Origin: Lacrimispora sp. BS-2
Lineage (GTDB): Bacteria; Bacillota; Clostridia; Lachnospirales; Lachnospiraceae
Assembly: GCF_040207125.1 (NCBI RefSeq)
Contig: NZ_CP157940.1
Span: 496,001 to 560,000, forward strand
Direction of reading: 5' to 3'
DNA length: 64,000 bases
Part shown: positions 1 to 64,000 of the stretch, in pieces
How the letters are laid out: each line of letters starts with the position of its first letter
Position numbering within the stretch: position 1 is the first letter of the stretch
Notes under the pieces: model-generated
What the model saw: the letters and a program-made list of their open reading frames with translations, nothing else
Databases searched by the model: none
Told to the model about the DNA's origin: nothing
Made by a program: the position numbers and the translations under genes

Positions 1-1
1 T

Positions 2-1444
2 TCTTTTAAGCAAGGTTTTACTGAGATTGCTACAAAGTTTTTGGAGCTTTATAATGCCTATTTCCTTCCAGTGCTAACCTATTTATCTGAGAAGTTCCTA
101 GATTTTAGGGAACAGTATTTGTCTCCCCTGATTGATAAATTCATGGAGTTTTCGGGAAAAACGGCTGATGCCATAACTGTGTTGTGGGAAAATGTTTTAA
201 AGCCCTTTGTTCTTTGGTTTATGGAAGCGGCGGCTCCGATCATAGCGGAATTTATTAAAAATGCTATAGATAGATTTTTCCAGTTCTTTGTAAGTGTAAG
301 TAGTGTTGTTGATGATATCCTAACGGCTTTAGGTGGACTTATGGACTTCATCATCGGCGCCTTCACTGGTGACTGGGAGCGGGCTTGGGACGGGATAAAG
401 GCTTTCTTTGGCGGTGTTTGGAAAGCCATGAAAGACATCGTAACTGTTGCCTTAGAGTACATAGCTTTAAAAGTAAACCTTGTGCTTGATGCTATAAAAG
501 GTATTTGGGAGTTGATCTGGAGTGGCATTAAAACTTTTGTATCAAATATCTGGGATTCGATTAAAAGTAAAGCCTCCGAAGTTTTCGAAGCGATCAGAGA
601 TAAACTGTCTGAAATCTGGGACAGCGTAAAATCTACGATTGAAGAAAAATGGATTGCCATAAAAGACTGGTTTGGAGAAATCTGGCAGAAAATCAAGGAT
701 GTATTCAAGCTGGATGAAATGCTTGAAGTTGGAAAGAACGTAATGAATAGTTTCTGGAACGGTATGAAAGGAGTATGGGCGGATATCACCGGCTGGTTAG
801 GGGAGATTGCTGATATCGTAGGGAAAGCTTTTAGTACGGTTATTGATGGAGCAAAGAGTCTAGGTAAAAAGGCTAAAGACGATGTAGAAGAAAAAGAAGA
901 TAAAAAAGATAAAAAAGGATCTTCCGGTCCAGGGAGCAGTAAGGGGTATGTAAATAGTGGCCCTGGAGTAAAAGGTCATGCAACCGGAGGGTTCCCGAAA
1001 TCCGGTAGCTTGTTCGTAGCAAATGAAAACGGCAATCCCGAGATGGTGGGGAATTGGGGAGGTAAGGCTGCAGTTGCCAACAACATGCAGATTACGGAAG
1101 GTATTACCCGTGCAGTGCAGTACGGCATGAGATCCGCCATTGCTCCGCTGTCCTCCAGCATGAGTGCCATTGTCAGCAATGCAACTCCGCAGCTATCTCT
1201 AGTCGGCACTACTGGGCGTAATGTAAATACAGCAGATCAGGTCCAGGCAATGGCTGGCCGGGCTATGATCATGTCAACCGAAAACATGCCGGATCACTAT
1301 CTTTCCCTTATGGTGGATCTGCTTCGAAAGATCATCGAACTGATTGAAGCAATGGATTTGACAGTAAATATTGATATTCGTGAGATCAAAAAGAAATTGG
1401 CCGATCTGGATAAGCGGAGTGGCTATACACTAAAAACAACCTAA
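2..1444 (+). CDS. Phage tail tape measure protein, C-terminal part
   Basis: The reading frame is open to the left window edge, so only the C-terminal ~480 residues are present; the first in-window start (TTG at 41) has no ribosome site and is not used. Tape measure proteins set tail length and fill the tail tube. The visible part begins with hydrophobic helices, continues with Trp-rich amphipathic repeats ([16 protein letters not shown] and variants, about residues 170-250), then a charged low-complexity linker rich in Lys, Gly and Ser. The tail end has the ATGGFP...[14 protein letters not shown] pattern usual near the C-terminus of Firmicute phage tape measures. It lies directly upstream of other tail genes in the same direction. 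Family call is firm; the N-terminus lies outside the window. Confidence 0.88.
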
Positions 1445-1457
1445 GGAGGCGGTAAAT

Positions 1458-1835
1458 ATGGCAGTAATAACGATCAATGGCCGGGAGTTTCCGTCTCCCG
1501 ACATTGGGGGAAACCTAGTGGTTGCAACAAATGTGAGTGACGGAAAAAATGCCAAGGGGGAATTTATAGGCCAGAGAGTGGGAAGAGATCAACATAAGTT
1601 TGAAAATTTACAATGGAAGTTTCTGGACGCTGCCACCTGGGCGGCCATGCTGCAGGAGTTTGATAAGTTTGTGGTCACGGCAAGGATTCCGGATATGGTA
1701 CATAATCGCATGATGACAATCCGCATGTATCCAGGAAACCGAACGGCTATACCCGTTGAGTTTGATAAGGACGGACTTCCCACTATGTATCAAGATTGTA
1801 AAGTAAATGTCATCGATTGCGGGGTGATTGAGTAG
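1458..1835 (+). CDS. Small phage tail protein
   Basis: 125 residues, start ATG after a strong AGGAGGCGG site, 13 bases behind the tape measure gene. No catalytic motif, signal peptide or membrane segment is visible. Its content and position between tape measure and a large baseplate-like gene match the small tail-completion or distal-tail-associated proteins of siphophages and PBSX-like elements. The stop codon TAG shares its last base with the GTG start of the next gene, so the two are translationally coupled. I do not recognise a named family with certainty; function is inferred from position. Confidence 0.7.
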   Translation: MAVITINGREFPSPDIGGNLVVATNVSDGKNAKGEFIGQRVGRDQHKFENLQWKFLDAATWAAMLQEFDKFVVTARIPDMVHNRMMTIRMYPGNRTAIPVEFDKDGLPTMYQDCKVNVIDCGVIE

Positions 1836-4078
1836 TGCAGCCAGCAAGTCAGCAATACAAAGACCTGATGCGCCGTGAGTTCAGGGATCCTCTATCACAT
1901 ATCCGTGTAACCATCGGACTTATCAACCAGCAGGCCCAGGCCAGCGCTTATGTTCCGGATAAAGAAAAATATACCTATTATTCCAGCTTTAAAATGCCCC
2001 TGGACAATTATGAGGTCAAGGAACTTTATGCTACTTGCGATCAGGACTATACCGCCGTGGACGGTAGCGTATACTTTCTTCCAAGAGAGAGGGCGGATGC
2101 GGTCCTTAACCAGGGAATCGTATCTGAGAAGTTATTGGGACCGATAGAGATCCGTTTTCCGGTTCAGTACGATATAAAGGGGCTTACCATAGAGTTTGGA
2201 AAGGCTTACCCGGTGGATTTTGTCATAGAATCTGACAACAATACCGTGGAAATCACTGGAAATGCTGGCGGACATTTTGTCACGGAGGAGATCTTTAACG
2301 GCACCACTTTTTTGCGCTTTACTCCATCAGCCATGGTAAACGGTCAGAGCCGGTTCCGAATCCACATGATAACTATGGGGATCGGTATTTACTTTGATAA
2401 CAGAAAAATACTGTTTGCCACTAAAAGGGAGCACATCAGCCCGATTATGGAGGAGCTGCCCGCCATTGATTTTAGTTTGACTGTTAATAATAAGGACCGG
2501 GCTTTTGACATAGAAAACGCCGAAAGCTCTGTAAACTTCTTGGAAATTGGCCAGGACATTACCGTCTTGTATGGTCAGGAGCTTGATGACGGATCCGTGG
2601 AGTGGCTTCCTGGTGCAACTGTCCAGCTGAAAGAATGGTCTGCCGATGATGAGCAGATGGAATTTTCAGCAACAGACCGGTTTGACGGTATGGACGGAAC
2701 CTATTATAAGGGGCTGTACCGGCCAGAAGGAATCAGTCTCTATGATCTGGCGGTTAATGTGTTTTCTGATGCCGGAGTGGATCACCGGACCTATTGGATT
2801 GATCCTTATTTAAAGTCTATAAAGGTTGTAAATCCGATGCCGGTAGTCTCTCACAAGGAAGCCCTGCAGCTGATTGCCAATGCTGGCCGGTGCATACTTT
2901 ATCAGGATCGGGAGGGGAACATTTTTATAAAGTCCAGCTTTATTCCGGATATGGAAGCCGGCTCCAGCAATGAGACTTATTTTAGCAACGCCAGGGCTGT
3001 CCTGGATAAGGCTACAAAAAAGGCTTATGCTTTGACCACACAAAACTATACAGATGTGGCACCTACACAGTATTTTCTTCCCCGGAAGTCAGAGGGAGCG
3101 TCATATTTGAATACCGGGTATATTTCAGAGGCGGTGGCTGGAAATAACGGTGCCTTTTCAATAAATCCATCGGTTGAAGTTACTCTGGAAGCCTCTTTTA
3201 AATGCTTTGGCCTGACATTGGAGTTTGGGGATAATAGTCCTGCTGAGATGGTTTTTCATGCTTACCGGGACGGAGCTCCAGTGGAGGATTACATAGTAAC
3301 CGGCCTGACCACAACAACAGTTATCAGCCATGAATTTGAGGAGTTTGACAGGCTGGTCCTGGAGTTCATTAAGGGCCGTCCCAATAACCGGGTAGTGTTA
3401 AACAATATAACCTTTGGAGATAGCACGGATTATATCTTTGAGTATGGCTATGAACTGACCAAAACACCCAAGGGAACGCAACTGACGAGGGTAAGAAAAC
3501 TGCAGGTGATCCGGACGCTCTACAACCAGTCAAATGAGGTGAAGGAACTGGCAAAAGAAACTATAGCCGTTACAACTGCAGATAACCGGTATACCTTTTA
3601 TTTTAGCAGCCCCGTTTATAACTTGTCCTGCACTTTGACAGAACCGCAGGAAGGGCAAGGGGTGGCTATAGTGGAGAGTAGCAGCTATTTTGCCACGGTG
3701 GAGATCACAGGGGTTACAGGTGTCGTTGAAGTCTCTATATCAGGCCGGGAATACATCACAAGTCAAACCAGAGTAAGCCGGCAATTAAATCCAACGGGGA
3801 GCCTGGAGACATGGGAGAATCCTCTGGTATCCGATATGGTCCACGCCGTAGATCTGGCCGACTGGATCGGTGATTATATGAAAGCGGATAGGGAGTACGA
3901 TCTACAGTACCGTGGGGAGCCCAGGATCGATGCAAATGATATTGCATTCCTGGAAAATAAGTATGTTCCGGATTTGCTCCTCCGGGTGTATGAACATACT
4001 TTGAAATTCAATGGTGCCTTAAGCGGCACCTTAAAAGCAAGGAGGGACATGAGTAATGTGGCGACAACCAAAAACTAA
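1835..4078 (+). CDS. Large phage tail/baseplate-associated protein with an internal duplication
   Basis: 747 residues starting at GTG 1835, overlapping the previous stop. Two segments resemble each other: residues ~55-130 (QDYTAVDGSVYFLPRERA, later IEFG) and ~397-490 (QNYTDVAPTQYFLPRKSE, later LEFGDNSPAE). Each looks like a beta-rich carbohydrate-binding or discoidin-like module. The middle (~200-390) resembles the tail-associated 'Gp18/lysin-hub' type of protein found after tape measure genes. It probably forms part of the tail tip that meets the cell surface. No clear peptidase or muramidase motif is visible. The next gene starts inside its 3' end (4056), with its ribosome site AGGAGGG inside this coding region. 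Confidence 0.72.
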   Translation: MQPASQQYKDLMRREFRDPLSHIRVTIGLINQQAQASAYVPDKEKYTYYSSFKMPLDNYEVKELYATCDQDYTAVDGSVYFLPRERADAVLNQGIVSEKLLGPIEIRFPVQYDIKGLTIEFGKAYPVDFVIESDNNTVEITGNAGGHFVTEEIFNGTTFLRFTPSAMVNGQSRFRIHMITMGIGIYFDNRKILFATKREHISPIMEELPAIDFSLTVNNKDRAFDIENAESSVNFLEIGQDITVLYGQELDDGSVEWLPGATVQLKEWSADDEQMEFSATDRFDGMDGTYYKGLYRPEGISLYDLAVNVFSDAGVDHRTYWIDPYLKSIKVVNPMPVVSHKEALQLIANAGRCILYQDREGNIFIKSSFIPDMEAGSSNETYFSNARAVLDKATKKAYALTTQNYTDVAPTQYFLPRKSEGASYLNTGYISEAVAGNNGAFSINPSVEVTLEASFKCFGLTLEFGDNSPAEMVFHAYRDGAPVEDYIVTGLTTTTVISHEFEEFDRLVLEFIKGRPNNRVVLNNITFGDSTDYIFEYGYELTKTPKGTQLTRVRKLQVIRTLYNQSNEVKELAKETIAVTTADNRYTFYFSSPVYNLSCTLTEPQEGQGVAIVESSSYFATVEITGVTGVVEVSISGREYITSQTRVSRQLNPTGSLETWENPLVSDMVHAVDLADWIGDYMKADREYDLQYRGEPRIDANDIAFLENKYVPDLLLRVYEHTLKFNGALSGTLKARRDMSNVATTKN

Positions 4079-4454
4079 TTGGAAAGAAACTGATTTCTTT
4101 AATATAGAAGATTACAACCGCATAAAGGAAAACTTAAATGAAATCCGGTCGCAGGCGCTGCTCCTCTGGCCGGATTTTGTATTCGAAGAAATGGGAGCGG
4201 ATAAGACCTATCAGGATTACGGCTTCTATGCAGATGAGATCAACCGGTTTGAGTCTAACGTGGAAAATATCCGATCCGGGACCTATCCCTTTAAGACAGG
4301 AGCCCGCCAGACTTTTTATGATAATCAGCCTTTCATTGACTGGTGGGAGCTGAACCGGATCGAGGAGGCCTGCAGGCTGATCTATAGTAATATTCAGAGC
4401 CGTTATAACGGCAGAAAGACATTATCTTTTACATTGAATGGAGGCGCTTTTTAA
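4056..4454 (+). CDS. Phage baseplate/tail protein of unknown function
   Basis: 132 residues, ATG at 4056 preceded by AAGGAGGG, overlapping the upstream gene by 23 bases. Soluble, acidic, rich in Tyr, Arg and Glu, with repeated NRxE/NRI segments (EINRFESN, LNRIEEAC). No membrane span or signal peptide. Position in the tail-tip module suggests a structural or assembly role. Small proteins with similar MWRQPKTNW-type N-termini are common beside baseplate genes in Clostridia prophages, but I cannot name a family with confidence. Confidence 0.68.
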   Translation: MWRQPKTNWKETDFFNIEDYNRIKENLNEIRSQALLLWPDFVFEEMGADKTYQDYGFYADEINRFESNVENIRSGTYPFKTGARQTFYDNQPFIDWWELNRIEEACRLIYSNIQSRYNGRKTLSFTLNGGAF

Positions 4455-4904
4455 ATGGGATTAAAGACAGATTATAAAGATGCCATGTATGATGGCCAGC
4501 GCCGGTACCGCTTAATCCCGAATGAAGACGGGACGTACAGTCTGCCGGATGAGACGATCTACACCCAAAAAGGAGATCGGTTTGGGGCTAATGACATAAA
4601 TACAACCAACAAGGCTATCAACCGGATTAATCACGTGACAGAGGTTACTTTGACTGCCGCAGGGTGGACTAGCAGCGCAGCACCCTACACGCAGACGGTA
4701 ACGGTTTCAGGAGCCACAGCGGACATGGAGGCAATGGTTGTAAGCGCCTTAGCAGACGGGGCTACAGAGGCCGTCCAGAAGGCGTACAGTAAGGCTTTTG
4801 GTATTGTGACAAGCGGGACAGCTTCCCTGGGAGATGGGGCGGCTACATTTAAAGTCTACAAAAAGCCGGCAAATGATATCAAAATAGGTTTGAAAGGAGT
4901 GTAA
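4455..4904 (+). CDS. Phage tail protein, possible fibre/base component
   Basis: 149 residues starting immediately after the previous stop (ATG 4455, one-base spacing, ribosome site GGAGG inside the preceding gene). The N-terminal 50 residues (LIPNEDGTYSLPDETIYTQ, then FGANDINTTNKAINRIN) match the start typical of small Clostridia phage proteins lying just before the tail-fibre gene. The C-terminal half is Thr/Ala/Gly-rich and probably beta-structured (VTLTAAGWTSSAAPYTQTVT). Likely a tail-fibre adaptor or head-of-fibre protein; this is inference from context. Confidence 0.66.
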   Translation: MGLKTDYKDAMYDGQRRYRLIPNEDGTYSLPDETIYTQKGDRFGANDINTTNKAINRINHVTEVTLTAAGWTSSAAPYTQTVTVSGATADMEAMVVSALADGATEAVQKAYSKAFGIVTSGTASLGDGAATFKVYKKPANDIKIGLKGV

Positions 4905-4907
4905 GGC

Positions 4908-5660
4908 ATGGGCAAGATATGGATGCCGGGAGGCGGTGGCGGGGCTGATCTGGATGTAATAACGGCCGGCGCCAGTGATGTGCTAGTCGGAAAGGTAATT
5001 GTAGATAAAGATGGTGAACCATTAATAGGGGCCATGCCGAACCGGGAAGCAGTCAGTCAATCATTAGGGATTAATGGTACATATACCATACCAGCAGGAT
5101 ACCACAATGGGGCGGGGAAAGTGACGCAGAATATTGCAACCATGGGCGGTCAGACCATTAATCCCACAACTTCCCAGCAGACCGTGAGCAGTTCAGGCAG
5201 ATATATGACCGGGAATGTGGTGGTGAACGCGGTGGCGAATTTATCAGCAGGAAATATTAAAAGAGGCGTTGTAGTTGGAGGAGTTACGGGAACATGGGAG
5301 GGATATGTTGGTGGGGCAAATGATCTATATATCCGGGGTGCCAATAAGGCAGGTTTTACAGGAGGAAGTTATATAGTTTTTGATACAGCTCAAATTACAA
5401 TACGGTATGGAGACGGGGGAGGCGGAAGAGTTATGACAGCCCCAAATGTTCGTTTTGCCGGATATTCTTATTTGAATATAGAGGGTAATTTTTCTGGGGG
5501 CTATATTCAATTTACTCCTGGAGATATTTCTGCCATGCAGGTAAATGTATCAGGAAGTGGTACATGGAGTTTCAATTTAAGCGCTGCACAAATTACTGGA
5601 CAATGTAAAATTTTCTTTTATAACGGGGGAAGTGCCTGTTATAGAATTTGGCTTAGCTAA
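4908..5660 (+). CDS. Phage tail fibre-like protein
   Basis: 250 residues, ATG after AAAGGAGTGTAAGGC. The N-terminus has a run of Gly (GGGGGADLDVITAG). The middle has the pattern DVLVGKVIVDKDGEPLIGAMPN, then repeated GNVVVNAVANLSAGNIKRGV and VVGGVTGTW, which is common in tail-fibre and receptor-binding proteins of Clostridia prophages. The C-terminal half is Gly/Ser/Asn-rich and beta-prone, so it may be the receptor-contact part. No enzymatic motif is seen. Confidence 0.7.
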   Translation: MGKIWMPGGGGGADLDVITAGASDVLVGKVIVDKDGEPLIGAMPNREAVSQSLGINGTYTIPAGYHNGAGKVTQNIATMGGQTINPTTSQQTVSSSGRYMTGNVVVNAVANLSAGNIKRGVVVGGVTGTWEGYVGGANDLYIRGANKAGFTGGSYIVFDTAQITIRYGDGGGGRVMTAPNVRFAGYSYLNIEGNFSGGYIQFTPGDISAMQVNVSGSGTWSFNLSAAQITGQCKIFFYNGGSACYRIWLS

Positions 5661-5674
5661 GAAAGAAGGAAAAT

Positions 5675-6079
5675 ATGATAATATATGTAAATGAACGATA
5701 TGAAATTGTTGCATTGAACAAAGAACCGCTAAAGTTTTATAAATGCTATGAAATGAATCAAACAAAAGAGGAAGTGTTTGGAAGCATGTGTGATACTGTT
5801 ATCAGTGGATATAAGTATGAACCGCAATATGAGTTCTTATTTAATGAAGGCGGCAGTAATGCAAGAGATAAGGTAACTGGAGAATTACTTTATAAGTTGG
5901 ATGAAAAAGGTAATAAGAAATTTAATGGTTATTTTTTGTACCCGTTTATAAACGACAGTATACTTATGCTAATTCAAAAACAGTATGAAGAATCCCAAAA
6001 ACAGGTACAAGCGATGAATGCACAAATGGCATATTTGTCTATGATGTCCGGCATAGAAACGGAGGTACATAATGAGTAA
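5675..6079 (+). CDS. Small phage tail-associated protein
   Basis: 134 residues, ATG after AAGAAAGGAAAAT. Acidic and soluble; the C-terminus is helical and coiled-coil prone (ESQKQVQAMNAQMAYLSMMSG). In many Clostridia and Listeria-type prophages a protein of this size sits between the tail fibre and the XkdX-like gene, and this one fits that slot. The 3' end overlaps the XkdX-like start by 8 bases, so the two are probably coupled. No named function can be assigned from sequence alone. Confidence 0.66.
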   Translation: MIIYVNERYEIVALNKEPLKFYKCYEMNQTKEEVFGSMCDTVISGYKYEPQYEFLFNEGGSNARDKVTGELLYKLDEKGNKKFNGYFLYPFINDSILMLIQKQYEESQKQVQAMNAQMAYLSMMSGIETEVHNE

Positions 6080-6212
6080 AAATTATGATAAAGTAAAAGA
6101 ATTTTACGATGCAAAGTTATGGTCCGTTGGAATGGTATGGAATGCCGTAGACCGATGGATCACAGAGGACGAGTTTAAGGAGATCACAGGGAAAGAATAT
6201 AAGAAAGCGTGA
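6072..6212 (+). CDS. XkdX family protein
   Basis: 46 residues (ATG 6072 to TGA 6212), overlapping the upstream gene by 8 bases and preceded by GGAGGTACATA. The sequence MSKNYDKVKEFYDAKLWS... VWNAVDRWITEDEFKEITG carries the Trp- and Tyr-containing pattern of XkdX-like proteins, which end tail modules of PBSX and related phages just before the lysis cassette. The function of XkdX is not established. Neighbours (fibre upstream, holin downstream) support the call. Confidence 0.85.
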   Translation: MSKNYDKVKEFYDAKLWSVGMVWNAVDRWITEDEFKEITGKEYKKA

Positions 6213-6223
6213 GGAAAATGAGA

Positions 6224-6643
6224 ATGAAAAATATATTATGTACAGCTGCGGGAGTGGTAGGTAGCTTCATAGCGTCATTGTTTGGGGGCTGGGATACCGG
6301 GATCGGTACCCTGGTCCTTTTTATGGTCATTGACTTCTTTTCCGGACTGGCAGTGGCCGGAATATTCAAGAGGAGCACCAAAACTGAAACCGGAGCATTG
6401 GAATCGAAAGCCGGCTTTAAGGGACTGTGCCGCAAGTGCATGACCCTCTTATTTGTTTTGATCGCCTACCGCCTGGATCTGGCCATCGGGACCAATTACA
6501 TACGGGACATGGTGATTATAGGCTTCATGGCAAACGAGCTGATCTCTATTGTGGAGAATGCTGGGCTTATGGGCCTGCCGCTTCCGGCCATTCTGATCAA
6601 AGCCATTGATGTGTTAAAGAAGAAAGCAGAAGTAACGGAATAA
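6224..6643 (+). CDS. Phage holin (phi-LC3/toxin-secretion holin type)
   Basis: About 139 residues from ATG 6224; GTG 6209 and ATG 6218 are in-frame alternatives, but GAGG at 6211-6214 is best spaced for 6224. Holins make the membrane lesion that lets the endolysin reach peptidoglycan. The protein has three hydrophobic segments (about AAGVVGSFIASLF; IGTLVLFMVIDFFSGLAVA; CMTLLFVLIAYRLDL) and the C-terminal NELISIVENAGLMGLPLP motif typical of the phage_holin_4 family. It sits between XkdX and the amidase, the usual holin-endolysin order. Confidence 0.9.
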   Translation: MKNILCTAAGVVGSFIASLFGGWDTGIGTLVLFMVIDFFSGLAVAGIFKRSTKTETGALESKAGFKGLCRKCMTLLFVLIAYRLDLAIGTNYIRDMVIIGFMANELISIVENAGLMGLPLPAILIKAIDVLKKKAEVTE

Positions 6644-6644
6644 T

Positions 6645-6713
6645 CCGTGGTCGGGATTTCGACCACGGTTGTAACATCACAACTTTTTGGGCCTGGGTGA
6701 TCCTGGGCCCTTT
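6645..6713 (+). terminator. Two hairpins between holin and endolysin
   Basis: A perfect 9-bp stem (CCGTGGTCG / CGACCACGG, 6645-6653 with 6660-6668) is followed by a second hairpin (GGGCC / GGCCC, about 6690-6713) ending in CCCTTTTC. The first lacks a T-tract; the second has a short one. They may partly terminate or pace transcription before the endolysin gene. Structure is seen directly; function is inferred. Confidence 0.5.
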
Positions 6714-6735
6714 TCTTATGGATTGGAGGATCAAT

Positions 6736-7521
6736 ATGCAGATAAAGAAATTACTTACACCTTATAATTACAATGCCGGCACTGCGGACCGCATTAAGTA
6801 CATTGTGATCCATTATGTTGGAGCTCTGGGAGGAGCAGAGGCAAACTGCAAATACTACGCCTCCAAATATATTGGAGCCAGCGCTCACTATTATGTTGGA
6901 TTCAGCGGAGAAATCTGGCAGTCTGTTGAAGATCAGAACATAGCATGGCATTGTGGGGCAAAATCTTACGTTCACCCGGAATGCAGGAATGCAAATAGCC
7001 TTGGAATTGAAATGTGTGTTAGAAATAGCAGTGGAAATTTGGCTGACACAAGCCGGGACTGGTATTTTGAGGACGCTACGGTTCAGGCGGCTATTGAGCT
7101 GACCAAGGAGCTGATGGAGAAATATAATATCCCTGCGGACCGGGTGATCCGCCATCATGATGTAACGGGGAAGATTTGCCCGAATCCTTATGTATGGAAT
7201 CACACCCAGCATACCTGGGACGCGTTTAAGGCAGCTATTGTAGTTCCTTCCGAATATACTCTTGGCTGGAATCATGACAAGAATGGCTGGTGGTATGCAG
7301 ATACAACAAAGACATATTTAAAAAATACTTGGAAGGTAATAAACGGACATCAGTACTACTTTAATCCAGATGGGTATGCAGTAACTAATTGGCAAGTATT
7401 GCCACATCCTGAAACCGGAGAAATGTGCGACTTCTATTTTGAACCAAGAGCAGGTCATGATCTGGAATGTGCGTTGTACAAGACAGACAGTAATGGAGTG
7501 CAGGAGCCGGCCAAGTTTTAA
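6736..7521 (+). CDS. N-acetylmuramoyl-L-alanine amidase endolysin with wall-binding repeat
   Basis: 261 residues from ATG 6736, which has GGAGG seven bases upstream; the frame extends 13 codons further upstream without a better start. The N-terminal ~160 residues form an Amidase_2 domain: IVIHYVGALGG with the first zinc His, IAWHCGAKSY, NSLGIEMCV, and VIRHHDVTGKICPNP with a second zinc ligand and catalytic neighbours. This enzyme cuts the bond between MurNAc and L-Ala. The C-terminus (GWNHDKNGWWYADTTKTYLK, KVINGHQYYFNPDGYAVTNW) is a choline/cell-wall-binding type repeat that anchors the enzyme to wall polymers. It follows the holin, forming the lysis cassette. Confidence 0.93.
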   Translation: MQIKKLLTPYNYNAGTADRIKYIVIHYVGALGGAEANCKYYASKYIGASAHYYVGFSGEIWQSVEDQNIAWHCGAKSYVHPECRNANSLGIEMCVRNSSGNLADTSRDWYFEDATVQAAIELTKELMEKYNIPADRVIRHHDVTGKICPNPYVWNHTQHTWDAFKAAIVVPSEYTLGWNHDKNGWWYADTTKTYLKNTWKVINGHQYYFNPDGYAVTNWQVLPHPETGEMCDFYFEPRAGHDLECALYKTDSNGVQEPAKF

Positions 7522-7536
7522 ACAAATAGATTTAAA

Positions 7537-7562
7537 TACCCCCACCACTATGGGCGGGGGTA
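7537..7562. terminator. Hairpin between convergent endolysin and wall-binding gene
   Basis: TACCCCC (7537-7543) pairs with GGGGGTA (7556-7562) around a 12-base loop, flanked by A/T-rich sequence on both sides. It sits between the stops of two convergent genes and can serve either strand. Confidence 0.6.
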
Positions 7563-7569
7563 AATATAA

Positions 7570-8262
7570 TTATGACAACTTTTTTAATGTATTTAGAATT
7601 TTTTTGGTCATTTCCTGCGTGTCAGAAGTGTACCATGCAACAATAGTAATCATTTTTTTTCCGGCTGGGCAAATGTATAAATCAAAATTGCTTCCATCAT
7701 TATCAAGATAACTATCTTTAATAGCAGGGAACTCTCCCAGATTAGTGGCAATTACATCAATGAAAGATGCATGTTTTATAGCACTATCATGAAAGCCTAA
7801 TTGAAAATTCTTCAAATATACTTCAGGATCTGCATCTGCTGGTATCGTTAGGCTATCGAATTGGATTAACATGTTCTTAGTGGTTATTTCAAAAGACTCT
7901 GAGTTTCCATCAAAAGCAGTTGTAGCTACATTAGACGGAACTTGAAGAGAATAACCGATTTCTGTATTTGTATAAGTTCTGTAAGTTATTTCTGTTGAAG
8001 AGTTAGGATCTATCCACTTGCCAGAAACATCGAAAGTGTAAACCTTACCATCGATTCTTTGAGTGGTATTTGCGAGCATCACACCATTTTCATCAAAGTA
8101 ATACCAGATTCTTTGATCCTCAATCCATTGGCTGGTTACTAGTGTTCCGTTCTGATCGTATTTCCACTGACCATTATCTTCTTGTATCCAACCTGCGAAA
8201 GATTGAATAGAGAAAAGAAGAGAAATACTGGTTGCTATTAAGAGAATTTTTGCTTTTTTCAT
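7570..8262 (-). CDS. Secreted protein with cell-wall-binding repeats and a C-terminal PsbP/DcrB-like domain
   Basis: 230 residues, start ATG at 8262 on the minus strand after AGGAGGTT. An N-terminal signal peptide (MKKAKILLIATSISLLFSIQ, Ala-type cleavage near SFAGW) is followed by three wall-binding repeats at ~25-85 (GWIQEDNGQWKYDQNG, WIEDQRIWYYFDENGV, RIDGKVYTFDVSGKW). Residues ~95-230 form a single domain with YTNTEIGYSLQVPSN, resembling PsbP/DcrB-like lipocalin-type folds often found on secreted Firmicute proteins. It is opposite in direction to the phage late genes and at the end of the prophage, the usual place for a lysogenic-conversion ('moron') gene. Role unknown. Confidence 0.75.
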   Translation of the reverse strand: MKKAKILLIATSISLLFSIQSFAGWIQEDNGQWKYDQNGTLVTSQWIEDQRIWYYFDENGVMLANTTQRIDGKVYTFDVSGKWIDPNSSTEITYRTYTNTEIGYSLQVPSNVATTAFDGNSESFEITTKNMLIQFDSLTIPADADPEVYLKNFQLGFHDSAIKHASFIDVIATNLGEFPAIKDSYLDNDGSNFDLYICPAGKKMITIVAWYTSDTQEMTKKILNTLKKLS

Positions 8263-8690
8263 ACTAACCTCCTATTGTATATGTTTTGTACCCAATTATA
8301 TATTAGAAGTAAGTAGATTGCAATGAAAAGAGAATCAAGGTGATTACGGTGACGCTCTCTCCTGATCAGGATGGAGCGCTGCAGTATCCGGGGCTGGCGG
8401 AGTAAAGAAGTACATGAATGTCTACCATTTGTCTACCCTGTACAAGTTTTTAGGTAGACAAAGTAATGTTGACAAATGCAACCAGATGTATTACCATACA
8501 ATAAACTCTTATTTTATCAGGCTTTCAAATGACTGTAAGTGTATATAAATGAAATCCTGAAAGCCGGGTTATCTTTGGGAAATAACCCTATGGTTGGAGC
8601 TACCGTGGCTGTGGCTGTCGGCATCGAGGAGAGTGCAAGAGACGGTAAATTCTAAGGAAAACCCTGATCTTGCAAGAACCTTACTTTTAG
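8263..8690. other. Intergenic region at the probable prophage end
   Basis: No credible gene. Several structures are visible: GTCTACC twice (8420-8426, 8431-8437) with the inverted copy GGTAGAC (8453-8459); an 8-bp inverted repeat GGCTTTCA / TGAAAGCC (8520-8527, 8558-8565); and a GGGTTAT / ATAACCC hairpin just after it. A short in-frame stretch ending in TAA at 8402-8404 reads like the tail of a broken coding sequence. The prophage attachment site may lie here, but the other end is outside the window, so no att core can be named. Confidence 0.4.
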
Positions 8691-8723
8691 AAAAGAGGAG
8701 TCGCTTTGCCGGTTCCTCTTTTT
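8691..8723 (+). terminator. Terminator/attenuator upstream of a GNAT gene
   Basis: AAAAGAGGA (8691-8699) pairs with TCCTCTTTTT (8714-8723), giving a G/C-containing stem followed by a T-run, 33 bases before the next start codon. The preceding ~120 bases (8570-8690) contain further dyads, so this could be the expression platform of a structured leader, but no known riboswitch consensus was recognised. Confidence 0.55.
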
Positions 8724-8756
8724 GATTATTAGAATATCTGGTCAGGAGGAAACTGT

Positions 8757-9524
8757 ATGACCAATGAAAGAATTTTAGAAATAGCAATGCGCCAGTCTGC
8801 AATTGATGCAAACTGTCAGGCTGAAGATTTTTGTACCAGTGAAAATAAGATAGTGATTTCAGCTAAAAATGCAAATGCCAGAAAATATCTGGAATTACCT
8901 TTTTACTGTGATTTAACCTCTTATGGGAACAATATTGTTGCATCGGTGGACCAGGAGATTGCCGAATTCGTTAAAGAATATATCAATAAATATCATGTTA
9001 TTAATTGTTTTGAAACGCCCAATCTTCACTTCCTGAACGATGAGCTTCAGAAGAAGGGGATGAGGATCTGCTTTATGGCCGAATACTTTCTCCCGGATTT
9101 AAATATTCTTGCACCCATAGACTGCGGTTATGAAATCAGGATTTTGCAGCCAGAGGAGTTTAAGGATCTGTATACTCCCCAGTGGAGCAATGCATTGTGT
9201 GAAAAGCGGAAGCATCTGGACGTTTTAGCGGCGGCTGTTTATGATAATGGGAAGCTGGCAGGCCTGGCGGGCTGTTCCGCTGACTGCGATACCATGTGGC
9301 AGATCGGCATTGATGTCCTGCCGGAATACCGGAGGAAGGGAATTGCCAGCGCTTTGACCAGCCGCCTGGCTTTGGAGATTTTAGACAGGGGCAAAGTCCC
9401 CTTTTACTGCACCGCCTGGTCCAATATCAAATCGGTCCGGAATGCCATAAAAAGCGGCTTTAAGCCGGCCTGGGTCGAAGTAACTGCTAAAAGTATGGAT
9501 TTTGTCGCAGAAATGAACCAGTAA
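8757..9524 (+). CDS. GNAT family N-acetyltransferase
   Basis: 255 residues, ATG 8757 preceded by CAGGAGGAAACTGT. The C-terminal ~95 residues carry the acetyl-CoA-binding GNAT motif A (WQIGIDVLPEYRRKGIASAL, Arg/Gly loop) and motif B (TAWSNIKSVRNAIKSGF). The N-terminal ~150 residues form a second region that may be a divergent GNAT half or a substrate domain (NCFETPNLHFLND). Substrate unknown. It is monocistronic: a terminator precedes it and a strong one follows. GNAT fold is confident; specificity cannot be read. Confidence 0.85.
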   Translation: MTNERILEIAMRQSAIDANCQAEDFCTSENKIVISAKNANARKYLELPFYCDLTSYGNNIVASVDQEIAEFVKEYINKYHVINCFETPNLHFLNDELQKKGMRICFMAEYFLPDLNILAPIDCGYEIRILQPEEFKDLYTPQWSNALCEKRKHLDVLAAAVYDNGKLAGLAGCSADCDTMWQIGIDVLPEYRRKGIASALTSRLALEILDRGKVPFYCTAWSNIKSVRNAIKSGFKPAWVEVTAKSMDFVAEMNQ

Positions 9525-9563
9525 CTTTTTTATGAGAAACAAAAAATGCCCGGAGGTTAAATG

Positions 9564-9612
9564 AAAACCTTCAAACAGATAATCTCAAAAATCATCGGTT
9601 TGAAGGTTTTTT
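9564..9612 (+). terminator. Rho-independent terminator
   Basis: AAAACCTTCAAAC (9564-9576) pairs perfectly with GTTTGAAGGTTTT (9598-9610), followed by further T. It lies 40 bases after the GNAT stop and faces the convergent superoxide dismutase gene, so it may act in both directions. Confidence 0.85.
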
Positions 9613-9659
9613 AAAACAGCAATAAAAATGTTTGAATTTTATAATCCGGGCCGTCCATA

Positions 9660-10295
9660 TTAAGACTCAGCGTTGAGGCATGCTTTATAACGTTCGTCCG
9701 CCGCCTCCCAGCTTACCACATGGAACCAGTCTTCTATGTATGCAGCTCTGTCGTTGAACCGCTTCAAAAAATAGGCATGTTCCCAGCAGTCGATACCCGC
9801 AATCACACAAAGGCCATCTGAGATAGGGGAATTCTGGTTTGGTGTTGTTACGAACGTCAGCCTTGTGTTGGAATCCACCACCAACCATGCGTATCCGGAA
9901 CCAAACACAGACAGCGCGTATTTTTTGAATTCATCAAAAAACTGTTCCACTGATCCAAAACTATCCTGAATGGCAGGATATAATGTTTCGGCCTGGGACC
10001 TGGTCATGGAATTGGTCATTCCGGCAAAATAAATGATGTGGTTATAGACTCCGCCTCCATTATTAATAATGCCCTGACGGGCTTCCGCAGGAAGGCTTTC
10101 CGTATCTGACAGCAGCTCTTCCAAAGACATGTTTTGCAACTGGGGGTATTCCCTTAGGATCCCATTAAGATTTGCCACATACCGCTGCTGCAGCCTGTCA
10201 TGGTGCAGATACATGGTTTGGGTATCAATGTAGGGTTCCAGTGCATCGTATGGATACGGCAGCGGCATATTTACAAAGGGATAATGTTCATTCAT
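9660..10295 (-). CDS. Superoxide dismutase, Fe/Mn family, with altered second-shell residues
   Basis: 211 residues, ATG at 10295 on the minus strand. Metal ligands are recognisable: His31 in TMYLHHDRLQQRYV, His in NNGGGVYNHIIYF, Asp and His in DCWEHAYFLKRF. The family converts superoxide to peroxide and oxygen. The usual KHH after the first ligand is replaced by RLQ, while the gate Tyr39 is kept. Gly stands where iron enzymes carry Gln, and a Gln in the C-terminal domain (TPNQNSP) suggests the manganese or cambialistic arrangement. The N-terminus (PLPYPYDALEPYID) is standard. No neighbour shares an operon with it. Confidence 0.87.
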   Translation of the reverse strand: MNEHYPFVNMPLPYPYDALEPYIDTQTMYLHHDRLQQRYVANLNGILREYPQLQNMSLEELLSDTESLPAEARQGIINNGGGVYNHIIYFAGMTNSMTRSQAETLYPAIQDSFGSVEQFFDEFKKYALSVFGSGYAWLVVDSNTRLTFVTTPNQNSPISDGLCVIAGIDCWEHAYFLKRFNDRAAYIEDWFHVVSWEAADERYKACLNAES

Positions 10296-10433
10296 GGTTA
10301 ATGTCCTCGCTATTAATTTGTATATATATATTCAAAACTTAAGGATATATGATGGATAAGCAGGAGCTTGGGAAAGAAATCCATATAGGCTTTGTTATAG
10401 GTTTTACTTATAACCAGGTCATAATAATATCTA

Positions 10434-10467
10434 TTAACACTTAGCCGTGAAACAAGGTATAATACCT
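10434..10467 (+). promoter_or_regulatory. Promoter with an overlapping palindromic operator before the MetY-like gene
   Basis: TTAACA (10434-10439) and TATAAT (10458-10463) are 18 bases apart. The -10 box is embedded in the perfect dyad AGGTAT-A-ATACCT (10455-10467). Similar ACCTAT/ATAGGT half-sites occur before the rrf2, cysK and transporter operons, so a common Rrf2-type repressor is a reasonable inference. Confidence 0.7.
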
Positions 10468-10519
10468 ACTAAGAAGATATGAAATAAATAAACAGTATAT
10501 CATTTGGGAGGAAATTCAT

Positions 10520-11827
10520 ATGGCTAAGAAGACAAGAACTGAGAGAAATTTAAAATTTGAAACATTACAATTACACGTTGGACAGGAGCAGGCGGATCCG
10601 GTCACTGATGCAAGAGCAGTTCCCATTTACCAGACCTCCTCCTATGTGTTCCATAACTGCGATCATGCTGCGGCGCGATTCAGCCTGTCAGACGCGGGCA
10701 ACATTTATGGAAGGCTGACAAATCCCACCCAGGATGTTTTTGAGCGCAGGATTGCAGCTCTGGAAGGCGGAGCAGCAGCTCTGGCAGTGGCTTCCGGTGC
10801 GGCCGCAGTTACATATTCCATTGAAAATATTGCAAAAAACGGAGATCATATCGTAGCGGCCAAAAATATCTATGGCGGCACCTATAATCTGCTTGAGCAT
10901 ACCCTGCCTGAATACGGGATTGAAACCACCTTTGTGGATCCCTTTGATTACGAAGCTTTTGATAAAGCCATTCAGGAGAATACAAAGCTGGTATTCATTG
11001 AGACTCTTGGCAATCCTAATTCCGACGTGGTTGATATTGAAAAGCTGGCAGGCATCGCCCATGCACATAAAATCCCGTTGATTGTAGACAATACCTTTGC
11101 AACTCCTTATCTGGTGAGACCAATTGAATACGGAGCGGATATTGTGGTCCATTCCGCTACAAAATTTATCGGAGGCCATGGAACATCCATTGGCGGCGTC
11201 ATCGTTGACGGCGGAACATTCGACTGGGAGGCTTCCGGAAAGTTCTCTTCCCTTACAGAACCGAACCCAAGCTACCACGGAATCAGTTTTACCAGGGCAG
11301 TAGGAGCGGCAGCTTATGTAACAAAGATCCGTGCTATTTTACTTAGGGATACAGGAGCAGCCCTTTCTCCCTTCCATGGGTTTCTCTTCCTCCAGGGCTT
11401 AGAAACCTTATCCCTTCGTGTAGAGCGCCATGTGGAAAATGCGCTGAAAGTGGCCAGGTATTTAAAGGATCATCCTCAGGTGGAAAAGGTGCACCATCCT
11501 TCCGTTTCAGAGGATCCGGAGCAGCAGGAATTATACGGCAAGTATTTCCCTAATGGCGGAGGTTCCATATTTACCTTTGAAATCAAGGGAGATGCCAGGA
11601 AAGCAAAAGACTTTATTGACCAGCTGGAATTGTTCTCCCTGTTAGCAAACGTGGCGGATGTAAAATCATTAGTCATTCATCCGGCGTCCACGACCCATTC
11701 CCAGATGACGGAAGAGGAATTGGAGGAGTCAGGAATAAAGCCCAACACCATCCGGTTATCCATTGGAACGGAACATGCGGCTGACATCATAGAGGATTTA
11801 GAAGAAGCATTTAAGGCGGTTCAATAA
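10520..11827 (+). CDS. metY: O-acetylhomoserine sulfhydrylase (aminocarboxypropyltransferase), PLP enzyme
   Basis: 435 residues, ATG after GGGAGGAAATTCAT. It belongs to the Cys/Met metabolism PLP family and should make homocysteine from O-acetylhomoserine and sulfide. Visible features: QTSSYVF and YGRLTNPT near the N-terminus, LEGGAAALAVASG, ETLGNPNSDV, VDNTFATP, and the Schiff-base Lys215 in SATKFIGGHG. Length (~430) and the insertion around residues 230-260 (TEPNPSYHGISF) match MetY rather than the shorter cystathionine enzymes. It stands first in the sulfur region, under a promoter with an Rrf2-like dyad and followed by a terminator. Confidence 0.9.
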   Translation: MAKKTRTERNLKFETLQLHVGQEQADPVTDARAVPIYQTSSYVFHNCDHAAARFSLSDAGNIYGRLTNPTQDVFERRIAALEGGAAALAVASGAAAVTYSIENIAKNGDHIVAAKNIYGGTYNLLEHTLPEYGIETTFVDPFDYEAFDKAIQENTKLVFIETLGNPNSDVVDIEKLAGIAHAHKIPLIVDNTFATPYLVRPIEYGADIVVHSATKFIGGHGTSIGGVIVDGGTFDWEASGKFSSLTEPNPSYHGISFTRAVGAAAYVTKIRAILLRDTGAALSPFHGFLFLQGLETLSLRVERHVENALKVARYLKDHPQVEKVHHPSVSEDPEQQELYGKYFPNGGGSIFTFEIKGDARKAKDFIDQLELFSLLANVADVKSLVIHPASTTHSQMTEEELEESGIKPNTIRLSIGTEHAADIIEDLEEAFKAVQ

Positions 11828-11854
11828 CCGTTTGGTTTAACAGCATCAAAAACA

Positions 11855-11883
11855 GGCTGCCATGCTCCTATGGCAGCCCTTTG
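11855..11883 (+). terminator. Terminator after the MetY-like gene
   Basis: GGCTGCCAT (11855-11863) pairs perfectly with ATGGCAGCC (11870-11878), followed by CTTT. Two further small hairpins lie downstream (about 11892-11927 and the CCCC/GGGG pair near 11928-11942), inside the leader of the LysR gene. Confidence 0.7.
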
Positions 11884-11987
11884 AGTACGATATGAAGGGA
11901 AATAATATCCTTCGGGTATCCCTTAAACCCCAAAAGCGGGGTGGGCTCTGCCAAAAAGAGTGGACAAGAATGGGAAAAGGAGAAACC

Positions 11988-12896
11988 ATGACATTACAGC
12001 AGCTTCGTTATGCCATATGCATTGCAAACCAAAGATCCATAAACAAGGCGGCTGCCGAGCTGTTTATTACCCAGCCCAGCCTGTCAAACGCAATCCGGGA
12101 CCTGGAAGAAGAAATCGGCATTGCGCTGTTTCTGCGCTCAAACCGGGGAATCGTGATCACTCCGGAAGGAGAGGAGTTCCTTGGATATGCCAGACAGATG
12201 CTGGAGCAGTACCGCCAGATGGAAGAACGGTTCGTAAAAAAGGAAAAATTTAAAAAGAAATTCAGCGTTTCCATGCAGCATTACACCTTTGCCGTCCAGG
12301 CCTTTATCAATATGGCAAAGGAATTTGGGATGGAGACTTTCGAGTTTGCCGTTCATGAGACCAAAACCTTTGAAGTCATTGAAAATGTAAGGAATCAGAA
12401 AAGCGAATTGGGGATCCTGTACTTAAATGATTTCAACCAGAAAGCCATTAAAAAAATTTTAAACGATAACGAGCTGGAGTTTGTGGAATTATTTCAGTGC
12501 GGGATTTATGTTTTTCTGTGGAAGGGCAATCCACTGGCAGAAAAAGAGCTGATTGAATTTGAAGATTTAAAAAATTATCCCTGCCTGTCCTTTGAGCAGG
12601 GAAACAATAATTCTTTTTATCTGGCAGAGGAAGTATTCAGCACTTATGAATATAAGCAGATCATAAAGGCAGATGACAGGGCAACGCTTTTAAACCTTAT
12701 GGTAGGATTAAACGGCTATACCCTGTGCTCCGGGATTATTTGTGAAGATTTAAACGGAAATGAATACAGGGCAATTCCTCTTAATACCGATGATAAAATG
12801 AGAATCGGTTATATAAAAAAGAAGAAAATGCCCTTAAGTATCCTTGGAGAAAAATATATTGCGGAATTGAAACAGTATGAAAAAGAAGTGCTCTGA
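11988..12896 (+). CDS. LysR family transcriptional regulator, CysB/CysL-like context
   Basis: 302 residues from ATG 11988, chosen because AAGGAG lies 6-11 bases upstream and MTLQQLRYAI is the standard LysR start; the open frame reaches further upstream without support. The winged helix-turn-helix is at ~1-60 (SINKAAAELFITQPSLSNAI), followed by a substrate-binding domain (~90-300). The effector is unknown. Its place between MetY-like and MetI/PatB-like genes suggests control of sulfur or methionine metabolism, perhaps sensing O-acetylserine-like compounds. Confidence 0.88.
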   Translation: MTLQQLRYAICIANQRSINKAAAELFITQPSLSNAIRDLEEEIGIALFLRSNRGIVITPEGEEFLGYARQMLEQYRQMEERFVKKEKFKKKFSVSMQHYTFAVQAFINMAKEFGMETFEFAVHETKTFEVIENVRNQKSELGILYLNDFNQKAIKKILNDNELEFVELFQCGIYVFLWKGNPLAEKELIEFEDLKNYPCLSFEQGNNNSFYLAEEVFSTYEYKQIIKADDRATLLNLMVGLNGYTLCSGIICEDLNGNEYRAIPLNTDDKMRIGYIKKKKMPLSILGEKYIAELKQYEKEVL

Positions 12897-12900
12897 TGAG

Positions 12901-13332
12901 CTAAATATAGTATTCAGGAGATTCCTGACGCCTGTCAAGAATGTCCTGTAAGGTAATGCTGTTTAAATAATTTTCAATGACTTCTGCCAGCCCCTGCCAG
13001 ATGGGAAGAGTCAGACAGTCTGCCTGCCTGGAGCATACATTGGGATCATTGTCCATGCAGCTGACAGGATTTAAGCTGCCCTCTGAGCTGAGTAATATAT
13101 CTCCGATGGTTATCTGAGAGGGCTGCCTTGCCAGCTTATAACCTCCCATGTGGCCCCGGTAAGTAGTGAGCAGATTGCTGCGGTTTAAAAAAGGAACGAT
13201 CTGTTCCAGATATTTTTTTGAGATGCTCTGCCTTTCGGAAATGTCCTTTAAGGCAATGAAATCCTCGTTATAATGCTCGGCTAAATCAATCATCATCCGA
13301 AGAGAATAGCGGCCGCGAGTCGATATTTTCAT
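12901..13332 (-). CDS. Rrf2 family repressor, CymR/IscR-like
   Basis: 143 residues from ATG at 13332 (minus), with AAGGTGG upstream; the open frame continues to 13521 but that part has no ribosome site. MKISTRGRYSLRMMIDLAEH is the classic Rrf2 N-terminus, followed by the winged helix (SISKKYLEQIVPFLNRSNLL) and TTYRGHMGGYKLARQPSQIT. Three Cys follow in the pattern C-x7-C-x5-C (SCMDNDPNVCSRQADC), comparable but not identical to the cluster-binding Cys of IscR. CymR, of the same size, represses Cys genes in Bacillus. It is divergent from the MetI/PatB operon, and its own promoter region holds ACCTAT/ATAGGT half-sites, so autoregulation is likely. Confidence 0.88.
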   Translation of the reverse strand: MKISTRGRYSLRMMIDLAEHYNEDFIALKDISERQSISKKYLEQIVPFLNRSNLLTTYRGHMGGYKLARQPSQITIGDILLSSEGSLNPVSCMDNDPNVCSRQADCLTLPIWQGLAEVIENYLNSITLQDILDRRQESPEYYI

Positions 13333-13366
13333 AGTATACCACCTTACAAAACTATTTTGTGTATCA

Positions 13367-13407
13367 ATACCTATTTTACCATGGGTCGAATAGGTATTCA
13401 ACCCATG
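13367..13407. promoter_or_regulatory. Nested inverted repeats upstream of the rrf2 gene
   Basis: ATACCTAT (13367-13374) and ATAGGTAT (13390-13397) form an 8-bp inverted repeat with a 15-base spacer. A second inverted repeat, CATGGGT / ACCCATG (13380-13386, 13401-13407), interleaves with it. These are candidate operators for the Rrf2 protein. Confidence 0.6.
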
Positions 13408-13469
13408 AAATGAAATTCTTTTGCAATAGAAAGAAACTATAGCAGGCGATTGTTTTTTAGTAATAACCA

Positions 13470-13498
13470 TTGACAGTATTCCATTGGTATACTTATGG
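13470..13498 (+). promoter_or_regulatory. Promoter of the MetI/PatB-like operon
   Basis: TTGACA at 13470-13475 with a weak -10 (TTATGG, 13493-13498) at 17 bases. The spacer contains ATTCCATTGGTAT, another near-palindrome with CymR-like character that would block RNA polymerase if bound. Confidence 0.5.
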
Positions 13499-13544
13499 AA
13501 AGAATAGAAGCATAATTCCAAACATGAGAAAGAGGAGAATGAAT

Positions 13545-14699
13545 ATGGAATACGGGATTTCTACAAAATGTTTATACGGCAATGGGGAAGTGGTCACGAC
13601 TGACAAGTCCGGAGCCATCAGCTTTCCCATTTATCAGACAGCAACCTTTGCTCATAAGGGAATCGGGGAGAGCACCGGTTATGATTACAGCCGGCTCCAG
13701 AATCCGACCAGAGAGCAGTTGGAAAAGGTGGTAGCTTCTCTTGAAAATGGGGTGGATGCCCTGGCATTTTCCAGCGGAATGGCGGCAATCACGGCTTTGA
13801 TGGAACTGTTTAAGCCGGAGGACCACATGATAACTGACTGTGATTTATATGGCGGAAGCATCCGTTTGTTTGATCATATCAGCAAGAAGAACGGGATTTT
13901 AATCAGCTCCGTAGACTGTTCCCGGGGGGACCTGGCAGAATTTGAAACCCTGATAGGTGAGAACACAAAAGCAATCTATATTGAGACTCCCACAAATCCT
14001 ATGATGAATGTCATAGATATTGGCAGGCTGGCTGAAATTGCAAAAAAGCATCATCTGCTTTTGATCGTGGACAATACGTTTTTGTCTCCTTATTTTCAGA
14101 ACCCCTTAAAGCTGGGAGCGGACATTGTTGTCCACAGCGGAACCAAATATCTGGGCGGTCATAATGATACCATTGCAGGCTTTCTGGTCACCTCCTCAGA
14201 GGAGATATCCGAAAAGCTCCGGTTTATTATTAAAACGGTAGGTTCCGGGCTGGCTCCCTTTGACAGCTGGCTCATATTAAGAGGAATTAAAACTCTTGCA
14301 ATCCGGATGGAGCGGGGGGAGGAGAATGCCAGAAAGCTAGTAGAATGGCTATGTCAGGAAAAGAAGATCACAAAGGTGTATTACCCCGGAATTCCAGAGC
14401 ATCCCGGCCATGAGGTCTGCAAAAAGCAGGCAACAGGATTTGGCTGTATGGTTACCTTTGAGGTGGAGTCAAAGGAGCTGGCCCATCGGATCTTAAAAGA
14501 GGTGAAACTAATCCACTTTGCGGAAAGCCTGGGCGGCGTAGAAACGCTGATCACTTACCCCATTACCCAGACGCATGCCGATGTGCCCAAAGAAGTTCTG
14601 GCGGCCAACGGTGTTACCGACCGGATCTTAAGATTATCAGTGGGAATTGAGGATACGGAAGATTTGATAAGGGAATTGGAGCGGATATTTTATGTGTAA
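13545..14699 (+). CDS. Cystathionine gamma-synthase / gamma-lyase family PLP enzyme
   Basis: 384 residues from ATG 13545 after AGAGGAG; the frame extends to 13470 but that codon is the -35 box. The Cys/Met metabolism PLP family is clear: FPIYQTATFAH, YSRLQNPTR, LENGVDALAFSSGMAA, ETPTNPMM, VDNTFLSP, and the PLP Lys201 in SGTKYLGGHND. Length and motifs fit MetI/MetB-type cystathionine gamma-synthase or a gamma-lyase; sequence alone does not decide between them. Together with the overlapping PatB-like gene it resembles the metI-metC pair, which converts acylhomoserine and Cys to homocysteine. Confidence 0.88.
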   Translation: MEYGISTKCLYGNGEVVTTDKSGAISFPIYQTATFAHKGIGESTGYDYSRLQNPTREQLEKVVASLENGVDALAFSSGMAAITALMELFKPEDHMITDCDLYGGSIRLFDHISKKNGILISSVDCSRGDLAEFETLIGENTKAIYIETPTNPMMNVIDIGRLAEIAKKHHLLLIVDNTFLSPYFQNPLKLGADIVVHSGTKYLGGHNDTIAGFLVTSSEEISEKLRFIIKTVGSGLAPFDSWLILRGIKTLAIRMERGEENARKLVEWLCQEKKITKVYYPGIPEHPGHEVCKKQATGFGCMVTFEVESKELAHRILKEVKLIHFAESLGGVETLITYPITQTHADVPKEVLAANGVTDRILRLSVGIEDTEDLIRELERIFYV

Positions 14700-15876
14700 G
14701 GAAAAGATTGATTTTAATGAGGTCATTGACCGTAAAAATACAAACAGCATCAAGTATGATTTTGCAGTGCGAAGGGGAAAACCGGAAAATCTGCTGCCTT
14801 TGTGGGTAGCGGATATGGACTTCAAGGTATCCGAAAAGGTTCTTAACGCCCTTCATGAGCGGGTCGGCCATGGGATTTTCGGCTACAGTGAAGTCCAGGA
14901 TGATTACTTTGAGGCAATCCGGGACTGGATGGAAAAAAAGCATCACTGGAATGTGGAAAGCAGATGGCTGGTCAAAACACCGGGTGTTGTATTTGCCTTA
15001 GCAATGGCTGTCCAGGCTTTTACAGATCCCGGAGATGGGGTCATGATCCAGCAGCCCGTATATTATCCCTTTAGCGAAGTCATTGAGGATAATGACAGGG
15101 TAATCGTTGATAATACCCTGTATCTTGGAGGAGACGGCAGGTATCACATAGATTTTGAGGACTTTGAAAGAAAAGCAGAGACGTTCCATGTGAAGCTGTT
15201 CCTATTGTGCAATCCCCATAATCCGGTAGGAAGAGTCTGGAGCCGGGAGGAATTGGAGAAATTAGGGGAAATCTGCATTCGCAGAGATATTCTTGTGGTC
15301 AGCGATGAGATTCACCAGGATTTTGTGTTTAAGGGAAAGCACCTGGTATTTGCAAGTCTAAGCGAGGAACTGAAAAACAGGACCATTACCTGTACCTCGC
15401 CAAGTAAGACCTTTAATCTGGCTGGCCTGCAGATTTCCAATATATTGATTGCCAATCAAAAGCTGAGACGGAGGTTTCGCAGGCAGGTAGCTGCAGCCGG
15501 GTACAGTCAGCTTAATACTCTGGGGTTGACCGCATGCGAAGCCGCGTACCGCCATGGAGAAGAATGGCATGATCAGCTTATGGTGTATTTAAGAGCCAAC
15601 ATTTCCTATGTACGGGAATTTATAAAGGAAAAAATACCCGGGGTCAAGCTCATAGAACCGGAAGGAACCTACCTTGTCTGGCTGGATTTTCGGGAACTGG
15701 GATTAACAGAAGAGGAGAGAGAAGACTTAATTATAAAGAAAGCAGGGCTTTGGCTGGACAGCGGAGCCATGTTTGGTACGGTGGGAGAGGGATTTGAAAG
15801 GATCAATATCGCATGCCCCCGTTCTATTCTGGAACAGGCTTTGGGGAACCTGGAAAAAGCCATAAACGCATTATAA
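14692..15876 (+). CDS. MalY/PatB-type cystathionine beta-lyase (C-S lyase)
   Basis: 394 residues, ATG 14692 overlapping the previous stop by 8 bases, with a weak site (GGAGCGG) inside the preceding gene. It belongs to PLP aminotransferase class I/II, PatB/MalY branch: LPLWVADMDFKVSEKV, GIFGYSEVQDDYF, CNPHNPVGRVWS, VSDEIHQDF, and Schiff-base Lys239 in TSPSKTFNLAGLQ. These enzymes split C-S bonds of cystathionine or cysteine, releasing thiol, pyruvate and ammonia. Translational coupling with the gamma-synthase-like gene supports a transsulfuration role. Confidence 0.9.
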   Translation: MCKEKIDFNEVIDRKNTNSIKYDFAVRRGKPENLLPLWVADMDFKVSEKVLNALHERVGHGIFGYSEVQDDYFEAIRDWMEKKHHWNVESRWLVKTPGVVFALAMAVQAFTDPGDGVMIQQPVYYPFSEVIEDNDRVIVDNTLYLGGDGRYHIDFEDFERKAETFHVKLFLLCNPHNPVGRVWSREELEKLGEICIRRDILVVSDEIHQDFVFKGKHLVFASLSEELKNRTITCTSPSKTFNLAGLQISNILIANQKLRRRFRRQVAAAGYSQLNTLGLTACEAAYRHGEEWHDQLMVYLRANISYVREFIKEKIPGVKLIEPEGTYLVWLDFRELGLTEEEREDLIIKKAGLWLDSGAMFGTVGEGFERINIACPRSILEQALGNLEKAINAL

Positions 15877-15938
15877 GAAATACTGGAACTTCTCTTTTAC
15901 CAATTATGAATTTGTACCAGCCCCTGTTATGAAAAATG

Positions 15939-15978
15939 CCAAAAACCCGCAGAAGTACTTTGCTTTGCGGGTTTTTGG
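15939..15978. terminator. Bidirectional terminator
   Basis: CCAAAAACCCGCA (15939-15951) pairs perfectly with TGCGGGTTTTTGG (15966-15978). It lies between the PatB-like gene and the convergent rubrerythrin gene and has T-runs in both directions. Confidence 0.9.
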
Positions 15979-15990
15979 TGTTAGTCCTTT

Positions 15991-16584
15991 TTATTTTCCA
16001 AATGGAGAATCTTCCCGGCGGACAAAAAATCCCTGGTTATGGCTGCAGACCGGACATACCTGTGGCGCACTGGTGCCTTTGTGAATGTGTCCGCAGTTTA
16101 AGCAGATATATTCCGTTGGCGTATCGTTCTCAAATAGTTTATTGTTCTGTACCAGCTGTGCATACTGGTCAAAACGCTGGCTGTGTACTTTTTCTATTTC
16201 AGCGATCATATAAAAAGAATTTGCGATATTGGAGAATCCCTCTTCCTTAGCCTTGTCGCCAAAGGATTTGTAAATTGTGTCGTGTTCGGCAGCTTCATGC
16301 TTGGCGGAAAGCTGCAAAAGTTCCAGGATGTTATTGGTATTGTCAATAGGATAGTCGGCGTTTATTGAGATTTCCTGTCCATGAAATTCCCTTAAGTGAT
16401 TATAGAATATCTCGGCGTGTTCCTTTTCCTGGCTTCCGGTATAATGGAAAAGCCAGTATAAAACCTGAAGGTTTTGATTTTTCGCCTGGGATGCAGCAAA
16501 CTCGTAACGGCGCCAGGCCTGGCATTCCCCAGCAAATGCTTTTAAAAGGTTCTCTTTTGTAACGCTGTCTTTCAGTGTGACCAT
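15991..16584 (-). CDS. rbr: Rubrerythrin
   Basis: 197 residues, ATG at 16584 (minus) after TTAGGAGGAATGAACA. Rubrerythrin reduces hydrogen peroxide in anaerobes. The diiron four-helix domain shows the ligands in FAGECQAWRRYEFAAS, GSQEKEHAEIFY, KHEAAEHDTIYKSF and AEIEKVHSQRF. The C-terminal rubredoxin-like domain (from ~157) has the two Cys pairs ICLNCGHIH and VCPVCSHNQ. Length and domain order are canonical. It is monocistronic; its start is divergent from the cysK leader. Confidence 0.95.
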   Translation of the reverse strand: MVTLKDSVTKENLLKAFAGECQAWRRYEFAASQAKNQNLQVLYWLFHYTGSQEKEHAEIFYNHLREFHGQEISINADYPIDNTNNILELLQLSAKHEAAEHDTIYKSFGDKAKEEGFSNIANSFYMIAEIEKVHSQRFDQYAQLVQNNKLFENDTPTEYICLNCGHIHKGTSAPQVCPVCSHNQGFFVRREDSPFGK

Positions 16585-16748
16585 TGTTCATTCCTCCTAA
16601 TATGTTTTCCATTAGTGTTACCAGGTATCTCCTGATTTATAAGAAAAAAAGGAAAAAATGGAAAACCTTCAATATCCAGCGGCAGGAAAGACAGCAATAT
16701 AAGTACATATCCGGTAAGGAAATCTGTAAAAAATATTATAAAAAGGTA

Positions 16749-16811
16749 TTGACACATTTCTCTCGGTGTATTAATATAATTATAACATATAAACCTATTA
16801 AACATATAGGT
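16749..16811 (+). promoter_or_regulatory. Promoter and Rrf2-type dyad upstream of the cysK leader
   Basis: TTGACA (16749-16754) with TAATAT (16772-16777) at 17 bases. The dyad ACCTAT-7-ATAGGT (16793-16811) sits just downstream of the -10, where a bound repressor would block transcription. Confidence 0.75.
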
Positions 16812-16831
16812 AATGAAAAGGAATGATCAAT

Positions 16832-16927
16832 ATGATGGAAAACAAGGTAGCAGGAAATCATGGATTTTATAATAATAGATGTTGTTGTCAGGCTGTATGT
16901 ATGAAGAAAAATACAGTTTTGTTTTAG
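16832..16927 (+). CDS. Cys-codon leader peptide upstream of cysK
   Basis: 31 codons (ATG 16832; ATG 16835 is the next in-frame choice) with AAAAGGA 12-18 bases upstream. The peptide contains NNRCCCQAVC: three consecutive Cys codons (TGT TGT TGT) and a fourth four codons later. It follows directly after the promoter and operator and is followed by a terminator hairpin (16989-17027) before cysK. This is the layout of an amino-acid attenuator, in which a ribosome stalled on Cys codons would favour an antiterminator. The function is inferred; the ORF and codon run are seen directly. Confidence 0.7.
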   Translation: MMENKVAGNHGFYNNRCCCQAVCMKKNTVLF

Positions 16928-16988
16928 TGCTTATTATGATACCTGGCAGCCTGGAATATGAGAAATTTCCATATTATCAGCGGAACAA

Positions 16989-17027
16989 AGGAGCAGGTGC
17001 CGTAATTGGCAGCCGCTTCTTTTTATT
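16989..17027 (+). terminator. Attenuator-type terminator before cysK
   Basis: GGTGCC (16996-17001) pairs with GGCAGCC (17008-17014, one bulge), extended imperfectly by AAAGGAGC / GCTTCTTT and followed by TTTTTATTTTA. An identical GGCAGCC occurs earlier at 16945-16951, so the same segment could form alternative pairings, as expected for an attenuator. Confidence 0.65.
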
Positions 17028-17075
17028 TTATTAGTCAAAAAAGTTAAATATCATATAAAAACGGAGGTAAGGAAT

Positions 17076-18008
17076 ATGGGAACAATTAAAGAAAGCGCAG
17101 TGGAGCTCATTGGAGGAACACCGATACTCAAACTAAACAGATACAGTGCAAAGGAAGGAATCCAGGATGTTACGCTTCTGGCTAAGCTGGAATACTTAAA
17201 TCCGGCCGGTTCCGTAAAGGACCGGATCGCACTTGCCATGATTGAGGATGCAGAGGAAAATGGGATATTAAAGCCCGGAGCAACCATCATTGAGCCGACC
17301 TCAGGAAATACCGGAATTGGCCTGGCAGCTGTTGCGGCAGCCAAAGGCTACCGCACCATCCTGACACTCCCGGATACCATGAGCGTGGAACGAAGAAACT
17401 TATTAAGAGCTTATGGTGCAGAACTGGAATTGACCGAAGGAGCAAAGGGCATGAAGGGTGCCATTGAGAAAGCGGAGGAGCTGAAAGCCAGCATCCCTGG
17501 TTCTATTATCCTGGGGCAGTTTGGAAACCAGGCCAACCCAAAAGTTCACAGGGAAACTACCGGTCCGGAGATCTGGGAACAGACGGATGGGGAAGTGGAT
17601 ATTTTTGTTGCCGGCGTAGGCACAGGCGGAACCATTACTGGTGTGGGCCAGTATTTAAAGGAAAAGAAACCGGATGTCAGAATCGTAGCGGTAGAACCGG
17701 CAAGCAGTCCGGTGCTCTCCGGAGGCAAGCCAGGACCTCACAAGATTCAGGGAATCGGCGCAGGCTTTGTTCCTGAAGTCCTGGATACGGGAATTTACGA
17801 TGAAATAATTACCATTGAGAATGAGGATTCATTTAAGGAAGGTAAGGCATTTGCAGTATCAGAAGGTATTCTGGTGGGAATCTCTTCCGGCGCTGCATTA
17901 AAAGCCGCAAAGCTGCTGGCGGAAAGGCCGGAAAACAAGGGAAAGACCATTGTGGTCTTGCTGCCGGATTCCGGTGACCGGTATCTTTCTACCCCCTTAT
18001 TCTCGTAA
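17076..18008 (+). CDS. cysK: Cysteine synthase A (O-acetylserine sulfhydrylase)
   Basis: 310 residues, ATG after ACGGAGGTAAGGAAT. It makes cysteine from O-acetylserine and sulfide. PLP Lys48 is in NPAGSVKDR; the substrate loop [10 protein letters not shown], the phosphate-binding GTGGTITG and the C-terminal [10 protein letters not shown] are all canonical. Length matches CysK (about 310). It is the only gene between its Cys-leader attenuator and a strong terminator, so it is probably transcribed alone and controlled both at initiation (ACCTAT dyad) and by attenuation. Confidence 0.96.
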
Positions 18009-18085
18009 GGCAATGAGCCAAGGTCAGGTAAGTTTGAATTTGGCTAAATTATTTTTATGAAATAAAATGACTGGTGGTTTGGGAA

Positions 18086-18127
18086 ACAGCTGGTTATAAG
18101 ATAATCTTATTGCCAGCTGTATTTTTT
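18086..18127 (+). terminator. Terminator after cysK
   Basis: ACAGCTGG (18086-18093) pairs with CCAGCTGT (18113-18120); the loop itself contains ATAAGAT-A-ATCTTAT. ATTTTTTAT follows. Confidence 0.88.
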
Positions 18128-18132
18128 ATATA

Positions 18133-18162
18133 TTATACAAAAACCTATAGGAATGATATGAT
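18133..18162 (+). promoter_or_regulatory. Promoter and CCTATAGG palindrome before the transporter operon
   Basis: The palindrome CCTATAGG (18144-18151) lies between a weak -35 (TTATAC-like, about 18133-18139) and a -10 TATGAT (18157-18162). It shares its half-site with the operators at 13367, 16793 and 10455, which suggests the same Rrf2 regulator. Confidence 0.55.
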
Positions 18163-18203
18163 ATCGGTATAAAGAAACAGGAATGCCGGGAAAGGAGTTA
18201 AAA

Positions 18204-18323
18204 ATGTTTAAGAGGAATGAAAGAATGGTGCTGATGTGTTGCTGTTGCTGTAAATGCGTAAGAAATGGTCATTTTACTTGTGCCTTGAAACTTGAAACTC
18301 CTGTGCATGGCGTTTATGCATAG
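18204..18323 (+). CDS. Cys-codon leader peptide with five consecutive Cys codons
   Basis: 39 codons, ATG 18204 with AAAGGAG 7-13 bases upstream, an excellent site. The peptide reads MFKRNERMVLMCCCCCKCVR, then NGHFTCALKLETPVHGVYA, stop TAG at 18321. Codons 12-16 are TGT TGC TGT TGC TGT, with another Cys at 18. Alternating synonymous codons argue that the amino acid, not the DNA repeat, is selected. A possible pause hairpin (GTAAGAAATG / CATTTTAC) follows the run, and a T-run terminator begins 3 bases after the stop codon. Likely a Cys-sensing attenuator for the downstream operon. Confidence 0.78.
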   Translation: MFKRNERMVLMCCCCCKCVRNGHFTCALKLETPVHGVYA

Positions 18324-18326
18324 AAG

Positions 18327-18355
18327 GCAGGTGTCAGAGGGCATCTGCTTTTTTT
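18327..18355 (+). terminator. Attenuator terminator before the GHR/cystine-transport operon
   Basis: GCAGGTG (18327-18333) pairs with CATCTGC (18342-18348, one G-T pair), followed by eight T. It starts just after the leader-peptide stop and ends about 32 bases before the first structural gene. Confidence 0.82.
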
Positions 18356-18386
18356 GTACTCAAATTTAGGAAAGAAGGAAGAAAAT

Positions 18387-19373
18387 ATGGCAATAGAAGA
18401 GAGATTCGGAAAGGTAGCGACCACGGAAGATACTCACGAAGTATCCGAAACAGGCGCCTTTGTAAGGCAGGATAATTATTTTGTCACACCCTTTGGCCAG
18501 GGGGAAGGAGAGCTTCCTGTGGAAGCCGGGCGTTACCGGCTAATATGGACGCCCCTTTGCCCGTGGGCCACGAGACAGATCATTGCTCTTAAGCTTCTGG
18601 GGTTAGAAGACGTGATCAGTGTGGGTAAGGTAAGCCCTGTAAGAACTGAGAACGGCTGGGAATTTTCTCTTGATGAGGGCGGTGTGGACCCGGTCCTTAA
18701 AATCCGCTATCTTCCGGAAGTCTATGCAGCCACGGATCCGGGATATGAAGGAAGGGCAACTGTTCCGGCTGTAGTGGATTTAAAGACCGGGAAAGTGGTC
18801 AATAACGATTATCACCGCTTGACAAATTACTGGGAAACCGTATGGAAGCCATTTCATAAACCAGGAGCACCGGACTTATATCCTCAGGATCTGAGGCAGG
18901 AAATCGATGAGCTCAACGAAATCTTATTCCATGAAGTGAACAACGGAGTCTACAAAGCGGGATTTGCCCAGTCCCAGAAAGAATATGAAACCGCATATGA
19001 GGTGGTGTTTCAAAGGCTTGACTGGCTGGAAGAGCGGCTTTCAAAGGGGAGATATCTGTTTGGAGACCGGCTTACTGATTCCGATATCCGGTTATTCGTA
19101 ACCCTTGCCCGGTTTGACGTGGCTTATTATTTCAGTCACAAGACAAACAGGAACCGCATTGCGGATTTTGATAATCTGTGGAATTATGCAAAGGATTTGT
19201 ATACAATTCCGGCATTTAAAGAGGCCACGGATTTTGATTCTATAAAAAGGGGATATCTCCTGGGGAACCATGGACATAACCCATACAACATTCTTCCCCT
19301 GGGACCGGATGTTTCCATCTGGGAGGAACCTAATAACAGGGAGGAAAAATTCAGAAAAGGCAGGGCCTTTTAA
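18387..19373 (+). CDS. Glutathionyl-hydroquinone-reductase-like GST (YqjG/ECM4 family), copy 1
   Basis: 328 residues from ATG 18387 (AAGAAGGAAGAAAAT upstream; the frame is open to 18354 without a site). The N-terminal thioredoxin-like domain has the family active-site Cys in PLCPWATRQI; VPAVVDLKTGKVVNNDY and PDLYPQDLRQEIDELNE are hallmarks of the Xi/GHR class. The C-terminal all-helical domain contains RYLFGDRLTDSDIRLFVTL. Known members reduce glutathionyl-hydroquinones. Most Clostridia lack glutathione, so the real thiol partner is unknown. It is the first gene of a Cys-regulated operon with two paralogs, a cystine-type transporter and an M20 peptidase. Confidence 0.9.
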   Translation: MAIEERFGKVATTEDTHEVSETGAFVRQDNYFVTPFGQGEGELPVEAGRYRLIWTPLCPWATRQIIALKLLGLEDVISVGKVSPVRTENGWEFSLDEGGVDPVLKIRYLPEVYAATDPGYEGRATVPAVVDLKTGKVVNNDYHRLTNYWETVWKPFHKPGAPDLYPQDLRQEIDELNEILFHEVNNGVYKAGFAQSQKEYETAYEVVFQRLDWLEERLSKGRYLFGDRLTDSDIRLFVTLARFDVAYYFSHKTNRNRIADFDNLWNYAKDLYTIPAFKEATDFDSIKRGYLLGNHGHNPYNILPLGPDVSIWEEPNNREEKFRKGRAF

Positions 19374-19508
19374 GTCTGATACTGCGTTTTATCACCAGAA
19401 TACGGAACCCTCCCCGCCTTATTAATAAAACCGGAAGAACAAAAGATTTGACTGGCAGACGGTGTTTGCGGAAATTCCATCAATAAAGGGAAAGATAGGA
19501 GAAAAATT

Positions 19509-20441
19509 ATGAAGAAAAATATTGCAGGTAAATCAATCGCCGGAGTTCTTATGGCAGTGGCTGTATTAGGAGCCCTGACCGGATGCAGGAACAGTACCAA
19601 TGCAGCAGCACCCAAAGCAGATGAGGAAATAACAAAAACAGAAAGTTCAGCAGAACCGGCAAAACAGGAGGAAAGCAGTGAGGCAGCCGGCACTGCGGAA
19701 CCGGTAGCCGTTCATGCAGCAACAGGCGGATCTCCAAAGCCGTTTACCTTTGTGGACAGCAGCAACCAGCTGACCGGTCATAACATTGAACTGATCAAAG
19801 CCGTTTTTGACCGGCTTCCCCAATATAAGCTTGAAATCGAAGTGACGGATTTCCCATCTATTTTTGCAGGTCTGGATTCTGACAGGTATCAGATCGGTGT
19901 AAATAATTTTGCAAAGAATGAGAAACGAAAAGAAAAGTATTTATTTACTGATCCGATCTTTGCCAATGAGTATGTTGCCATTTTTGCCAAGAACAATGAT
20001 AAAGCAGCGGGTATAGAGACATGGGATGACCTGGCAGGTTTAAAAACTATTTCCTCGGCGGGAATCAATATTACCACAGCCCTGGAAAACTATAACGCCT
20101 CCAATCCCCAGAATCCCATTGCCATCGAATACAGCGATGAAGACCTTGTGCTGCAGATCCAGGATGTGGAAGCGGGAAAATATGATTTCGTGTTAATGGA
20201 TAAACCAATGTTTGAATATTATCAGAAAGAATTTAATTTTAATGTGGCTGGGGCTTCCATCAGCAACACCCTTTCAAAAGATTTAATGGAAGAGCCCTTT
20301 AGCTATCTGATTGTCAGCAAGGGAAATGAGAAACTGGTAGAGGATATCAACAAGGCGTTAAAAGAAGTGATAGAGGACGGAACATCCGGGGAAATCAACT
20401 TAAAATGGTTTGGATCCGATTATTCCCCATCCTATAAATAA
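19509..20441 (+). CDS. Amino-acid (cystine-type) ABC transporter substrate-binding lipoprotein
   Basis: 310 residues, ATG after GATAGGAGAAAAATT. Lipoprotein signal with lipobox LTGC (Cys about 26), then a low-complexity linker rich in Glu, Ala, Ser and Lys (~30-65). The periplasmic-binding class 3 domain follows: GHNIELIKAVFDRLP, DSDRYQIGVNNFAKNEKRKE. It captures a polar amino acid or cystine-like ligand at the outer face. The family (FliY/TcyJ/TcyK) and the Cys-leader regulation suggest cystine or an S-substituted cysteine; the ligand is not provable from sequence. Confidence 0.88.
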   Translation: MKKNIAGKSIAGVLMAVAVLGALTGCRNSTNAAAPKADEEITKTESSAEPAKQEESSEAAGTAEPVAVHAATGGSPKPFTFVDSSNQLTGHNIELIKAVFDRLPQYKLEIEVTDFPSIFAGLDSDRYQIGVNNFAKNEKRKEKYLFTDPIFANEYVAIFAKNNDKAAGIETWDDLAGLKTISSAGINITTALENYNASNPQNPIAIEYSDEDLVLQIQDVEAGKYDFVLMDKPMFEYYQKEFNFNVAGASISNTLSKDLMEEPFSYLIVSKGNEKLVEDINKALKEVIEDGTSGEINLKWFGSDYSPSYK

Positions 20442-20456
20442 TACCGGAGGAACAAG

Positions 20457-21182
20457 ATGAGCAAAATATTTGACTGGCAACTGGTGTTTACGGAAATCCC
20501 CGCATTGCTGAAATACTTGCCTGTAACGCTGCAGCTGACGGCAATTGCCCTTATCATCGGTTGGGTAGCAGGGCTTTTGATCGCTGTAGTAAAAATTCAC
20601 AATATCCCGGTCCTTCGGCAATTATGTACCTTATTTGTTTCGGTCGTACGGGGAACCCCCATTATCGTCCAGCTATATCTTACGTACTTTGGGATTCCTA
20701 TCGCTTTAAAATATTATAACTATTACAATGGAACTTCTTATAACGTAAATGGAATACCACCAATTATTTTTGCCATCATGGCTCTGGGGCTTAATCAATC
20801 TGCCTTTGATTCGGAAACCATACGGGCTGCCATACAGTCTGTGGAAAAAGGGCAGGTTGAGGCGGCAAAGGCCCTTGGAATGACCGGGGTCCAGATATTC
20901 CGAAGGGTATTGTTCCCCCAGGCGGTGACAGTGGCCCTTCCCTCTCTGGGGAACTCTCTCATAAGCCTGGTAAAGGGAACCTCTCTTGCATTTACCTGCT
21001 CAGTGGTTGAAATAACGGCTCAGGGCAAGATCCTTGCCGGAAACAGCTATCGGTATTTTGAAGCTTACTGTTCTTTGGCCATCATTTACTGGGTATTGAC
21101 AATCTTTATTGAACGGTTGTTTGTATACATCGAGAAAAAGATGAGCGTACCTGAGACGGTTTCGGCAGAAAAGGAGGTATAA
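20457..21182 (+). CDS. Amino-acid (cystine-type) ABC transporter permease
   Basis: 241 residues, ATG after CGGAGGAACAAG, 15 bases behind the lipoprotein gene. Membrane protein of the HisM/TcyL type: LQLTAIALIIGWVAGLL, the early SVVRGTPIIVQLYL motif, and the EAA loop EAAKALGMTGVQIFRRVLFPQA, which docks on the ATPase. About five transmembrane segments. It forms the import channel with the neighbouring ATPase and binding protein. Confidence 0.92.
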   Translation: MSKIFDWQLVFTEIPALLKYLPVTLQLTAIALIIGWVAGLLIAVVKIHNIPVLRQLCTLFVSVVRGTPIIVQLYLTYFGIPIALKYYNYYNGTSYNVNGIPPIIFAIMALGLNQSAFDSETIRAAIQSVEKGQVEAAKALGMTGVQIFRRVLFPQAVTVALPSLGNSLISLVKGTSLAFTCSVVEITAQGKILAGNSYRYFEAYCSLAIIYWVLTIFIERLFVYIEKKMSVPETVSAEKEV

Positions 21183-21184
21183 GT

Positions 21185-21949
21185 GTGAGTGTTATTGAAA
21201 TTCAGGGATTAAGTAAGAAATTCGGCGATAACGTGGTGCTGGATAACATTGATCTGGTCATTCACGAAGGCGATGTGGTCGCCATCATCGGCCCCTCAGG
21301 AACCGGTAAATCCACTTTACTCCGATCCATTAATCTGCTTGAAAAGCCGGAAAAGGGAACCATTAAAATAAACGGTCAGGTAATCGACCTAACCACAAAA
21401 TCAGCCAGGGAAAAGCTGGAATTGCGGAAAAATACGGAAATGGTATTTCAGCAGTTTAATCTTTTCAAGAACCGGACCGCCCTGGAAAATGTGATGGAAG
21501 GGCTGCTTGTGGTAAAAAAATTAAAGAAAAGCCAGGCCAGAAGCATTGCGGAAAAGCATTTGCAGAAGGTGGGAATGGGGGACCGTTTTTTCCACTATCC
21601 CAGGCATTTATCCGGCGGGCAGCAGCAAAGGGTGGCTATCGCAAGGGCGCTGGCCATGGACCCCAAGCTGCTTCTTATGGATGAACCAACCTCGGCTCTG
21701 GATCCGGAGCTGGTAAGCGAAGTGCTGGTGACCATAAAAAAGGCAGCCCAGGAGGGCAATACCATACTCCTTGTTACTCATGAAATGAACTTTGTAAGGA
21801 ACGTGGCCAATCGGATCATCTTCCTGGAAAACGGAAAAATCGTAGCGGACGGGACACCGAAAGAGATCTTTGATAATCCGAAAAACCAACGGTTAAAGGA
21901 GTTTTTAGTAAAGATTCATATGCTGGAAAGTGCTGATTATACGATTTAA
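21185..21949 (+). CDS. Amino-acid (cystine-type) ABC transporter ATP-binding protein
   Basis: 254 residues starting at GTG 21185 (AAAAGGAGGTATAA upstream), two bases after the permease stop. Walker A GPSGTGKST, Q-loop MVFQQFNLF, signature LSGGQQQRVA, Walker B LLLMDEPTSALD, and switch His in LVTHEMNF are all intact. It powers import with the permease above and fits the polar amino-acid transporter ATPase family (TcyN/GlnQ-like). Confidence 0.95.
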   Translation: MSVIEIQGLSKKFGDNVVLDNIDLVIHEGDVVAIIGPSGTGKSTLLRSINLLEKPEKGTIKINGQVIDLTTKSAREKLELRKNTEMVFQQFNLFKNRTALENVMEGLLVVKKLKKSQARSIAEKHLQKVGMGDRFFHYPRHLSGGQQQRVAIARALAMDPKLLLMDEPTSALDPELVSEVLVTIKKAAQEGNTILLVTHEMNFVRNVANRIIFLENGKIVADGTPKEIFDNPKNQRLKEFLVKIHMLESADYTI

Positions 21950-21986
21950 CGGGGGAAGGATATGGCAGAAGGAATCGAGGTAACTC

Positions 21987-22475
21987 ATGAATGACATAAC
22001 ATACAAGACAGTAAAAGAAGGGATTAACTGGCAGGAGGTTGCCGATGTGCTCCGTCGTTCCGGATTGTCAGACCGGTCGGCAAGGGATCAGGAGACCATC
22101 TTTACAAACAGCTATGCAGTAGTGTTTGTTTACGACAAAGAGAGGATTATTGGTGTTGGAAGGGCCTTATCTGATGGTGTTTGCCAGGCCGCCATCTACA
22201 ATATCGCTCTTGATGAGGAATATCAGGGATATGGAATCGGCAGAAAACTGATTGAACTGCTCCTTGATCAGGTCAGGGGCCAGAATGTGATCCTGTACAC
22301 TCATCCCAGGACGGTTGCCCTATACGAAAAAATGGGGTTTCGAAGGAATAAAACGGCCATGTGCCGGTTTTGCGGATCAAAAGAATCTCTTAACTGGATG
22401 GATAAGGAAGGATTCCTGCTTCCTGAAAAATACCGCTTTGTTGATGAATATGGCAGAGAGGATATGAAGGGTTAG
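21987..22475 (+). CDS. GNAT N-acetyltransferase in the cystine-transport operon
   Basis: 162 residues, ATG after CGAGGTAACTC. GNAT motif A is IALDEEYQGYGIGRKLIE; the second half has YTHPRTVALYEKMGFRRN. In Bacillus, operons for S-modified cysteines (yxe and ytm types) pair a transporter with a GNAT N-acetyltransferase and an M20 deacetylase. The same set occurs here, so an S-substituted cysteine is a plausible substrate. The C-terminal tail (about 30 residues with CRFCGS) is unusual. Family is sure, substrate is inference. Confidence 0.87.
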   Translation: MNDITYKTVKEGINWQEVADVLRRSGLSDRSARDQETIFTNSYAVVFVYDKERIIGVGRALSDGVCQAAIYNIALDEEYQGYGIGRKLIELLLDQVRGQNVILYTHPRTVALYEKMGFRRNKTAMCRFCGSKESLNWMDKEGFLLPEKYRFVDEYGREDMKG

Positions 22476-22506
22476 GCAGGCTATGAGAAAGAAGAGAGGA
22501 AATAAC

Positions 22507-23460
22507 ATGTCAAAGAAATTTATTACCCATGAGATTGAATCCAATGGGAAATTTAAACGGCAGAAAAACCGGTTCACCGCACCCTTTGGGGCGGAGGAAG
22601 GGAATCTGCCTGTAGAGGCAGGCAGGTACCGCCTGGTCTGGTCTCCGGCCTGTCCCTGGGCCCATCGCTCTGTTATTGTAAGGAGCCTGCTTGGATTAGA
22701 GGATGCGATCAGCCTGGGTACCCTTGATCCTGTAAGACCTGATGTGGAACGGACTGATTGGGCTTTTACCCTTGATGAAAATGAGGAAGATCCGGTACTG
22801 AAGATCAAATATTTAAGCGAAGCCTACTTAAAGGCAGATCCGGATTATAAGGGCAGGTTTACGGTACCCGCTGTTGTTGACTTGACCACAGGCAAAGTGG
22901 TGAATAACGATTATTTTAACCTGACCAGGTACTGGGAAGTGGAGTGGAAGAAATACCACAAGCCGGGAGCACCGGATTTATATCCGGAAGAGCTGAGAGC
23001 TGAAATCGATGAATTAAATCAAATCCTGTTTCATGAAATCAACAACGGGGTTTACAAGGCAGGGTTTGCCAGAAGCCAGGAGGCCTACGAGGAGGCGTAC
23101 CATCTGGTTTTTCACCGCCTTGACTGGCTGGAAGAGCGGCTGGGCCAAAGCCGTTATCTGTTTGGAGATAAGATCACGGAATCCGATATCCGCCTGTATG
23201 TGACACTGGTACGTTTTGATGTGGCCTATTACAATGGTTTTCTTCTCAATAGAAACCTTATTTCCGATTTCCCTAATCTCTGGGGATATGTAAGGGACTT
23301 ATATTCACAGTCTGGATTTGGAGATACCACGGATTTCCAGGCCATCAAAAAGCACTATCATTTGTGTGCGGTTTCCAGTAACCCCTATGGCATCGTTCCC
23401 AAGGGCCCGGACTTTTCCATATGGAAAATACCCCATGGAAGAGACCGGATCAAATTTTAA
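22507..23460 (+). CDS. Glutathionyl-hydroquinone-reductase-like GST, copy 2
   Basis: 317 residues from ATG 22507 (AGAGAGGAAATAAC upstream); ATG 22483 is in frame but lacks a site. The active-site motif is SPACPWAHRSVIV, exactly the form found in E. coli YqjG. TVPAVVDLTTGKVVNNDY and the C-terminal RYLFGDKITESDIRLYVTL match copy 1 closely, indicating a tandem duplication within the operon. Probably a thiol-disulfide or S-conjugate reductase using a low-molecular-weight thiol other than glutathione; this is inference. Confidence 0.9.
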   Translation: MSKKFITHEIESNGKFKRQKNRFTAPFGAEEGNLPVEAGRYRLVWSPACPWAHRSVIVRSLLGLEDAISLGTLDPVRPDVERTDWAFTLDENEEDPVLKIKYLSEAYLKADPDYKGRFTVPAVVDLTTGKVVNNDYFNLTRYWEVEWKKYHKPGAPDLYPEELRAEIDELNQILFHEINNGVYKAGFARSQEAYEEAYHLVFHRLDWLEERLGQSRYLFGDKITESDIRLYVTLVRFDVAYYNGFLLNRNLISDFPNLWGYVRDLYSQSGFGDTTDFQAIKKHYHLCAVSSNPYGIVPKGPDFSIWKIPHGRDRIKF

Positions 23461-23560
23461 TATGGGGAGCGGCTGCTGATAGAAGAGGCTGAGAACTGGA
23501 TCAGGGAATCGTTAAGATCATCTATACGGAAAAATATTGATGGAATGGGAGGAGATTCTA

Positions 23561-24580
23561 ATGGCAGATTCAAAAAGCGGGCAAAAGGTACGCCCAAAGG
23601 AAATAGAAAAGGAAATCGATGAAAGAGGCGCATTTATCCGTCAGCCCAACCGCTTTACAACCCCATTTGGAGATGGGGAGAATGATCGAAAAGCAGAAAG
23701 CGGCCGGTACCGGCTGTTTTGGGCTAAAGGCTGCCATTGGTCCAACCGGGCTTCCATTGTACGGGAGTTATTGGGGCTTCAGGAAGCGATCAGCATAAAT
23801 CTGGTTGGCCACAGCAAAGAAAACAGTGCATACGGCTGGGAATTCGTGTATAATGAGGACAGAAAAGACCCGGTCCTTGGCACCCGGTATTTAAGTGAGT
23901 TTTACTATAACGCTGATCCAGGCTATGAAGGGCGCTGCACCGTGCCGGCTCTTGTGGACATTACCACAAAAAAGGTGGTCAATAATGATTACCACAGGCT
24001 GACCAATTATTTTGAAACAGCGTTCCGTCCCTTTCAAAGTCCGGATGCCCCTGATCTGTACCCTGAGGAGCTGAGAAAAGAGATCGATGAGTACAACAAC
24101 TGGCTTTTCCCCAATGTAAATAACGGTACCTACCGGATGATGTTTGCCCAGTCCATTACAGCCTATGAAGAGGCATTTGAAGACTTTTATCATGCACTGG
24201 ATCTCATCGAAGAACGCCTTTCCAAAAACCGTTTCTTATTTGGAGATTACGTCACCGACAGCGATGTAAGGCTTTTTGTAACCCTGGCAAGGTTTGATAC
24301 CCATTATTACCGGAACTTAGGCCCCATTAAGCACAGAATCGTTGATTACGAGAACATCTGGGGATATTGCAGGGACTTATATGAGATACCCGCATTCAGA
24401 AACAATACCTATTTCCGGGATATAGCGGCGCCTCAGTCGGAAAACAAGTCCTTTTTCCAGGATTTTAATTCCCGTTTCGTGGACCAGATCGATTACGAAG
24501 GCATCTGGTCAGCTCCCCAGGACCGGAAGGAATTAAGCAGGACACCGGAAGAAAAGTTTAAAAGATATGATAATAAATAA
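23561..24580 (+). CDS. Glutathionyl-hydroquinone-reductase-like GST, copy 3, variant active site
   Basis: 339 residues from ATG 23561 (GGGAGGAGATTCTA upstream); the earlier start at 23537 lacks a site. Same fold and landmarks as copies 1 and 2 (VPALVDITTKKVVNNDYHRL, RFLFGDYVTDSDVRLFVTL), but the active site reads AKGCHWSNRAS instead of CPWA: the Cys is kept while the following Pro becomes His and Ala becomes Ser. The C-terminus has a longer extension after ~290 (FFQDFNSRFVDQIDYEGIW). The change suggests a different substrate or partner thiol. Confidence 0.88.
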   Translation: MADSKSGQKVRPKEIEKEIDERGAFIRQPNRFTTPFGDGENDRKAESGRYRLFWAKGCHWSNRASIVRELLGLQEAISINLVGHSKENSAYGWEFVYNEDRKDPVLGTRYLSEFYYNADPGYEGRCTVPALVDITTKKVVNNDYHRLTNYFETAFRPFQSPDAPDLYPEELRKEIDEYNNWLFPNVNNGTYRMMFAQSITAYEEAFEDFYHALDLIEERLSKNRFLFGDYVTDSDVRLFVTLARFDTHYYRNLGPIKHRIVDYENIWGYCRDLYEIPAFRNNTYFRDIAAPQSENKSFFQDFNSRFVDQIDYEGIWSAPQDRKELSRTPEEKFKRYDNK

Positions 24581-24612
24581 ATCGAACCCATAGGAAAAGA
24601 GCAGGTGGCAAA

Positions 24613-25755
24613 ATGATTCATAAAAGCAGGCTGGTAAGCCAATTTAAGAAAATGGTGGAATTTGATTCCGAAACCTATCATGAACGGGAAATTGCAGACT
24701 ATTTGACAGGCGAATTAAAACAGCTTGGATTTGAGGTGTGGGAAGATGATGCCGGCCTCCGGCTGAAAGAAAAGCTTTCTGAATATGGAACCGCCGTTCC
24801 CACAGGAAATCTTTACGGTTATTTAAAGGGAACCACCGGTTCCGCTCCAATTTTGCTGTCGGCTCATATGGATACGGTAAAGCCTGGCATAGGGAAACGT
24901 GCGGTCCAGGATCAGCGGGGGAGGATCACCTCGGAAGGGGATACCGTGCTTGGAGCCGACGACCTTTCCGGAATCGCCGCCATATTGGAAGCAGTCCGGG
25001 TGATTAAGGAAAACAACCTTGCCCATGGGGATATTGAGGTCCTGTTCCCGGTTGCAGAAGAGAACTACGGAAAAGGAAGCCAGCTCATCGACTATTCCAA
25101 AATAAAGTCAAAGCAGGCCTATGTATTTGATTTAAGCGGAAAGATCGGCCTGGCCGCGACCGCAGCGCCTACCATCCTTTCCTTTGAAATCAGGGTGAAG
25201 GGTAAGAATGCCCATGCAGGCTTTTGCCCTCAGCTTGGGATCAATGCCATTGAAATCACCGCCCATGCCATTTCCCAGTTAAAGCAGGGGTGGGTTGACA
25301 ATGAAACGACTGTAAACATTGGAAAAATAAGCGGAGGAAAGCAGACTAACATTGTTTCCGACGAATGCGTAGCAGCAGGAGAGATCCGAAGCTTAAAGGA
25401 TCATAAAGCCCTGGCAGAATGGAACAGGCTAAAGGCTGCCTTTGAAGGGACTGCGGCCGGATATGGCGGAAGCCTGGAGATATCTGTTGAAAAGCAGATC
25501 GAAGCCTATGAAATAAGTGACGGCGAAGAAGTGGTGGAACGGTTCAAACGCGTCTGCCGGTCCCTTGGCCTTAAAGGCTCCACCCAGTATACCCTGGGCG
25601 GAAGTGATAACAACCACTTTGTCCGAGGCGGAATCCGGGGAATCGTAGTGGCCTGCGGAATGAATGAGGTCCATACGCCAAATGAATTTACAACGGAAGA
25701 TGAGCTTGAAAAAAGTGCCCTCCTGGCCCTGGGACTGATCACAGAAGGAAATTGA
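24613..25755 (+). CDS. M20 family metallopeptidase (peptidase T / YqjE-like), possible N-acyl-cysteine deacylase
   Basis: 380 residues, ATG after AGAGCAGGTGGCAAA. Metal ligands and the catalytic residue are visible: LLSAHMDTVKPG (His, Asp), VLGADDLSGIAA (bridging Asp), VAEENYGKGS (general base and ligand Glu) and the C-terminal EVHTPNEFT. The lid domain lies between ~180 and 290 (GKNAHAGFCPQLGINA). Family members are di- or tripeptidases or amidohydrolases. It is the last gene of the operon; with the GNAT enzyme it could deacetylate an N-acetyl-cysteine product, or it could hydrolyse imported Cys peptides. Confidence 0.87.
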   Translation: MIHKSRLVSQFKKMVEFDSETYHEREIADYLTGELKQLGFEVWEDDAGLRLKEKLSEYGTAVPTGNLYGYLKGTTGSAPILLSAHMDTVKPGIGKRAVQDQRGRITSEGDTVLGADDLSGIAAILEAVRVIKENNLAHGDIEVLFPVAEENYGKGSQLIDYSKIKSKQAYVFDLSGKIGLAATAAPTILSFEIRVKGKNAHAGFCPQLGINAIEITAHAISQLKQGWVDNETTVNIGKISGGKQTNIVSDECVAAGEIRSLKDHKALAEWNRLKAAFEGTAAGYGGSLEISVEKQIEAYEISDGEEVVERFKRVCRSLGLKGSTQYTLGGSDNNHFVRGGIRGIVVACGMNEVHTPNEFTTEDELEKSALLALGLITEGN

Positions 25756-25766
25756 TGGTACTCTTG

Positions 25767-26480
25767 CTAGAAAGGATTTGATAATTTTTTATCAAGCAGA
25801 AGCAATTCCGCTATTTTCATCTGAAAATCATCATCAATGTCAATGGAATCAAAGGCATTCATAAAATAGGGCAGTGTTTCGCCCTCATAAAAGCTATTGT
25901 GCTTCACAAAATAACTGGTCAGAGCCAGGTAAATAGCCCCGTTTATTCTGTATTCCGGCGGCATATCCTGTCTTCTGACCTGTTTTTTGTCCGAAAACAG
26001 GGCTTTCACTCTTCCTTCCTCCGTAAGCTCAACGGTTAAGTAGGAGCTGGAATCTGATTTACAGAGGCTGACGACAGAATCGGCATTATTTTCTAACAGG
26101 ACATCAGCGCTTTCTATTATGTGTTTTTCGTTTCTGAGAGGAGAGGTGGGCTGTAAAAGCATAAAGCAATCAAAGGTTTTTCCAAGATGCCGCAGCTCAT
26201 CTAAGACATGCAGTATGACGTCATTGGAGGAAGCCAGATCCGAAGCCAGTTCCTTTGGGCGCAGAAAGGGCACGCTGGCTCCAAAATGTTCTGCGATCCC
26301 GGCATATTTCTCAGAGTCCGTGGATACCACGATATCATCAAATATTCCGGAGCGTTTGCAGGCTTCTACCGTATACGCCATAAGAGGTTTGTGATTAATT
26401 TCTCTGATATTTTTATCTATAATTCCCTTTGAGCCGCTTCTGGCAGGTATGATTGCCAAAAAAGATTTATTTTTATACAT
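25767..26480 (-). CDS. legF: CMP-legionaminic acid synthase-like cytidylyltransferase
   Basis: 237 residues from ATG at 26480 (minus), which overlaps the upstream stop as TAATG with GGAGGCTG before it; a start 12 bases further up lacks support. Nucleotide-binding signature AIIPARSGSKGIIDKNI, then VVSTDSEKYAG and LLQPTSPLRNEKHI define the NeuA/LegF/PtmB group, which loads a nonulosonic acid onto CTP. It is the last gene of the operon. Legionaminate rather than sialate is inferred from the neighbouring GDP-sugar-type genes. Confidence 0.88.
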   Translation of the reverse strand: MYKNKSFLAIIPARSGSKGIIDKNIREINHKPLMAYTVEACKRSGIFDDIVVSTDSEKYAGIAEHFGASVPFLRPKELASDLASSNDVILHVLDELRHLGKTFDCFMLLQPTSPLRNEKHIIESADVLLENNADSVVSLCKSDSSSYLTVELTEEGRVKALFSDKKQVRRQDMPPEYRINGAIYLALTSYFVKHNSFYEGETLPYFMNAFDSIDIDDDFQMKIAELLLLDKKLSNPF

Positions 26481-27643
26481 TACAGCCTCCATTCCACATC
26501 ATAAAAATTCTTTTCCAGCTGAATTCCCTTTTCAAACGCCTGCTTAATAATCGAGACGATCTGTTTACTGGTATCCCGGCCCTCGTAAGGGTTTTGGGCG
26601 TATTCCTTGTACCGGTCATAGGTAAGGGCTTTCTGGATTGCAGATACGATCCCGCTTACGGAAGAACTGCAGCTTATGACAGAGGCAGGCTGAATCCTTC
26701 CATCCTGTCTGCTTCCTATATTAACGGAAGGCACTTTAAGGAAAGGCGCTTCAATGATCCCGCTGGAAGAATTTCCGATCACAGCCTGACAGCAGTTCAT
26801 CAGGCTTAAATAGTTCTGGACGCCAAGGGAGGGGAACACCGCTGATTTTTTTGGATTTCTGCTTACGTAAGCTTCAATCCTTTCATTAATCTGGTTTCCT
26901 CCTGTATCAGAATTGCTCTTTGTAAAAACAATAAATAAATCAGGGAAATGCAAAAGGGCCTCTTCCAGTGGCTGAAACTGTGCCGGGGCGCTGTCATGAT
27001 CCAAAGTGGCAGGATGAAAGGTGACAAGAGCCATGGGAGGGGCCAGTGAGATATTTAGTTTTTTTTCCAATTCCTGTCTGGTTAATAGCTTTATGGTCTT
27101 CATGTTTTCAACGCCAAGGGCTCCTACCCAATGGACCCTGTCAGGGTATTCCCCTAACTGAATGACCCTTTTCCGGTATTCCCTTGTGCTGGTGAAATGA
27201 AGATAGCTCATCTTACTGATGGCATGCCGCATGGAGTCGTCGTATGCGCCCCTTGTGATTTCCCCGCCATGAATGTGGGCAATGGGAATCTTACAGATAA
27301 GAGCGGCACTTGCAGCGGTAAAGATTTCATACCGGTCCCCAAGAAGCAGAACCATATCCGGTTTTAACCGCTCATAAGCTTCGGATAAGCTGATCAATTC
27401 CAGGCCCATGGATTTGCATATTCCAAGGGAGGTATCTGAGGCCAGGTTCATCTCTATTTTTTCATCGATGCTTATGCCGCTGCTTTCAAAGTCCTCACTG
27501 CCCTGCCCGTATCTGGTATCCAGATGGCTTCCCGTGGCAATGACCTGCAATTTAAAATCCGGGTCCTGTCCGACACGGTCCAGGACCGGCTTTAATAAGC
27601 CGTATTCCGCCCGGTTTCCGGTTACTACGCATAATTTGATCAT
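26480..27643 (-). CDS. legG: NeuC/LegG-type UDP/GDP-sugar 2-epimerase (hydrolysing)
   Basis: 387 residues from ATG at 27643 (minus), MIKLCVVTGNRAEYGLLKPV; the open frame extends upstream only inside the preceding gene. Its start overlaps the legI stop as ATGA. Family features: MVLLLGDRYEIFTAASAA, IAHIHGGEITRGAYDDSMRH, NSSSGIIEAP. It removes the nucleotide and inverts C2 to give 2,4-diacetamido-trideoxymannose, the substrate for the synthase encoded just upstream. Confidence 0.9.
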   Translation of the reverse strand: MIKLCVVTGNRAEYGLLKPVLDRVGQDPDFKLQVIATGSHLDTRYGQGSEDFESSGISIDEKIEMNLASDTSLGICKSMGLELISLSEAYERLKPDMVLLLGDRYEIFTAASAALICKIPIAHIHGGEITRGAYDDSMRHAISKMSYLHFTSTREYRKRVIQLGEYPDRVHWVGALGVENMKTIKLLTRQELEKKLNISLAPPMALVTFHPATLDHDSAPAQFQPLEEALLHFPDLFIVFTKSNSDTGGNQINERIEAYVSRNPKKSAVFPSLGVQNYLSLMNCCQAVIGNSSSGIIEAPFLKVPSVNIGSRQDGRIQPASVISCSSSVSGIVSAIQKALTYDRYKEYAQNPYEGRDTSKQIVSIIKQAFEKGIQLEKNFYDVEWRL

Positions 27644-28635
27644 TGGCCGATCCTTTCGTCTTTCTGATAATTCCTTTGGGCGGTCTTTCCCAACAGGCTG
27701 TGTATCCTCATGGGAGAGATTCCATATCCGCAGCGTTTGGTACATAGATTTTGAAGGGTAAAGACTTCCCCTTTTTTAATTTCCCTGGAAGCCACCAGGT
27801 ATTTTCTCACATAGTCCCTGTTTTTTAATTCAGCCTGCGTGGGCTTTTTCAATCCGTCCCCAAGGGCCAGTTCAATGTTTCTGATGCTGTCCACCATTTG
27901 CTGGAATTCATCCGGCTCCAGACTGGCTCTATGATCCGGTCCGGGCATGGTTTTATCCAGGGTCATATGCTTTTCAATGACACAGGCGCCAAGGGCTGCG
28001 GCAGCAATGGCAACTTCAATTCCAGGTGTATGGTCGGAATATCCCACCTGTTTGTGAAACTTACGTCTTAAGGTGTCCATGGCATTTAAATTCACATCCT
28101 GCATCAGGGCAGGATAGGAGCTGGAGCAATGGAGCAGTGTGATTTCTTCTCCCCCTTCCTCCAGGATTTCCAGGGCTTCCCCTACCTCTTCCTCCGTGGA
28201 CATTCCCGTGGACAGAATCACCGGCTTTTTTAAGGATGCGATTCTTTTCAGATATCCATAATTTGTGATCTCTCCGGAAGGAATCTTAATGAGATCAACT
28301 CCAAGGCGGTCAAGAAAAAGAAGGCTTTCCTCATCAAAAGGAGAGGACAGGAACTGAATGCGCCGGAAGGAACAGTACTGAAACAGCTCTTCAAACTCCT
28401 GCCAGGACAATTCCAGGCTTTTTAACATTTCGTATTGTGACATGGTCTGGCCGGTATTTTCAATCTGGTAGTCGGCTTTTCTTGCATCCGGTACTGCAAG
28501 GTGCTTTGCCCGGAAGGTCTGGAACTTAATGGCGTCTGCACCTGTGACGCTTGCGGCATCCACCAGTTGTTTGGCAATGTTTAAGTCGCCGTTATGGTTT
28601 ACCCCTGCTTCAGCGATTATCATAACGTTACTCAT
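27640..28635 (-). CDS. legI: N,N'-diacetyllegionaminate / nonulosonic acid synthase
   Basis: 331 residues, ATG at 28635 (minus), overlapping the next upstream gene by 8 bases. The N-terminal NeuB TIM barrel shows IIAEAGVNHNGDLNIAKQL, IKIPSGEITNYGYL, VGYSDHTPGIEVAIAAAALG and EKHMTLDKTMPGPDHRASL. The C-terminal SAF (antifreeze-like) domain begins near 285 (YLVASREIKKGE). It condenses the C6 sugar with phosphoenolpyruvate. Pseudaminate versus legionaminate cannot be decided from this protein alone; the cluster as a whole favours legionaminate. Confidence 0.9.
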   Translation of the reverse strand: MSNVMIIAEAGVNHNGDLNIAKQLVDAASVTGADAIKFQTFRAKHLAVPDARKADYQIENTGQTMSQYEMLKSLELSWQEFEELFQYCSFRRIQFLSSPFDEESLLFLDRLGVDLIKIPSGEITNYGYLKRIASLKKPVILSTGMSTEEEVGEALEILEEGGEEITLLHCSSSYPALMQDVNLNAMDTLRRKFHKQVGYSDHTPGIEVAIAAAALGACVIEKHMTLDKTMPGPDHRASLEPDEFQQMVDSIRNIELALGDGLKKPTQAELKNRDYVRKYLVASREIKKGEVFTLQNLCTKRCGYGISPMRIHSLLGKTAQRNYQKDERIGQ

Positions 28636-29275
28636 GGAAAGCTACCTCCTTTGCCGGACTTCCATAGGCCAGCTTATTTGACGATATATTTTTTATGACA
28701 AGACTTCCTGCACCGATCATGGTGTCATTCCCAATGGTTAAGCCCTGTATAATGGTGGAATGGGCTCCAATATGGCAATTAGCACTTATCCAGACATTTC
28801 CGCATAGGACGCATCCGGGAGCAATATGGACAAAATCTTCAATTCTGCAGCCATGCTCAATGATGGCGCCCGTATTGATGATGGTTCCATTCCCTATGGT
28901 AACTCCGGAATTGATAATGGCTCCCTTTCCGATAAAGTTTCCTTCCCCCATATTAAGGGTCTCAGAAAGGATGGAGCTTATATCCATGATATTGGGAAGT
29001 TCAAAGCCCGTTTTCTTGCATTGTTCGTACAGCCTCCGCCTTGGGCCGGGGTTTCCCATGCTTCCTATGGCAATTACCGCATTCCTGATTCCACGGTTAA
29101 AACAGTCGGCCAGATCCTCATCACTTCCTATGATCTTTATGCCCAGAACCTCTGTGCCCGTTTTTTTGCCGGGGTCCAGAATGCCGGTGATCTTATATTT
29201 TTTCTGTCCCCTGATGGTATCTATGATGCTTTCTGCATGACCGCCTCCACCGATCAGAATCAGTTCCTCTTTCAT
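28628..29275 (-). CDS. legH: PglD/NeuD-type sugar O/N-acetyltransferase
   Basis: 215 residues, ATG at 29275 (minus), overlapping the previous stop by four bases (ATGA). The N-terminal Rossmann-like part starts ELILIGGGGHAESIIDTI; the C-terminal left-handed beta helix has hexapeptide repeats (GAIINSGVTIGNGTIINTG, IAPGCVLCGN, IGAHSTIIQG) and the catalytic His motif GAIIEHGC. In the GDP-linked legionaminate route LegH acetylates the C4 amine made by LegC. Assigned from fold and position. Confidence 0.85.
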   Translation of the reverse strand: MKEELILIGGGGHAESIIDTIRGQKKYKITGILDPGKKTGTEVLGIKIIGSDEDLADCFNRGIRNAVIAIGSMGNPGPRRRLYEQCKKTGFELPNIMDISSILSETLNMGEGNFIGKGAIINSGVTIGNGTIINTGAIIEHGCRIEDFVHIAPGCVLCGNVWISANCHIGAHSTIIQGLTIGNDTMIGAGSLVIKNISSNKLAYGSPAKEVAFHE

Positions 29276-30318
29276 AGTTTCATTCTCTCAGCCATTTTTT
29301 TCATTTCACTGAATTCTCCCATATCCAGCCAGGCGCTGTCCATGACCGGATAGGCACCTACCTGCTGGCCATTTTTTAAGCATCTGCGGATTAGGTCTGT
29401 CATATCAAAATATTGATCTTCAGGGATGTATTTTAATATTTCCTCCTCCAATACATAAAGCCCGGTGCTCACTAACAGCTCATATCTGGGTTTTTCGTTT
29501 AAGGCATCGATGGATCCGTTTTCCCCTAAGGCAACCACCCCATAGGGAATCTCATAGCTTTTCATGGCAGTGACAATTGTGATCTTGTTTTTATGGGTTT
29601 GGTGATAAAGGAGAAGCTTGGTATAATTGACATCCACTAAAATATCGCAGTTACTTACAAGAAAACTGCCCTTTATATCCTTTTTCACCAGGTTTAAGGA
29701 GCCGGCTGTCCCTAAGGGTTTATTCTCCTCAATCAGATGCAGGTGATAAGGATGGTCATCATTAAAATAAGCCTTAATAAGCTCCTTTTTATAATTTATG
29801 GTAAGATAAAATTCATAAAACCCGTACTCCATCATCTGATTCATGATCCGTTCTACAATGGGGGTGTCGCCGATTGGAATCAGAGGCTTTGGAATGATTT
29901 TTGTATACGGATACAACCGGGAACCTCTGCCGCCTGCCATGATGACTACCGGTGTCTGGGTCCGGTTATGGCAGCCTGGTCCATGATCGTTTAACTCATT
30001 CCAAAACAGGATATCAGTTACCTCATTGCTGTCATTTACCATGGGAAGCCCTTCGATTTGCTTTTCCTTCATGATCTCCAGTGCCAGATGGCTTTTCTCT
30101 TTTTTTATAACAACAGGAGCAGGATTCATGATCAGGCGTACGGGCATGGAAATATCCTTATTCTTTAAGATCCACCGCCTGATATCCCCATCTGTGAGAA
30201 CACCGGCCAGCTTATTATTTTCTTCAACAACAAGGATCTTTCTTGCTGTCTGGTCCAATTGTCTGATTGCATCCCGAATAGTAGCATCCGGTGCAATAAT
30301 AAATTTACGAACTTCCAT
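29272..30318 (-). CDS. ptmE: CBS-domain nucleotidyltransferase (PtmE-like GlcN-1-P guanylyltransferase)
   Basis: 348 residues, ATG at 30318 (minus) after AGAGGGATAGGC. Residues 1-110 hold two CBS motifs (VLTDGDIRRWILKNKD). From ~124 a sugar-phosphate nucleotidyltransferase follows: VVIMAGGRGSRLYPYTKIIP, KPLIPIGDTPIVERI, FLVSNCDILVDVNY. This CBS-NTase fusion is the hallmark of PtmE, which makes GDP-GlcN(Ac) at the entry to the legionaminate pathway in Campylobacter. Its presence is the main reason for choosing legionaminate. Confidence 0.87.
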   Translation of the reverse strand: MEVRKFIIAPDATIRDAIRQLDQTARKILVVEENNKLAGVLTDGDIRRWILKNKDISMPVRLIMNPAPVVIKKEKSHLALEIMKEKQIEGLPMVNDSNEVTDILFWNELNDHGPGCHNRTQTPVVIMAGGRGSRLYPYTKIIPKPLIPIGDTPIVERIMNQMMEYGFYEFYLTINYKKELIKAYFNDDHPYHLHLIEENKPLGTAGSLNLVKKDIKGSFLVSNCDILVDVNYTKLLLYHQTHKNKITIVTAMKSYEIPYGVVALGENGSIDALNEKPRYELLVSTGLYVLEEEILKYIPEDQYFDMTDLIRRCLKNGQQVGAYPVMDSAWLDMGEFSEMKKMAERMKL

Positions 30319-30339
30319 GCCTATCCCTCTTTCAGACTG

Positions 30340-31488
30340 CTAAATGCGGCTCAATGCTTGAATGATATGATCCATCTCCTTTTTTAAAAGACTGGTACTG
30401 CAGGGAATATTGATGACCCGGTTTCGGTAAATGGGAGCCTTTTCTATGAAATAAGCCTGGCTGTTCTCATACATCCTCTGGGTATGGGAAAGCTGCCAGA
30501 TAGGCCTTGTTTCAATATTCTTTTCCTTTAGCTGTTTTATGACTGTATCCCGGTCCAATTCATTGTTTTTTAAGAACAGGGAATAGAACCACCGGTTGTT
30601 TCTTGCCTTATGGTTAAACTTAAGGAGCTCAAAGCTTTTCATGGAAGCTATGGCATTTTCATAGTAATCATAATGTTCTTCCTTGATCAGGATAAAGTCC
30701 TCCAGACATTCCAGCTGGGCAACTCCCAGGGCTGCCTGCAGATTGGTCATGCGGTAGTTATAGCCCACTTCATTGTGAGTATAATAGAAGGGATCGTCTT
30801 TTGCCTGGGCGGCAAGATACCTTGCTTTTTCCAGAACACTGTCATCCTTTGCCGTCACCATCCCCCCTCCTCCTGTGGTGATGATCTTATTGCCGTTAAA
30901 AGAATAAGCACCAAAATCGCCTATTGTTCCGGCAAATTGTCCCTGGTATTTTCCCTGTTTATAGCAGGTTCCCAATGCTTCCGCAGCATCCTCGATCAGT
31001 TTTATTCCATATTGTTGGGACAATGCTTTCAGCCGTTCCATATCCGCCATATTGCCAAAGACATGGACCACAACAATGGCCTTGATGATCCGGTTTGTAA
31101 TCTTGTTTACCAGCCCGGAAGGAGTCATGACACATTCTTTTTTCAAAAAATCCTCAAGCTTATCGCAGTCCATATTCAGAGAATCGTCACAATCCATAAA
31201 AACAGGGACAGCACCTATGTAGGTCACCGGATTGATTGAGGCAATAAAAGTAAGGGTGGGTACGATCACCTCCTGTCCCGGTTTCACACCGGATAAGAGC
31301 AGAGCCAGATGGATTGCGGCGGTTCCGCTTTGAACAGCCGCTGCGCCGGAGGCGTTTAAATAAGAGGCCATGTCCTGCTCAAATCTTGCCACATAGCTGC
31401 CGGCTGTTGATATCCAGCCGCTTTCAAGAGCATCCAATATATATTTTTTTTCATTCCCTCTTAAGTTGGGAACAGATAAAGGTATCAT
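30340..31488 (-). CDS. legC: DegT/DnrJ/EryC1/StrS aminotransferase, LegC-like
   Basis: 382 residues from ATG at 31488 (minus), MIPLSVPNLRGNEKKYI, with GGAGGAACGAAA upstream; the frame extends 9 codons further without a site. PLP aminotransferase features: SGTAAIHLALLLSGVKPG, VVHVFGNMADMERL, EDAAEALGTCYK, and the PLP Lys in FGAYSFNGNKIITTGGGG. It transfers an amino group to C4 of the 4-keto sugar made by the dehydratase next door. Confidence 0.9.
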   Translation of the reverse strand: MIPLSVPNLRGNEKKYILDALESGWISTAGSYVARFEQDMASYLNASGAAAVQSGTAAIHLALLLSGVKPGQEVIVPTLTFIASINPVTYIGAVPVFMDCDDSLNMDCDKLEDFLKKECVMTPSGLVNKITNRIIKAIVVVHVFGNMADMERLKALSQQYGIKLIEDAAEALGTCYKQGKYQGQFAGTIGDFGAYSFNGNKIITTGGGGMVTAKDDSVLEKARYLAAQAKDDPFYYTHNEVGYNYRMTNLQAALGVAQLECLEDFILIKEEHYDYYENAIASMKSFELLKFNHKARNNRWFYSLFLKNNELDRDTVIKQLKEKNIETRPIWQLSHTQRMYENSQAYFIEKAPIYRNRVINIPCSTSLLKKEMDHIIQALSRI

Positions 31489-31515
31489 TTTCGTTCCTCC
31501 GCTCCTGGTCTGCAC

Positions 31516-32496
31516 CTATAGGTTATAGATGCCGGCCTTATACTTATCCAGGTTTTTCTCCATCCATTCAATGGTCTTTGTAAGACCAAGGGAAAGGGTG
31601 TATTCCTGGTTCCAGTCCGTAAGCTCTTTTAGCTTTTTATTAGATCCAAGGAGCCTGTTTACCTCGCTTTTTTGAGGGCGCAGTCTTTCCTGCTCACAGA
31701 CAATACCGGCATGGGGATTGATCTGCCGGATCAGCTCTGATGCAAGCTCTCCAATGGAGATTTCCTTTTGGCTTGCGATGTTGATTTCTTCCCCTATGGT
31801 TTTTTCTGACTTTTCTATTTCAATAAACCCGTTTACCGTATCTTTTACATAATTAAAATCCCTGGTGGGAGTCAGGCTGCCAAGGCGTATCTCCCTGGCT
31901 CCGGTCAGCAGCTGGCTGATGATGGCCGGTATCACAGCCCTTGCAGACTGCCTGGGGCCATAGGTATTAAATGGCCGGACAATGGTCACCGGAAGGGAAA
32001 AGCTTCTGTAAAAGGATTCCGCCAGCCGGTCGGCTCCGATCTTTGTAGCGGAATAGGGTGATTGCCCCTGAAAGGGATGAGCCTCATCAATGGGAACGTA
32101 TTTGGCGCTGCCGTAAACCTCGGAAGTAGAGGTGATGAGTACCTTATCCGTACCAAGGCTTCTTGCGGCCTGCAAGACATTTAACGTTCCTTTTATATTG
32201 GTATCCACATAGGAATCAGGAGAATGGTAGCTAAAGGGAATGGCGATCAATGCGGCCAGATGAAAGACCGATTCTATTCCTGCCATGGCATTTCTCACGC
32301 CATTTGGATCCCGGATGTCCCCTGGCTGTATCTCGATTTCCTTTTTTATTTCATCAGAAAGAGAATCCAGCCAGCCCCAGGTATTGAAAGAGTTATAAAA
32401 GGTAAGCGCTCTTACCTCATAGCCCTGTTCAACAAGTGTTTCCGTTAAGTGACTTCCTATAAATCCATCCGCTCCTGTAACCAGAACCTTTTTCAT
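31516..32496 (-). CDS. legB: NAD-dependent sugar-nucleotide 4,6-dehydratase, LegB-like
   Basis: 326 residues, ATG at 32496 (minus) after AAAGGAGGAAAC. Short-chain dehydrogenase: Rossmann motif VTGADGFIGSHLTETL, STSEVYGSAKYVPIDE, catalytic YSATK, RPFNTYGPRQSARAVIP. It starts the pathway by forming the 4-keto-6-deoxy sugar from GDP-GlcNAc (LegB) or UDP-GlcNAc. It is the first sugar gene downstream of the small-protein cluster and is probably co-transcribed with the rest. Confidence 0.88.
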   Translation of the reverse strand: MKKVLVTGADGFIGSHLTETLVEQGYEVRALTFYNSFNTWGWLDSLSDEIKKEIEIQPGDIRDPNGVRNAMAGIESVFHLAALIAIPFSYHSPDSYVDTNIKGTLNVLQAARSLGTDKVLITSTSEVYGSAKYVPIDEAHPFQGQSPYSATKIGADRLAESFYRSFSLPVTIVRPFNTYGPRQSARAVIPAIISQLLTGAREIRLGSLTPTRDFNYVKDTVNGFIEIEKSEKTIGEEINIASQKEISIGELASELIRQINPHAGIVCEQERLRPQKSEVNRLLGSNKKLKELTDWNQEYTLSLGLTKTIEWMEKNLDKYKAGIYNL

Positions 32497-32506
32497 GTTT
32501 CCTCCT

Positions 32507-32770
32507 TTACCTGTGATGGTTATCGAAAACTTTTATTTTATAACTGCTCATTTTATCTGTAATAGAAAAGCAGAATTCTCCCTGGTCGTTGGTTGTCGTA
32601 TGTTCAAGGCAGGTTCCTTCAAATTCTTGCTCCTGTGATTCCTGGTCATATACAGGGACAAGCTTTTCTAATATAACAATCGCATCCTTGACCGGGCAGG
32701 AATCTTTGTAACCGACCCTTCCTTTTATTAATATACCTTCCATATAATATTCATGATTAATCTGATCCAT
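32507..32770 (-). CDS. Small beta-sandwich (carboxypeptidase-regulatory-like) protein, paralog 1
   Basis: 87 residues from ATG at 32770 (minus) with AGGCGGGG upstream. Core pattern: LIKGRVGYKDSCPVKDAIVI, a variable loop, TTTNDQGEFCFSIT, then YKIKVFD. The scheme I-G-x-V...A-x-V...T-x-D-x-x-G-x-[YF]-x-F...Y is shared with the products at 32786, 33106 and 35389 and is that of CarboxypepD_reg / Cna-B-like Ig folds. There is no signal peptide, so it is not exported by the general secretion route. Possibly a structural subunit of the spore or cell surface and a glycosylation target. Confidence 0.68.
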   Translation of the reverse strand: MDQINHEYYMEGILIKGRVGYKDSCPVKDAIVILEKLVPVYDQESQEQEFEGTCLEHTTTNDQGEFCFSITDKMSSYKIKVFDNHHR

Positions 32771-32785
32771 AATACGCAACCCCGC

Positions 32786-33085
32786 CTAAGTGGTTATCAG
32801 CGGTTCGTAAATATCCAGCTGATAACAGGCACACTTGTCTTTTTCCACGGCTATGGCAAATTCCCCGGACTGGTTGGTGATTACATAGCCTTTGTTCACT
32901 TTCTGTTTTTCTCCGGTGATTTTTATGACCCGGACAACTGCGCCCTCCAAAGCTTGCCTGCGTGAATTATAAATAGTTCCTGTTAATAAAACCTCATCAG
33001 ATTTTTCAATGGTAATGGTTGTCTTTAAAATGTCACGGTTTTTAAAATGTTTTGGTGACAGGATGATTTCTGTATAGCCGCTCAA
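32786..33085 (-). CDS. Small beta-sandwich protein, paralog 2
   Basis: 99 residues. I choose TTG at 33085 (minus) because AAAGGAGG lies right before it; ATG 33106 is in frame but overlaps the upstream stop and lacks a site. Pattern: LLTGTIYNSRRQALEGAVVR, VITNQSGEFAIAVEKD, CYQLDIYEPL. Same fold signature as paralogs 1, 3 and 4. No signal peptide or membrane span. Its N-terminus (GYTEIILSPKHF) differs from the paralogs and could be a subunit-contact arm. Function unknown. Confidence 0.68.
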   Translation of the reverse strand: MSGYTEIILSPKHFKNRDILKTTITIEKSDEVLLTGTIYNSRRQALEGAVVRVIKITGEKQKVNKGYVITNQSGEFAIAVEKDKCACYQLDIYEPLITT

Positions 33086-33105
33086 TGGGTTTCCTCCTTT
33101 CTGCA

Positions 33106-33408
33106 TCAGAGAAGGGAAGCATAGACCGCTAATTCATAATTCATGTGGGCCTTTGCTTTAATAGAGAATAAATAATATCCGTTTTCATCTGTCAGGGTAT
33201 AGCCCAACAGGCTTCTGGTGTTATCCCTGCAGTTGATCTGGGTGATTTGGACCACAGCTCCTGCACAGGGCTTATGATCCTGGACGTATACGGTTCCATT
33301 GATGATCTGGTAATTCTGCTTTTCCAGCTGGATGTCAAAATGATATTCCGGGTAGGATTGGAGCTTAGCTCCGCTTATTCTTAAAGAGGACTTTTTGAAG
33401 CAGTTCAT
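33106..33408 (-). CDS. Small beta-sandwich protein, paralog 3
   Basis: 100 residues from ATG at 33408 (minus) with GGAGGGAGG somewhat far (about 14 bases) upstream, overlapping the preceding small gene by 44 bases. Pattern: IINGTVYVQDHKPCAGAVVQ, GYTLTDENGYYLFSIKAK, YELAVYASL. Two Cys (about 48 and 60) could cross-link. Part of the same paralogous family; no export signal. Function unknown. Confidence 0.65.
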   Translation of the reverse strand: MNCFKKSSLRISGAKLQSYPEYHFDIQLEKQNYQIINGTVYVQDHKPCAGAVVQITQINCRDNTRSLLGYTLTDENGYYLFSIKAKAHMNYELAVYASLL

Positions 33409-33592
33409 AAAATTTATTATGCCTCCCTCCGCTTTCCGGGAGTTCCGTAATGCTGCGGGTATATACGGTTACGTTTAACTCCTGTTTATCCTTTGTGTCC
33501 TCAGCATTAATAATGTTTCCCGCCTGTTCCTTCCCGTTAATGATCATTTTATTTACTTCCACCTCTTTGTATTGGGTATCATTGATTTCCAT
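33365..33592 (-). CDS. Small hypothetical protein in the glycan cluster
   Basis: 75 residues from ATG at 33592 (minus), GGGGATAGGGCA upstream; the earlier start at 33613 is unsupported. Hydrophilic, rich in Lys, Glu and Asn (MEINDTQYKEVEVNKMIING), with a basic C-terminus (KFYELLQKVLFKNKRS). It lacks the Ig-like pattern of its neighbours and overlaps paralog 3 by 44 bases in another frame, which lowers confidence in one of the two starts. No function can be assigned. Confidence 0.5.
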   Translation of the reverse strand: MEINDTQYKEVEVNKMIINGKEQAGNIINAEDTKDKQELNVTVYTRSITELPESGGRHNKFYELLQKVLFKNKRS

Positions 33593-33621
33593 TGCCCTAT
33601 CCCCTTTTTTCATTTTTTTTA

Positions 33622-35352
33622 TTAAACTATATGCGTTTCATAGAATTCCGTTACCGTTTCCAAAATGGTTTCTTTTACTTCGTTAAGCATCTCTTTCATT
33701 TTTTCAAAATATATCTGAAAGGCCCTTGCCTGGTGCTGTAGGTCAGAGGTCAGCTTTTCATAATCCATTGCAGACATATCAAATGTTTTTTCCTTCATTT
33801 CAAAAATGAATTCACTGAGATATCCTCCGAAATATCTGGTATTTGCAGCGTTTTCAAAATCGTTTACAATTTTCAGAATATATAGGATGCGCTGTAGGTC
33901 AATATCCGTTTCCTCCACCTTAAGCAGGGATTTTGCCTGGTTCTCAGAGATTATGATCTCGCATAATTCCAGCCCCTGACTGGCCTTTACCCTGTATTCC
34001 TCAATGAAGCTAAGGAGGGAGTCTATGGTATTCCTGCTGTCCATATGGATATCCCGTTTTGGAATACAACTGGTTTTTAGCCTGCCTGCTGTTTCTTGCT
34101 TAAATACTTCCGACAGCTCCTTATGAGGGGCGCCTTTTATCTCCGCTCCATAGGAACAATTGATAAAACGGATCCGTTTCTGGTCCTTATAAATGGCGAT
34201 GTAATGTTCCAGCCTCCGCCGGTAATGATCCAGGGTAATGGTGGTTCCCACCGGTTTTCCGTATACATCCTTTACAATGGCCGTAGCCCCATAGGGAAGC
34301 CCCTTGTCATAATCAAAAACTGCACTGTCCGCATGATGCTTGTTATAGGTATGGGCAAGATCCTGACCCAGAAATACGATGGGAGAGCAGCCCATCATGT
34401 TTGCGATGTCAATACAGGCGTGGGCAACCGAACCTCCGCAGAATACCCCCTGGTAATTTTCAAAGCCCTCCACTGTCTGTGAGAACAGGAGTGATATAAA
34501 GATTTTATCTCCCTTATAATTTCCTACTAAATACCTGTTGCTGTATTCATAAAAGGCAAGGGGCACTTCCAAGTTCAGGCAGTTCTTCATCATATCAAAA
34601 TTTGCATCAACCGGGTCAACGGATACGATCATATCAGGAAGGATCCCGTTTTTAGTCAAAGCCTCAACAGTCCGGCTGCCGGTAATGATAAAATACTGGT
34701 CCAGCATATCCTTATGAATGAGCATATCCTTAATATTTGAATCCAGGGAAGGGCCTCCGGATACCACCAGGGCGGGAACATTTAAGTTGGTAAGCCTGTA
34801 GTGGTGAATGGGAGTGCACTGATCTAAAACCTTCATATTAGCGGTCATATTCTGGATAAAAATTTTCTTAAAGCGCTTTGCAAGCTCCACCTGGGAAGCC
34901 GCATTGATTATGGTCCAATCCAGATGCTCAATCAAACGGTCGTATTCTTCCTTATAAACACTGGAATAGTTCCCGAATGCATGAAAGTATATATTGTTGA
35001 TATTTTTAAAATCAATGGTATAGTCAAAAATTTGTTTTACCTGATTTTCTTCATACAGGACAAGGTTTATATTGTCTGCTATTTTGGAACTAAATTTTTT
35101 AAAGATCCCAGGATTTGGCTCAAAAATGATCACTCTGTTTTTAGCACACAGTAATTTTTTCATATCATGCAGGTATTCTCCCGTATCAATTCCAAATAAA
35201 AAAATCAGGGAATCAAATTTTAAATCATCCAGTGTAGCCAATAATTCATTGATCTCTTTTCGGCAATTGAGCCGGTCCGCCAAAAAAAAGAACTTCTTTT
35301 CTTTCTTTATCCGATAGACATGATATCCATCCAATGTTTTATATTTTTTCAT
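33622..35352 (-). CDS. Maf/DUF115 family glycosyltransferase
   Basis: 576 residues, ATG at 35352 (minus) after CGGAGGTTGTT. The DUF115 (MptE-like) core is at ~165-400: ALVVSGGPSLDSNIKDML, IITGSRTVEALTKNGILPD, VSVDPVDANFDMMKN, FCGGSVAHACIDIANMMGC, FLGQDLAHTYNKHH. Maf proteins transfer pseudaminic or legionaminic acid to Ser/Thr of flagellins. No flagellin gene lies in the window; adjacent genes encode small beta-sandwich proteins instead, so these or another surface protein may be the acceptor. The C-terminus is helical. Confidence 0.88.
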   Translation of the reverse strand: MKKYKTLDGYHVYRIKKEKKFFFLADRLNCRKEINELLATLDDLKFDSLIFLFGIDTGEYLHDMKKLLCAKNRVIIFEPNPGIFKKFSSKIADNINLVLYEENQVKQIFDYTIDFKNINNIYFHAFGNYSSVYKEEYDRLIEHLDWTIINAASQVELAKRFKKIFIQNMTANMKVLDQCTPIHHYRLTNLNVPALVVSGGPSLDSNIKDMLIHKDMLDQYFIITGSRTVEALTKNGILPDMIVSVDPVDANFDMMKNCLNLEVPLAFYEYSNRYLVGNYKGDKIFISLLFSQTVEGFENYQGVFCGGSVAHACIDIANMMGCSPIVFLGQDLAHTYNKHHADSAVFDYDKGLPYGATAIVKDVYGKPVGTTITLDHYRRRLEHYIAIYKDQKRIRFINCSYGAEIKGAPHKELSEVFKQETAGRLKTSCIPKRDIHMDSRNTIDSLLSFIEEYRVKASQGLELCEIIISENQAKSLLKVEETDIDLQRILYILKIVNDFENAANTRYFGGYLSEFIFEMKEKTFDMSAMDYEKLTSDLQHQARAFQIYFEKMKEMLNEVKETILETVTEFYETHIV

Positions 35353-35388
35353 AACAACCTCCGTGTTGATTGGCTCTTCAGTATCCGT

Positions 35389-35682
35389 TTATACGGGCGA
35401 ATAAGCAATCAGTTTGTATTGCTTTTCATCAATCCTGGGAAGCGATATTCCATAAGTACCATCATGAAGGGTAAAGGTAACGCCTAAGATTTTTTCCTCA
35501 GCAGGAATATGGGAATTATCTACAAGAAGTATTTCAACGGCAGCGTTTGGCAGAGGCTCTCCTGTTGGGCTGTATACGGTTCCCGTGATTAATAGAAACG
35601 GTGTACTTGATAACGTAAAATCTGTTGTTACGATTCCGGAGCAAATGATCTGACAGCCTGTTAAAGTTATTTTTGACGGCAT
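35389..35682 (-). CDS. Small beta-sandwich protein, paralog 4
   Basis: 97 residues, ATG at 35682 (minus) after AAAGGAGTGGGAAA. Pattern: LLITGTVYSPTGEPLPNAAV, GVTFTLHDGTYGISLPRI, YKLIAYSPV. Closest in layout to textbook CarboxypepD_reg domains. It has an N-terminal strand-rich arm with one Cys pair (TGCQIICSG). No signal peptide. Transcribed toward the Maf gene, probably as its partner. Confidence 0.68.
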   Translation of the reverse strand: MPSKITLTGCQIICSGIVTTDFTLSSTPFLLITGTVYSPTGEPLPNAAVEILLVDNSHIPAEEKILGVTFTLHDGTYGISLPRIDEKQYKLIAYSPV

Positions 35683-35726
35683 TTTCCCACTCCTTTGTTA
35701 TAAAATGATGTTTCATTGCAAGAAAG

Positions 35727-35836
35727 GCGCCTCAAAGGTTCCTTTCCAAATCCCATACATGCCAGATATTCTAATATTAGCTTGAATTCGTTCTTATTTG
35801 GTGAGCGTGATGTTGGATTTTTAACCTTTGAGGCGC
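35727..35836. repeat. Perfect 14-bp inverted repeat with an 82-base insert
   Basis: GCGCCTCAAAGGTT (35727-35740) and AACCTTTGAGGCGC (35823-35836) are exact inverted copies. On the plus strand TCTTTTT follows; on the minus strand CCTTTCTT follows. It lies between two minus-strand small-protein genes. It may be a long-loop terminator or attenuator, or a small inserted element. Confidence 0.7.
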
Positions 35837-35848
35837 TCTTTTTAAAAG

Positions 35849-36133
35849 TTAGTGGGCATAGAACTTAAATATCAGCTGTACCCCGGCTCTGCAGGTAATG
35901 CCATAAATCGCATTTGCATCAGTAAATGTTTCCCGGTTTGGAACAGCAGTGGTAGGGTTTGTACTTTCCCATACCGCCACAGCACCGCTTCGTAAGATCG
36001 TATTGCTGAATAATGCAGAACCTCTTACTAAAAGTAATCCCCAGCTTGTTGTGGAAAGATTAGCAGGAACCAGTACTCCTGAAATTGCAGAAGCAGCTGA
36101 GATTGTTTTTGCTATAGGTTTGTAATTAGCCAT
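35849..36133 (-). CDS. Small Ser/Thr/Ala-rich protein, first gene of the glycan cluster
   Basis: 94 residues from ATG at 36133 (minus), AAAGGGGGCAACCTT upstream (a start 7 codons earlier lacks a site). Composition is Ser/Thr/Ala-rich (IAKTISAASAISGVLVPANL, ESTNPTTAVPN), beta-prone, with one Cys and an aromatic C-terminus. No signal peptide. It follows a candidate sigma-K-like promoter and precedes the Maf and sugar genes, so it is a candidate structural and glycosylated surface protein. No known family recognised. Confidence 0.6.
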   Translation of the reverse strand: MANYKPIAKTISAASAISGVLVPANLSTTSWGLLLVRGSALFSNTILRSGAVAVWESTNPTTAVPNRETFTDANAIYGITCRAGVQLIFKFYAH

Positions 36134-36179
36134 AAGGTTGCCCCCTTTTAACAAGTTGTAGAAATACGTATTTCTTATA

Positions 36180-36206
36180 TATAGTATGTCCTCAGATACA
36201 GGAAGT
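36180..36206 (-). promoter_or_regulatory. Candidate late mother-cell (sigma-K-like) promoter
   Basis: On the minus strand, CATACTATA (36188-36180) fits the sigma-K -10 pattern CATAnnnTA, and an AC dinucleotide (36206-36205) lies 16 bases upstream. It precedes the first small-protein gene by about 45 bases. The consensus is short, so this is only suggestive. Confidence 0.4.
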
Positions 36207-36416
36207 GACTGTCAGGGGGACAGGGGAGGAGGAGGGGATCAGTATTTAGATACAATTCCTTGCTTTTGCACCTAATTTAATAGTTTTATACAACTAATGT
36301 GACGATTTTTCCCGATAAGGGCTTTTATTTCAATAAAACTATTGTTTTTTATTTAGAATCGGTTATATTACTTTATATGTTATAAATTATTTTTGTAACA
36401 ATACAAAGGAGGATTT

Positions 36417-38399
36417 ATGAATTTAAAAGGAATTCGGCAGAAAATTATTTTAAACACATTGATTGTTACCATAATTATTTCTGTGGTCACAACCATTGTA
36501 TTGTCAGTATCCGCCATGTCTTTGACTAATGCCACATTGATGGAAACTCTTATGCCTTTTGCAAAAACTGCCTCAAAAAGCATTGAAAGCAGTCTGCATA
36601 TCATGGCAGACCGAATATTTATGATTGGGGAAAATCATGAACTGTCATCAGAGGAAGCGACCCTTGAGGAAAAGCACCAGGTTCTTGACAGGGCTGCATC
36701 TGGCATAGAATTTGTCTGGCTGGCCCTTTACACCCAGGATGGAAGGCTATACACGGGCAAAGGAAACAGTCCTGCCGATATCTCGGGCGGTGATCTGTAT
36801 CAAATGATGGAGGAAACCCAAAATCTTGTGATCGGGGATACTTCTGTGGGAGAAAATGGGCTTGAAGTATGGGTGGGAATGCCCATAACCACAGAAAAGA
36901 ATAACACCTATTATCTGGTGGGAAGCTATAAATATGATATGCTTGACGACGTGATCAGCAGTATACATATCGGCTACAGCGGCCACGCTTTTGTTATGAA
37001 CGGTAACGGGCAGGTGGTAGCTTATCCTGATACGGATTTTATCAGGAGCGGAGAGAATGTCTATTCTTTTTATAAGGATAATGAAAAGTTTCTGGAAGTA
37101 TTTGATGCAATGAAATCAGGGAGGGTCGGATCAGCTTCCGTGTCCTTAGACGGGAAGGACACTCTTGTGGTTTATGCGCCTGTACGAGGGGCTAACTGGT
37201 ATTTAGCCATCATAACTCCCAAATCAGACTTTACGAATATAGTAAACAATGCCGTTATGATCAATATAGGCATCACCATAACCCTTACCCTTCTTGCAAT
37301 CTTGTTTATTGCCCGTTTTGCAGGAAAAATCTCAAAGTCCCTTGGAAGCGTAACAGAGCGGATACAGAAGCTGGCTAAAGGAGATTTGACAAGTCCTGTG
37401 GAAGTGATGATGACAAACGATGAGGCCCAGACCCTTTCCAATTCTCTGAAAGATACCATTGAACAGGTGAGCGGATACATATCCCAGCTTCGAAATGCCC
37501 TGGAACATCTTTCTGCCGGAAATCTGGATGTCAGCGTAAACGATCAGTTTGCAGGAGATTTTGTAGTCATGAAGGACTCCATTCATAATATTACAGATTT
37601 CTTAAACCAGCTGATCAATGACCTTCAGCATTCGGCGGAAGCCTTAAACCATGCGGCCCAGGATGTATCTCAAAGTGCCCGCTTTATGAATGAGTCTTCC
37701 GGCCACCAGTCCATGTCCATTGACAGGCTTGTGGAGGAGACTGATTCCATATCCAAGGACATTGTGGTTGTGGATGAGCATGCAAGAACTGCCCGTGAAC
37801 TCATGGAGCAGTCCATGGAAAAGCTGTCAATGGGTGATGAACATATGGAAAATACCCTTCAGGCAATGAAGAATATCAGCAACAATGCGGTTGAAATAAC
37901 AAAAATCACAAAGTTCCTTGAAGAAATAGCCTTCCAGACAAACCTACTTGCCCTTAATGCAAGCGTTGAAGCTGCCCATGCAGGCGAAGCAGGAAAAGGC
38001 TTTGCCGTAGTGGCAAATGAAATCCGTGACCTTGCTGAAAAAAGCGCGGAATCCTCAAAGCGCACGGCTGAAATGATCATACATTCCCAGAAAGCCATTG
38101 AAGAGGGGTCCAGGTATGCCGATCTAACCGCTCATTTCTTAAATGAACTGACGGATATATCCAAACAGACCTATGAAATAACAGAAGACCTGGCAAGGCT
38201 TGTGGGAAATGAGAAGCTGAGCCTTGAAAATGCGTCTCTTGACATATCCCGGATATCCCAGCTGGCACGTCAAAATCTTGAATCAAGCAGTGCAGTGGCT
38301 TCTCTAAGCGGGGATCTGGCACAGCAGGCCCAAAGCCTTGAAGAAATGTCAGGACGCTTCCGTCTTCGTTCCGATTCCGAAGGGAGGGATGGAGAGTGA
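36417..38399 (+). CDS. Methyl-accepting chemotaxis protein with dCache sensor
   Basis: 660 residues, ATG after AAAGGAGGATTT. TM1 ~12-33, extracellular dCache-type domain ~34-283 ([38 protein letters not shown]), TM2 ~284-304, HAMP ~305-358, then a cytoplasmic signalling hairpin with the conserved tip [20 protein letters not shown] near 501-520. It senses a small ligand outside and controls CheA. The last four bases overlap the start of a lipoprotein gene, an unusual and probably functional pairing. Confidence 0.95.
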
Positions 38400-38848
38400 A
38401 TCAAAGAAAACGCTTTTTAATGATCTTCCTGGTCCTTATGCTTGTATTTTCCCTAAGCGGCTGTAAAAAGCAGGAGAGCAGACTGGTGGATGGCTTTTAC
38501 ACGGTAGAAATGTCGGATTACAACAATGGCTGGAAGGAATTTGTTACCATCCGCGTCAGCGGCAATAAGATTGTTACGGTCGAGTATAATGCCAAAAATT
38601 CAAGCGGATTCATCAAATCCTGGGATATCCCCTATATGCGCAATATGCTTGATAAAAAAGGGACATACCCCAACCGCTATACACGTACCTATGCAGCTAA
38701 TTTCCTGGCGGCCCAAAGCGGCAAGGGAATTGATGCCGTAAGCGGAGCCTCTGTTTCGGGCGGCAATTTCCAGAAAATGGCCTCCCTTCTCATGGAAAAG
38801 GCAGGAAAGGGAGATGATTCTCTGGGTATCGTTGAATCAGACAAATAA
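38396..38848 (+). CDS. FMN-binding-domain lipoprotein
   Basis: 150 residues starting at GTG 38396, overlapping the chemoreceptor stop (GTGA), with GGGAGGGATGGAGA upstream. Lipobox LSGC at about residue 23. The C-terminal FMN-binding domain has [11 protein letters not shown], matching the [DE]-x-x-[ST]-G-A-[ST] site where ApbE-type enzymes attach FMN to Thr/Ser; [14 protein letters not shown] precedes it. Likely an extracytoplasmic flavoprotein or redox partner. Coupling to the chemoreceptor suggests a role in signal input such as redox or quinone sensing. Confidence 0.82.
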
Positions 38849-38951
38849 ATTTGCGGATCAAGGTTCCGCAAATGTCTTCCGGTTTTATTCCCGAAGAACA
38901 AAAAGACCGCTGCCCCATAGATGATATTCACCTATGGGCAGCGGTCCTTTT
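38849..38951 (+). terminator. Hairpin plus strong terminator after the lipoprotein gene
   Basis: ATTTGCGGA / TCCGCAAAT (38849-38857, 38865-38873) forms a perfect stem right at the stop codon. A second hairpin, ACCGCTGCCCCATAG (38906-38920) with CTATGGGCAGCGGT (38932-38945), has one bulged C and is followed by CCTTTTG, a typical intrinsic terminator. Confidence 0.85.
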
Positions 38952-39282
38952 GTTATATGCGTTATTCAAGCTTCGGAAAAGAAATAACCGCGATTCCGGC
39001 TTTTATTTTTAGGTTGAGCCGGCAAAGAAGCCTTTCAGGGCAACTCTGCCGACTTAGGAAAAACATATATGTAAGCGCTCTGACCACTTTCTTTTGCCTT
39101 TATGTTTATAATATTATCATACAGGATAATTGTGAAGGAAATTTGACCGAGTTCTAAAGAAAGTATGAAAGAAATAAAGAAATTCTGACAAAAATTGGAA
39201 AAGTATCCAAGCCGATGCTGCTTATAATATTCATAACAGAGTAATTCCTGTGAAGGAAGCTTCATGGAGCAGGAAAGCAGGC
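38952..39282. other. Structured intergenic region, unassigned
   Basis: No gene seen. CCGGCT / AGCCGG pairs around a ~15-base loop near 38992-39020, followed by GCCGGCAAAGAAGCC and CAGGGCAACTCTG segments that could fold. A TATAAT-like box is near 39107 and another near 39221. I could not match this to a known riboswitch class. Confidence 0.35.
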
Positions 39283-39294
39283 GGAGGTACGGAT

Positions 39295-39858
39295 ATGCTT
39301 CTGGAAAAAAATCTAATCGAATATTGTTCCCCCACGCTGGCTTCCATTAAGACGGCAAACCTATTCAGCCATCCCTTTTCATCGGAAATGGAGCTGGAAA
39401 GCCAGCTATCAGCCTTGAACAGCCAGCTGAAAGGGAAGGGAATATCCCTGCTGTGTTTATGCAGGCGCGGGAACAAAGCTCTTATCTATGTCTACCGGAA
39501 AGCCCATTTGCAGGCTGATTTAAGCCGGCCGGAAGTGGGGAATTTTCTACAGGCCTACGGCTATGAGCATCTGGAGGTGGAGGCTGCCCTTAAAAGGCTG
39601 AAGGAGAGGCTGAACCAGGAAGGAGAATTTCCCCATGAAATCGGGGTTTTTCTCGGTTATCCACTGGGAGATGTGGTGGGATTTATCCAAAACGGAGGAA
39701 AGAATTTTAAATGCACCGGGTGTTGGAAGGTTTATTCCAATGAATGCGAGGCCGTTAAACTATTTGCCAGGTATCAGAAATGCAGGACAGTGTATGTGCA
39801 CCTGTGGCAGAATGGAAGGACCATCCGGCAGCTTACCGTTGCTTCTTCCGGAAAATAA
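39295..39858 (+). CDS. DUF3793 family protein
   Basis: 187 residues from ATG 39295, with GGAGGT 7-12 bases upstream; the frame is open to 39250 without a site. The DUF3793 pattern is clear: YCSPTLASIKTANLFS, GISLLCLCRRGNKALIYVYR, FPHEIGVFLGYPLGDVVGFI, CTGCWKVYSNE. These proteins are common in Clostridia and have no established function; the conserved Cys residues suggest metal or redox chemistry. Single gene between unassigned leader sequence and a terminator. Confidence 0.85.
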   Translation: MLLEKNLIEYCSPTLASIKTANLFSHPFSSEMELESQLSALNSQLKGKGISLLCLCRRGNKALIYVYRKAHLQADLSRPEVGNFLQAYGYEHLEVEAALKRLKERLNQEGEFPHEIGVFLGYPLGDVVGFIQNGGKNFKCTGCWKVYSNECEAVKLFARYQKCRTVYVHLWQNGRTIRQLTVASSGK

Positions 39859-39867
39859 AGAGAAAAG

Positions 39868-39920
39868 AAAATCGGGCAAGAGGCTAATCAATGAATGGTT
39901 AGTCCCTTACCCGATTTTGT
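39868..39920. terminator. Terminator after the DUF3793 gene
   Basis: AAAATCGGG (39868-39876) pairs with CCCGATTTT (39910-39918), extended by an imperfect inner stem. It lies just before the 3' end of the opposing tRNA gene and may serve both. Confidence 0.8.
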
Positions 39921-39922
39921 TA

Positions 39923-39994
39923 TGACCTATCCGGGAATCGAACCCGGGTTTCCGCCGTGAGAGGGCGGCGTCTTGACCGCTTGACCAATAGGCC
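39923..39994 (-). tRNA. tRNA-Glu (CTC)
   Basis: The minus strand folds as a complete 72-nt cloverleaf: acceptor GGCCTAT / ATAGGTC with discriminator A, D-arm with GGTCAAGCGGTC, anticodon stem CCGCC / GGCGG with loop CTCTCAC (anticodon CTC), and T-arm CCCGG-GTTCGAAT-CCGGG. The 3' CCA is not encoded. It reads GAG glutamate codons. Confidence 0.95.
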
Positions 39995-40080
39995 GTTTTA
40001 TGCATGTCATCTCTGACAGCTTCATTATAATACCATAGGATTTTTCGTTTGTCTACACTTTTTTTAATAAAATAAAAAAT

Positions 40081-40110
40081 TTGTCAAAATCGGATTTTAT
40101 ATGCTATACT
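40081..40110 (+). promoter_or_regulatory. Sigma-A-type promoter
   Basis: TTGTCA (40081-40086) and TATACT (40105-40110) with an 18-base spacer, 34 bases before the acyltransferase start. Confidence 0.7.
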
Positions 40111-40144
40111 TTTCTAAACCCAGAGAAAGCAGGGAGGAAGAGAT

Positions 40145-41215
40145 ATGGAGCTCAAAAAGCGGGAAGTGAAGTACGATTACTTAAGGACCCTTGCGGTCTT
40201 TGCCATCATCATGGTTCATGCGGTTCCTTCAGAGACGCTGAATTACAGGCAGTGGCTGTTTTCTGCAGCTCTTTTGCCGGTGCTTCTGGCATTTGTAGGG
40301 ATTTATTTTATGTTAAGCGGCTTATTCCTTTTAAAATCCGGAACAGAGGATATTCCGGGATTTTACCGGAGCCGGTTTCAGACCATTGTTATCCCCTTTG
40401 TATGCTACAGCGGGATTTATTACTGGTATTATAACATTCATCTGGCAGTGGAACCTCTTGGGTGGCAGGCCCATCTGGCGGCTTTTGGTAAAGGGCTTTT
40501 GACGGGAACCATTCCCATGACTCCCCATCTGTGGTTCATGTATGTGATCATGGCACTGTATCTTTGTGCGCCCTTTTTAGCCCGTATGATGAAGGCAATG
40601 AGCGACAGGGATTTAAAGCTTTTTCTGATAATTACGTTGATTGTCCAGGGGATCTGCACCTATCTTCCGGCTTTGGGCCTGGACGTGGGAGAGGGCCTTC
40701 AATATATGGTATTTAAGGGCTGGCTCATCTATTTTGTCCTGGGATATGCATTAAAGCGCCTGTACGGCAGCAGCAGCTATCTTCCCTTTGCTATTCTCGG
40801 CATTGCCGGCTTTTGCATTACAATGGTTCAAAAATGTGTCACCCCATCCTTTACGCCGGGGATCCATGACTTAGCCCCCACAATGATGGCAATGGCAGCG
40901 GCTGTTTTTCTGTTTTTCGAACATTTCGGGGATATAAAGGCGCCTGTCCCTGCAAAGGTTGTTGGCCACATAAGCCGGTACAGCTATTCCATATATCTGA
41001 TCCATTATCTGGTCCTGGGGCAGGCAGCCCGAGGCCTTGTGGAAAAGACGTTCATAAGACATTATTTTGTGCCCAGGATCATTTGTGAGACCATCCTTAC
41101 GTTCCTGATTTCCCTGGCAGCTGCCTGGATCATTGACGGAACCGTGGGAAGACTTTTAAAAAATACAATGGGTGCGGTTTATTATAGAAGGAAGAAAGGC
41201 AAAAGGAGAGAGTGA
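40145..41215 (+). CDS. Membrane acyltransferase (acyltransferase 3 family)
   Basis: 356 residues, ATG after GGGAGGAAGAGAT. About ten transmembrane segments. N-terminal YDYLRTLAVFAIIMVHAV contains the family His, and RSRFQTIVIPFVCYSGIYYW follows. Members O-acetylate or O-acylate sugars and lipids at the membrane. Acceptor unknown. The small DUF6472-like gene follows at once, so both are probably one transcript. Confidence 0.88.
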   Translation: MELKKREVKYDYLRTLAVFAIIMVHAVPSETLNYRQWLFSAALLPVLLAFVGIYFMLSGLFLLKSGTEDIPGFYRSRFQTIVIPFVCYSGIYYWYYNIHLAVEPLGWQAHLAAFGKGLLTGTIPMTPHLWFMYVIMALYLCAPFLARMMKAMSDRDLKLFLIITLIVQGICTYLPALGLDVGEGLQYMVFKGWLIYFVLGYALKRLYGSSSYLPFAILGIAGFCITMVQKCVTPSFTPGIHDLAPTMMAMAAAVFLFFEHFGDIKAPVPAKVVGHISRYSYSIYLIHYLVLGQAARGLVEKTFIRHYFVPRIICETILTFLISLAAAWIIDGTVGRLLKNTMGAVYYRRKKGKRRE

Positions 41216-41216
41216 T

Positions 41217-41399
41217 ATGGACCGGAAGATGAGTTGTGAATATTGTATACACTATGATTATAATGAAGAATACGAATGCTATGAGTGCGAGATCAATCTG
41301 GATGAGGATGAGATGATAGGGTTTTTAAGCAATTCTTATAAAAACTGTCCACATTTTAAATTCGGGGATGAATACTTGGTTGTGAGAAAGCAGATGTAA
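41217..41399 (+). CDS. Small Cys-rich acidic protein (DUF6472-like)
   Basis: 60 residues from ATG 41217 (GGAGAGAG upstream), one base after the acyltransferase stop. Four Cys in MSCEYCIHYDYNEEYECYEC, then CPHFKFGDEYLVVRKQM; very acidic middle (NLDEDEMIGF). Pattern and length match the uncharacterised DUF6472 proteins of Lachnospiraceae. The Cys pairs suggest zinc binding. Function unknown. Confidence 0.78.
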   Translation: MDRKMSCEYCIHYDYNEEYECYECEINLDEDEMIGFLSNSYKNCPHFKFGDEYLVVRKQM

Positions 41400-41435
41400 G
41401 AATACAGGAGAAAAAGAAACCCTAAAAAGGGAGGA

Positions 41436-41462
41436 GCCGGTATCCCATGGAGGAATACCGGC
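41436..41462. terminator. Hairpin after the small Cys-rich gene
   Basis: GCCGGTAT (41436-41443) pairs with ATACCGGC (41455-41462). The following AATTATGAAAAAAATTTTT is only partly T-rich, so termination is probable but not certain. Confidence 0.55.
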
Positions 41463-41607
41463 AATTATGAAAAAAATTTTTATCTAAAAGTATGTTGGCA
41501 ACATCTTTTTCTGATGCTTTCAGTATATCGGCCAAATATGAAGAAAATTTGACCAGGCTGTAAAAAGATTATGACCAGAGTGTGAACAATGGAAAGGCCG
41601 GATCCAA

Positions 41608-43068
41608 TCAATCTCTGAAATGATAGCTTTCCAATAGCTGGTTCTTCATATGCCAAAGCTCATTTGATAAGTCAACGTGAACCTCATGAGGATTTACCAG
41701 ACGGCGGGATTCATCCCAAAGGGTATCAAGTTCCTTTTTACAGTAGGACTGGATGTCCATAACGGCAGGTGTTTTATAAATGCATTTCCCGCCTTTAAAT
41801 ATCTGGACCAGAAGATCTCTCATGGTATAGCTGTTGGGAGCCAGGTGGGTTTTCTTCCAGGTTTCAATGGGATCGAAGAGTAGCAGGGAATGGTTTTCTT
41901 TAAAGACCTCCCCTTCCAGGCAGATCAGGTCGGCAATGATCTTACCGGTTTCTCTGCTGTAAATACGCTTAATGATCTTGTTCCCGGGGTTGGTAATCTT
42001 TTCCGCATTTTCAGAAAGCTTGATCTTTGGGATAAACTGACCGGTCTTTTTATCCAAAATCGCTGCCAGCTTGTAAACGCCGCCAAAGGAAGGGCTGTCC
42101 TTGGAGGTGATCAAATTGGTTCCAACACCCCAGGAGTTAATCGTAGCTCCCTGGATCTTTAAGCTGTTGATCAAAGTCTCGTCAAGGTCATTGGAGGCGG
42201 AGATCACTGCGTTTGTAAATCCGGCTTCATCAAGCATCTTCTTGGCCTTTTTGGAAAGGTATGCCAAGTCTCCGCTGTCTAAACGGATTCCATAAGTAGT
42301 AAGCTTAATTCCGGCCTCCCGCATTTCCTTAAATACCTTGATGGCATTGGGCACACCGGATTTTAACGTATCATAGGTGTCCACCAGAAGAATGCATGCA
42401 GTGGGATAAAGCTTTGCATAGTTGCGGAATGCGGTCAGTTCATCGGGGAAGCTCATGATCCAGCTGTGGGCATGGGTTCCTCTTACCGGAACTTTAAACA
42501 TTTTTCCTGCCAGCACATTGGAGGTGCCGATGCAGCCTGCGATCATGGCAGCCCTGGCGCCGTAAATACCGGCATCCGGTCCCTGGGCGCGGCGCAGTCC
42601 GAATTCCATAACCCCGTCTCCGGCGGCAGCGAATACGACACGGGCTGCTTTTGTGGCGATCAGGCTCTGGTGGTTGATGATGGTAAGCAAAGCGGTTTCG
42701 ATGAGCTGGGCCTCCATAATGGGGGCAATGACTTTTACTAAGGGTTCGCGAGGGAATACGACCGTGCCCTCAGGAATGGCATAGATGTCGCCGGAAAATT
42801 TAAAATGGTGCAGGTATTCCAGAAAATCTTCTTCGAACAAGCCGGTGGATCTTAAATAATCCACATCCTCTTTGCTGAAATGGAGTTCATTCACGTATTC
42901 GATGACCTGTTCCAAGCCTGCGCAGATCGCGTACCCGTTACCTCCCGGATTACTGCGGTAGAAGACATCGAATATAACGGTCTCGTTGGCATCCTTCTCT
43001 TTAAAATACCCCTGCATCATGGTCAATTCATAAAGGTCTGTTAATAAAGTTAAATTGCGCTGGCTCAT
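41608..43068 (-). CDS. pncB: Nicotinate phosphoribosyltransferase
   Basis: 486 residues from ATG at 43068 (minus) after GGAGAACAGCT; eight further codons upstream are unsupported. It makes nicotinate mononucleotide for NAD salvage. Family features: NLTLLTDLYELTMMQGYF at the N-terminus, FEFG-like FGLRRAQGPDAG, GTHAHSWIMSFPDE, IRLDSGDLAYLSKKAKKMLD, ISASNDLDE and the GVGTNLITSKDSPSFGGVYKL loop. Length matches the Firmicute type. Monocistronic. Confidence 0.94.
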   Translation of the reverse strand: MSQRNLTLLTDLYELTMMQGYFKEKDANETVIFDVFYRSNPGGNGYAICAGLEQVIEYVNELHFSKEDVDYLRSTGLFEEDFLEYLHHFKFSGDIYAIPEGTVVFPREPLVKVIAPIMEAQLIETALLTIINHQSLIATKAARVVFAAAGDGVMEFGLRRAQGPDAGIYGARAAMIAGCIGTSNVLAGKMFKVPVRGTHAHSWIMSFPDELTAFRNYAKLYPTACILLVDTYDTLKSGVPNAIKVFKEMREAGIKLTTYGIRLDSGDLAYLSKKAKKMLDEAGFTNAVISASNDLDETLINSLKIQGATINSWGVGTNLITSKDSPSFGGVYKLAAILDKKTGQFIPKIKLSENAEKITNPGNKIIKRIYSRETGKIIADLICLEGEVFKENHSLLLFDPIETWKKTHLAPNSYTMRDLLVQIFKGGKCIYKTPAVMDIQSYCKKELDTLWDESRRLVNPHEVHVDLSNELWHMKNQLLESYHFRD

Positions 43069-43092
43069 AGCTGTTCTCCTTCTTTTTTCCAT

Positions 43093-43274
43093 TTACTAAA
43101 CCTTTTCGCACATTATACCATAAGTTTACAAAAAAACAATGGAATTGACAAAAAATTAACAATGTAATTTGTGGCATGAATATCAAATAAATATTCATAA
43201 ATGATTGAATAATCTAAATAAAAGAATACAATTTGAATATTAATAATTAATTTGTTGTTTTTGTTAAAAAAGTC
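43093..43274. other. AT-rich gap upstream of pncB
   Basis: No gene or clear structure; very AT-rich sequence between the pncB start and the promoter at 43275. It must hold the pncB promoter on the minus strand, but no convincing boxes stand out. Confidence 0.4.
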
Positions 43275-43303
43275 TTGCAAAATATAAAGAGATAGTATAT
43301 AAT
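43275..43303 (+). promoter_or_regulatory. Strong sigma-A promoter without a downstream protein gene
   Basis: TTGCAA (43275-43280) and a perfect TATAAT (43298-43303) separated by 17 bases. Confidence 0.8.
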
Positions 43304-43309
43304 AAAGCC

Positions 43310-43804
43310 ATGAACAAAAGAAAATAATTTCAAATCCGATTTTTCAATTTGTTTCGGAGAATGACGAAGAAAAGGAGGGTGGTTCCGCCGAAAACATAAG
43401 TTTCGCCTGATTGAGCAAAAGGCTTGTTCAGGCAAAAGGCAAAACCGTTAAACCTTAGCAGAGAACCGTGGCTGAAGCCGAAATGAAAATCTACCAATCT
43501 CTTATATGCCTATAGTTCGTTATAACTGCAGAGAAATATTCATCCCATGGGTAATTTTAATTCGTCCCCATTGAATTTTTATTTGGTAGCTGGATAACAA
43601 TATAGAAGAATGAAAATAGCGATGCAGAGAATTTTGATTGTAGATGGTTTTAAGCGAAAGGTACGGGAAAAAATTCATATAGAGCATTCAGAGAACGCAA
43701 TGCAAAAAACAAAACGTGAGAGGTATTTAGGAACCAATGGATGAAAGCATGTAGAACGGGTATCGAATTTCATGAAAGTGAATCGGTACCCGTTCTCCTT
43801 TGTA
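43310..43804 (+). ncRNA. Candidate free-standing non-coding RNA (~490 nt)
   Basis: Bounded by the promoter at 43275 and an intrinsic terminator (AGAACGGGTA 43752-43761 with TACCCGTTCT, then CCTTT). No ORF with a ribosome site spans it. The 5' half has purine-rich unpaired stretches and dyads (GCCTGA / TCAGGC around 43410-43440) and a GGGTGGTTCCGCC segment near 43378 that resembles the T-box antiterminator core. There is no stem I and no downstream gene before its terminator. It does not match RNase P, tmRNA or SRP RNA signatures I know. Confidence 0.5.
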
Positions 43805-43837
43805 TGATTTCGTCTCAGGCGGAAAATCAAAATAGCC

Positions 43838-43866
43838 TTGACATTTCTTTTTTTAATCCCTATAAT
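43838..43866 (+). promoter_or_regulatory. Promoter of the ileS T-box leader
   Basis: TTGACA (43838-43843) and TATAAT (43861-43866) with a 17-base spacer; both boxes are perfect. Confidence 0.88.
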
Positions 43867-43872
43867 TAGAAA

Positions 43873-44150
43873 ATACAGTAATATTAGTATAACCACATCA
43901 TAATAGGAAGAAAAACTTTGATGGAGACAGTAGAACCATGGGAAATCCAAAGAGAGCCGGGGAGGGTGGAAGCCTGGCGAAAGTAGCGTGGGTTCGAATA
44001 TCACTCCGGAGTTTCCGGCTGAAAGCATTGGCGGTAGGTCAGGACGTATTTTCTGCGTTAAAGGAAAGCATATGCTGGTATGCGGTAATAGGTGGTACAA
44101 CGGAGATATAGTGAGGCTTTCGTCCTGATTACGGGATGAGAGCTTTTTTT
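43873..44150 (+). promoter_or_regulatory. T-box leader, isoleucine
   Basis: Stem I contains the AGAGAGCCGGGGAGGGTGGA region and a specifier loop with ATC (44000-44002), an Ile codon. The T-box core AGGTGGTACAACGG (44090-44103) is followed by the terminator GCTTTCGTCC / GGATGAGAGC and seven T (44116-44150). Uncharged tRNA-Ile would pair at the specifier and T-box and allow read-through into ileS. Confidence 0.9.
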
Positions 44151-44178
44151 ATATATGGAGAAATGGAGGTCGCAAAAG

Positions 44179-47100
44179 ATGTACAAGAAAGTTCCTACAG
44201 ACTTGAATTTTGTAGCGCGAGAAAAAGAGGTAGAAAAGTTCTGGGAAGACCATGAGATTTTTGAGAAGAGCATGGAAAACCGTAAGGAAGGGGAGACATA
44301 TACCTTCTATGACGGTCCTCCCACTGCCAATGGGAAACCTCACATCGGTCACGTATTGACCAGAGTTATCAAGGATATGATTCCAAGATACCGGACCATG
44401 AAAGGGTACGACGTTCCCCGTAAGGCCGGCTGGGATACCCACGGACTTCCGGTTGAGCTGGAAGTGGAAAAGATGCTGGGCCTTGACGGTAAGGAACAGA
44501 TTGAGGAATACGGCCTGGAGCCATTTATCAAGTATTGCAAGGAAAGCGTTTGGAAATATAAGGGCATGTGGGAGGATTTCTCCAAGACCGTAGGCTTTTG
44601 GGCCGATATGGATGACCCTTATGTAACGTATGAGAATAATTTTATTGAATCTGAATGGTGGGCGTTAAAGCAGATCTGGGAAAAGGGCCTTTTGTACAAA
44701 GGCTTTAAGATCGTTCCCTACTGTCCGCGGTGCGGAACTCCCTTATCAAGCCATGAGGTAGCCCAGGGATATAAGGATGTAAAGGAGCGCTCCGCCATTG
44801 CCCGTTTTAAGGTAAAGGGAGAAGATGCCTATATTCTGGCATGGACCACAACCCCGTGGACCCTTCCTTCCAACGTAGGCTTATGCGTGAATCCTAATGA
44901 GACCTATGTAAAGGTCCAGACAGGAACCTATACCTATTATATGGCTGAGGCCCTGTGTGAAAAAGTCCTGGAAGAGGAGTACACGGTATTAGAACGGTAC
45001 ACGGGAAAAGATCTGGAATATAAGGAATATGAGCCGTTATTTGACTTTGTAAAACCAAATAAAAAAGCATTTTATGTAACCTGTGATACTTATGTCACCC
45101 TGACAGACGGTACCGGTGTGGTTCATATCGCTCCGGCCTTTGGTGAGGATGACTCCAAGGTGGGCAGAAAATACGATCTTCCCTTTGTGCAGCTGGTCAA
45201 TGCGGCCGGCGAGATGACAGAGGAGACCAAATGGGCAGGCACCTTCTGTAAGAAAGCGGATCCAATGATATTAAAGGACTTAGAAGAGAGAGGACTTTTA
45301 TTCTCCGCGCCTGTATTCGAGCACAGTTATCCCCACTGCTGGAGATGCGATACCCCGCTCATCTATTATGCAAGAGAATCCTGGTTCATCAAGATGACGG
45401 ATGTAAAGGAAGACTTAATCCGCAATAACAATACCATCAACTGGATTCCGGAAAACATCGGAAAAGGACGTTTCGGCGACTGGCTGGAAAATGTTCAGGA
45501 TTGGGGAATCAGCAGAAACCGTTATTGGGGTACTCCTCTTAATGTTTGGGAATGTGAGTGCGGACATCAGCATTCCATCGGAAGCATTGAGGAATTAAAG
45601 GCAATGTCCCTTAATTGTCCTGAGGACATTGAGCTTCACCGCCCATACATCGACGAAGTGACCATCACCTGTCCAAAGTGCAAAAAACAGATGAAGAGAG
45701 TGCCGGAAGTAATCGACTGCTGGTTTGACTCCGGTTCCATGCCCTTTGCACAGCATCACTATCCGTTTGAAAACAAAGATTTGTTTGAGAAACAGTTCCC
45801 GGCTGACTTTATTTCCGAGGCCGTGGATCAGACAAGAGGCTGGTTCTACTCACTCCTTGCCATCTCCACTCTGATTTTCAACAAGGCACCATATAAAAAT
45901 GTAATCGTTCTGGGACATGTCCAGGATGAGAACGGCCAAAAGATGAGTAAATCCAAGGGAAATGCGGTAGACCCCTTTGATGCTCTGGAAACCTATGGGG
46001 CAGATGCCATCCGCTGGTACTTCTATGTGAACAGCGCTCCATGGCTGCCTAACCGTTTCCATGGGAAAGCAGTTATGGAAGGACAGCGCAAATTTATGGG
46101 TACTCTTTGGAATACCTATGCATTCTTTGTGCTTTATGCGAATATTGATGAATTTGACCCCACAAAATACAGTTTGGAATACGATAAGCTTCCTGTTATG
46201 GATAAATGGCTTCTCTCCAAGCTGAACACTTTGGTGGGGGATGTAGATGCTTTCCTTTCCGGCTATCAGATTCCGGAAGCGGCAAGAGCGCTTCAGGATT
46301 TTGTTGACGATATGAGCAACTGGTATGTACGCCGAAGCAGAGAACGCTTTTGGGCAAAGGGAATGGAGCAGGATAAGATCAATGCTTATATGACTCTTTA
46401 CACAGCTCTTGTTACCGTAAGCAAGGCAGCGGCTCCCCTGATCCCGTTTATGACCGAAGAGATTTATCAGAACATGGTCTGCAGCGTGGATAAGACTGCA
46501 CCGGAGAGCATCCATTTGTGTGATTATCCTGTGGCCAATAAAGCCTATATCGATAAGCAGCTGGAAACTGACATGGATGAAGTATTAAAAATCGTAGTCA
46601 TGGGCCGGTCTGCCAGAAATACAGCCAATTTAAAGAACCGCCAGCCTATTGGCCAGATGTTCGTAAAAGCACCTCATGTACTCCCTGTATTTTATCAGGA
46701 AATCATTGAGGAGGAGCTGAACGTAAAAAAGGTAGTATTTACTGATGATGTAAGGGATTTCACATCCTACAGCTTTAAACCCCAGTTAAAAACTGTTGGG
46801 CCAAAATACGGCAAGCAGCTGGGAGCCATCAAAAAGGCCCTTTTAGAGGTCAATGGCAATGAGGCTATGGACACCTTAAATGAAACAGGCGCCCTCACCT
46901 TTACATTTGACGGAACAGAGGTTGTGCTCACCAAGGAAGACCTTCTCATTGACACTGCTCAGACAGAGGGCTACGTATCCGAGGGTGATAATACCATCAC
47001 GGTTGTCCTGGACACTAATTTAACGCCGGAGCTTTTGGCGGAGGGATTTGTGCGCGAGCTGATCAGCAAGATCCAGACCATGCGTAAGGAAGCCGGATTT

Positions 47101-47292
47101 GAGGTGACGGATCACATCCTGGTATACAGCAAAGGCAATGAAAAAATTGCCGGTATATTAAAGAACCATGAAGAAGAAGTAAAAAGCGAGGTACTCGCGG
47201 AAAACATCAGTCTTGAAACACTGGCTGGTTATGTAAAAGAATGGAACATTAACGGTGAAAATGTAACTCTTGGTGTGGAGAAGTTTCAGTAA
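44179..47292 (+). CDS. ileS: Isoleucyl-tRNA synthetase
   Basis: 1037 residues from ATG 44179 (GGAGGTCGCAAAAG upstream); GTG or ATG candidates further up lie inside the leader. It charges tRNA-Ile. HIGH motif in NGKPHIGHVLTR (about 54-58), editing domain with WTTTPWTLPSNV, KMSKSKGN near 588, and zinc-type Cys pairs (CPRCGTPLSSHE; CECGHQHS). The length and the long C-terminal region fit the second bacterial type (IleS2-like), which is often mupirocin tolerant, but sequence comparison is needed to confirm the type. Controlled by the T-box leader. Confidence 0.96.
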   Translation: MYKKVPTDLNFVAREKEVEKFWEDHEIFEKSMENRKEGETYTFYDGPPTANGKPHIGHVLTRVIKDMIPRYRTMKGYDVPRKAGWDTHGLPVELEVEKMLGLDGKEQIEEYGLEPFIKYCKESVWKYKGMWEDFSKTVGFWADMDDPYVTYENNFIESEWWALKQIWEKGLLYKGFKIVPYCPRCGTPLSSHEVAQGYKDVKERSAIARFKVKGEDAYILAWTTTPWTLPSNVGLCVNPNETYVKVQTGTYTYYMAEALCEKVLEEEYTVLERYTGKDLEYKEYEPLFDFVKPNKKAFYVTCDTYVTLTDGTGVVHIAPAFGEDDSKVGRKYDLPFVQLVNAAGEMTEETKWAGTFCKKADPMILKDLEERGLLFSAPVFEHSYPHCWRCDTPLIYYARESWFIKMTDVKEDLIRNNNTINWIPENIGKGRFGDWLENVQDWGISRNRYWGTPLNVWECECGHQHSIGSIEELKAMSLNCPEDIELHRPYIDEVTITCPKCKKQMKRVPEVIDCWFDSGSMPFAQHHYPFENKDLFEKQFPADFISEAVDQTRGWFYSLLAISTLIFNKAPYKNVIVLGHVQDENGQKMSKSKGNAVDPFDALETYGADAIRWYFYVNSAPWLPNRFHGKAVMEGQRKFMGTLWNTYAFFVLYANIDEFDPTKYSLEYDKLPVMDKWLLSKLNTLVGDVDAFLSGYQIPEAARALQDFVDDMSNWYVRRSRERFWAKGMEQDKINAYMTLYTALVTVSKAAAPLIPFMTEEIYQNMVCSVDKTAPESIHLCDYPVANKAYIDKQLETDMDEVLKIVVMGRSARNTANLKNRQPIGQMFVKAPHVLPVFYQEIIEEELNVKKVVFTDDVRDFTSYSFKPQLKTVGPKYGKQLGAIKKALLEVNGNEAMDTLNETGALTFTFDGTEVVLTKEDLLIDTAQTEGYVSEGDNTITVVLDTNLTPELLAEGFVRELISKIQTMRKEAGFEVTDHILVYSKGNEKIAGILKNHEEEVKSEVLAENISLETLAGYVKEWNINGENVTLGVEKFQ

Positions 47293-47313
47293 ACGGTTAG
47301 GAGGCCTTGTAGA

Positions 47314-49776
47314 ATGAGTATGGGATTTGATAAGGAGATCTTTAAGAAAAGTGTTCTGTTTAATATGAAGAATGTGTTCCGTAAGACAGTTGATGAGGCT
47401 ACTCCGGAGCAGATGTACCAGGCAGTTGCCTATGCGGTAAAGGATGTTATCATAGATGAATGGATCGCAACCCATAAGGAGTACGAAGAGCAGGATGTAA
47501 AAACCCTGTATTATCTTTCAATGGAATTCCTGATGGGCCGCGCCCTGGGCAATAACATCATAAGCATTATGGCTCAGCCCGAGGTAAAGGAAATTCTTGA
47601 AGAACTGGGCTTTGACTTAAACACCATCGAGGACCAGGAGCCGGACCCTGCTCTTGGAAACGGGGGGCTTGGCCGTCTTGCGGCCTGCTTCCTGGATTCC
47701 CTGGCAACTCTTGGATATCCAGCCTATGGCTGCGGCATCCGATACCGCTACGGTATGTTCAAACAGAAAATAGAAGGCGGATATCAGGTAGAAGTACCTG
47801 ATGACTGGCTGAAGAACGGGTATCCATTTGAGCTTCGCCGCGCAGAATATGCCACTGAGGTTAAATTCGGCGGTTATGTAAATACCATACGGGAAAACGG
47901 CAGGGAACGCTTTGTCCAGGAGGGATACCAGTCAGTCCTGGCCGTTCCCTATGATATGCCCATTGTGGGATACGGAAACAATGTGGTCAATACCTTAAGG
48001 ATCTGGGATGCCCAGGCCATTAACACCTTCAGCCTGGACTCCTTTGACAGGGGCGACTACCAGAAGGCCGTGGAACAGGAAAACCTGGCTAAAACCATCG
48101 TAGAGGTCCTTTATCCTAACGACAATCATTATGCAGGAAAGGAACTCCGCCTGAAACAGCAGTATTTCTTCATTTCCGCCAGTGTACAGAGAGCGGTCAA
48201 GAAATACATGGAAAAGCATGAAGACATACATAAGTTCTTCGAGAAGACGATTTTCCAGTTAAATGATACCCATCCCACTGTGGCAGTTCCGGAGCTTATG
48301 AGAATCCTGCTTGACGATTACAGCTTAAGCTGGGATGAAGCATGGGAGATCACCACAAAGACCTGCGCCTATACAAACCATACCATTATGTCGGAAGCCC
48401 TGGAAAAATGGCCTATTGAGCTGTTTTCCAGGCTGCTTCCAAGAATCTACCAGATCGTGGAAGAAATCAACCGGAGATTCCAGCAAAAGATCATGGAGAC
48501 CTATCCCGGCAGCCAGGAAAAGCTTCGGAAAATGTCCATCGTTTATGATGGTCAGGTCCGCATGGCTAATCTGGCTATTGTGGGAGGCTTCTCAGTAAAC
48601 GGTGTTGCCAGGCTCCATACAGAGATTTTAAAGAATCAGGAGCTAAAGGACTTCTACCAGATGATGCCGGAAAAATTCAATAACAAGACCAATGGCATCA
48701 CCCAGAGGCGGTTCCTTCTTCATGGAAACCCTCTTTTGGCTGAATGGGTCACGAAAAAGATCGGAAACGACTGGATCACCGATCTGCCTCATATACACCG
48801 TCTGGCAATCTATGCTGAAGATCCCAGGTGTCAGCAGGAATTTATGGACATCAAATACCAGAACAAGGTGCGCCTGGCAAAATATATTAAAGAGCATAAC
48901 GGCATTGATGTGGATCCCAGATCCATGTTTGATGTGCAGGTAAAACGCCTCCACGAATATAAGAGGCAGCTTATGAACATCCTGCACGTCATGTATTTGT
49001 ACAATCAGCTAAAGGATAACCCAAACCTTGATATGGTTCCAAGAACCTTTTTGTTCGGCGCAAAGGCGGCGGCAGGCTATAAGCGTGCAAAGCTGACCAT
49101 TAAGCTGATCAATGCGGTGGCTGATGTCATTAACAACGACAGAAGCATCGGCGGCAAGCTAAAGGTGGTCTTCATTGAAGATTATAAGGTATCCAATGCG
49201 GAAATCATCTTTGCTGCGGCAGATGTGAGCGAGCAGATATCCACGGCAAGCAAGGAGGCCTCTGGTACCGGAAATATGAAATTCATGCTAAACGGCGCTC
49301 TGACTCTTGGAACCATGGATGGAGCCAATGTGGAAATCGTAGAGGAAGTGGGAGCGGAGAATGCCTTTATCTTTGGCATGTCCTCTGATGAGGTGATCCG
49401 TTACGAGAACGAGGGCGGATACAATCCCATGGAGATTTTCAACAATAATTATGAGATCCGCAGAGTGTTGATGCAGCTGATCAACGGCTACTATTCTCCC
49501 CAGGATCCGGAGCTGTTCCGCGATATTTATAACTCCTTATTAAATACCCAGAGCAGTGATCATGCGGATACGTACTTTATTTTAAAGGATTTCCCATCCT
49601 ATGCAGAGGCCCAGCGCCGAATCGATCAGGCCTACCGGAATGAAGGATGGTGGGCGAAGGCCGCTATTTTAAATGTGGCCTGCAGCGGCAAGTTTACCTC
49701 AGACCGGACCATTGAAGAATATGTAAAGGATATCTGGCACTTAGAGAAGGTAAAGGTGGAGCTGGAAGAAGTATAA
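47314..49776 (+). CDS. glgP: Glycogen/starch/alpha-glucan phosphorylase
   Basis: 820 residues, ATG after GGTTAGGAGGCCTTGTAGA. It releases glucose-1-phosphate from glycogen. Features: DPALGNGGLGRLAACFLDS, YGIRYRYGMF-type active site loop (CGIRYRYGMF), NDTHPTVAVPELMR, VQVKRLHEYKRQLMN, and PLP Lys656 in SGTGNMKFMLNGAL. Full length. It follows ileS by 21 bases and may be partly co-transcribed; a strong terminator follows. Confidence 0.96.
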   Translation: MSMGFDKEIFKKSVLFNMKNVFRKTVDEATPEQMYQAVAYAVKDVIIDEWIATHKEYEEQDVKTLYYLSMEFLMGRALGNNIISIMAQPEVKEILEELGFDLNTIEDQEPDPALGNGGLGRLAACFLDSLATLGYPAYGCGIRYRYGMFKQKIEGGYQVEVPDDWLKNGYPFELRRAEYATEVKFGGYVNTIRENGRERFVQEGYQSVLAVPYDMPIVGYGNNVVNTLRIWDAQAINTFSLDSFDRGDYQKAVEQENLAKTIVEVLYPNDNHYAGKELRLKQQYFFISASVQRAVKKYMEKHEDIHKFFEKTIFQLNDTHPTVAVPELMRILLDDYSLSWDEAWEITTKTCAYTNHTIMSEALEKWPIELFSRLLPRIYQIVEEINRRFQQKIMETYPGSQEKLRKMSIVYDGQVRMANLAIVGGFSVNGVARLHTEILKNQELKDFYQMMPEKFNNKTNGITQRRFLLHGNPLLAEWVTKKIGNDWITDLPHIHRLAIYAEDPRCQQEFMDIKYQNKVRLAKYIKEHNGIDVDPRSMFDVQVKRLHEYKRQLMNILHVMYLYNQLKDNPNLDMVPRTFLFGAKAAAGYKRAKLTIKLINAVADVINNDRSIGGKLKVVFIEDYKVSNAEIIFAAADVSEQISTASKEASGTGNMKFMLNGALTLGTMDGANVEIVEEVGAENAFIFGMSSDEVIRYENEGGYNPMEIFNNNYEIRRVLMQLINGYYSPQDPELFRDIYNSLLNTQSSDHADTYFILKDFPSYAEAQRRIDQAYRNEGWWAKAAILNVACSGKFTSDRTIEEYVKDIWHLEKVKVELEEV

Positions 49777-49782
49777 GATTGC

Positions 49783-49818
49783 AAAAACGTCCCGGAAGTG
49801 ATTCCGGGGCGTTTTTTT
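49783..49818 (+). terminator. Terminator after glgP
   Basis: AAAAACGTCCCGGAA pairs with TTCCGGGGCGTTTTT (one mismatch), ending in a T-run. Confidence 0.9.
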
Positions 49819-49872
49819 GCATATATTGAACAAGGGTTCCGGTCATGGAAGCAGAAAGGACGGTGATTGGGT

Positions 49873-50793
49873 ATGATGAAAAAAATGGTTGTGGCGTGTA
49901 TCCTTGCGCTGTTGTTTCCATATATAATCACTCTGGCATGGACGGGGAAGATTGAGGCGGAGAAGGAGATGCCTATCATTACCAGCGGAAAGAAGATCAT
50001 TCTGGACAGGAAAAGCGGAGAATCTTATATGGATGTGGAAGAATATCTTCCTGGTGTGGTGGCAAAGCAGATGCCGGCTGACTATGGCAGGGAAGCTCTC
50101 AGAGCCCAGGCGATCATTGCCCGGACATACATCTATGGAAAAATGAACGGTCAGAATGAAGTGAAGGAATCGGAGCTTCACATGGAATATCTGGAACAAC
50201 AGCAGATGGAAAAGCTGTGGGGAAGCGAATCCTTTGTAGCCAGCTATCAGGCGGTGGAAAATGCGGTTCGGTCCACTGCGAAAACAGTAATGATGTATGA
50301 GGGAAAACTGATCGATCCCTTATTTCACCGGGCCAGCACCGGGAAGACCAGGGCAGGAGATGAAAATCATCCATATCTGCAGGAAGCTGCCAGCCCCAGA
50401 GATGTGGAAGCTGAAGGCTTTCTCACCATGGTTACATATAAAAAAGAAGATTTCGCGGAAAAAATCAATCAGATCTCCGGCGACGTGCCTGTGAAGGCAG
50501 ATCAGATTCCGGGAAGCATACAGATCGTTCTCAGGGATGAGGAAGGATATGTGGGGCAGATCCAGATTGGCACCAGGGTTTATACAGGAGAGGAAATCCA
50601 GCGGGTCCTGGGACTTTCGACCTCTGCCTATGGTTTTGAAGAATATGAAGGCGGAATCCGTGTGGTCTGCCAGGGAATCGGGCATGGATATGGTATGAGC
50701 CAGTATGGTGCCAGGTGCAAAGCAGAAGAAGGGTGGACGGCAGAACAAATTCTTCCCTATTTTTATAAAAATATTGTTTTAATTTCTGAATAA
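49873..50793 (+). CDS. spoIID: Stage II sporulation protein D (SpoIID lytic transglycosylase)
   Basis: About 306 residues; ATG 49873 is preferred over TTG 49867, with GGTGAT and AAAGGA upstream. One N-terminal membrane anchor (VVACILALLFPYIITLAW), then the SpoIID domain: VEEYLPGVVAKQMPADYGRE with the catalytic Glu before ALRAQAIIARTYIYG, DPLFHRASTGKT, and the C-terminal GIGHGYGMSQYGA. It cuts septal peptidoglycan during engulfment, together with SpoIIP and SpoIIM. Its neighbour spoIIQ is the usual one in Clostridia. Confidence 0.93.
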   Translation: MMKKMVVACILALLFPYIITLAWTGKIEAEKEMPIITSGKKIILDRKSGESYMDVEEYLPGVVAKQMPADYGREALRAQAIIARTYIYGKMNGQNEVKESELHMEYLEQQQMEKLWGSESFVASYQAVENAVRSTAKTVMMYEGKLIDPLFHRASTGKTRAGDENHPYLQEAASPRDVEAEGFLTMVTYKKEDFAEKINQISGDVPVKADQIPGSIQIVLRDEEGYVGQIQIGTRVYTGEEIQRVLGLSTSAYGFEEYEGGIRVVCQGIGHGYGMSQYGARCKAEEGWTAEQILPYFYKNIVLISE

Positions 50794-50816
50794 CTCTTTC
50801 ACTCTTGGTAAGAATA
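50788..50816 (+). promoter_or_regulatory. Candidate forespore (sigma-F/G-type) promoter before spoIIQ
   Basis: GAATA (50788-50792) and GGTAAGAATA (50807-50816), the latter matching GGnnAnAnTR, are 14 bases apart and lie just before the spoIIQ ribosome site. In Bacillus spoIIQ is sigma-F dependent. Confidence 0.55.
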
Positions 50817-50833
50817 TTATCGAGGTGATAAAC

Positions 50834-51589
50834 GTGAAGGAAAAAATAAGTCAATTGTTCAAGGATAAAGTATTCCTTGTCCTGTTGGTTCTAGGCCTGC
50901 TGACTATAGTAGCTGCAGCAGGAGTCATTACCGTTCAAAGAGGAAATGGTGGAGGAGAAAGCCCTTATCTGCAAGTACCGGATCAGAGCAATATGATTGT
51001 TGAAGAATCAGTCCCCCAGGAAACACAAGTGGCAGTTGCAGGAGACTCCAATGCAACAGAGGAAGAGGAAATGCAGGTAGCTGATTCCAATAAAGCTACT
51101 GCAGAACAGGAAACACAAGCACCGGCAGTAAAAGCCGGAACAGGCAAAAATGCGGCAAAGTCTCTGGTACTTAATTTTGGTGATGCTACCAGAATGACCT
51201 GGCCAATCCGCGGAAATGTGATTTTAGACTACAGCATGGATAACACGATTTATTTTCCAACTCTGGATCAGTATAAATGCAATCCAGGGCTTGTGATCCA
51301 GGGAGATGTAAGTACTCCGGTTGTAGCACCTGCCAATGCAAAGGTGCAGGAAGTCGGCTCCAATGAAGAAATTGGAAGCTACGTTGTCTTAAATTTAGGC
51401 AACAATTATACTGCCATCTGCGGCCAGTTAAAAGAATTGCAGGTAGTGGAAAATGAGTATATCAAAGAAGGGCAGGTTTTAGGCTATGTCCAGGAGCCTA
51501 CCAAATATTATTCCGTGGAAGGCGCCAACGTATACTTTGAATTAACTCATAATGATAAGACCATTGATCCGTTGGATCATATGCAGTAA
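50834..51589 (+). CDS. spoIIQ: SpoIIQ-like M23-fold protein with degenerate active site
   Basis: 251 residues from GTG 50834 with GAGGTG 8-13 bases upstream; GTG 50825 overlaps that site. TM anchor at ~10-32 (KVFLVLLVLGLLTIVAAAG), an acidic linker rich in Glu/Thr/Ala to ~115, then a LytM/M23 domain (~135-250). The usual zinc residues are missing: NPGLVIQGDVSTPV has Asn where HxGxD is expected, and VYFELTH replaces HLHFE. SpoIIQ forms the forespore side of the SpoIIQ-SpoIIIAH channel and need not be an enzyme. Adjacent to spoIID. Confidence 0.9.
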   Translation: MKEKISQLFKDKVFLVLLVLGLLTIVAAAGVITVQRGNGGGESPYLQVPDQSNMIVEESVPQETQVAVAGDSNATEEEEMQVADSNKATAEQETQAPAVKAGTGKNAAKSLVLNFGDATRMTWPIRGNVILDYSMDNTIYFPTLDQYKCNPGLVIQGDVSTPVVAPANAKVQEVGSNEEIGSYVVLNLGNNYTAICGQLKELQVVENEYIKEGQVLGYVQEPTKYYSVEGANVYFELTHNDKTIDPLDHMQ

Positions 51590-51682
51590 TTCAGAAATAG
51601 GAAATCTCAGAAAAAAAGTTATAAAAAAATAATAAATTGTTCATATGTGATTAAGAGTCATCTGCTATACTATAACCGATCA

Positions 51683-51718
51683 GTCAAATACCCCACAGCA
51701 AACTGTGGAGTATTTGAC
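51683..51718 (+). promoter_or_regulatory. Long hairpin in the leader of the CBS-domain gene
   Basis: GTCAAATACCCCACAG (51683-51698) and CTGTGGAGTATTTGAC (51703-51718) form a 16-bp stem with one mismatch and a four-base loop. No T-run follows. A TATACT -10 box lies at 51666-51671, so the hairpin would be in the 5' untranslated RNA or act as an operator. Confidence 0.6.
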
Positions 51719-51794
51719 CCTGTAGGCAGCCGCTAAAGTCAGATTCATTTGACCTTGGTTTGGTGTCTGCAAAGAATCAACGGGGAGTGTGGCT

Positions 51795-52241
51795 ATGAAC
51801 ATACTGTTTTTTTTAACACCTAAGAATGAGGTGGCTTATATTTTTGAGGATGAAACACTGCGTCAGGCGCTTGAGAAGATGGAGTATCACAAATACTCCG
51901 CAGTGCCCGTTATAAACAGACGGGGTAAATATGTAGGGACAATCACCGAAGGGGATATGCTTTGGGGAATCAAGAACAAATTCAATCTTAGCTTAAAAGA
52001 AGCGGAACAGGTAACGGTAGCTGCCCTTGACAGAAGGTCCGATAACCGTCCGGTATACGCGGATTCCAATATGGAAGACCTGATTGATAAGGCATTAAAC
52101 CAAAATTTTGTACCGGTTGTGGATGATCAGAAGAATTTTATCGGAATCATCACCCGCAAAGATGTCATCCGTTATTTTTATAACAAATCCTTGGAGGTGC
52201 AGCAGCCGACAGCCAACTGCCGGGCTGCAATCATTCAATAA
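51795..52241 (+). CDS. CBS-domain pair protein
   Basis: 148 residues from ATG 51795 (GGGGAG at 51782-51787). Two CBS motifs: ~18-68 (LRQALEKMEYHKYSAVPVIN, GTITEGDMLWGI) and ~88-133 (VPVVDDQKNFIGIITRKDVI). CBS pairs bind adenine nucleotides or related ligands and often regulate partners; a stand-alone copy has no catalytic function. A long leader hairpin and a terminator flank it, so it is monocistronic. Target unknown. Confidence 0.85.
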   Translation: MNILFFLTPKNEVAYIFEDETLRQALEKMEYHKYSAVPVINRRGKYVGTITEGDMLWGIKNKFNLSLKEAEQVTVAALDRRSDNRPVYADSNMEDLIDKALNQNFVPVVDDQKNFIGIITRKDVIRYFYNKSLEVQQPTANCRAAIIQ

Positions 52242-52244
52242 ACT

Positions 52245-52290
52245 AAAAAAAGCATTTTCCGCCATATTATTGGCAGGAAGTGCTTTTTTA
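52245..52290. terminator. Terminator shared by convergent genes
   Basis: AAAAAAAGCA pairs with TGCTTTTTT around an imperfect inner stem (TTTTCCGCC / GGCAGGAA), placed between the CBS gene and the opposing AraC-like gene. Confidence 0.8.
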
Positions 52291-53073
52291 TTAAAAAAGG
52301 CTTACTGATACCAGAGACTGGCAGGACGCCTGGTTTGCGGATATGAAAGGCCAGGGCACAAAACCGGTTTTAGACAGGCGGGAAAAATGGTATTTGGAAA
52401 AGCCTATGTGGGCGGCCATTTTTTCTAAGGTTAAGTTCTCCCCGTAATGGGTGTCAATGTAGGACAAAAGGCCTGTGAACTTCTGGTAATACTCATAATG
52501 TTTTTCCTGAGAGGTTTGTGAATTGGCGGAGAGGGCATGATAGTACTCTCCGCCGATTGCCGTCAGGATGTTGATTAAAATCGCATAAATAGAATATTCC
52601 CAAAAGATGGCGCTTGGAAAATAGATGTCGTTGATCTCCATGAAACCGGAATAAATCCGTTCATAAATCCGGTTATGGTTTTGCTTGTTCATAAGACAAG
52701 GCTCTAACAGGACCACATCTAAAAAGGCAGAATCGTAGAAACTGGACAGTGGCTCCATATTGAACATATAAATGAAGCGGGAACCGCTGGCAGCTGGAAG
52801 GGTCTCATGGATGGAAAAGCGGGGGCTAAAGAGAATGTCGCCCGGTTGTAAGGTGAAGGACTTTTTGTTGATGATAACGGTATATTCATGTTCCACGGGT
52901 ATGAGAATTTCCAATGCGCTGTGCTGGTGAGGCGCGTAGCCTTCCGTTTGAATGTTATGCCAGATACGGATATTGGAATTAAGGGAATATTCTACGTTTT
53001 CTAACAGACCCTCCACTTTTCTGCCCTGGAAGGAGCGGTCGTCGGGTCGTTGGTAGTATACAGATTTGGCCAT
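52291..53073 (-). CDS. AraC-family regulator, C-terminus truncated or frameshifted
   Basis: 260 residues, ATG at 53073 (minus) after AAGGAGGATCCCCAT. The N-terminal cupin-like sensing domain (HQHSALEILIPVEHEYTVII, LQPGDILFSPRFSIHETLP) is intact. The first helix-turn-helix is present (NLTLEKMAAHIGFSKYHFSR), but the expected second one (about 50 residues with a conserved recognition helix) is absent; the last ~30 residues look unlike the family. Likely a frameshift or deletion near 52380, so DNA binding may be lost. Signal is probably a sugar or small carbon source. Confidence 0.72.
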   Translation of the reverse strand: MAKSVYYQRPDDRSFQGRKVEGLLENVEYSLNSNIRIWHNIQTEGYAPHQHSALEILIPVEHEYTVIINKKSFTLQPGDILFSPRFSIHETLPAASGSRFIYMFNMEPLSSFYDSAFLDVVLLEPCLMNKQNHNRIYERIYSGFMEINDIYFPSAIFWEYSIYAILINILTAIGGEYYHALSANSQTSQEKHYEYYQKFTGLLSYIDTHYGENLTLEKMAAHIGFSKYHFSRLSKTGFVPWPFISANQASCQSLVSVSLF

Positions 53074-53123
53074 ATGGGGATCCTCCTTCCATTATGAATG
53101 ATATGGTTACCAGGGAACAGGCT

Positions 53124-54494
53124 TTAACGGCTCATTTTTTCCTTTTCCTCTCCTAAGAGCTGCTGCGAATCGGTTAAGGCTGTGCCGAGGATCTTTAACA
53201 GAGTGTCTTTTTCCAGAGTAGGAGAATAATAAAATCCCTGCTGGTAATTACAGCCGGCTTCTGTCAGGATCTGAACCTGGTTTTCCGTTTCCACGCCTTC
53301 GGCAATAATGGTCATATGAAGATCTCTTGCCATCCGGACCAGCCCTTCAATGACGGACCGGGACCTTTTATTCGTCTCAAGCTGCCATACGAACAGGCGC
53401 TCAAGCTTTAAGGTATCCACTGGAAGCTCCAGAATGGAAGAAATTCCGGAGTGGCCGGAACCGAATTCATTGAGGATGATCTCCACGCCCATTTCCTGCA
53501 ATTGCTGTAGGGTCACGTTGATGTTTAAATAAGCCATGATCAGGGCGCTTTCCTGGATTTCCAGAGCAAGTTTTCCCTCTGGTATGTGATAGGCCTCCAT
53601 AATGCGCTTCACTTCGTCAAGGAAATCTTCCTGTAAAAAAAGAACGGGGGAAATGGGGAGGGCAATGGATTCAAATTCGCAGCCAGCTTCAAGGAGCCCC
53701 AGGATGCACTGGGCCGCCTTTTCCAGGGCATAGTATTCAATAGCCCGTATCTGCCCGGAATCCTCTGCAACAGGAAGAAATTCGCTGGCGCCGATCAGCC
53801 CCAGGCCTTTAATAAAGATGCGCATATAAAGCTCGGCCCGGGTGAAAGTTCCTGTATCAATATTAAGGGTAGGGCGGTAACGGACTTCCACCTCTTCCTT
53901 TTCCAGGGCTGTCCTTAAATAATGGGCAATGGCCTGGCGCCGCTGCAGCTGCTTCTGCAAGGCGCTGTCAAAGACAACTGCCTGGTTGGGACCGCCTTCC
54001 TCCGCTTTTAAAACGGCTAAGTCCAGACATTTAAGCATCTGGTCCGGTGAAGAGGCATGTCCGGGATAGGAGCAGATGCCCATCTGTGCGGAACATAAGC
54101 AGTCGGTTCCGCTGACTTTCCAAACATGGTCAAACTTTCCGGCAATTTCTTCCGCAAGCTCCAAAGCCTGTCCCTGGGTGTATCGGTCCAGTATGATAAT
54201 ATATTCCACGCCAATATAATGATAAACGCTTTTTCCTGTCACTTCTTTTAAATAGGTAAGGATCTGTTCCAGAAGGCTTTCGCAGTATTCATAACCAAAT
54301 ACCTGGTTCAGCTGTTTAAAATTCTCAATGTGAAGCTTTAGCACAGCGCCCCGTTCTGCGGAGCCCATTACCTGGCTTAAATGTTTTAAACAGGCTTCCC
54401 GTTCCGGCTTGCTCTCTAATGAAGTATGTTCTATAGCCTGGACTTCTGTCTCTGCCTGCTGTGGCAGAGGCGTTTTTTTGCAAAACCAATTCAT
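53124..54494 (-). CDS. Degenerate GGDEF-EAL protein
   Basis: 456 residues, ATG at 54494 (minus) after AGGGGGAATCCAT. The N-terminal GGDEF-like domain (~40-180) has IGVEY instead of GGDEF and cannot be a cyclase. The C-terminal EAL domain (~190-445) retains EGVETENQ and QGFYYS, but EALxR is replaced by AELYMR and the metal-binding DDFG is replaced by NEFGSG. It probably binds c-di-GMP or a partner rather than cleaving it. Monocistronic, opposite to the FAD-Rieske gene. Confidence 0.85.
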   Translation of the reverse strand: MNWFCKKTPLPQQAETEVQAIEHTSLESKPEREACLKHLSQVMGSAERGAVLKLHIENFKQLNQVFGYEYCESLLEQILTYLKEVTGKSVYHYIGVEYIIILDRYTQGQALELAEEIAGKFDHVWKVSGTDCLCSAQMGICSYPGHASSPDQMLKCLDLAVLKAEEGGPNQAVVFDSALQKQLQRRQAIAHYLRTALEKEEVEVRYRPTLNIDTGTFTRAELYMRIFIKGLGLIGASEFLPVAEDSGQIRAIEYYALEKAAQCILGLLEAGCEFESIALPISPVLFLQEDFLDEVKRIMEAYHIPEGKLALEIQESALIMAYLNINVTLQQLQEMGVEIILNEFGSGHSGISSILELPVDTLKLERLFVWQLETNKRSRSVIEGLVRMARDLHMTIIAEGVETENQVQILTEAGCNYQQGFYYSPTLEKDTLLKILGTALTDSQQLLGEEKEKMSR

Positions 54495-54668
54495 ATGGAT
54501 TCCCCCTCCTTTTATCGGTTGTTAAAATTTATTGTATTATAAAAGCAGGGTGAAATCAAGAAATAATTGGAAAAGGGAAAAAAGGCATTAATCTGGAAAT
54601 AGAGAGAATAATAAAGGTAAGATGAACATTTTTTTGTATTTCAGACGTAAAGGCAAGAGGTGGAAAGA

Positions 54669-56003
54669 ATGAAATCAATCTGGACAGAATCAGCCAGAAT
54701 TCCTGGCCGGAACCCTTTGGCAGGGAACAAACGGACAGAGGTGGCAGTGATAGGAGCTGGAATGGCAGGAATACTCACTGCCTTTTATCTGCAAAGGCAT
54801 GGGCTTCATGTGGTGGTGCTGGAAGCAGACCGCATAGGAAGCGGGCAGACAGGATTTACAACTGCAAAGATCACATCCCAGCATAATCTGATCTACGAAA
54901 AACTGGCACGCACCATGGGAGAGGAAACGGCAAGGCTGTATGGAAAGGCAAACCAGCTGGCAGTAGATGAGTATGGAAAACTCATCAGACGCTATTCCAT
55001 ACAATGCCATTATGAACAGACGGATGCATACCTGTATTCGGTTCAGGAGTCGGAAGTCCTTTTAAGAGAGGCTGAGCGGGCTGCCAGGCTTGGGCTTCCG
55101 GCTTCCTTTGTCAGGGAGACCGGACTTCCATTTTCTGTTCATGGAGCAGTTCGTTTTACCGGACAGGCTCAGTTTCATCCTCTGGAATTTTTAAGAGATA
55201 TATCTGCAGGCCTTACGGTTTTTGAGCGGACAAAGGTCCTTAGGGTTCAGGGTCATGAAGTCGTGACGGATAAAGGGGTGGTAAAGGCAGAAAAAGTGGT
55301 ATTTGCTTCTCATTATCCTTTTGTCAATGTGCCGGGATTTTATTTTGCAAAAATGTATCAGGAAAAAAGCTATGTCATGGAGCTTGAGCCGGTCAATTCT
55401 TTAAAAGGCATGTATCTTGGAATTGACGAAAGGGCATATTCCTTCCGGAATGCCGGCGATAAGCTTCTCCTGGGATATGGAAGCCACAGGACAGGAAAAG
55501 CGCCAAAGGATAATCCCTTTTCTACCATGAAACGTGCAGGAGAACATCTGTTTCCTGGGACAGAAGAAATCAGAAGATGGACCGCCCAGGATTGCATGAC
55601 TTTAGATGGAATTCCCTATATTGGCCCGTTTTCGTCCCTAAGGCCGGACTGGTATGTTGCTACAGGCTTTGGAAAGTGGGGCATGAGTTCCTCCATGGTG
55701 GCAGCCAAAATATTAAGCACCCAGATAACAGGAAGAAGAACACCTTATGATGAAGTGTTTTCTCCCAGAAGACATCATTTGAAGGCTGCCGCCGGTACAC
55801 TGATTTCCCATGGCATCCAATCGGTAAAGGGACTTTCGGCCGGAACCATGAAGGGAGCCGTAAACTGCCCCCATATGGGCTGCCGCCTGGTATGGAACCG
55901 GTATGATAAGCGCTGGGAATGCCCTTGCCACGGATCTTCCTTTGAAATTAATGGAAAAATTTCAGCGGGCCCTGCACAACAGAGTATTCCTTTCATAGAT
56001 TGA
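54669..56003 (+). CDS. FAD-dependent oxidoreductase (DAO family) with C-terminal Rieske domain
   Basis: 444 residues from ATG 54669 (AGAGGTGGAA upstream); GTG 54660 is in frame. FAD-binding VAVIGAGMAGILTAFYLQRH at ~29-48, then a DAO fold with GSGQTGFTTAKITSQH; a second conserved segment DGIPYIGPFSSLRPDWYVAT lies near 320. The C-terminus carries a [2Fe-2S] Rieske site: CPHMGC near 399 and CPCHGSSF near 418. The YhfW-like family passes electrons from a substrate amine to the Rieske centre; substrate unknown. It lies just before cotJA. Confidence 0.88.
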   Translation: MKSIWTESARIPGRNPLAGNKRTEVAVIGAGMAGILTAFYLQRHGLHVVVLEADRIGSGQTGFTTAKITSQHNLIYEKLARTMGEETARLYGKANQLAVDEYGKLIRRYSIQCHYEQTDAYLYSVQESEVLLREAERAARLGLPASFVRETGLPFSVHGAVRFTGQAQFHPLEFLRDISAGLTVFERTKVLRVQGHEVVTDKGVVKAEKVVFASHYPFVNVPGFYFAKMYQEKSYVMELEPVNSLKGMYLGIDERAYSFRNAGDKLLLGYGSHRTGKAPKDNPFSTMKRAGEHLFPGTEEIRRWTAQDCMTLDGIPYIGPFSSLRPDWYVATGFGKWGMSSSMVAAKILSTQITGRRTPYDEVFSPRRHHLKAAAGTLISHGIQSVKGLSAGTMKGAVNCPHMGCRLVWNRYDKRWECPCHGSSFEINGKISAGPAQQSIPFID

Positions 56004-56042
56004 TATTAGAAACTTTCAATAGCGAAAGGAGTCATACATCCT

Positions 56043-57137
56043 ATGGATTGTTATACGAAGCAATGGTGTCCCGGTAATATGACCGGCACCGGCTCGACCG
56101 GCTGGGAATATGCCATGGGGCTTGATATGTCTGTAAGCCCTGGTACGGTAATCCGCCCTGACATGCCGCTTGGCTCAGGCCCTGCAAAATCCGCGGAACC
56201 CGGGGCAGAACCCATACTTATGAAGCAGCAGGATATGGCTGCAGGTCCCTGCCCGTGGATGCCGCCAAAAAGACCAAGGTGTTCAGATACAAGAGGTGAA
56301 TCTGAAACCAAGGCAACACCCATGCCCATGAATTGCCAGCCAGTGCTATTATGTCCGATGCCGGAAAAAAGCGGTGAGATGCCAGCCCGCACGATGCCGG
56401 AAAGATGCATGCCGGAAAAAAGCAAGGTGATGCCAGTTTGCCCGATGCCGGAAAAATGCAGAGAGATGCCAGCCCGTACGATGCCGGAGAAATGCATGCC
56501 GGAGAAATGCAGAGAGATGCCAACCTGTACGATGCCGGAAAGATGCATGCCGGAGAAATGCAGAGAGATGCCAGCCCGTACGATGCCGGAGAAATGTATG
56601 CCGGAGAAATGCAGAGAGATGCCAACCTGTATGATGCCGGAAAGATGCATGCCGGAGAAATGCAGAGAGATGCCAGCCTGCCCGATGCCGGAAAAATGCA
56701 TGCCGGAGAAATGCAGAGAGATGCCAACCTGTATAATGCCGGAAAGATGCATGCCGGAGAAATGCAGAGAGATGCCAGCCCGCACGATGCCAGAAAAATG
56801 CATGCCGGAAAAATGCAGAGAGATGCCGGCCTGCCCAATGCCGGAGAAATGCAGGGGAAAAGTAAAAGAAGCAATGCCCATGAGATGTCCGAATATGGCA
56901 ACAAGCCCCGCTTTTATAAAGTGTCCGGAAATGCCCACATACACTGCTCCGGCCAAATGTCCCGGCATGCCGGCTCCAGCTCCTTGTCCAGCCGAAAATA
57001 TCGACCAGTTTCCAGTTGGAATGGCATATGTACCATGGCAGTGCTGGCAGCAGGTGTATCCGATGGATACGGCCTTGAGCGTGGGAACCATCTTCCCGGA
57101 TCTGAATAAACCATTTATTATGGGGGGGTGCCAGTGA
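56043..57137 (+). CDS. cotJA: CotJA spore coat protein with a large Cys/Met repeat expansion
   Basis: 364 residues, ATG 56043 with AAAGGAG 12 bases upstream. The last ~55 residues match CotJA (GMAYVPWQCWQQVYPMDTAL, SVGTIFPDLNKPF), a small coat component normally of 60-90 residues. The N-terminal part is unusual: residues ~106-270 are tandem 17-residue units such as MPEKCREMPARTMPEKC, alternating with MPEKCREMPTCTMPERC, rich in Met, Pro, Lys and Cys. These Cys could cross-link the coat. The stop overlaps the next start. First gene of the cotJABC operon. Confidence 0.85.
   Translation: MDCYTKQWCPGNMTGTGSTGWEYAMGLDMSVSPGTVIRPDMPLGSGPAKSAEPGAEPILMKQQDMAAGPCPWMPPKRPRCSDTRGESETKATPMPMNCQPVLLCPMPEKSGEMPARTMPERCMPEKSKVMPVCPMPEKCREMPARTMPEKCMPEKCREMPTCTMPERCMPEKCREMPARTMPEKCMPEKCREMPTCMMPERCMPEKCREMPACPMPEKCMPEKCREMPTCIMPERCMPEKCREMPARTMPEKCMPEKCREMPACPMPEKCRGKVKEAMPMRCPNMATSPAFIKCPEMPTYTAPAKCPGMPAPAPCPAENIDQFPVGMAYVPWQCWQQVYPMDTALSVGTIFPDLNKPFIMGGCQ
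56358..56853 (+). repeat. 51-bp tandem repeat array inside cotJA
   Basis: About ten units of 51 bases (17 codons), each coding MPEKCREMP-x-x-x-MPE[KR]C, with a higher-order alternation of two unit types (ART and TCx centres), giving a 102-base super-period. The unit length is a multiple of three and lacks stops in other frames, so several long frames, also antisense, are open by composition alone. Confidence 0.9.
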
Positions 57138-57403
57138 TGATGGGTTATAATGTTGATTGCGATATGCTGTTAAGGCAGGTATATGAAGCCAGTTTTGCAA
57201 TGGATGATGTGGTTTTGTATCTTGACACCCATCCAGACGATCAGGAGGCATTAAACTATTACTTCTATGTAGCTGATCTGCGGCAGCAGGCAATGCAGGC
57301 TTATGAAGAGCAGTGCGGCCCTCTGATGGTTGATGGAGTCATGGATGAGAATTACTGGACCTGGATCAATGATCCATGGCCATGGGAAGGAGTGTGCGGC
57401 TAA
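57137..57403 (+). CDS. cotJB: CotJB spore coat protein
   Basis: 88 residues from ATG 57137, overlapping the cotJA stop as TGATG, with GGGGGGG nine bases upstream. CotJB pattern: LLRQVYEASFAMDDVVLYLD, THPDDQEALNYYFYV, and the C-terminal NYWTWINDPWPWEG. It is a small coat protein assembled with CotJC. Its stop overlaps the cotJC start (TAATG). Complete. Confidence 0.92.
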   Translation: MMGYNVDCDMLLRQVYEASFAMDDVVLYLDTHPDDQEALNYYFYVADLRQQAMQAYEEQCGPLMVDGVMDENYWTWINDPWPWEGVCG

Positions 57404-57516
57404 TGTGGAGGTATGAAAAGAGATTACAGTATCCGGTAAATATTACTACTCCCAATCCCAAGATTGCCAGTTTTATTATGAGCCAGTATGGAGGACCATA
57501 CTGCAGTGCCGTATAA
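57403..57516 (+). pseudogene. cotJC: cotJC, N-terminal fragment (interrupted by an insertion)
   Basis: ATG 57403 after AAGGAG, overlapping the cotJB stop. The 32 residues MWRYEKRLQYPVNITTPNP... to QYGGP match the CotJC N-terminus (manganese-catalase-like coat protein), then at GGAGGACC the frame runs into foreign sequence and stops at 57514. The rest of the gene is at 60125-60638. Joining the two at the GGAGGACC repeat gives one open frame of 202 residues (Bacillus CotJC is about 190), so this is a split gene, possibly restored by excision during sporulation, not simple decay. Confidence 0.9.
57484..57503. other. Left attachment site of the cotJC element
   Basis: CAGTATGGAGGACCATACTG is a 20-bp near-perfect palindrome (8-bp arms around AGGA) that contains the core GGAGGACC (57490-57497). 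The core recurs at 60117-60124. Such symmetry around a short core is what large serine recombinases recognise. Confidence 0.8.
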
Positions 57517-57550
57517 TCAGGCAAACCTGCAGCATGGTCCTTTTGCATGG

Positions 57551-59008
57551 TCATAAAGAGATATAATAGAAGAATTTCAGCTTTCCTTCCCGTTTATCAT
57601 AAACAATTTTTTTTACAACACTTCTCAGGGCATTTCCTTTTATTTCGTTACTTACAGCTGGATCGGAGATGATGTCACAGGCCTTTTGGATCCGGGCTGC
57701 CAGCTGGATCTTATCAGCGGCCTTGTCACGGCCAGGGCAGCTGTTTAAATCAGTTAAACGGTTCTCAAGTTCTTCCTGTTCTTTTTCAAGGCGCGTTTTT
57801 CCGGCTTTGTATTCTTCCAGTGTATCAATTCCATTTTCATAAGCGTCTTTTATCCGCTGTTTTTTATGATCAATCCTTGAGAGCGCTGCCTGTATATTTT
57901 CCTTTTCATCAGATGTTCCGGAAACAGGCTTTCTTACATAACTGTATTTCATATCTTCGGCTGTAAGAGCATTGCGGAGAGATTCTATAATAAGGCCCTC
58001 TATTTTTTTTGCGGTAATGCTGCAGGATTCCCTATGAAATCCCTTGGCATAACGCCAGCACTGGAAATAGCTGGGATGGCGGTTCGTATCCGGGGCCTTG
58101 TTAAATACAAGGCTTGCACCACAGTACCCGCATTTTAGGAGGCCGGAGGCCCAATGTTTACAATCGGACACTTCCCGGCGTTTCCCGGGCCTGTATTCTC
58201 TTTGCAGCCGCATCTGATTGTCCTTAAAAACCGATGTCACCATTTCTCTGGTCTCGTGCTGTCCATGAAAGGAGATATCTTTCCAGGTAACGATCCCGTC
58301 ATAAAACTGGTTTTTTAAAATGCGTTCAACCGCCCTGCGGTCGAACCTGTTTCCTCTTTTGGTTAAAAACCCCAGTTCATTGGCACTCCTTGCGATGGCA
58401 GACAGATCCATGCCATTATAATAGGACTGGTGGATATATTCCACGATCTTATATTCTTCATCATAAATGAGAAAAGGCTTTCCTTCTCCCACCGCACGGT
58501 ATCCCAGGCAAGGGGAGGCCTGATAGCCTTCCCTTAAAGCTTTTTCCGTCATGCCTCTGGTGACTTCCCCGGATAAGTTGATGGAATAGTATTCATCAAA
58601 CCATTCGATGATACTTTCAATGAGACGGCCGAACATGCCTTCCATAATGGGCTCGGATACGCTTTTAATGGTCACGCCGCACTTTTTCCGGAGAACGCTT
58701 TTATAAAACATGCTCTCTTCCTGATTTCTTGCAAAACGGGAAAACTTCCAGAGATAGAGATACTGAAAGGGAGAGGGCTGTGATTTGGCCATGGAAATCA
58801 TTTTCTGGAATTCCTTCCGGTTGTCGGCACGGCGGCCGCTGACCCCCTTTTCTTCAATAAATATAAATTTTTCCGGGATAAAGATCCCATCTGCTTTTGC
58901 TGCCTTTTTTATTTCTCTAAGCTGTGCATGGGGAGAAAGCTCCGTCTGGTCATTGGTGCTGACGCGAATGTAAGCGGCCCCGATTTCCGGTGTTTCATTT
59001 TTTTTCAA
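57551..59008 (-). CDS. Large serine recombinase (SpoIVCA-like)
   Basis: 485 residues from TTG 59008 (minus), with AGAGGGG about 8 bases upstream; no ATG is in frame nearby. The N-terminal resolvase domain has catalytic Ser17 in YIRVSTNDQ, KFSRFARNQEE and GVSGRRADNRKEF. The recombinase domain follows (~160-260, LGYRAVGEGKPFLIYDEEY), then a zinc-ribbon with CGYCGASL, QCWRY and RESCSI, and a coiled coil (~370-430). It should cut and join the GGAGGACC sites. Its 3' end lies 54 bases from the left site. SpoIVCA-type enzymes act alone for integration and need a partner for excision. Confidence 0.93.
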   Translation of the reverse strand: MKKNETPEIGAAYIRVSTNDQTELSPHAQLREIKKAAKADGIFIPEKFIFIEEKGVSGRRADNRKEFQKMISMAKSQPSPFQYLYLWKFSRFARNQEESMFYKSVLRKKCGVTIKSVSEPIMEGMFGRLIESIIEWFDEYYSINLSGEVTRGMTEKALREGYQASPCLGYRAVGEGKPFLIYDEEYKIVEYIHQSYYNGMDLSAIARSANELGFLTKRGNRFDRRAVERILKNQFYDGIVTWKDISFHGQHETREMVTSVFKDNQMRLQREYRPGKRREVSDCKHWASGLLKCGYCGASLVFNKAPDTNRHPSYFQCWRYAKGFHRESCSITAKKIEGLIIESLRNALTAEDMKYSYVRKPVSGTSDEKENIQAALSRIDHKKQRIKDAYENGIDTLEEYKAGKTRLEKEQEELENRLTDLNSCPGRDKAADKIQLAARIQKACDIISDPAVSNEIKGNALRSVVKKIVYDKREGKLKFFYYISL

Positions 59009-59029
59009 AATCCATCCCCTCTTTCCGGC

Positions 59030-59078
59030 TGTACTTGGAAAACATCAGGAAACAAGTACAATCCGTGTCACATACATT
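59030..59078. promoter_or_regulatory. Inverted repeat and candidate sporulation promoter between recombinase and small gene
   Basis: TGTACTTG (59030-59037) and CAAGTACA (59053-59060) form an 8-bp inverted repeat in the divergent promoter region. On the plus strand, CATACATT (59071-59078) resembles a sigma-E-type -10 (CATACAnT), 22 bases before the start at 59101. Confidence 0.5.
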
Positions 59079-59100
59079 TTACCAGGGAGGAGATGGAAAT

Positions 59101-59259
59101 ATGAACAAAAAACCAATGATTGAAAATTACGTGGAAATTGACGGCAAAAATGTTCTTATGGATTCTCTGCCAGAGGAAAAGCGTAAGGAAATTGCATTGA
59201 TGATCCAGGATAAGATGATGGAATCCATGGGATTTAGAAGAATAACCTCTTCAGGCTGA
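59101..59259 (+). CDS. Small protein in the element, candidate recombination directionality factor
   Basis: 52 residues, ATG 59101 after GGGAGGAGATGGAAAT. MNKKPMIENYVEIDGKNVLM, then SLPEEKRKEIALMIQDKMME and a basic GFRR tail. It is helical and soluble. Its size and position divergent from the serine recombinase are what is expected of a directionality factor, as CD1234 is for the C. difficile sigK element. Similar small 'LPEEKRKEIA' proteins are known near Clostridia recombinases, but this role is inferred, not shown. Confidence 0.6.
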   Translation: MNKKPMIENYVEIDGKNVLMDSLPEEKRKEIALMIQDKMMESMGFRRITSSG

Positions 59260-59355
59260 TAACGGAGGGAGAGGACAGGCCAAATATGGAGGGAGCCGGC
59301 TAGATGGGGGAACAACCTGGCCGGAACCTGGGACCGGCCAGGATACAAATCAAGA

Positions 59356-60015
59356 TCAGGCATTTGGATTGCAGTCCTGAAAAGGAAAGAAAAATTCCGG
59401 GATTCCCCTTACATAGGGAGCGATATCGTACTGCTGATAGTAGATGACAATTCCCGATGGTTTGGTAAAAAATCCATTGATGTTAAAATTACCCCGCAGG
59501 AGCGCTGCATAGTCATCAAAATATTGGGAAGGGGTTGTTTTCATCTCTTCTTCTATCTGCTGCTGGATTCCTTTGAAAATGTAATCCGTAAATTGAGGAT
59601 TGCCAGGGAAGAAATCAATGAGCCCCAGCTGTTTTCCGGTGCAAAAGTCCCATGTTTGGGAGTCCCGGGTTGTAGTTCCATGGGCGCCTCCAAGATAAGA
59701 GTACTGATCGGTAAAGAGGCTGGTGGTGCAGTCGTTATTGTATGTGATCCGATAGACTGATAAAAATTCATGGCTGTTAAAGGGAAACTGATTTTTTTGT
59801 ACGAACATTGCTTTATCAACGGCCTGTGGGTAAAGCACGGTGCGGCAGTAGTTCTCAGCCTGTCTGGACCGGAATTCATAAAACTCATTGATGCTCTGGG
59901 CAGAGGTGGAGCTGCATGTTGTGGTGAAATGGGGATAATGGATTGTATAGGTAAAAACGGTGATCCCGTTGTAGCGCATAATATCTGTCAGCGTTTTTTT
60001 AGAGATTGTCTGCAT
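59356..60015 (-). CDS. DUF4163/DUF3298-like protein, element cargo
   Basis: 219 residues, ATG at 60015 (minus). N-terminal region ~10-95 fits DUF4163 (ITVFTYTIHYPHF; NEFYEFRSRQAENYC). From ~100 a DUF3298-like part has YSYLGGAHGTTTRDSQTWDF, LIDFFPGNPQFTDYI and IVIYYQQYDIAPYVRGIPEF, as in the extracellular parts of RsiV and PdaC. Unlike those it has no signal peptide or TM, so it would act in the cytoplasm. Its presence as cargo of a coat-gene element is unexplained; a lysozyme-binding or coat role is possible. Confidence 0.72.
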   Translation of the reverse strand: MQTISKKTLTDIMRYNGITVFTYTIHYPHFTTTCSSTSAQSINEFYEFRSRQAENYCRTVLYPQAVDKAMFVQKNQFPFNSHEFLSVYRITYNNDCTTSLFTDQYSYLGGAHGTTTRDSQTWDFCTGKQLGLIDFFPGNPQFTDYIFKGIQQQIEEEMKTTPSQYFDDYAALLRGNFNINGFFTKPSGIVIYYQQYDIAPYVRGIPEFFFPFQDCNPNA

Positions 60016-60116
60016 GGGAGCCTCATAAAAGGAAGGTTTCTATAATATATGGGTAAATGGGTTTAATTATGAGCTTAAGGAAAGGTATGGAATCTGGTTA
60101 TCTGTTTCTGACTTAA

Positions 60117-60124
60117 GGAGGACC
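60117..60124. other. Right attachment core of the cotJC element
   Basis: GGAGGACC, identical to 57490-57497. The sequence beyond it (TGATGGAGAAATGGG) is cotJC coding sequence; the sequence before it (CTGACTTAA) is element DNA. Confidence 0.8.
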
Positions 60125-60638
60125 TGATGGAGAAATGGGCGCCTCCATGCGTTATCTTTCCCAACGCTATGCCATGCCTTATAAGGAATGTAAAGGACTT
60201 TTGACGGATATTGGAACGGAAGAATTAGCTCACTTAGAAATCGTAGCGACCATTGTTCACCAGCTGACAAGAAACTTAACGCCGGAGCAGGTGGTGGAAT
60301 CAGGCTTTGGCCCTTACTACATTGACCACACCACAGGAATTTGGCCGCAGTCTGCAGGCGGGGTCCCCTTTAATGCCAACCAATTCCAGTCAAAGGGAGA
60401 TCCCATCACTGACCTTGTAGAGGATATGGCGGCAGAGCAGAAGGCAAGGAGTACTTACGACAACATTCTTCGTGTTGTAACAGATCCTGAAGTATGTGAT
60501 CCGATTCGTTTTTTGAGAGAACGGGAAATCGTTCATTTCCAGAGATTTGGGGAAGCTTTAAGAATCACCCAGGATAATTTGGACAGCAGGAATTTCTACG
60601 CATTCAATCCAAGCTTTGATATTAGAAATCCGTGCTGA
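60125..60638 (+). pseudogene. cotJC: cotJC, C-terminal fragment
   Basis: 170 residues in the frame of the N-terminal half. They contain the manganese-catalase ferritin-like fold: GTEELAHLEIVATIV (ligand ExxHxE), EDMAAEQKARSTYDN, and FLREREIVHFQRF. CotJC is a catalase-like coat protein. ATG 60135 could start a short product, but it has no ribosome site of its own beyond weak GGAG. Together with the N-terminal fragment this makes a full-length protein after excision of the element. A strong terminator follows. Confidence 0.88.
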
Positions 60639-60644
60639 TGAAAA

Positions 60645-60683
60645 CAGGCCGCAGCGTAAATCTTTAAGCTGCGGCCTGTTTTT
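60645..60683 (+). terminator. Terminator after cotJC
   Basis: CAGGCCGCAGC (60645-60655) pairs perfectly with GCTGCGGCCTG (60668-60678), followed by five T. Confidence 0.93.
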
Positions 60684-60729
60684 CTGCGGCAATTTACGTG
60701 GTTTTTCCGCAAAAATTTCCTTTATTCGA

Positions 60730-60758
60730 TTGACGGAGGCTGTTTATACTAGTAGAAT
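60730..60758 (+). promoter_or_regulatory. Sigma-A-type promoter of the FtsA-like gene
   Basis: TTGACG (60730-60735) and TAGAAT (60753-60758) with a 17-base spacer, about 35 bases before the start codon. Confidence 0.7.
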
Positions 60759-60793
60759 AATAGACAAATATACAAGAGAATGGGGCATTATTT

Positions 60794-62752
60794 ATGGATA
60801 ACAGACATAGTATTTTGACAGACGCACTTCCGGATCAGGCTGTTTTTGCTCTGGATATTGGAACCCGGAGCATCATCGGCATGGTGGGCATGCCTGATGG
60901 GGACAGAATTCATATCGTTGCCATAGAGAGAGCCGAGCACACAAAACGGGCGATGATTGACGGCCAGATCGAGGATATCGACCAGGTGGCAAAGATCGCA
61001 GGCCAGGTCAAGGACAGGCTGGAGAAAAAGCTGGGGTGCAGGCTTGATAAGGTCAGTGTAGCTGCTGCCGGAAGAGCGCTGCGGACTGAAAGCGTGACCT
61101 ATGAGATGGAGCTTCCCAGGCCTCAGAAGATCGATGCGGAATCCGTCAGCCGCTTAGAGGCAGGTGCAATCAGCGAAGCAGAAAAAATGTTTATGAATAG
61201 AGAAGGCAGGGAAACAGACCGGCAGTTTTACCTGGTTGGTTATACGGTAAGCCGCTATTATCTGGACAACTACATGATATCCAATCTGATCGACCATCAT
61301 GGACGGGTCTTAAAAGCTGACATTATTGCCACCTTCCTTCCCACAGAGGTAGTGGAAAGCCTTTATGCGGCCATGCACAAAATCGATTTGGAGGTGTCAA
61401 GCCTTACCTTAGAGCCTATTGCAGCGATCAATGCAGCGATTCCTCAGAATATCCGCCTCTTAAACCTGGCAATGGTGGACATCGGAGCAGGAACCTCTGA
61501 TATTGCGGTCTGCAGGGATGGCTGCGTGACCGGCTATACCATGGCAATTCTTGCCGGAGATGAGATCACCGAGACCATTATGAAGGAGTATCTGGTGGAT
61601 TTTGATACCGCAGAAAAAATCAAATCAGAGATTGACCAGGAGGCGGAGCTTCATTTCACGGATATTCTGGGATTTGAACAAATCATTACACGGGAATCCA
61701 TCTTTGAATGCATCAAGGAAGCATCCTCCAGGCTTTGCGAGGAGATATCAGCAAAAATCCTGGAGGTAAACGGCGGGGTGCCGTCGGCGGTCTTTCTGGC
61801 TGGGGGAGGAAGCAGGCTCTCCGGTTTAAAGGAAGGGATCGTAGAGCATTTGAACATTGACCCGAAACGGGTCGCCATTGCAGGAAACAATTTTAAGATC
61901 AATGCCTATTCAGACGAGTATGACCTTGAGAATCCGGAATTTGCCACTCCTCTTGGAATCGTCATATCCGCAGGCTTCAGTATCGTTAATGACAGTTTCC
62001 GAATCACTTTAAATGACAGGCCGGCAAAGCTTTTCCGGAGCGGAAGCTTTACCGTAATGGATGTTCTGATGATGAATGGCTACAATTATCAAGATATGAT
62101 CGGTCATTCCGGCCAGAATCTGGTAGTAAGTGTCAATGGAAAAAGAACGGTTTTTTATGGGGAGAAAGCAGAGCCGTCTGTATTAAAACTCAATGGAGAA
62201 GAAACACAGCTTTCTGATCCGGTAAATACAGAGGACTGGATCGTATTTGTGCCTGCCAGCCGTGGAAAGAACGCTTCTGCTATGCTTTCCGATGTGGCAG
62301 AGCTTTCAGAAGGGAACAAAGTACTGGTAAACGGTGAAGAGGTGAAGGAGGATGTACCTCTGAAATTCGGTGACAGCATTATTATAGAAAGCACAGCAGC
62401 CCAAGCAAAGGAAGAGCAAGAAAAGAATCCCGGAGTTGAGAGACAGGAGGAAACCAATTTAAGCTTTCTTAATACGGCTCCAACAGTCCTAGCTCCCCAG
62501 GCAGGGAATGGAGAAGTAGAAGAGAGCGGTGAAAGCAAGGGAAAGATCACGTTCTTTTTAAATGACAGACCTCTGACCCTTCCCTTAAAGCCGGATCACC
62601 AGCCATATTATCTGATGGACATGCTGGAATATTCCGGATTGGATTTTAAAAATGTGACCGGACAGGTGGTATTGGAAGTAAATGGGGAAAACGGATATTT
62701 CCAGCAGGAATTACATAGCAGGGACCGTATCATGATCTATCAGGTCAAATAG
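60794..62752 (+). CDS. FtsA-like actin-family ATPase with a long C-terminal extension
   Basis: 652 residues, ATG 60794. Residues ~15-390 form an actin/FtsA-type ATPase: VFALDIGTRSIIGMVG (phosphate 1), MVDIGAGTSDIAVCRDG (phosphate 2), and VFLAGGGSRLSGLKEGI (adenosine). FtsA proper is about 420 residues; here ~260 more follow, with two beta-grasp-like repeats (NDRPAKLFRSGSFTVMDVLM; FLNDRPLTLPLKPDHQPYYL) and NGKRTVFYG. It is probably a distant FtsA/PilM relative in a Clostridia-specific group, not the main division FtsA. Precedes nrdD by 22 bases. Confidence 0.8.
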   Translation: MDNRHSILTDALPDQAVFALDIGTRSIIGMVGMPDGDRIHIVAIERAEHTKRAMIDGQIEDIDQVAKIAGQVKDRLEKKLGCRLDKVSVAAAGRALRTESVTYEMELPRPQKIDAESVSRLEAGAISEAEKMFMNREGRETDRQFYLVGYTVSRYYLDNYMISNLIDHHGRVLKADIIATFLPTEVVESLYAAMHKIDLEVSSLTLEPIAAINAAIPQNIRLLNLAMVDIGAGTSDIAVCRDGCVTGYTMAILAGDEITETIMKEYLVDFDTAEKIKSEIDQEAELHFTDILGFEQIITRESIFECIKEASSRLCEEISAKILEVNGGVPSAVFLAGGGSRLSGLKEGIVEHLNIDPKRVAIAGNNFKINAYSDEYDLENPEFATPLGIVISAGFSIVNDSFRITLNDRPAKLFRSGSFTVMDVLMMNGYNYQDMIGHSGQNLVVSVNGKRTVFYGEKAEPSVLKLNGEETQLSDPVNTEDWIVFVPASRGKNASAMLSDVAELSEGNKVLVNGEEVKEDVPLKFGDSIIIESTAAQAKEEQEKNPGVERQEETNLSFLNTAPTVLAPQAGNGEVEESGESKGKITFFLNDRPLTLPLKPDHQPYYLMDMLEYSGLDFKNVTGQVVLEVNGENGYFQQELHSRDRIMIYQVK

Positions 62753-62774
62753 GATTTGAAGGAGAAGGACTAAC

Positions 62775-64000
62775 ATGTTAAAGGTTATAAAAAGGGATGG
62801 TGCTGAAGCGGACTTTGATTTATCAAAGGTCAAGGAAGCTATGAAAAAGGCATTTACTGCTACCGAAAAGTATTATACGGACAGCATTGTGGAATTGCTG
62901 GCCTTACGGGTGGCTTCTGATTTTAAGGATAAGGTCAGGGAAGACCAGGTCCCTGTGGAGGATATCCAGGACAGCGTGGAAAAGGTGCTGGAGGAGACCG
63001 GATATACGGTTGTGGCAAAGGCGTATATCCTGTACCGGAAGCAGAGAGAAAAGATCAGGAGCCTTGGAGCCACCACTCTTGACTATAAGGATGTGGTGGA
63101 TAATTACGTAAAGGTAGAAGACTGGCGTGTAAAGGAAAATTCCACGGTGACCTATTCTGTGGGCGGCCTGATCCTTAACAATTCCGGAGCTGTGACGGAA
63201 AACTACTGGCTTTCCGAAATTTACGATAAGGAGATCGCAGATGCTTATAACAGGGGTGATATCCATATCCATGACCTTTCTATGCTGACAGGATACAGCT
63301 GCGGGTGGTCTTTAAAAAAGCTTCTGCTTGACGGCCTGGGAGGAATTACGGGAAAAATTACGGCCTCTCCTGCAAAGCATCTGGCTACCCTGTGCAATCA
63401 GATGGTTAATTTTCTCGGAATCATGCAGAATGAATGGGCTGCTTCCCAGTCCTTCTCATCCTTTGACACATACCTGGCGCCTTTTGTCAGGGCTGATGGC
63501 CTTGCTTATGACAAGGTTAAAAAATGCATGGAAGCATTTGTGTTTGGAGTGAACACTCCAAGCCGCTGGGGAACCCAGGCACCATTTTCCCATATTTCCC
63601 TGGATTTAACGGTTCCTGAGGATATGAGAGAGGAAAAGGCCATTGTGGGCGGTAAGCGGATGGACTTTACCTATGGGGACTGCCAGACTGAGATGGATAT
63701 GATAAACCGTGCGTTTCTGGAGACTATGCTGGCCGGAGATGCAGGCGGCATGGGATTTCAGTATCCAATTCCCGTATATGGTGTGTCTGAGGATTTTGAC
63801 TGGTCAGATACAGAGAATAACCGCCTTTTGTTTACACTTGCCTCCCACTATGGAACGCCTTATTTTTCCAATTATATCAGGGGCAGCCAGGTACCGGGAG
63901 ATGTAAGGATCTCCTATCATGGCGTTGTCCCGGATCTTACAAGGCTGCGCAATAAGGCAGGAGGATTCTTCGGATATGGGGAAAATACCGGGTCCATTGG
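62775..64000 (+). CDS. nrdD: Anaerobic ribonucleoside-triphosphate reductase, N-terminal part
   Basis: ATG 62775 after GGAGAAGGACTAAC; the frame is open to the window end, so about 408 residues of ~700 are seen. An N-terminal ATP-cone (MLKVIKRDGAEADFDLSKVK) spans ~1-90, followed by the catalytic barrel: NNSGAVTENYWLSEIYDKEI, DIHIHDLSMLTGYSCGW, GVNTPSRWGTQAPFSHISLD. It makes deoxyribonucleotides with a glycyl radical under anaerobic conditions. The glycyl-radical C-terminus lies outside the window. Confidence 0.94.
   Translation, partial: MLKVIKRDGAEADFDLSKVKEAMKKAFTATEKYYTDSIVELLALRVASDFKDKVREDQVPVEDIQDSVEKVLEETGYTVVAKAYILYRKQREKIRSLGATTLDYKDVVDNYVKVEDWRVKENSTVTYSVGGLILNNSGAVTENYWLSEIYDKEIADAYNRGDIHIHDLSMLTGYSCGWSLKKLLLDGLGGITGKITASPAKHLATLCNQMVNFLGIMQNEWAASQSFSSFDTYLAPFVRADGLAYDKVKKCMEAFVFGVNTPSRWGTQAPFSHISLDLTVPEDMREEKAIVGGKRMDFTYGDCQTEMDMINRAFLETMLAGDAGGMGFQYPIPVYGVSEDFDWSDTENNRLLFTLASHYGTPYFSNYIRGSQVPGDVRISYHGVVPDLTRLRNKAGGFFGYGENTGSI

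Follow-up and report, generated by a model that had tools for sequence, protein, structure and literature searches.

Relation to known sporulation gene-intervening elements

The described systems closest to the element reported here are a handful of insertions in or beside sporulation genes. The skinCd element of C. difficile splits sigK, encodes a large serine recombinase, and for its excision requires a small directionality factor expressed under sigma-E and SpoIIID (PMC5025042). In Bacillus cereus, gerE is interrupted by gin, a non-phage element that combines a serine recombinase with an extra factor and a 9-bp shared core but comprises 31 genes with three recombinases and is present in some strains (PMC5595907). 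In Bacillus subtilis, the serine recombinase SprA/YokA excises the full prophage SPbeta and thereby rebuilds the spore-envelope gene spsM (PMC4191935). In Clostridium botulinum, the sporulation gene yabG is interrupted by yin, which carries a small putative directionality factor and is called unique to one strain (PMC10747680). Finally, the right end of the C. difficile prophage phi027 lies just upstream of the CotJC-like gene cotG, and phi027 is described as adjacent to this gene rather than splitting it (PMC11222575, PMC12122855).

The element in the 64-kb window (the whole stretch of DNA analysed) splits cotJC, a target different from those of skinCd and yin, contains only three genes, and tracks the divergence of its host across the genus. 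A literature search found no report of cotJC as the target of such an element. We consider it to be a sporulation gene-intervening (skin-like) element that is very small, has no phage genes and would be excised in the mother cell, and we put the probability of this reading at roughly 80%. The earlier note had arrived at the skin-like interpretation, which is now supported by the element's own recombinase, a conserved codon of insertion in 15 of 25 genomes, purifying selection on the interrupted gene and a mother-cell-type promoter.

Structure of the split cotJC locus

The split cotJC lies directly downstream of cotJB and a cotJA-type gene, in whose product the CotJA domain is C-terminal and preceded by a long repetitive stretch (Table 1). 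Two copies of an octamer flank the element with a spacing of 2,627 bp. Joining the left part through the repeat to the sequence that follows the right repeat produces a stop-free frame for a 202-residue CotJC containing QYGGPDGEMGASMRYLSQR, with IASFIMSQYGGPDGEMGASMR as the predicted tryptic peptide across the junction. The positions of the octamers, their spacing and the in-frame restoration of CotJC, as initially noted, are correct to the base. Comparison of the two sites revealed no extended identity outside the octamer, which occurs three times on the plus strand and once on the minus strand of the window; the chance of an exact 8-base match at the one prescribed register is about 1.7e-5. 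A stronger argument against a chance split is that 15 of the 25 genomes have it at this very codon.

Table 1. Coordinates of the cotJ operon and of the element that splits cotJC (positions in the window)
Feature	Position	Strand	Evidence
cotJA-type gene, 364 aa, first in cotJ operon	56043..57137	+	PF11007 3.6e-18, residues 324-358; ORF
cotJB	57128..57403	+	PF12652 3.5e-30
cotJC 5' part, codons 1-31 plus two bases, left core at its end	57403..57497	+	joined frame; N-half conserved in 15 genomes
Left attachment core GGAGGACC, attL side	57490..57497	+	repeat comparison; 15-genome alignment
Large serine recombinase, 485 aa, TTG start	57551..59008	-	PF00239 3.9e-23, PF07508 9e-11, PF13408 3.6e-9; PHROG 95 integrase 9.5e-84; intact in 15/15 elements
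Conserved promoter-like block ACAAGTACAATCCGTGTCACATACA: SpoIIID-like box, then sigma-E/K-type -10 (CATACATT)	59052..59076	+	alignment of 15 elements
52-aa ORF, candidate recombination directionality factor	59101..59259	+	in 15/15 elements and phage-sized relatives; function putative
PdaC/DUF3298 (RsiV-like) protein, 219 aa	59356..60015	-	PF13739 1.4e-15, PF11738 1.9e-11; in 14/15 elements
Conserved CATATATTATA block upstream of RsiV-like gene, sigma-E/K-type -10	60041..60051	-	alignment
Right attachment core GGAGGACC, attR side	60117..60124	+	repeat comparison; 15-genome alignment
cotJC 3' part, right core to stop codon	60117..60638	+	Mn_catalase PF05067 2.8e-36; joined frame

The same genome also has a sigK gene in two halves (1272237-1272515 and 1278117-1278476) with a serine recombinase between them. 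No shared repeat of at least 9 bases was found between the stretches chosen at the two sigK halves. The cotJC element is not this sigK skin, as it resides at another locus and carries another recombinase.

Genes and promoter-like blocks of the element

The 2.6-kb interval contains three annotated ORFs and no phage structural genes. The recombinase unites resolvase, recombinase and zinc-ribbon domains in a single protein and is thus a large serine recombinase. Its initial description as SpoIVCA-like is only loosely right: the near-full-length matches in the PDB are to the SPbeta enzyme YokA/SprA only, and they are weak (E about 0.0005). The RsiV-like protein has no PHROG match.

The 52-residue protein has no match in Pfam, NCBIfam or PHROG. 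Its structure model is small and confident (mean pLDDT of 89), and a structure search with this model matched no known directionality factor and gave no hit at E <= 0.001. It would be the directionality factor of the element. Any homology to CD1234 of skinCd, which is 72 residues long (PMC5025042), would be putative.

The promoter-like block ACAAGTACAATCCGTGTCACATACA precedes the 52-residue ORF in all 15 elements. Of 37 copies on genome and viral contigs that were fetched, several of them from genomes already counted, 27 have it as well, and it occurs once in the 4.49-Mb BS-2 genome. By eye, its SpoIIID-like box in BS-2 fits the C. difficile consensus KRTAACARK at eight of nine positions. The ATA of sigma-E promoters is absent from the -35 region of the block. 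Judged by its motifs, the block appears to be of the mother-cell type, and it is kept in phage-sized relatives too.

Distribution and divergence in the Lacrimispora group

In 15 of the 25 genomes surveyed, cotJC is interrupted by the element at the identical codon and both halves were seen. Two more (G001 and G016) have the element and the right half on broken contigs, one (G007) is unassigned, and the main cotJC was not found in two others (G014 and G017) in this survey. The remaining five (G002, G005, G010, G019 and G020) are uninterrupted at this codon, with G005 being split at residue 65 instead. In four of these five genomes a search for the recombinase gave no match at 1e-40, and the fifth has only a 45% homologue elsewhere. 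A recombinase relative lies at C2 of G020.

The 8-base cores at the left and right ends are identical in six of the 15 split genomes and differ, mostly at third-codon positions, in nine, so that the identical octamer first noticed holds for the BS-2 genome and is not general. A strict octamer is consequently rejected as the recombination site. Only GGNGGNC is common to all 15 genomes, and strand exchange would take place at a conserved GG.

Selection and tree comparisons drew on four uninterrupted genomes and on 12 split ones, the other three of the 15 (G004, G006 and G015) being omitted because their cotJC is split twice. Divergence of the element's genes parallels that of the host locus, with a Mantel r of 0.94 between the recombinase and the 3' part of cotJC and of 0.88 between the recombinase and cotJB (n = 12), computed over genome pairs that are not independent (G022 and G023 are nearly identical).

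Selection on the two halves of cotJC

Pooled over such non-independent pairs, dN/dS in the 12 split genomes is 0.033 for codons 1-29 and 0.036 for codons 32-202, compared to 0.043 and 0.036 in the four uninterrupted genomes, and synonymous sites are heavily changed (pS of about 0.6). Removal of the element, which has a short core at each end, leaves the gene in register in 15 genomes, and none of the 12 joined frames contains a stop. As purifying selection acts on each half no less strongly than on uninterrupted cotJC, the joined product is, on these sequence comparisons, very probably made.

These values speak against a plain insertion that has killed cotJC and left the work to a paralogue. 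Such a paralogue does exist: it is intact in the BS-2 genome, where it is 67% identical to the split copy, and all 25 genomes have it without an interruption at this codon. However, a truly dispensable copy behaves differently, since a second, leftover 3' copy that accompanies a whole cotJC in G002 is decaying, which counts against the split gene being dead. We reject an ordinary dead insertion on the selection evidence and regard it as very improbable. The paralogue bears on another point. Because BS-2 has this intact copy and each of the 25 genomes a comparable one, excision may not be strictly required for coat assembly.

Even less probable is that the two halves are translated separately and then assemble. 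The BS-2 genome has an AAGGAGG stretch before the right core and an in-frame ATG at codon 36 of the 3' part, but other genomes have GGCGG, GGGGG or GGTGG in place of this stretch, codons 32-35, which precede the ATG, encode PDGE in 12 of 12 aligned genomes, and the 5' part alone would give some 30 codons and an unconserved tail. Separate translation of the 3' part is rejected because the Shine-Dalgarno-like stretch is not conserved.

Proposed excision and its timing

In the skin-like reading, cotJC would remain split during growth and in the germ line. The 52-residue gene would be turned on by a mother-cell sigma factor, probably together with SpoIIID, and its product, acting as a directionality factor, would allow the recombinase to recombine the two GGNGGNC cores. 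A circle of about 2.6 kb would be released, and cotJC would be joined in frame before or during transcription of the cotJ operon. Since the mother cell dies, the element would persist in the line that matters. Both this order of events and the confinement of excision to the mother cell are inferred, the latter from promoter sequence.

Traces of excision may be present in the assemblies. G018 has a tandem array of the element with an attP-type junction, which suggests that circles form, although the array could be an assembly artefact. In the drafts of G001 and G007, contig ends fall exactly at the cores. In the joined contig of G007 the frame is broken by a single additional C, and a search of that genome found no recombinase.

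That contigs of two drafts break at the cores suggests mixed states in ordinary cultures and is one reason to consider that excision is real and yet not developmental, taking place at a low constant rate or upon prophage-like induction, with enough cells carrying a joined cotJC. Prophages and viral contigs also carry members of the recombinase family, and excised forms of yin were seen at all time points (PMC10747680). However, the 52-residue gene has a mother-cell-type promoter block whose conservation extends outside the genus, and cotJC is a sporulation gene whose C. difficile homologues cotCB and cotD are under sigma-K (PMC3789822). We find excision of this kind unlikely, and favour developmental excision in the mother cell.

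Relatives of the element and other insertions in cotJC

Larger relatives of the element, sometimes phage-sized, occupy the same spot in many other bacteria. Recombinase relatives (E <= 1e-60) are present in 36 of 250 genomes scanned. At least 79 loci with recombinase relatives were retained; among those listed, 60 adjoin a cotJC piece, 52 of them at this same codon according to a mechanical rule. Interruptions of cotJC at residues ~65, ~178 and probably ~136 are due to other recombinases, and some copies, including those of G004, G006 and G015, are in three pieces.

These observations tip us slightly towards a broader interpretation, in which phages wired to sporulation, and what remains of them, would long have had cotJC as a landing site across Lachnospiraceae-type bacteria, with several unrelated serine recombinases having each taken a different conserved codon (about 31, 65, 178 and probably 136). 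Some species would then have to run two recombinases in the mother cell for one three-piece gene, which would imply two independent excisions converging on one transcript. The 2.6-kb Lacrimispora element would be a phage stripped to its excision module (the recombinase and a mother-cell-controlled directionality factor) plus one host-useful spore gene, its descent from a prophage being likewise putative. Removal only in a dying cell suggests how such insertions persist, as they would incur a low cost and no loss.

If the skin-like reading is true, an enzyme-like coat protein is rebuilt through programmed DNA rearrangement across a large group of clostridia from gut and soil. For annotation, cotJC is listed as broken or missing in these genomes though both of its halves are under selection. 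With a recombinase, one small gene and one cargo gene, the element is compact enough to be transferred whole into Escherichia coli, which would provide a minimal test of how a directionality factor and sporulation timing control a serine recombinase.

The phage side of the family is illustrated by a 36-kb relative in G057, which has tape measure, virion and endolysin genes. Among named phages, two records in the phage collection have recombinase relatives at 1e-30, both with less than 35% identity.

Organization of the split cotJC locus

The octamer GGAGGACC is present at both ends of the 2,627-bp insert in cotJC, as the earlier note had placed it, and joining the two parts of the gene across it yields the predicted in-frame CotJC, 202 residues long and free of stop codons. 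The serine recombinase claimed for the interval is also there, accompanied by a 52-aa ORF, which is a candidate directionality factor, and a gene for a PdaC/DUF3298 (RsiV-like) protein (Table). The element and the window have equal G+C content (44.3% and 44.8%, respectively). The CotJA-type protein encoded upstream carries a long array of MPEKCREMP-like repeats N-terminal to its CotJA domain.

Table. Features of the split cotJC locus (window coordinates)
Feature	Position	Strand	Basis
cotJA, cotJB	upstream of split cotJC		domain matches
CotJA-type protein with repeat array	56043-57137		
Left octamer	57490-57497		
Serine recombinase	57551-59008	minus	ORF + domain matches
52-aa ORF	59101-59259	plus	ORF call
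PdaC/DUF3298 (RsiV-like) protein, 219 aa	59356-60015	minus	ORF + domain matches
Right octamer	60117-60124		

The insert is a skin-like element of unusually small size whose target gene is new; that it is excised, and when, is a prediction. Intervening-element targets in the literature searched are sigK, spsM, spoVFB, gerE and yabG. The earlier note knew of no element described in cotJC, and none was found in this literature either, which included few subscription papers and preprints, so absence is not proven. The closest mention, in PMC11222575 and PMC12122855, is that phi027 adjoins a CotJC-like gene in C. difficile.

Recurrence, selection and inheritance

With the joined CotJC protein as the query, matching loci were fetched from 25 genomes of the Lacrimispora group. 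The same cassette splits cotJC at codons 30-31 in 15 of them, always with the recombinase and the 52-aa ORF (15/15) and, except in G006, with the RsiV-like gene (14/15). Empty sites, which the earlier note had suggested looking for in related genomes, do exist: cotJC is uninterrupted at this codon in 5/25. Two more genomes have a split gene on broken contigs, one gives no clear call, and in two the search found no main cotJC. In genomes G002 and G010, a 52-aa ORF and an RsiV-like gene, left over without the recombinase, lie behind a whole cotJC; in G002, a decaying second cotJC 3' part also lies downstream.

Pooled dN/dS is 0.033 (codons 1-29) and 0.036 (codons 32-202) in 12 split genomes, none of whose joined frames contains a stop codon, and 0.043 and 0.036 for the same segments in four uninterrupted genomes. 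The element's own genes are under constraint as well, with pN/pS of 0.26 for the recombinase, 0.31 for the RsiV-like gene and 0.48 for the 52-aa ORF (cotJB, for comparison, 0.24). Recombinase distances correlate with those of the cotJC 3' part (Mantel r = 0.94) and cotJB (0.88; n = 12), as expected if the element were inherited with the locus, although the cotJ genes are linked to the element and thus provide no independent host tree.

Attachment cores and traces of excision

The exact repeat described in the earlier note holds for BS-2 but not as a general rule: the left core equals the right one in 6 of the 15 split genomes and differs from it in nine, which suggests that the recombinase tolerates mismatch between the ends. 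Common to all cores is GGNGGNC, i.e. Gly-Gly-Pro codons with free third positions. Differences fall mostly at these positions, so each side appears to be shaped by coding sequence. The left core of G012 has CT in place of CC. A strand exchange of two bases at the conserved GG would fit this pattern.

Several assemblies contain patterns that hint at excision. The G018 locus is an array with two left junctions and a single right one; a fourth junction is of circle type and links the right end of the element, through the core, to its left end. G001 has a 3,417-bp contig with both ends at cores. In G007, one contig passes directly from the cotJC 5' part to the 3' part, with an extra C and poor end sequence, and another starts at the core; a search of this genome found no recombinase.

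Putative promoter elements

An alignment of the 15 elements shows ACARGTACAA ... CATACA(A/T)T upstream of the 52-aa ORF in every one. The pattern ACARGTACAAN{4,12}CATACA occurs once in the 4.49-Mb BS-2 genome, and its reversed control is absent. Among 37 ORF copies in genome and viral contigs, three of them from a single genome and some from genomes counted before, pattern matching found the full motif in 27, the -10 only in two and neither in eight. The -10 is of the C. difficile sigma-E/K type, and GGAAACAAG matches the C. difficile SpoIIID motif KRTAACARK at 8/9 positions (C. difficile motifs from PMC3789822 and PMC5025042). The -35 region of this promoter block contains no ATA. A separate conserved block, CATATA(A/T)TATA, lies upstream of the RsiV-like gene in most aligned copies.

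A wider family and other insertion sites

Genome contigs were scanned with 14 recombinase queries, and the best 80 of at least 528 relatives gave 79 loci. In 60 of these a piece of cotJC is found no more than 1.5 kb away, in four it is further off, and in 15 the flank contains none. By a mechanical rule, the break is at the same codon in 52/60 (28 five-prime pieces ending at 30-36 and 24 three-prime pieces starting at 18-31); of the other eight, some represent that site with an alignment that overruns it, and some do not. Among the best 80 of 154 relatives in IMG/VR, 14 have a cotJC piece and 12 the small ORF. The element belongs to a widespread cotJC-directed family. Its size varies: 3 kb in genome G173, whereas in G057 the cotJC halves are 36 kb apart with tape-measure, virion and endolysin genes between them, and this interval is, by gene content, a prophage. 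In G070 they are 87 kb apart, and an additional integrase match, of the tyrosine type, close to the right end indicates that the interval may comprise more than one element.

A different serine recombinase (530 aa) splits cotJC in frame at residue 65 in G004, G005, G006 and G015. This element carries an S8 protease (subtilase) in G005 (locus L038, 1787-8369) and G006 (L039, 1628-8274), and in G005 a sigma-70-type sigma factor as well. A third kind of recombinase accompanies an in-frame split at residue 178 in G053 (L114) and G225 (L115). Residue 136, where cotJC breaks or matches stop in six loci (L131, L133, L134, L146, L164 and L177), is probably a fourth site; distant recombinase matches are found in L134 and L117. 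Some genes are in three pieces, split at 31 and 65 (G004, G006, G015 and L132 from Clostridium sp. MCC353) or at 31 and 178 (L180), and those in L182 and L134 probably are too.

Paralogue, cargo gene and sigK

BS-2 also encodes a whole CotJC-like paralogue with 67% identity (L001, G000:C1:2252453-2253046), preceded by a weak cotJB match. Comparable paralogues occur in 25/25 genus genomes, all uninterrupted at the element's codon, and in at least 24 genomes their core is almost the same; a pattern search for the core found none in the G012 paralogue.

The RsiV-like gene (81–84% identical) is found away from cotJC in G005 (L281, 4099-4758), G006 (L283), G019 and G020, and so seems useful by itself. 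Its neighbours are ordinary chromosomal genes in the two genomes inspected (G005 and G006), and a mother-cell role for the protein would be a guess. In these four genomes, the small cotJC element is absent or of another kind.

In BS-2, sigK is split as well (L098, C1:1271000-1279500), by an interval that encodes NiFe hydrogenase small and large subunits, a HycI-type maturation protease and a cytochrome-b5-like protein.
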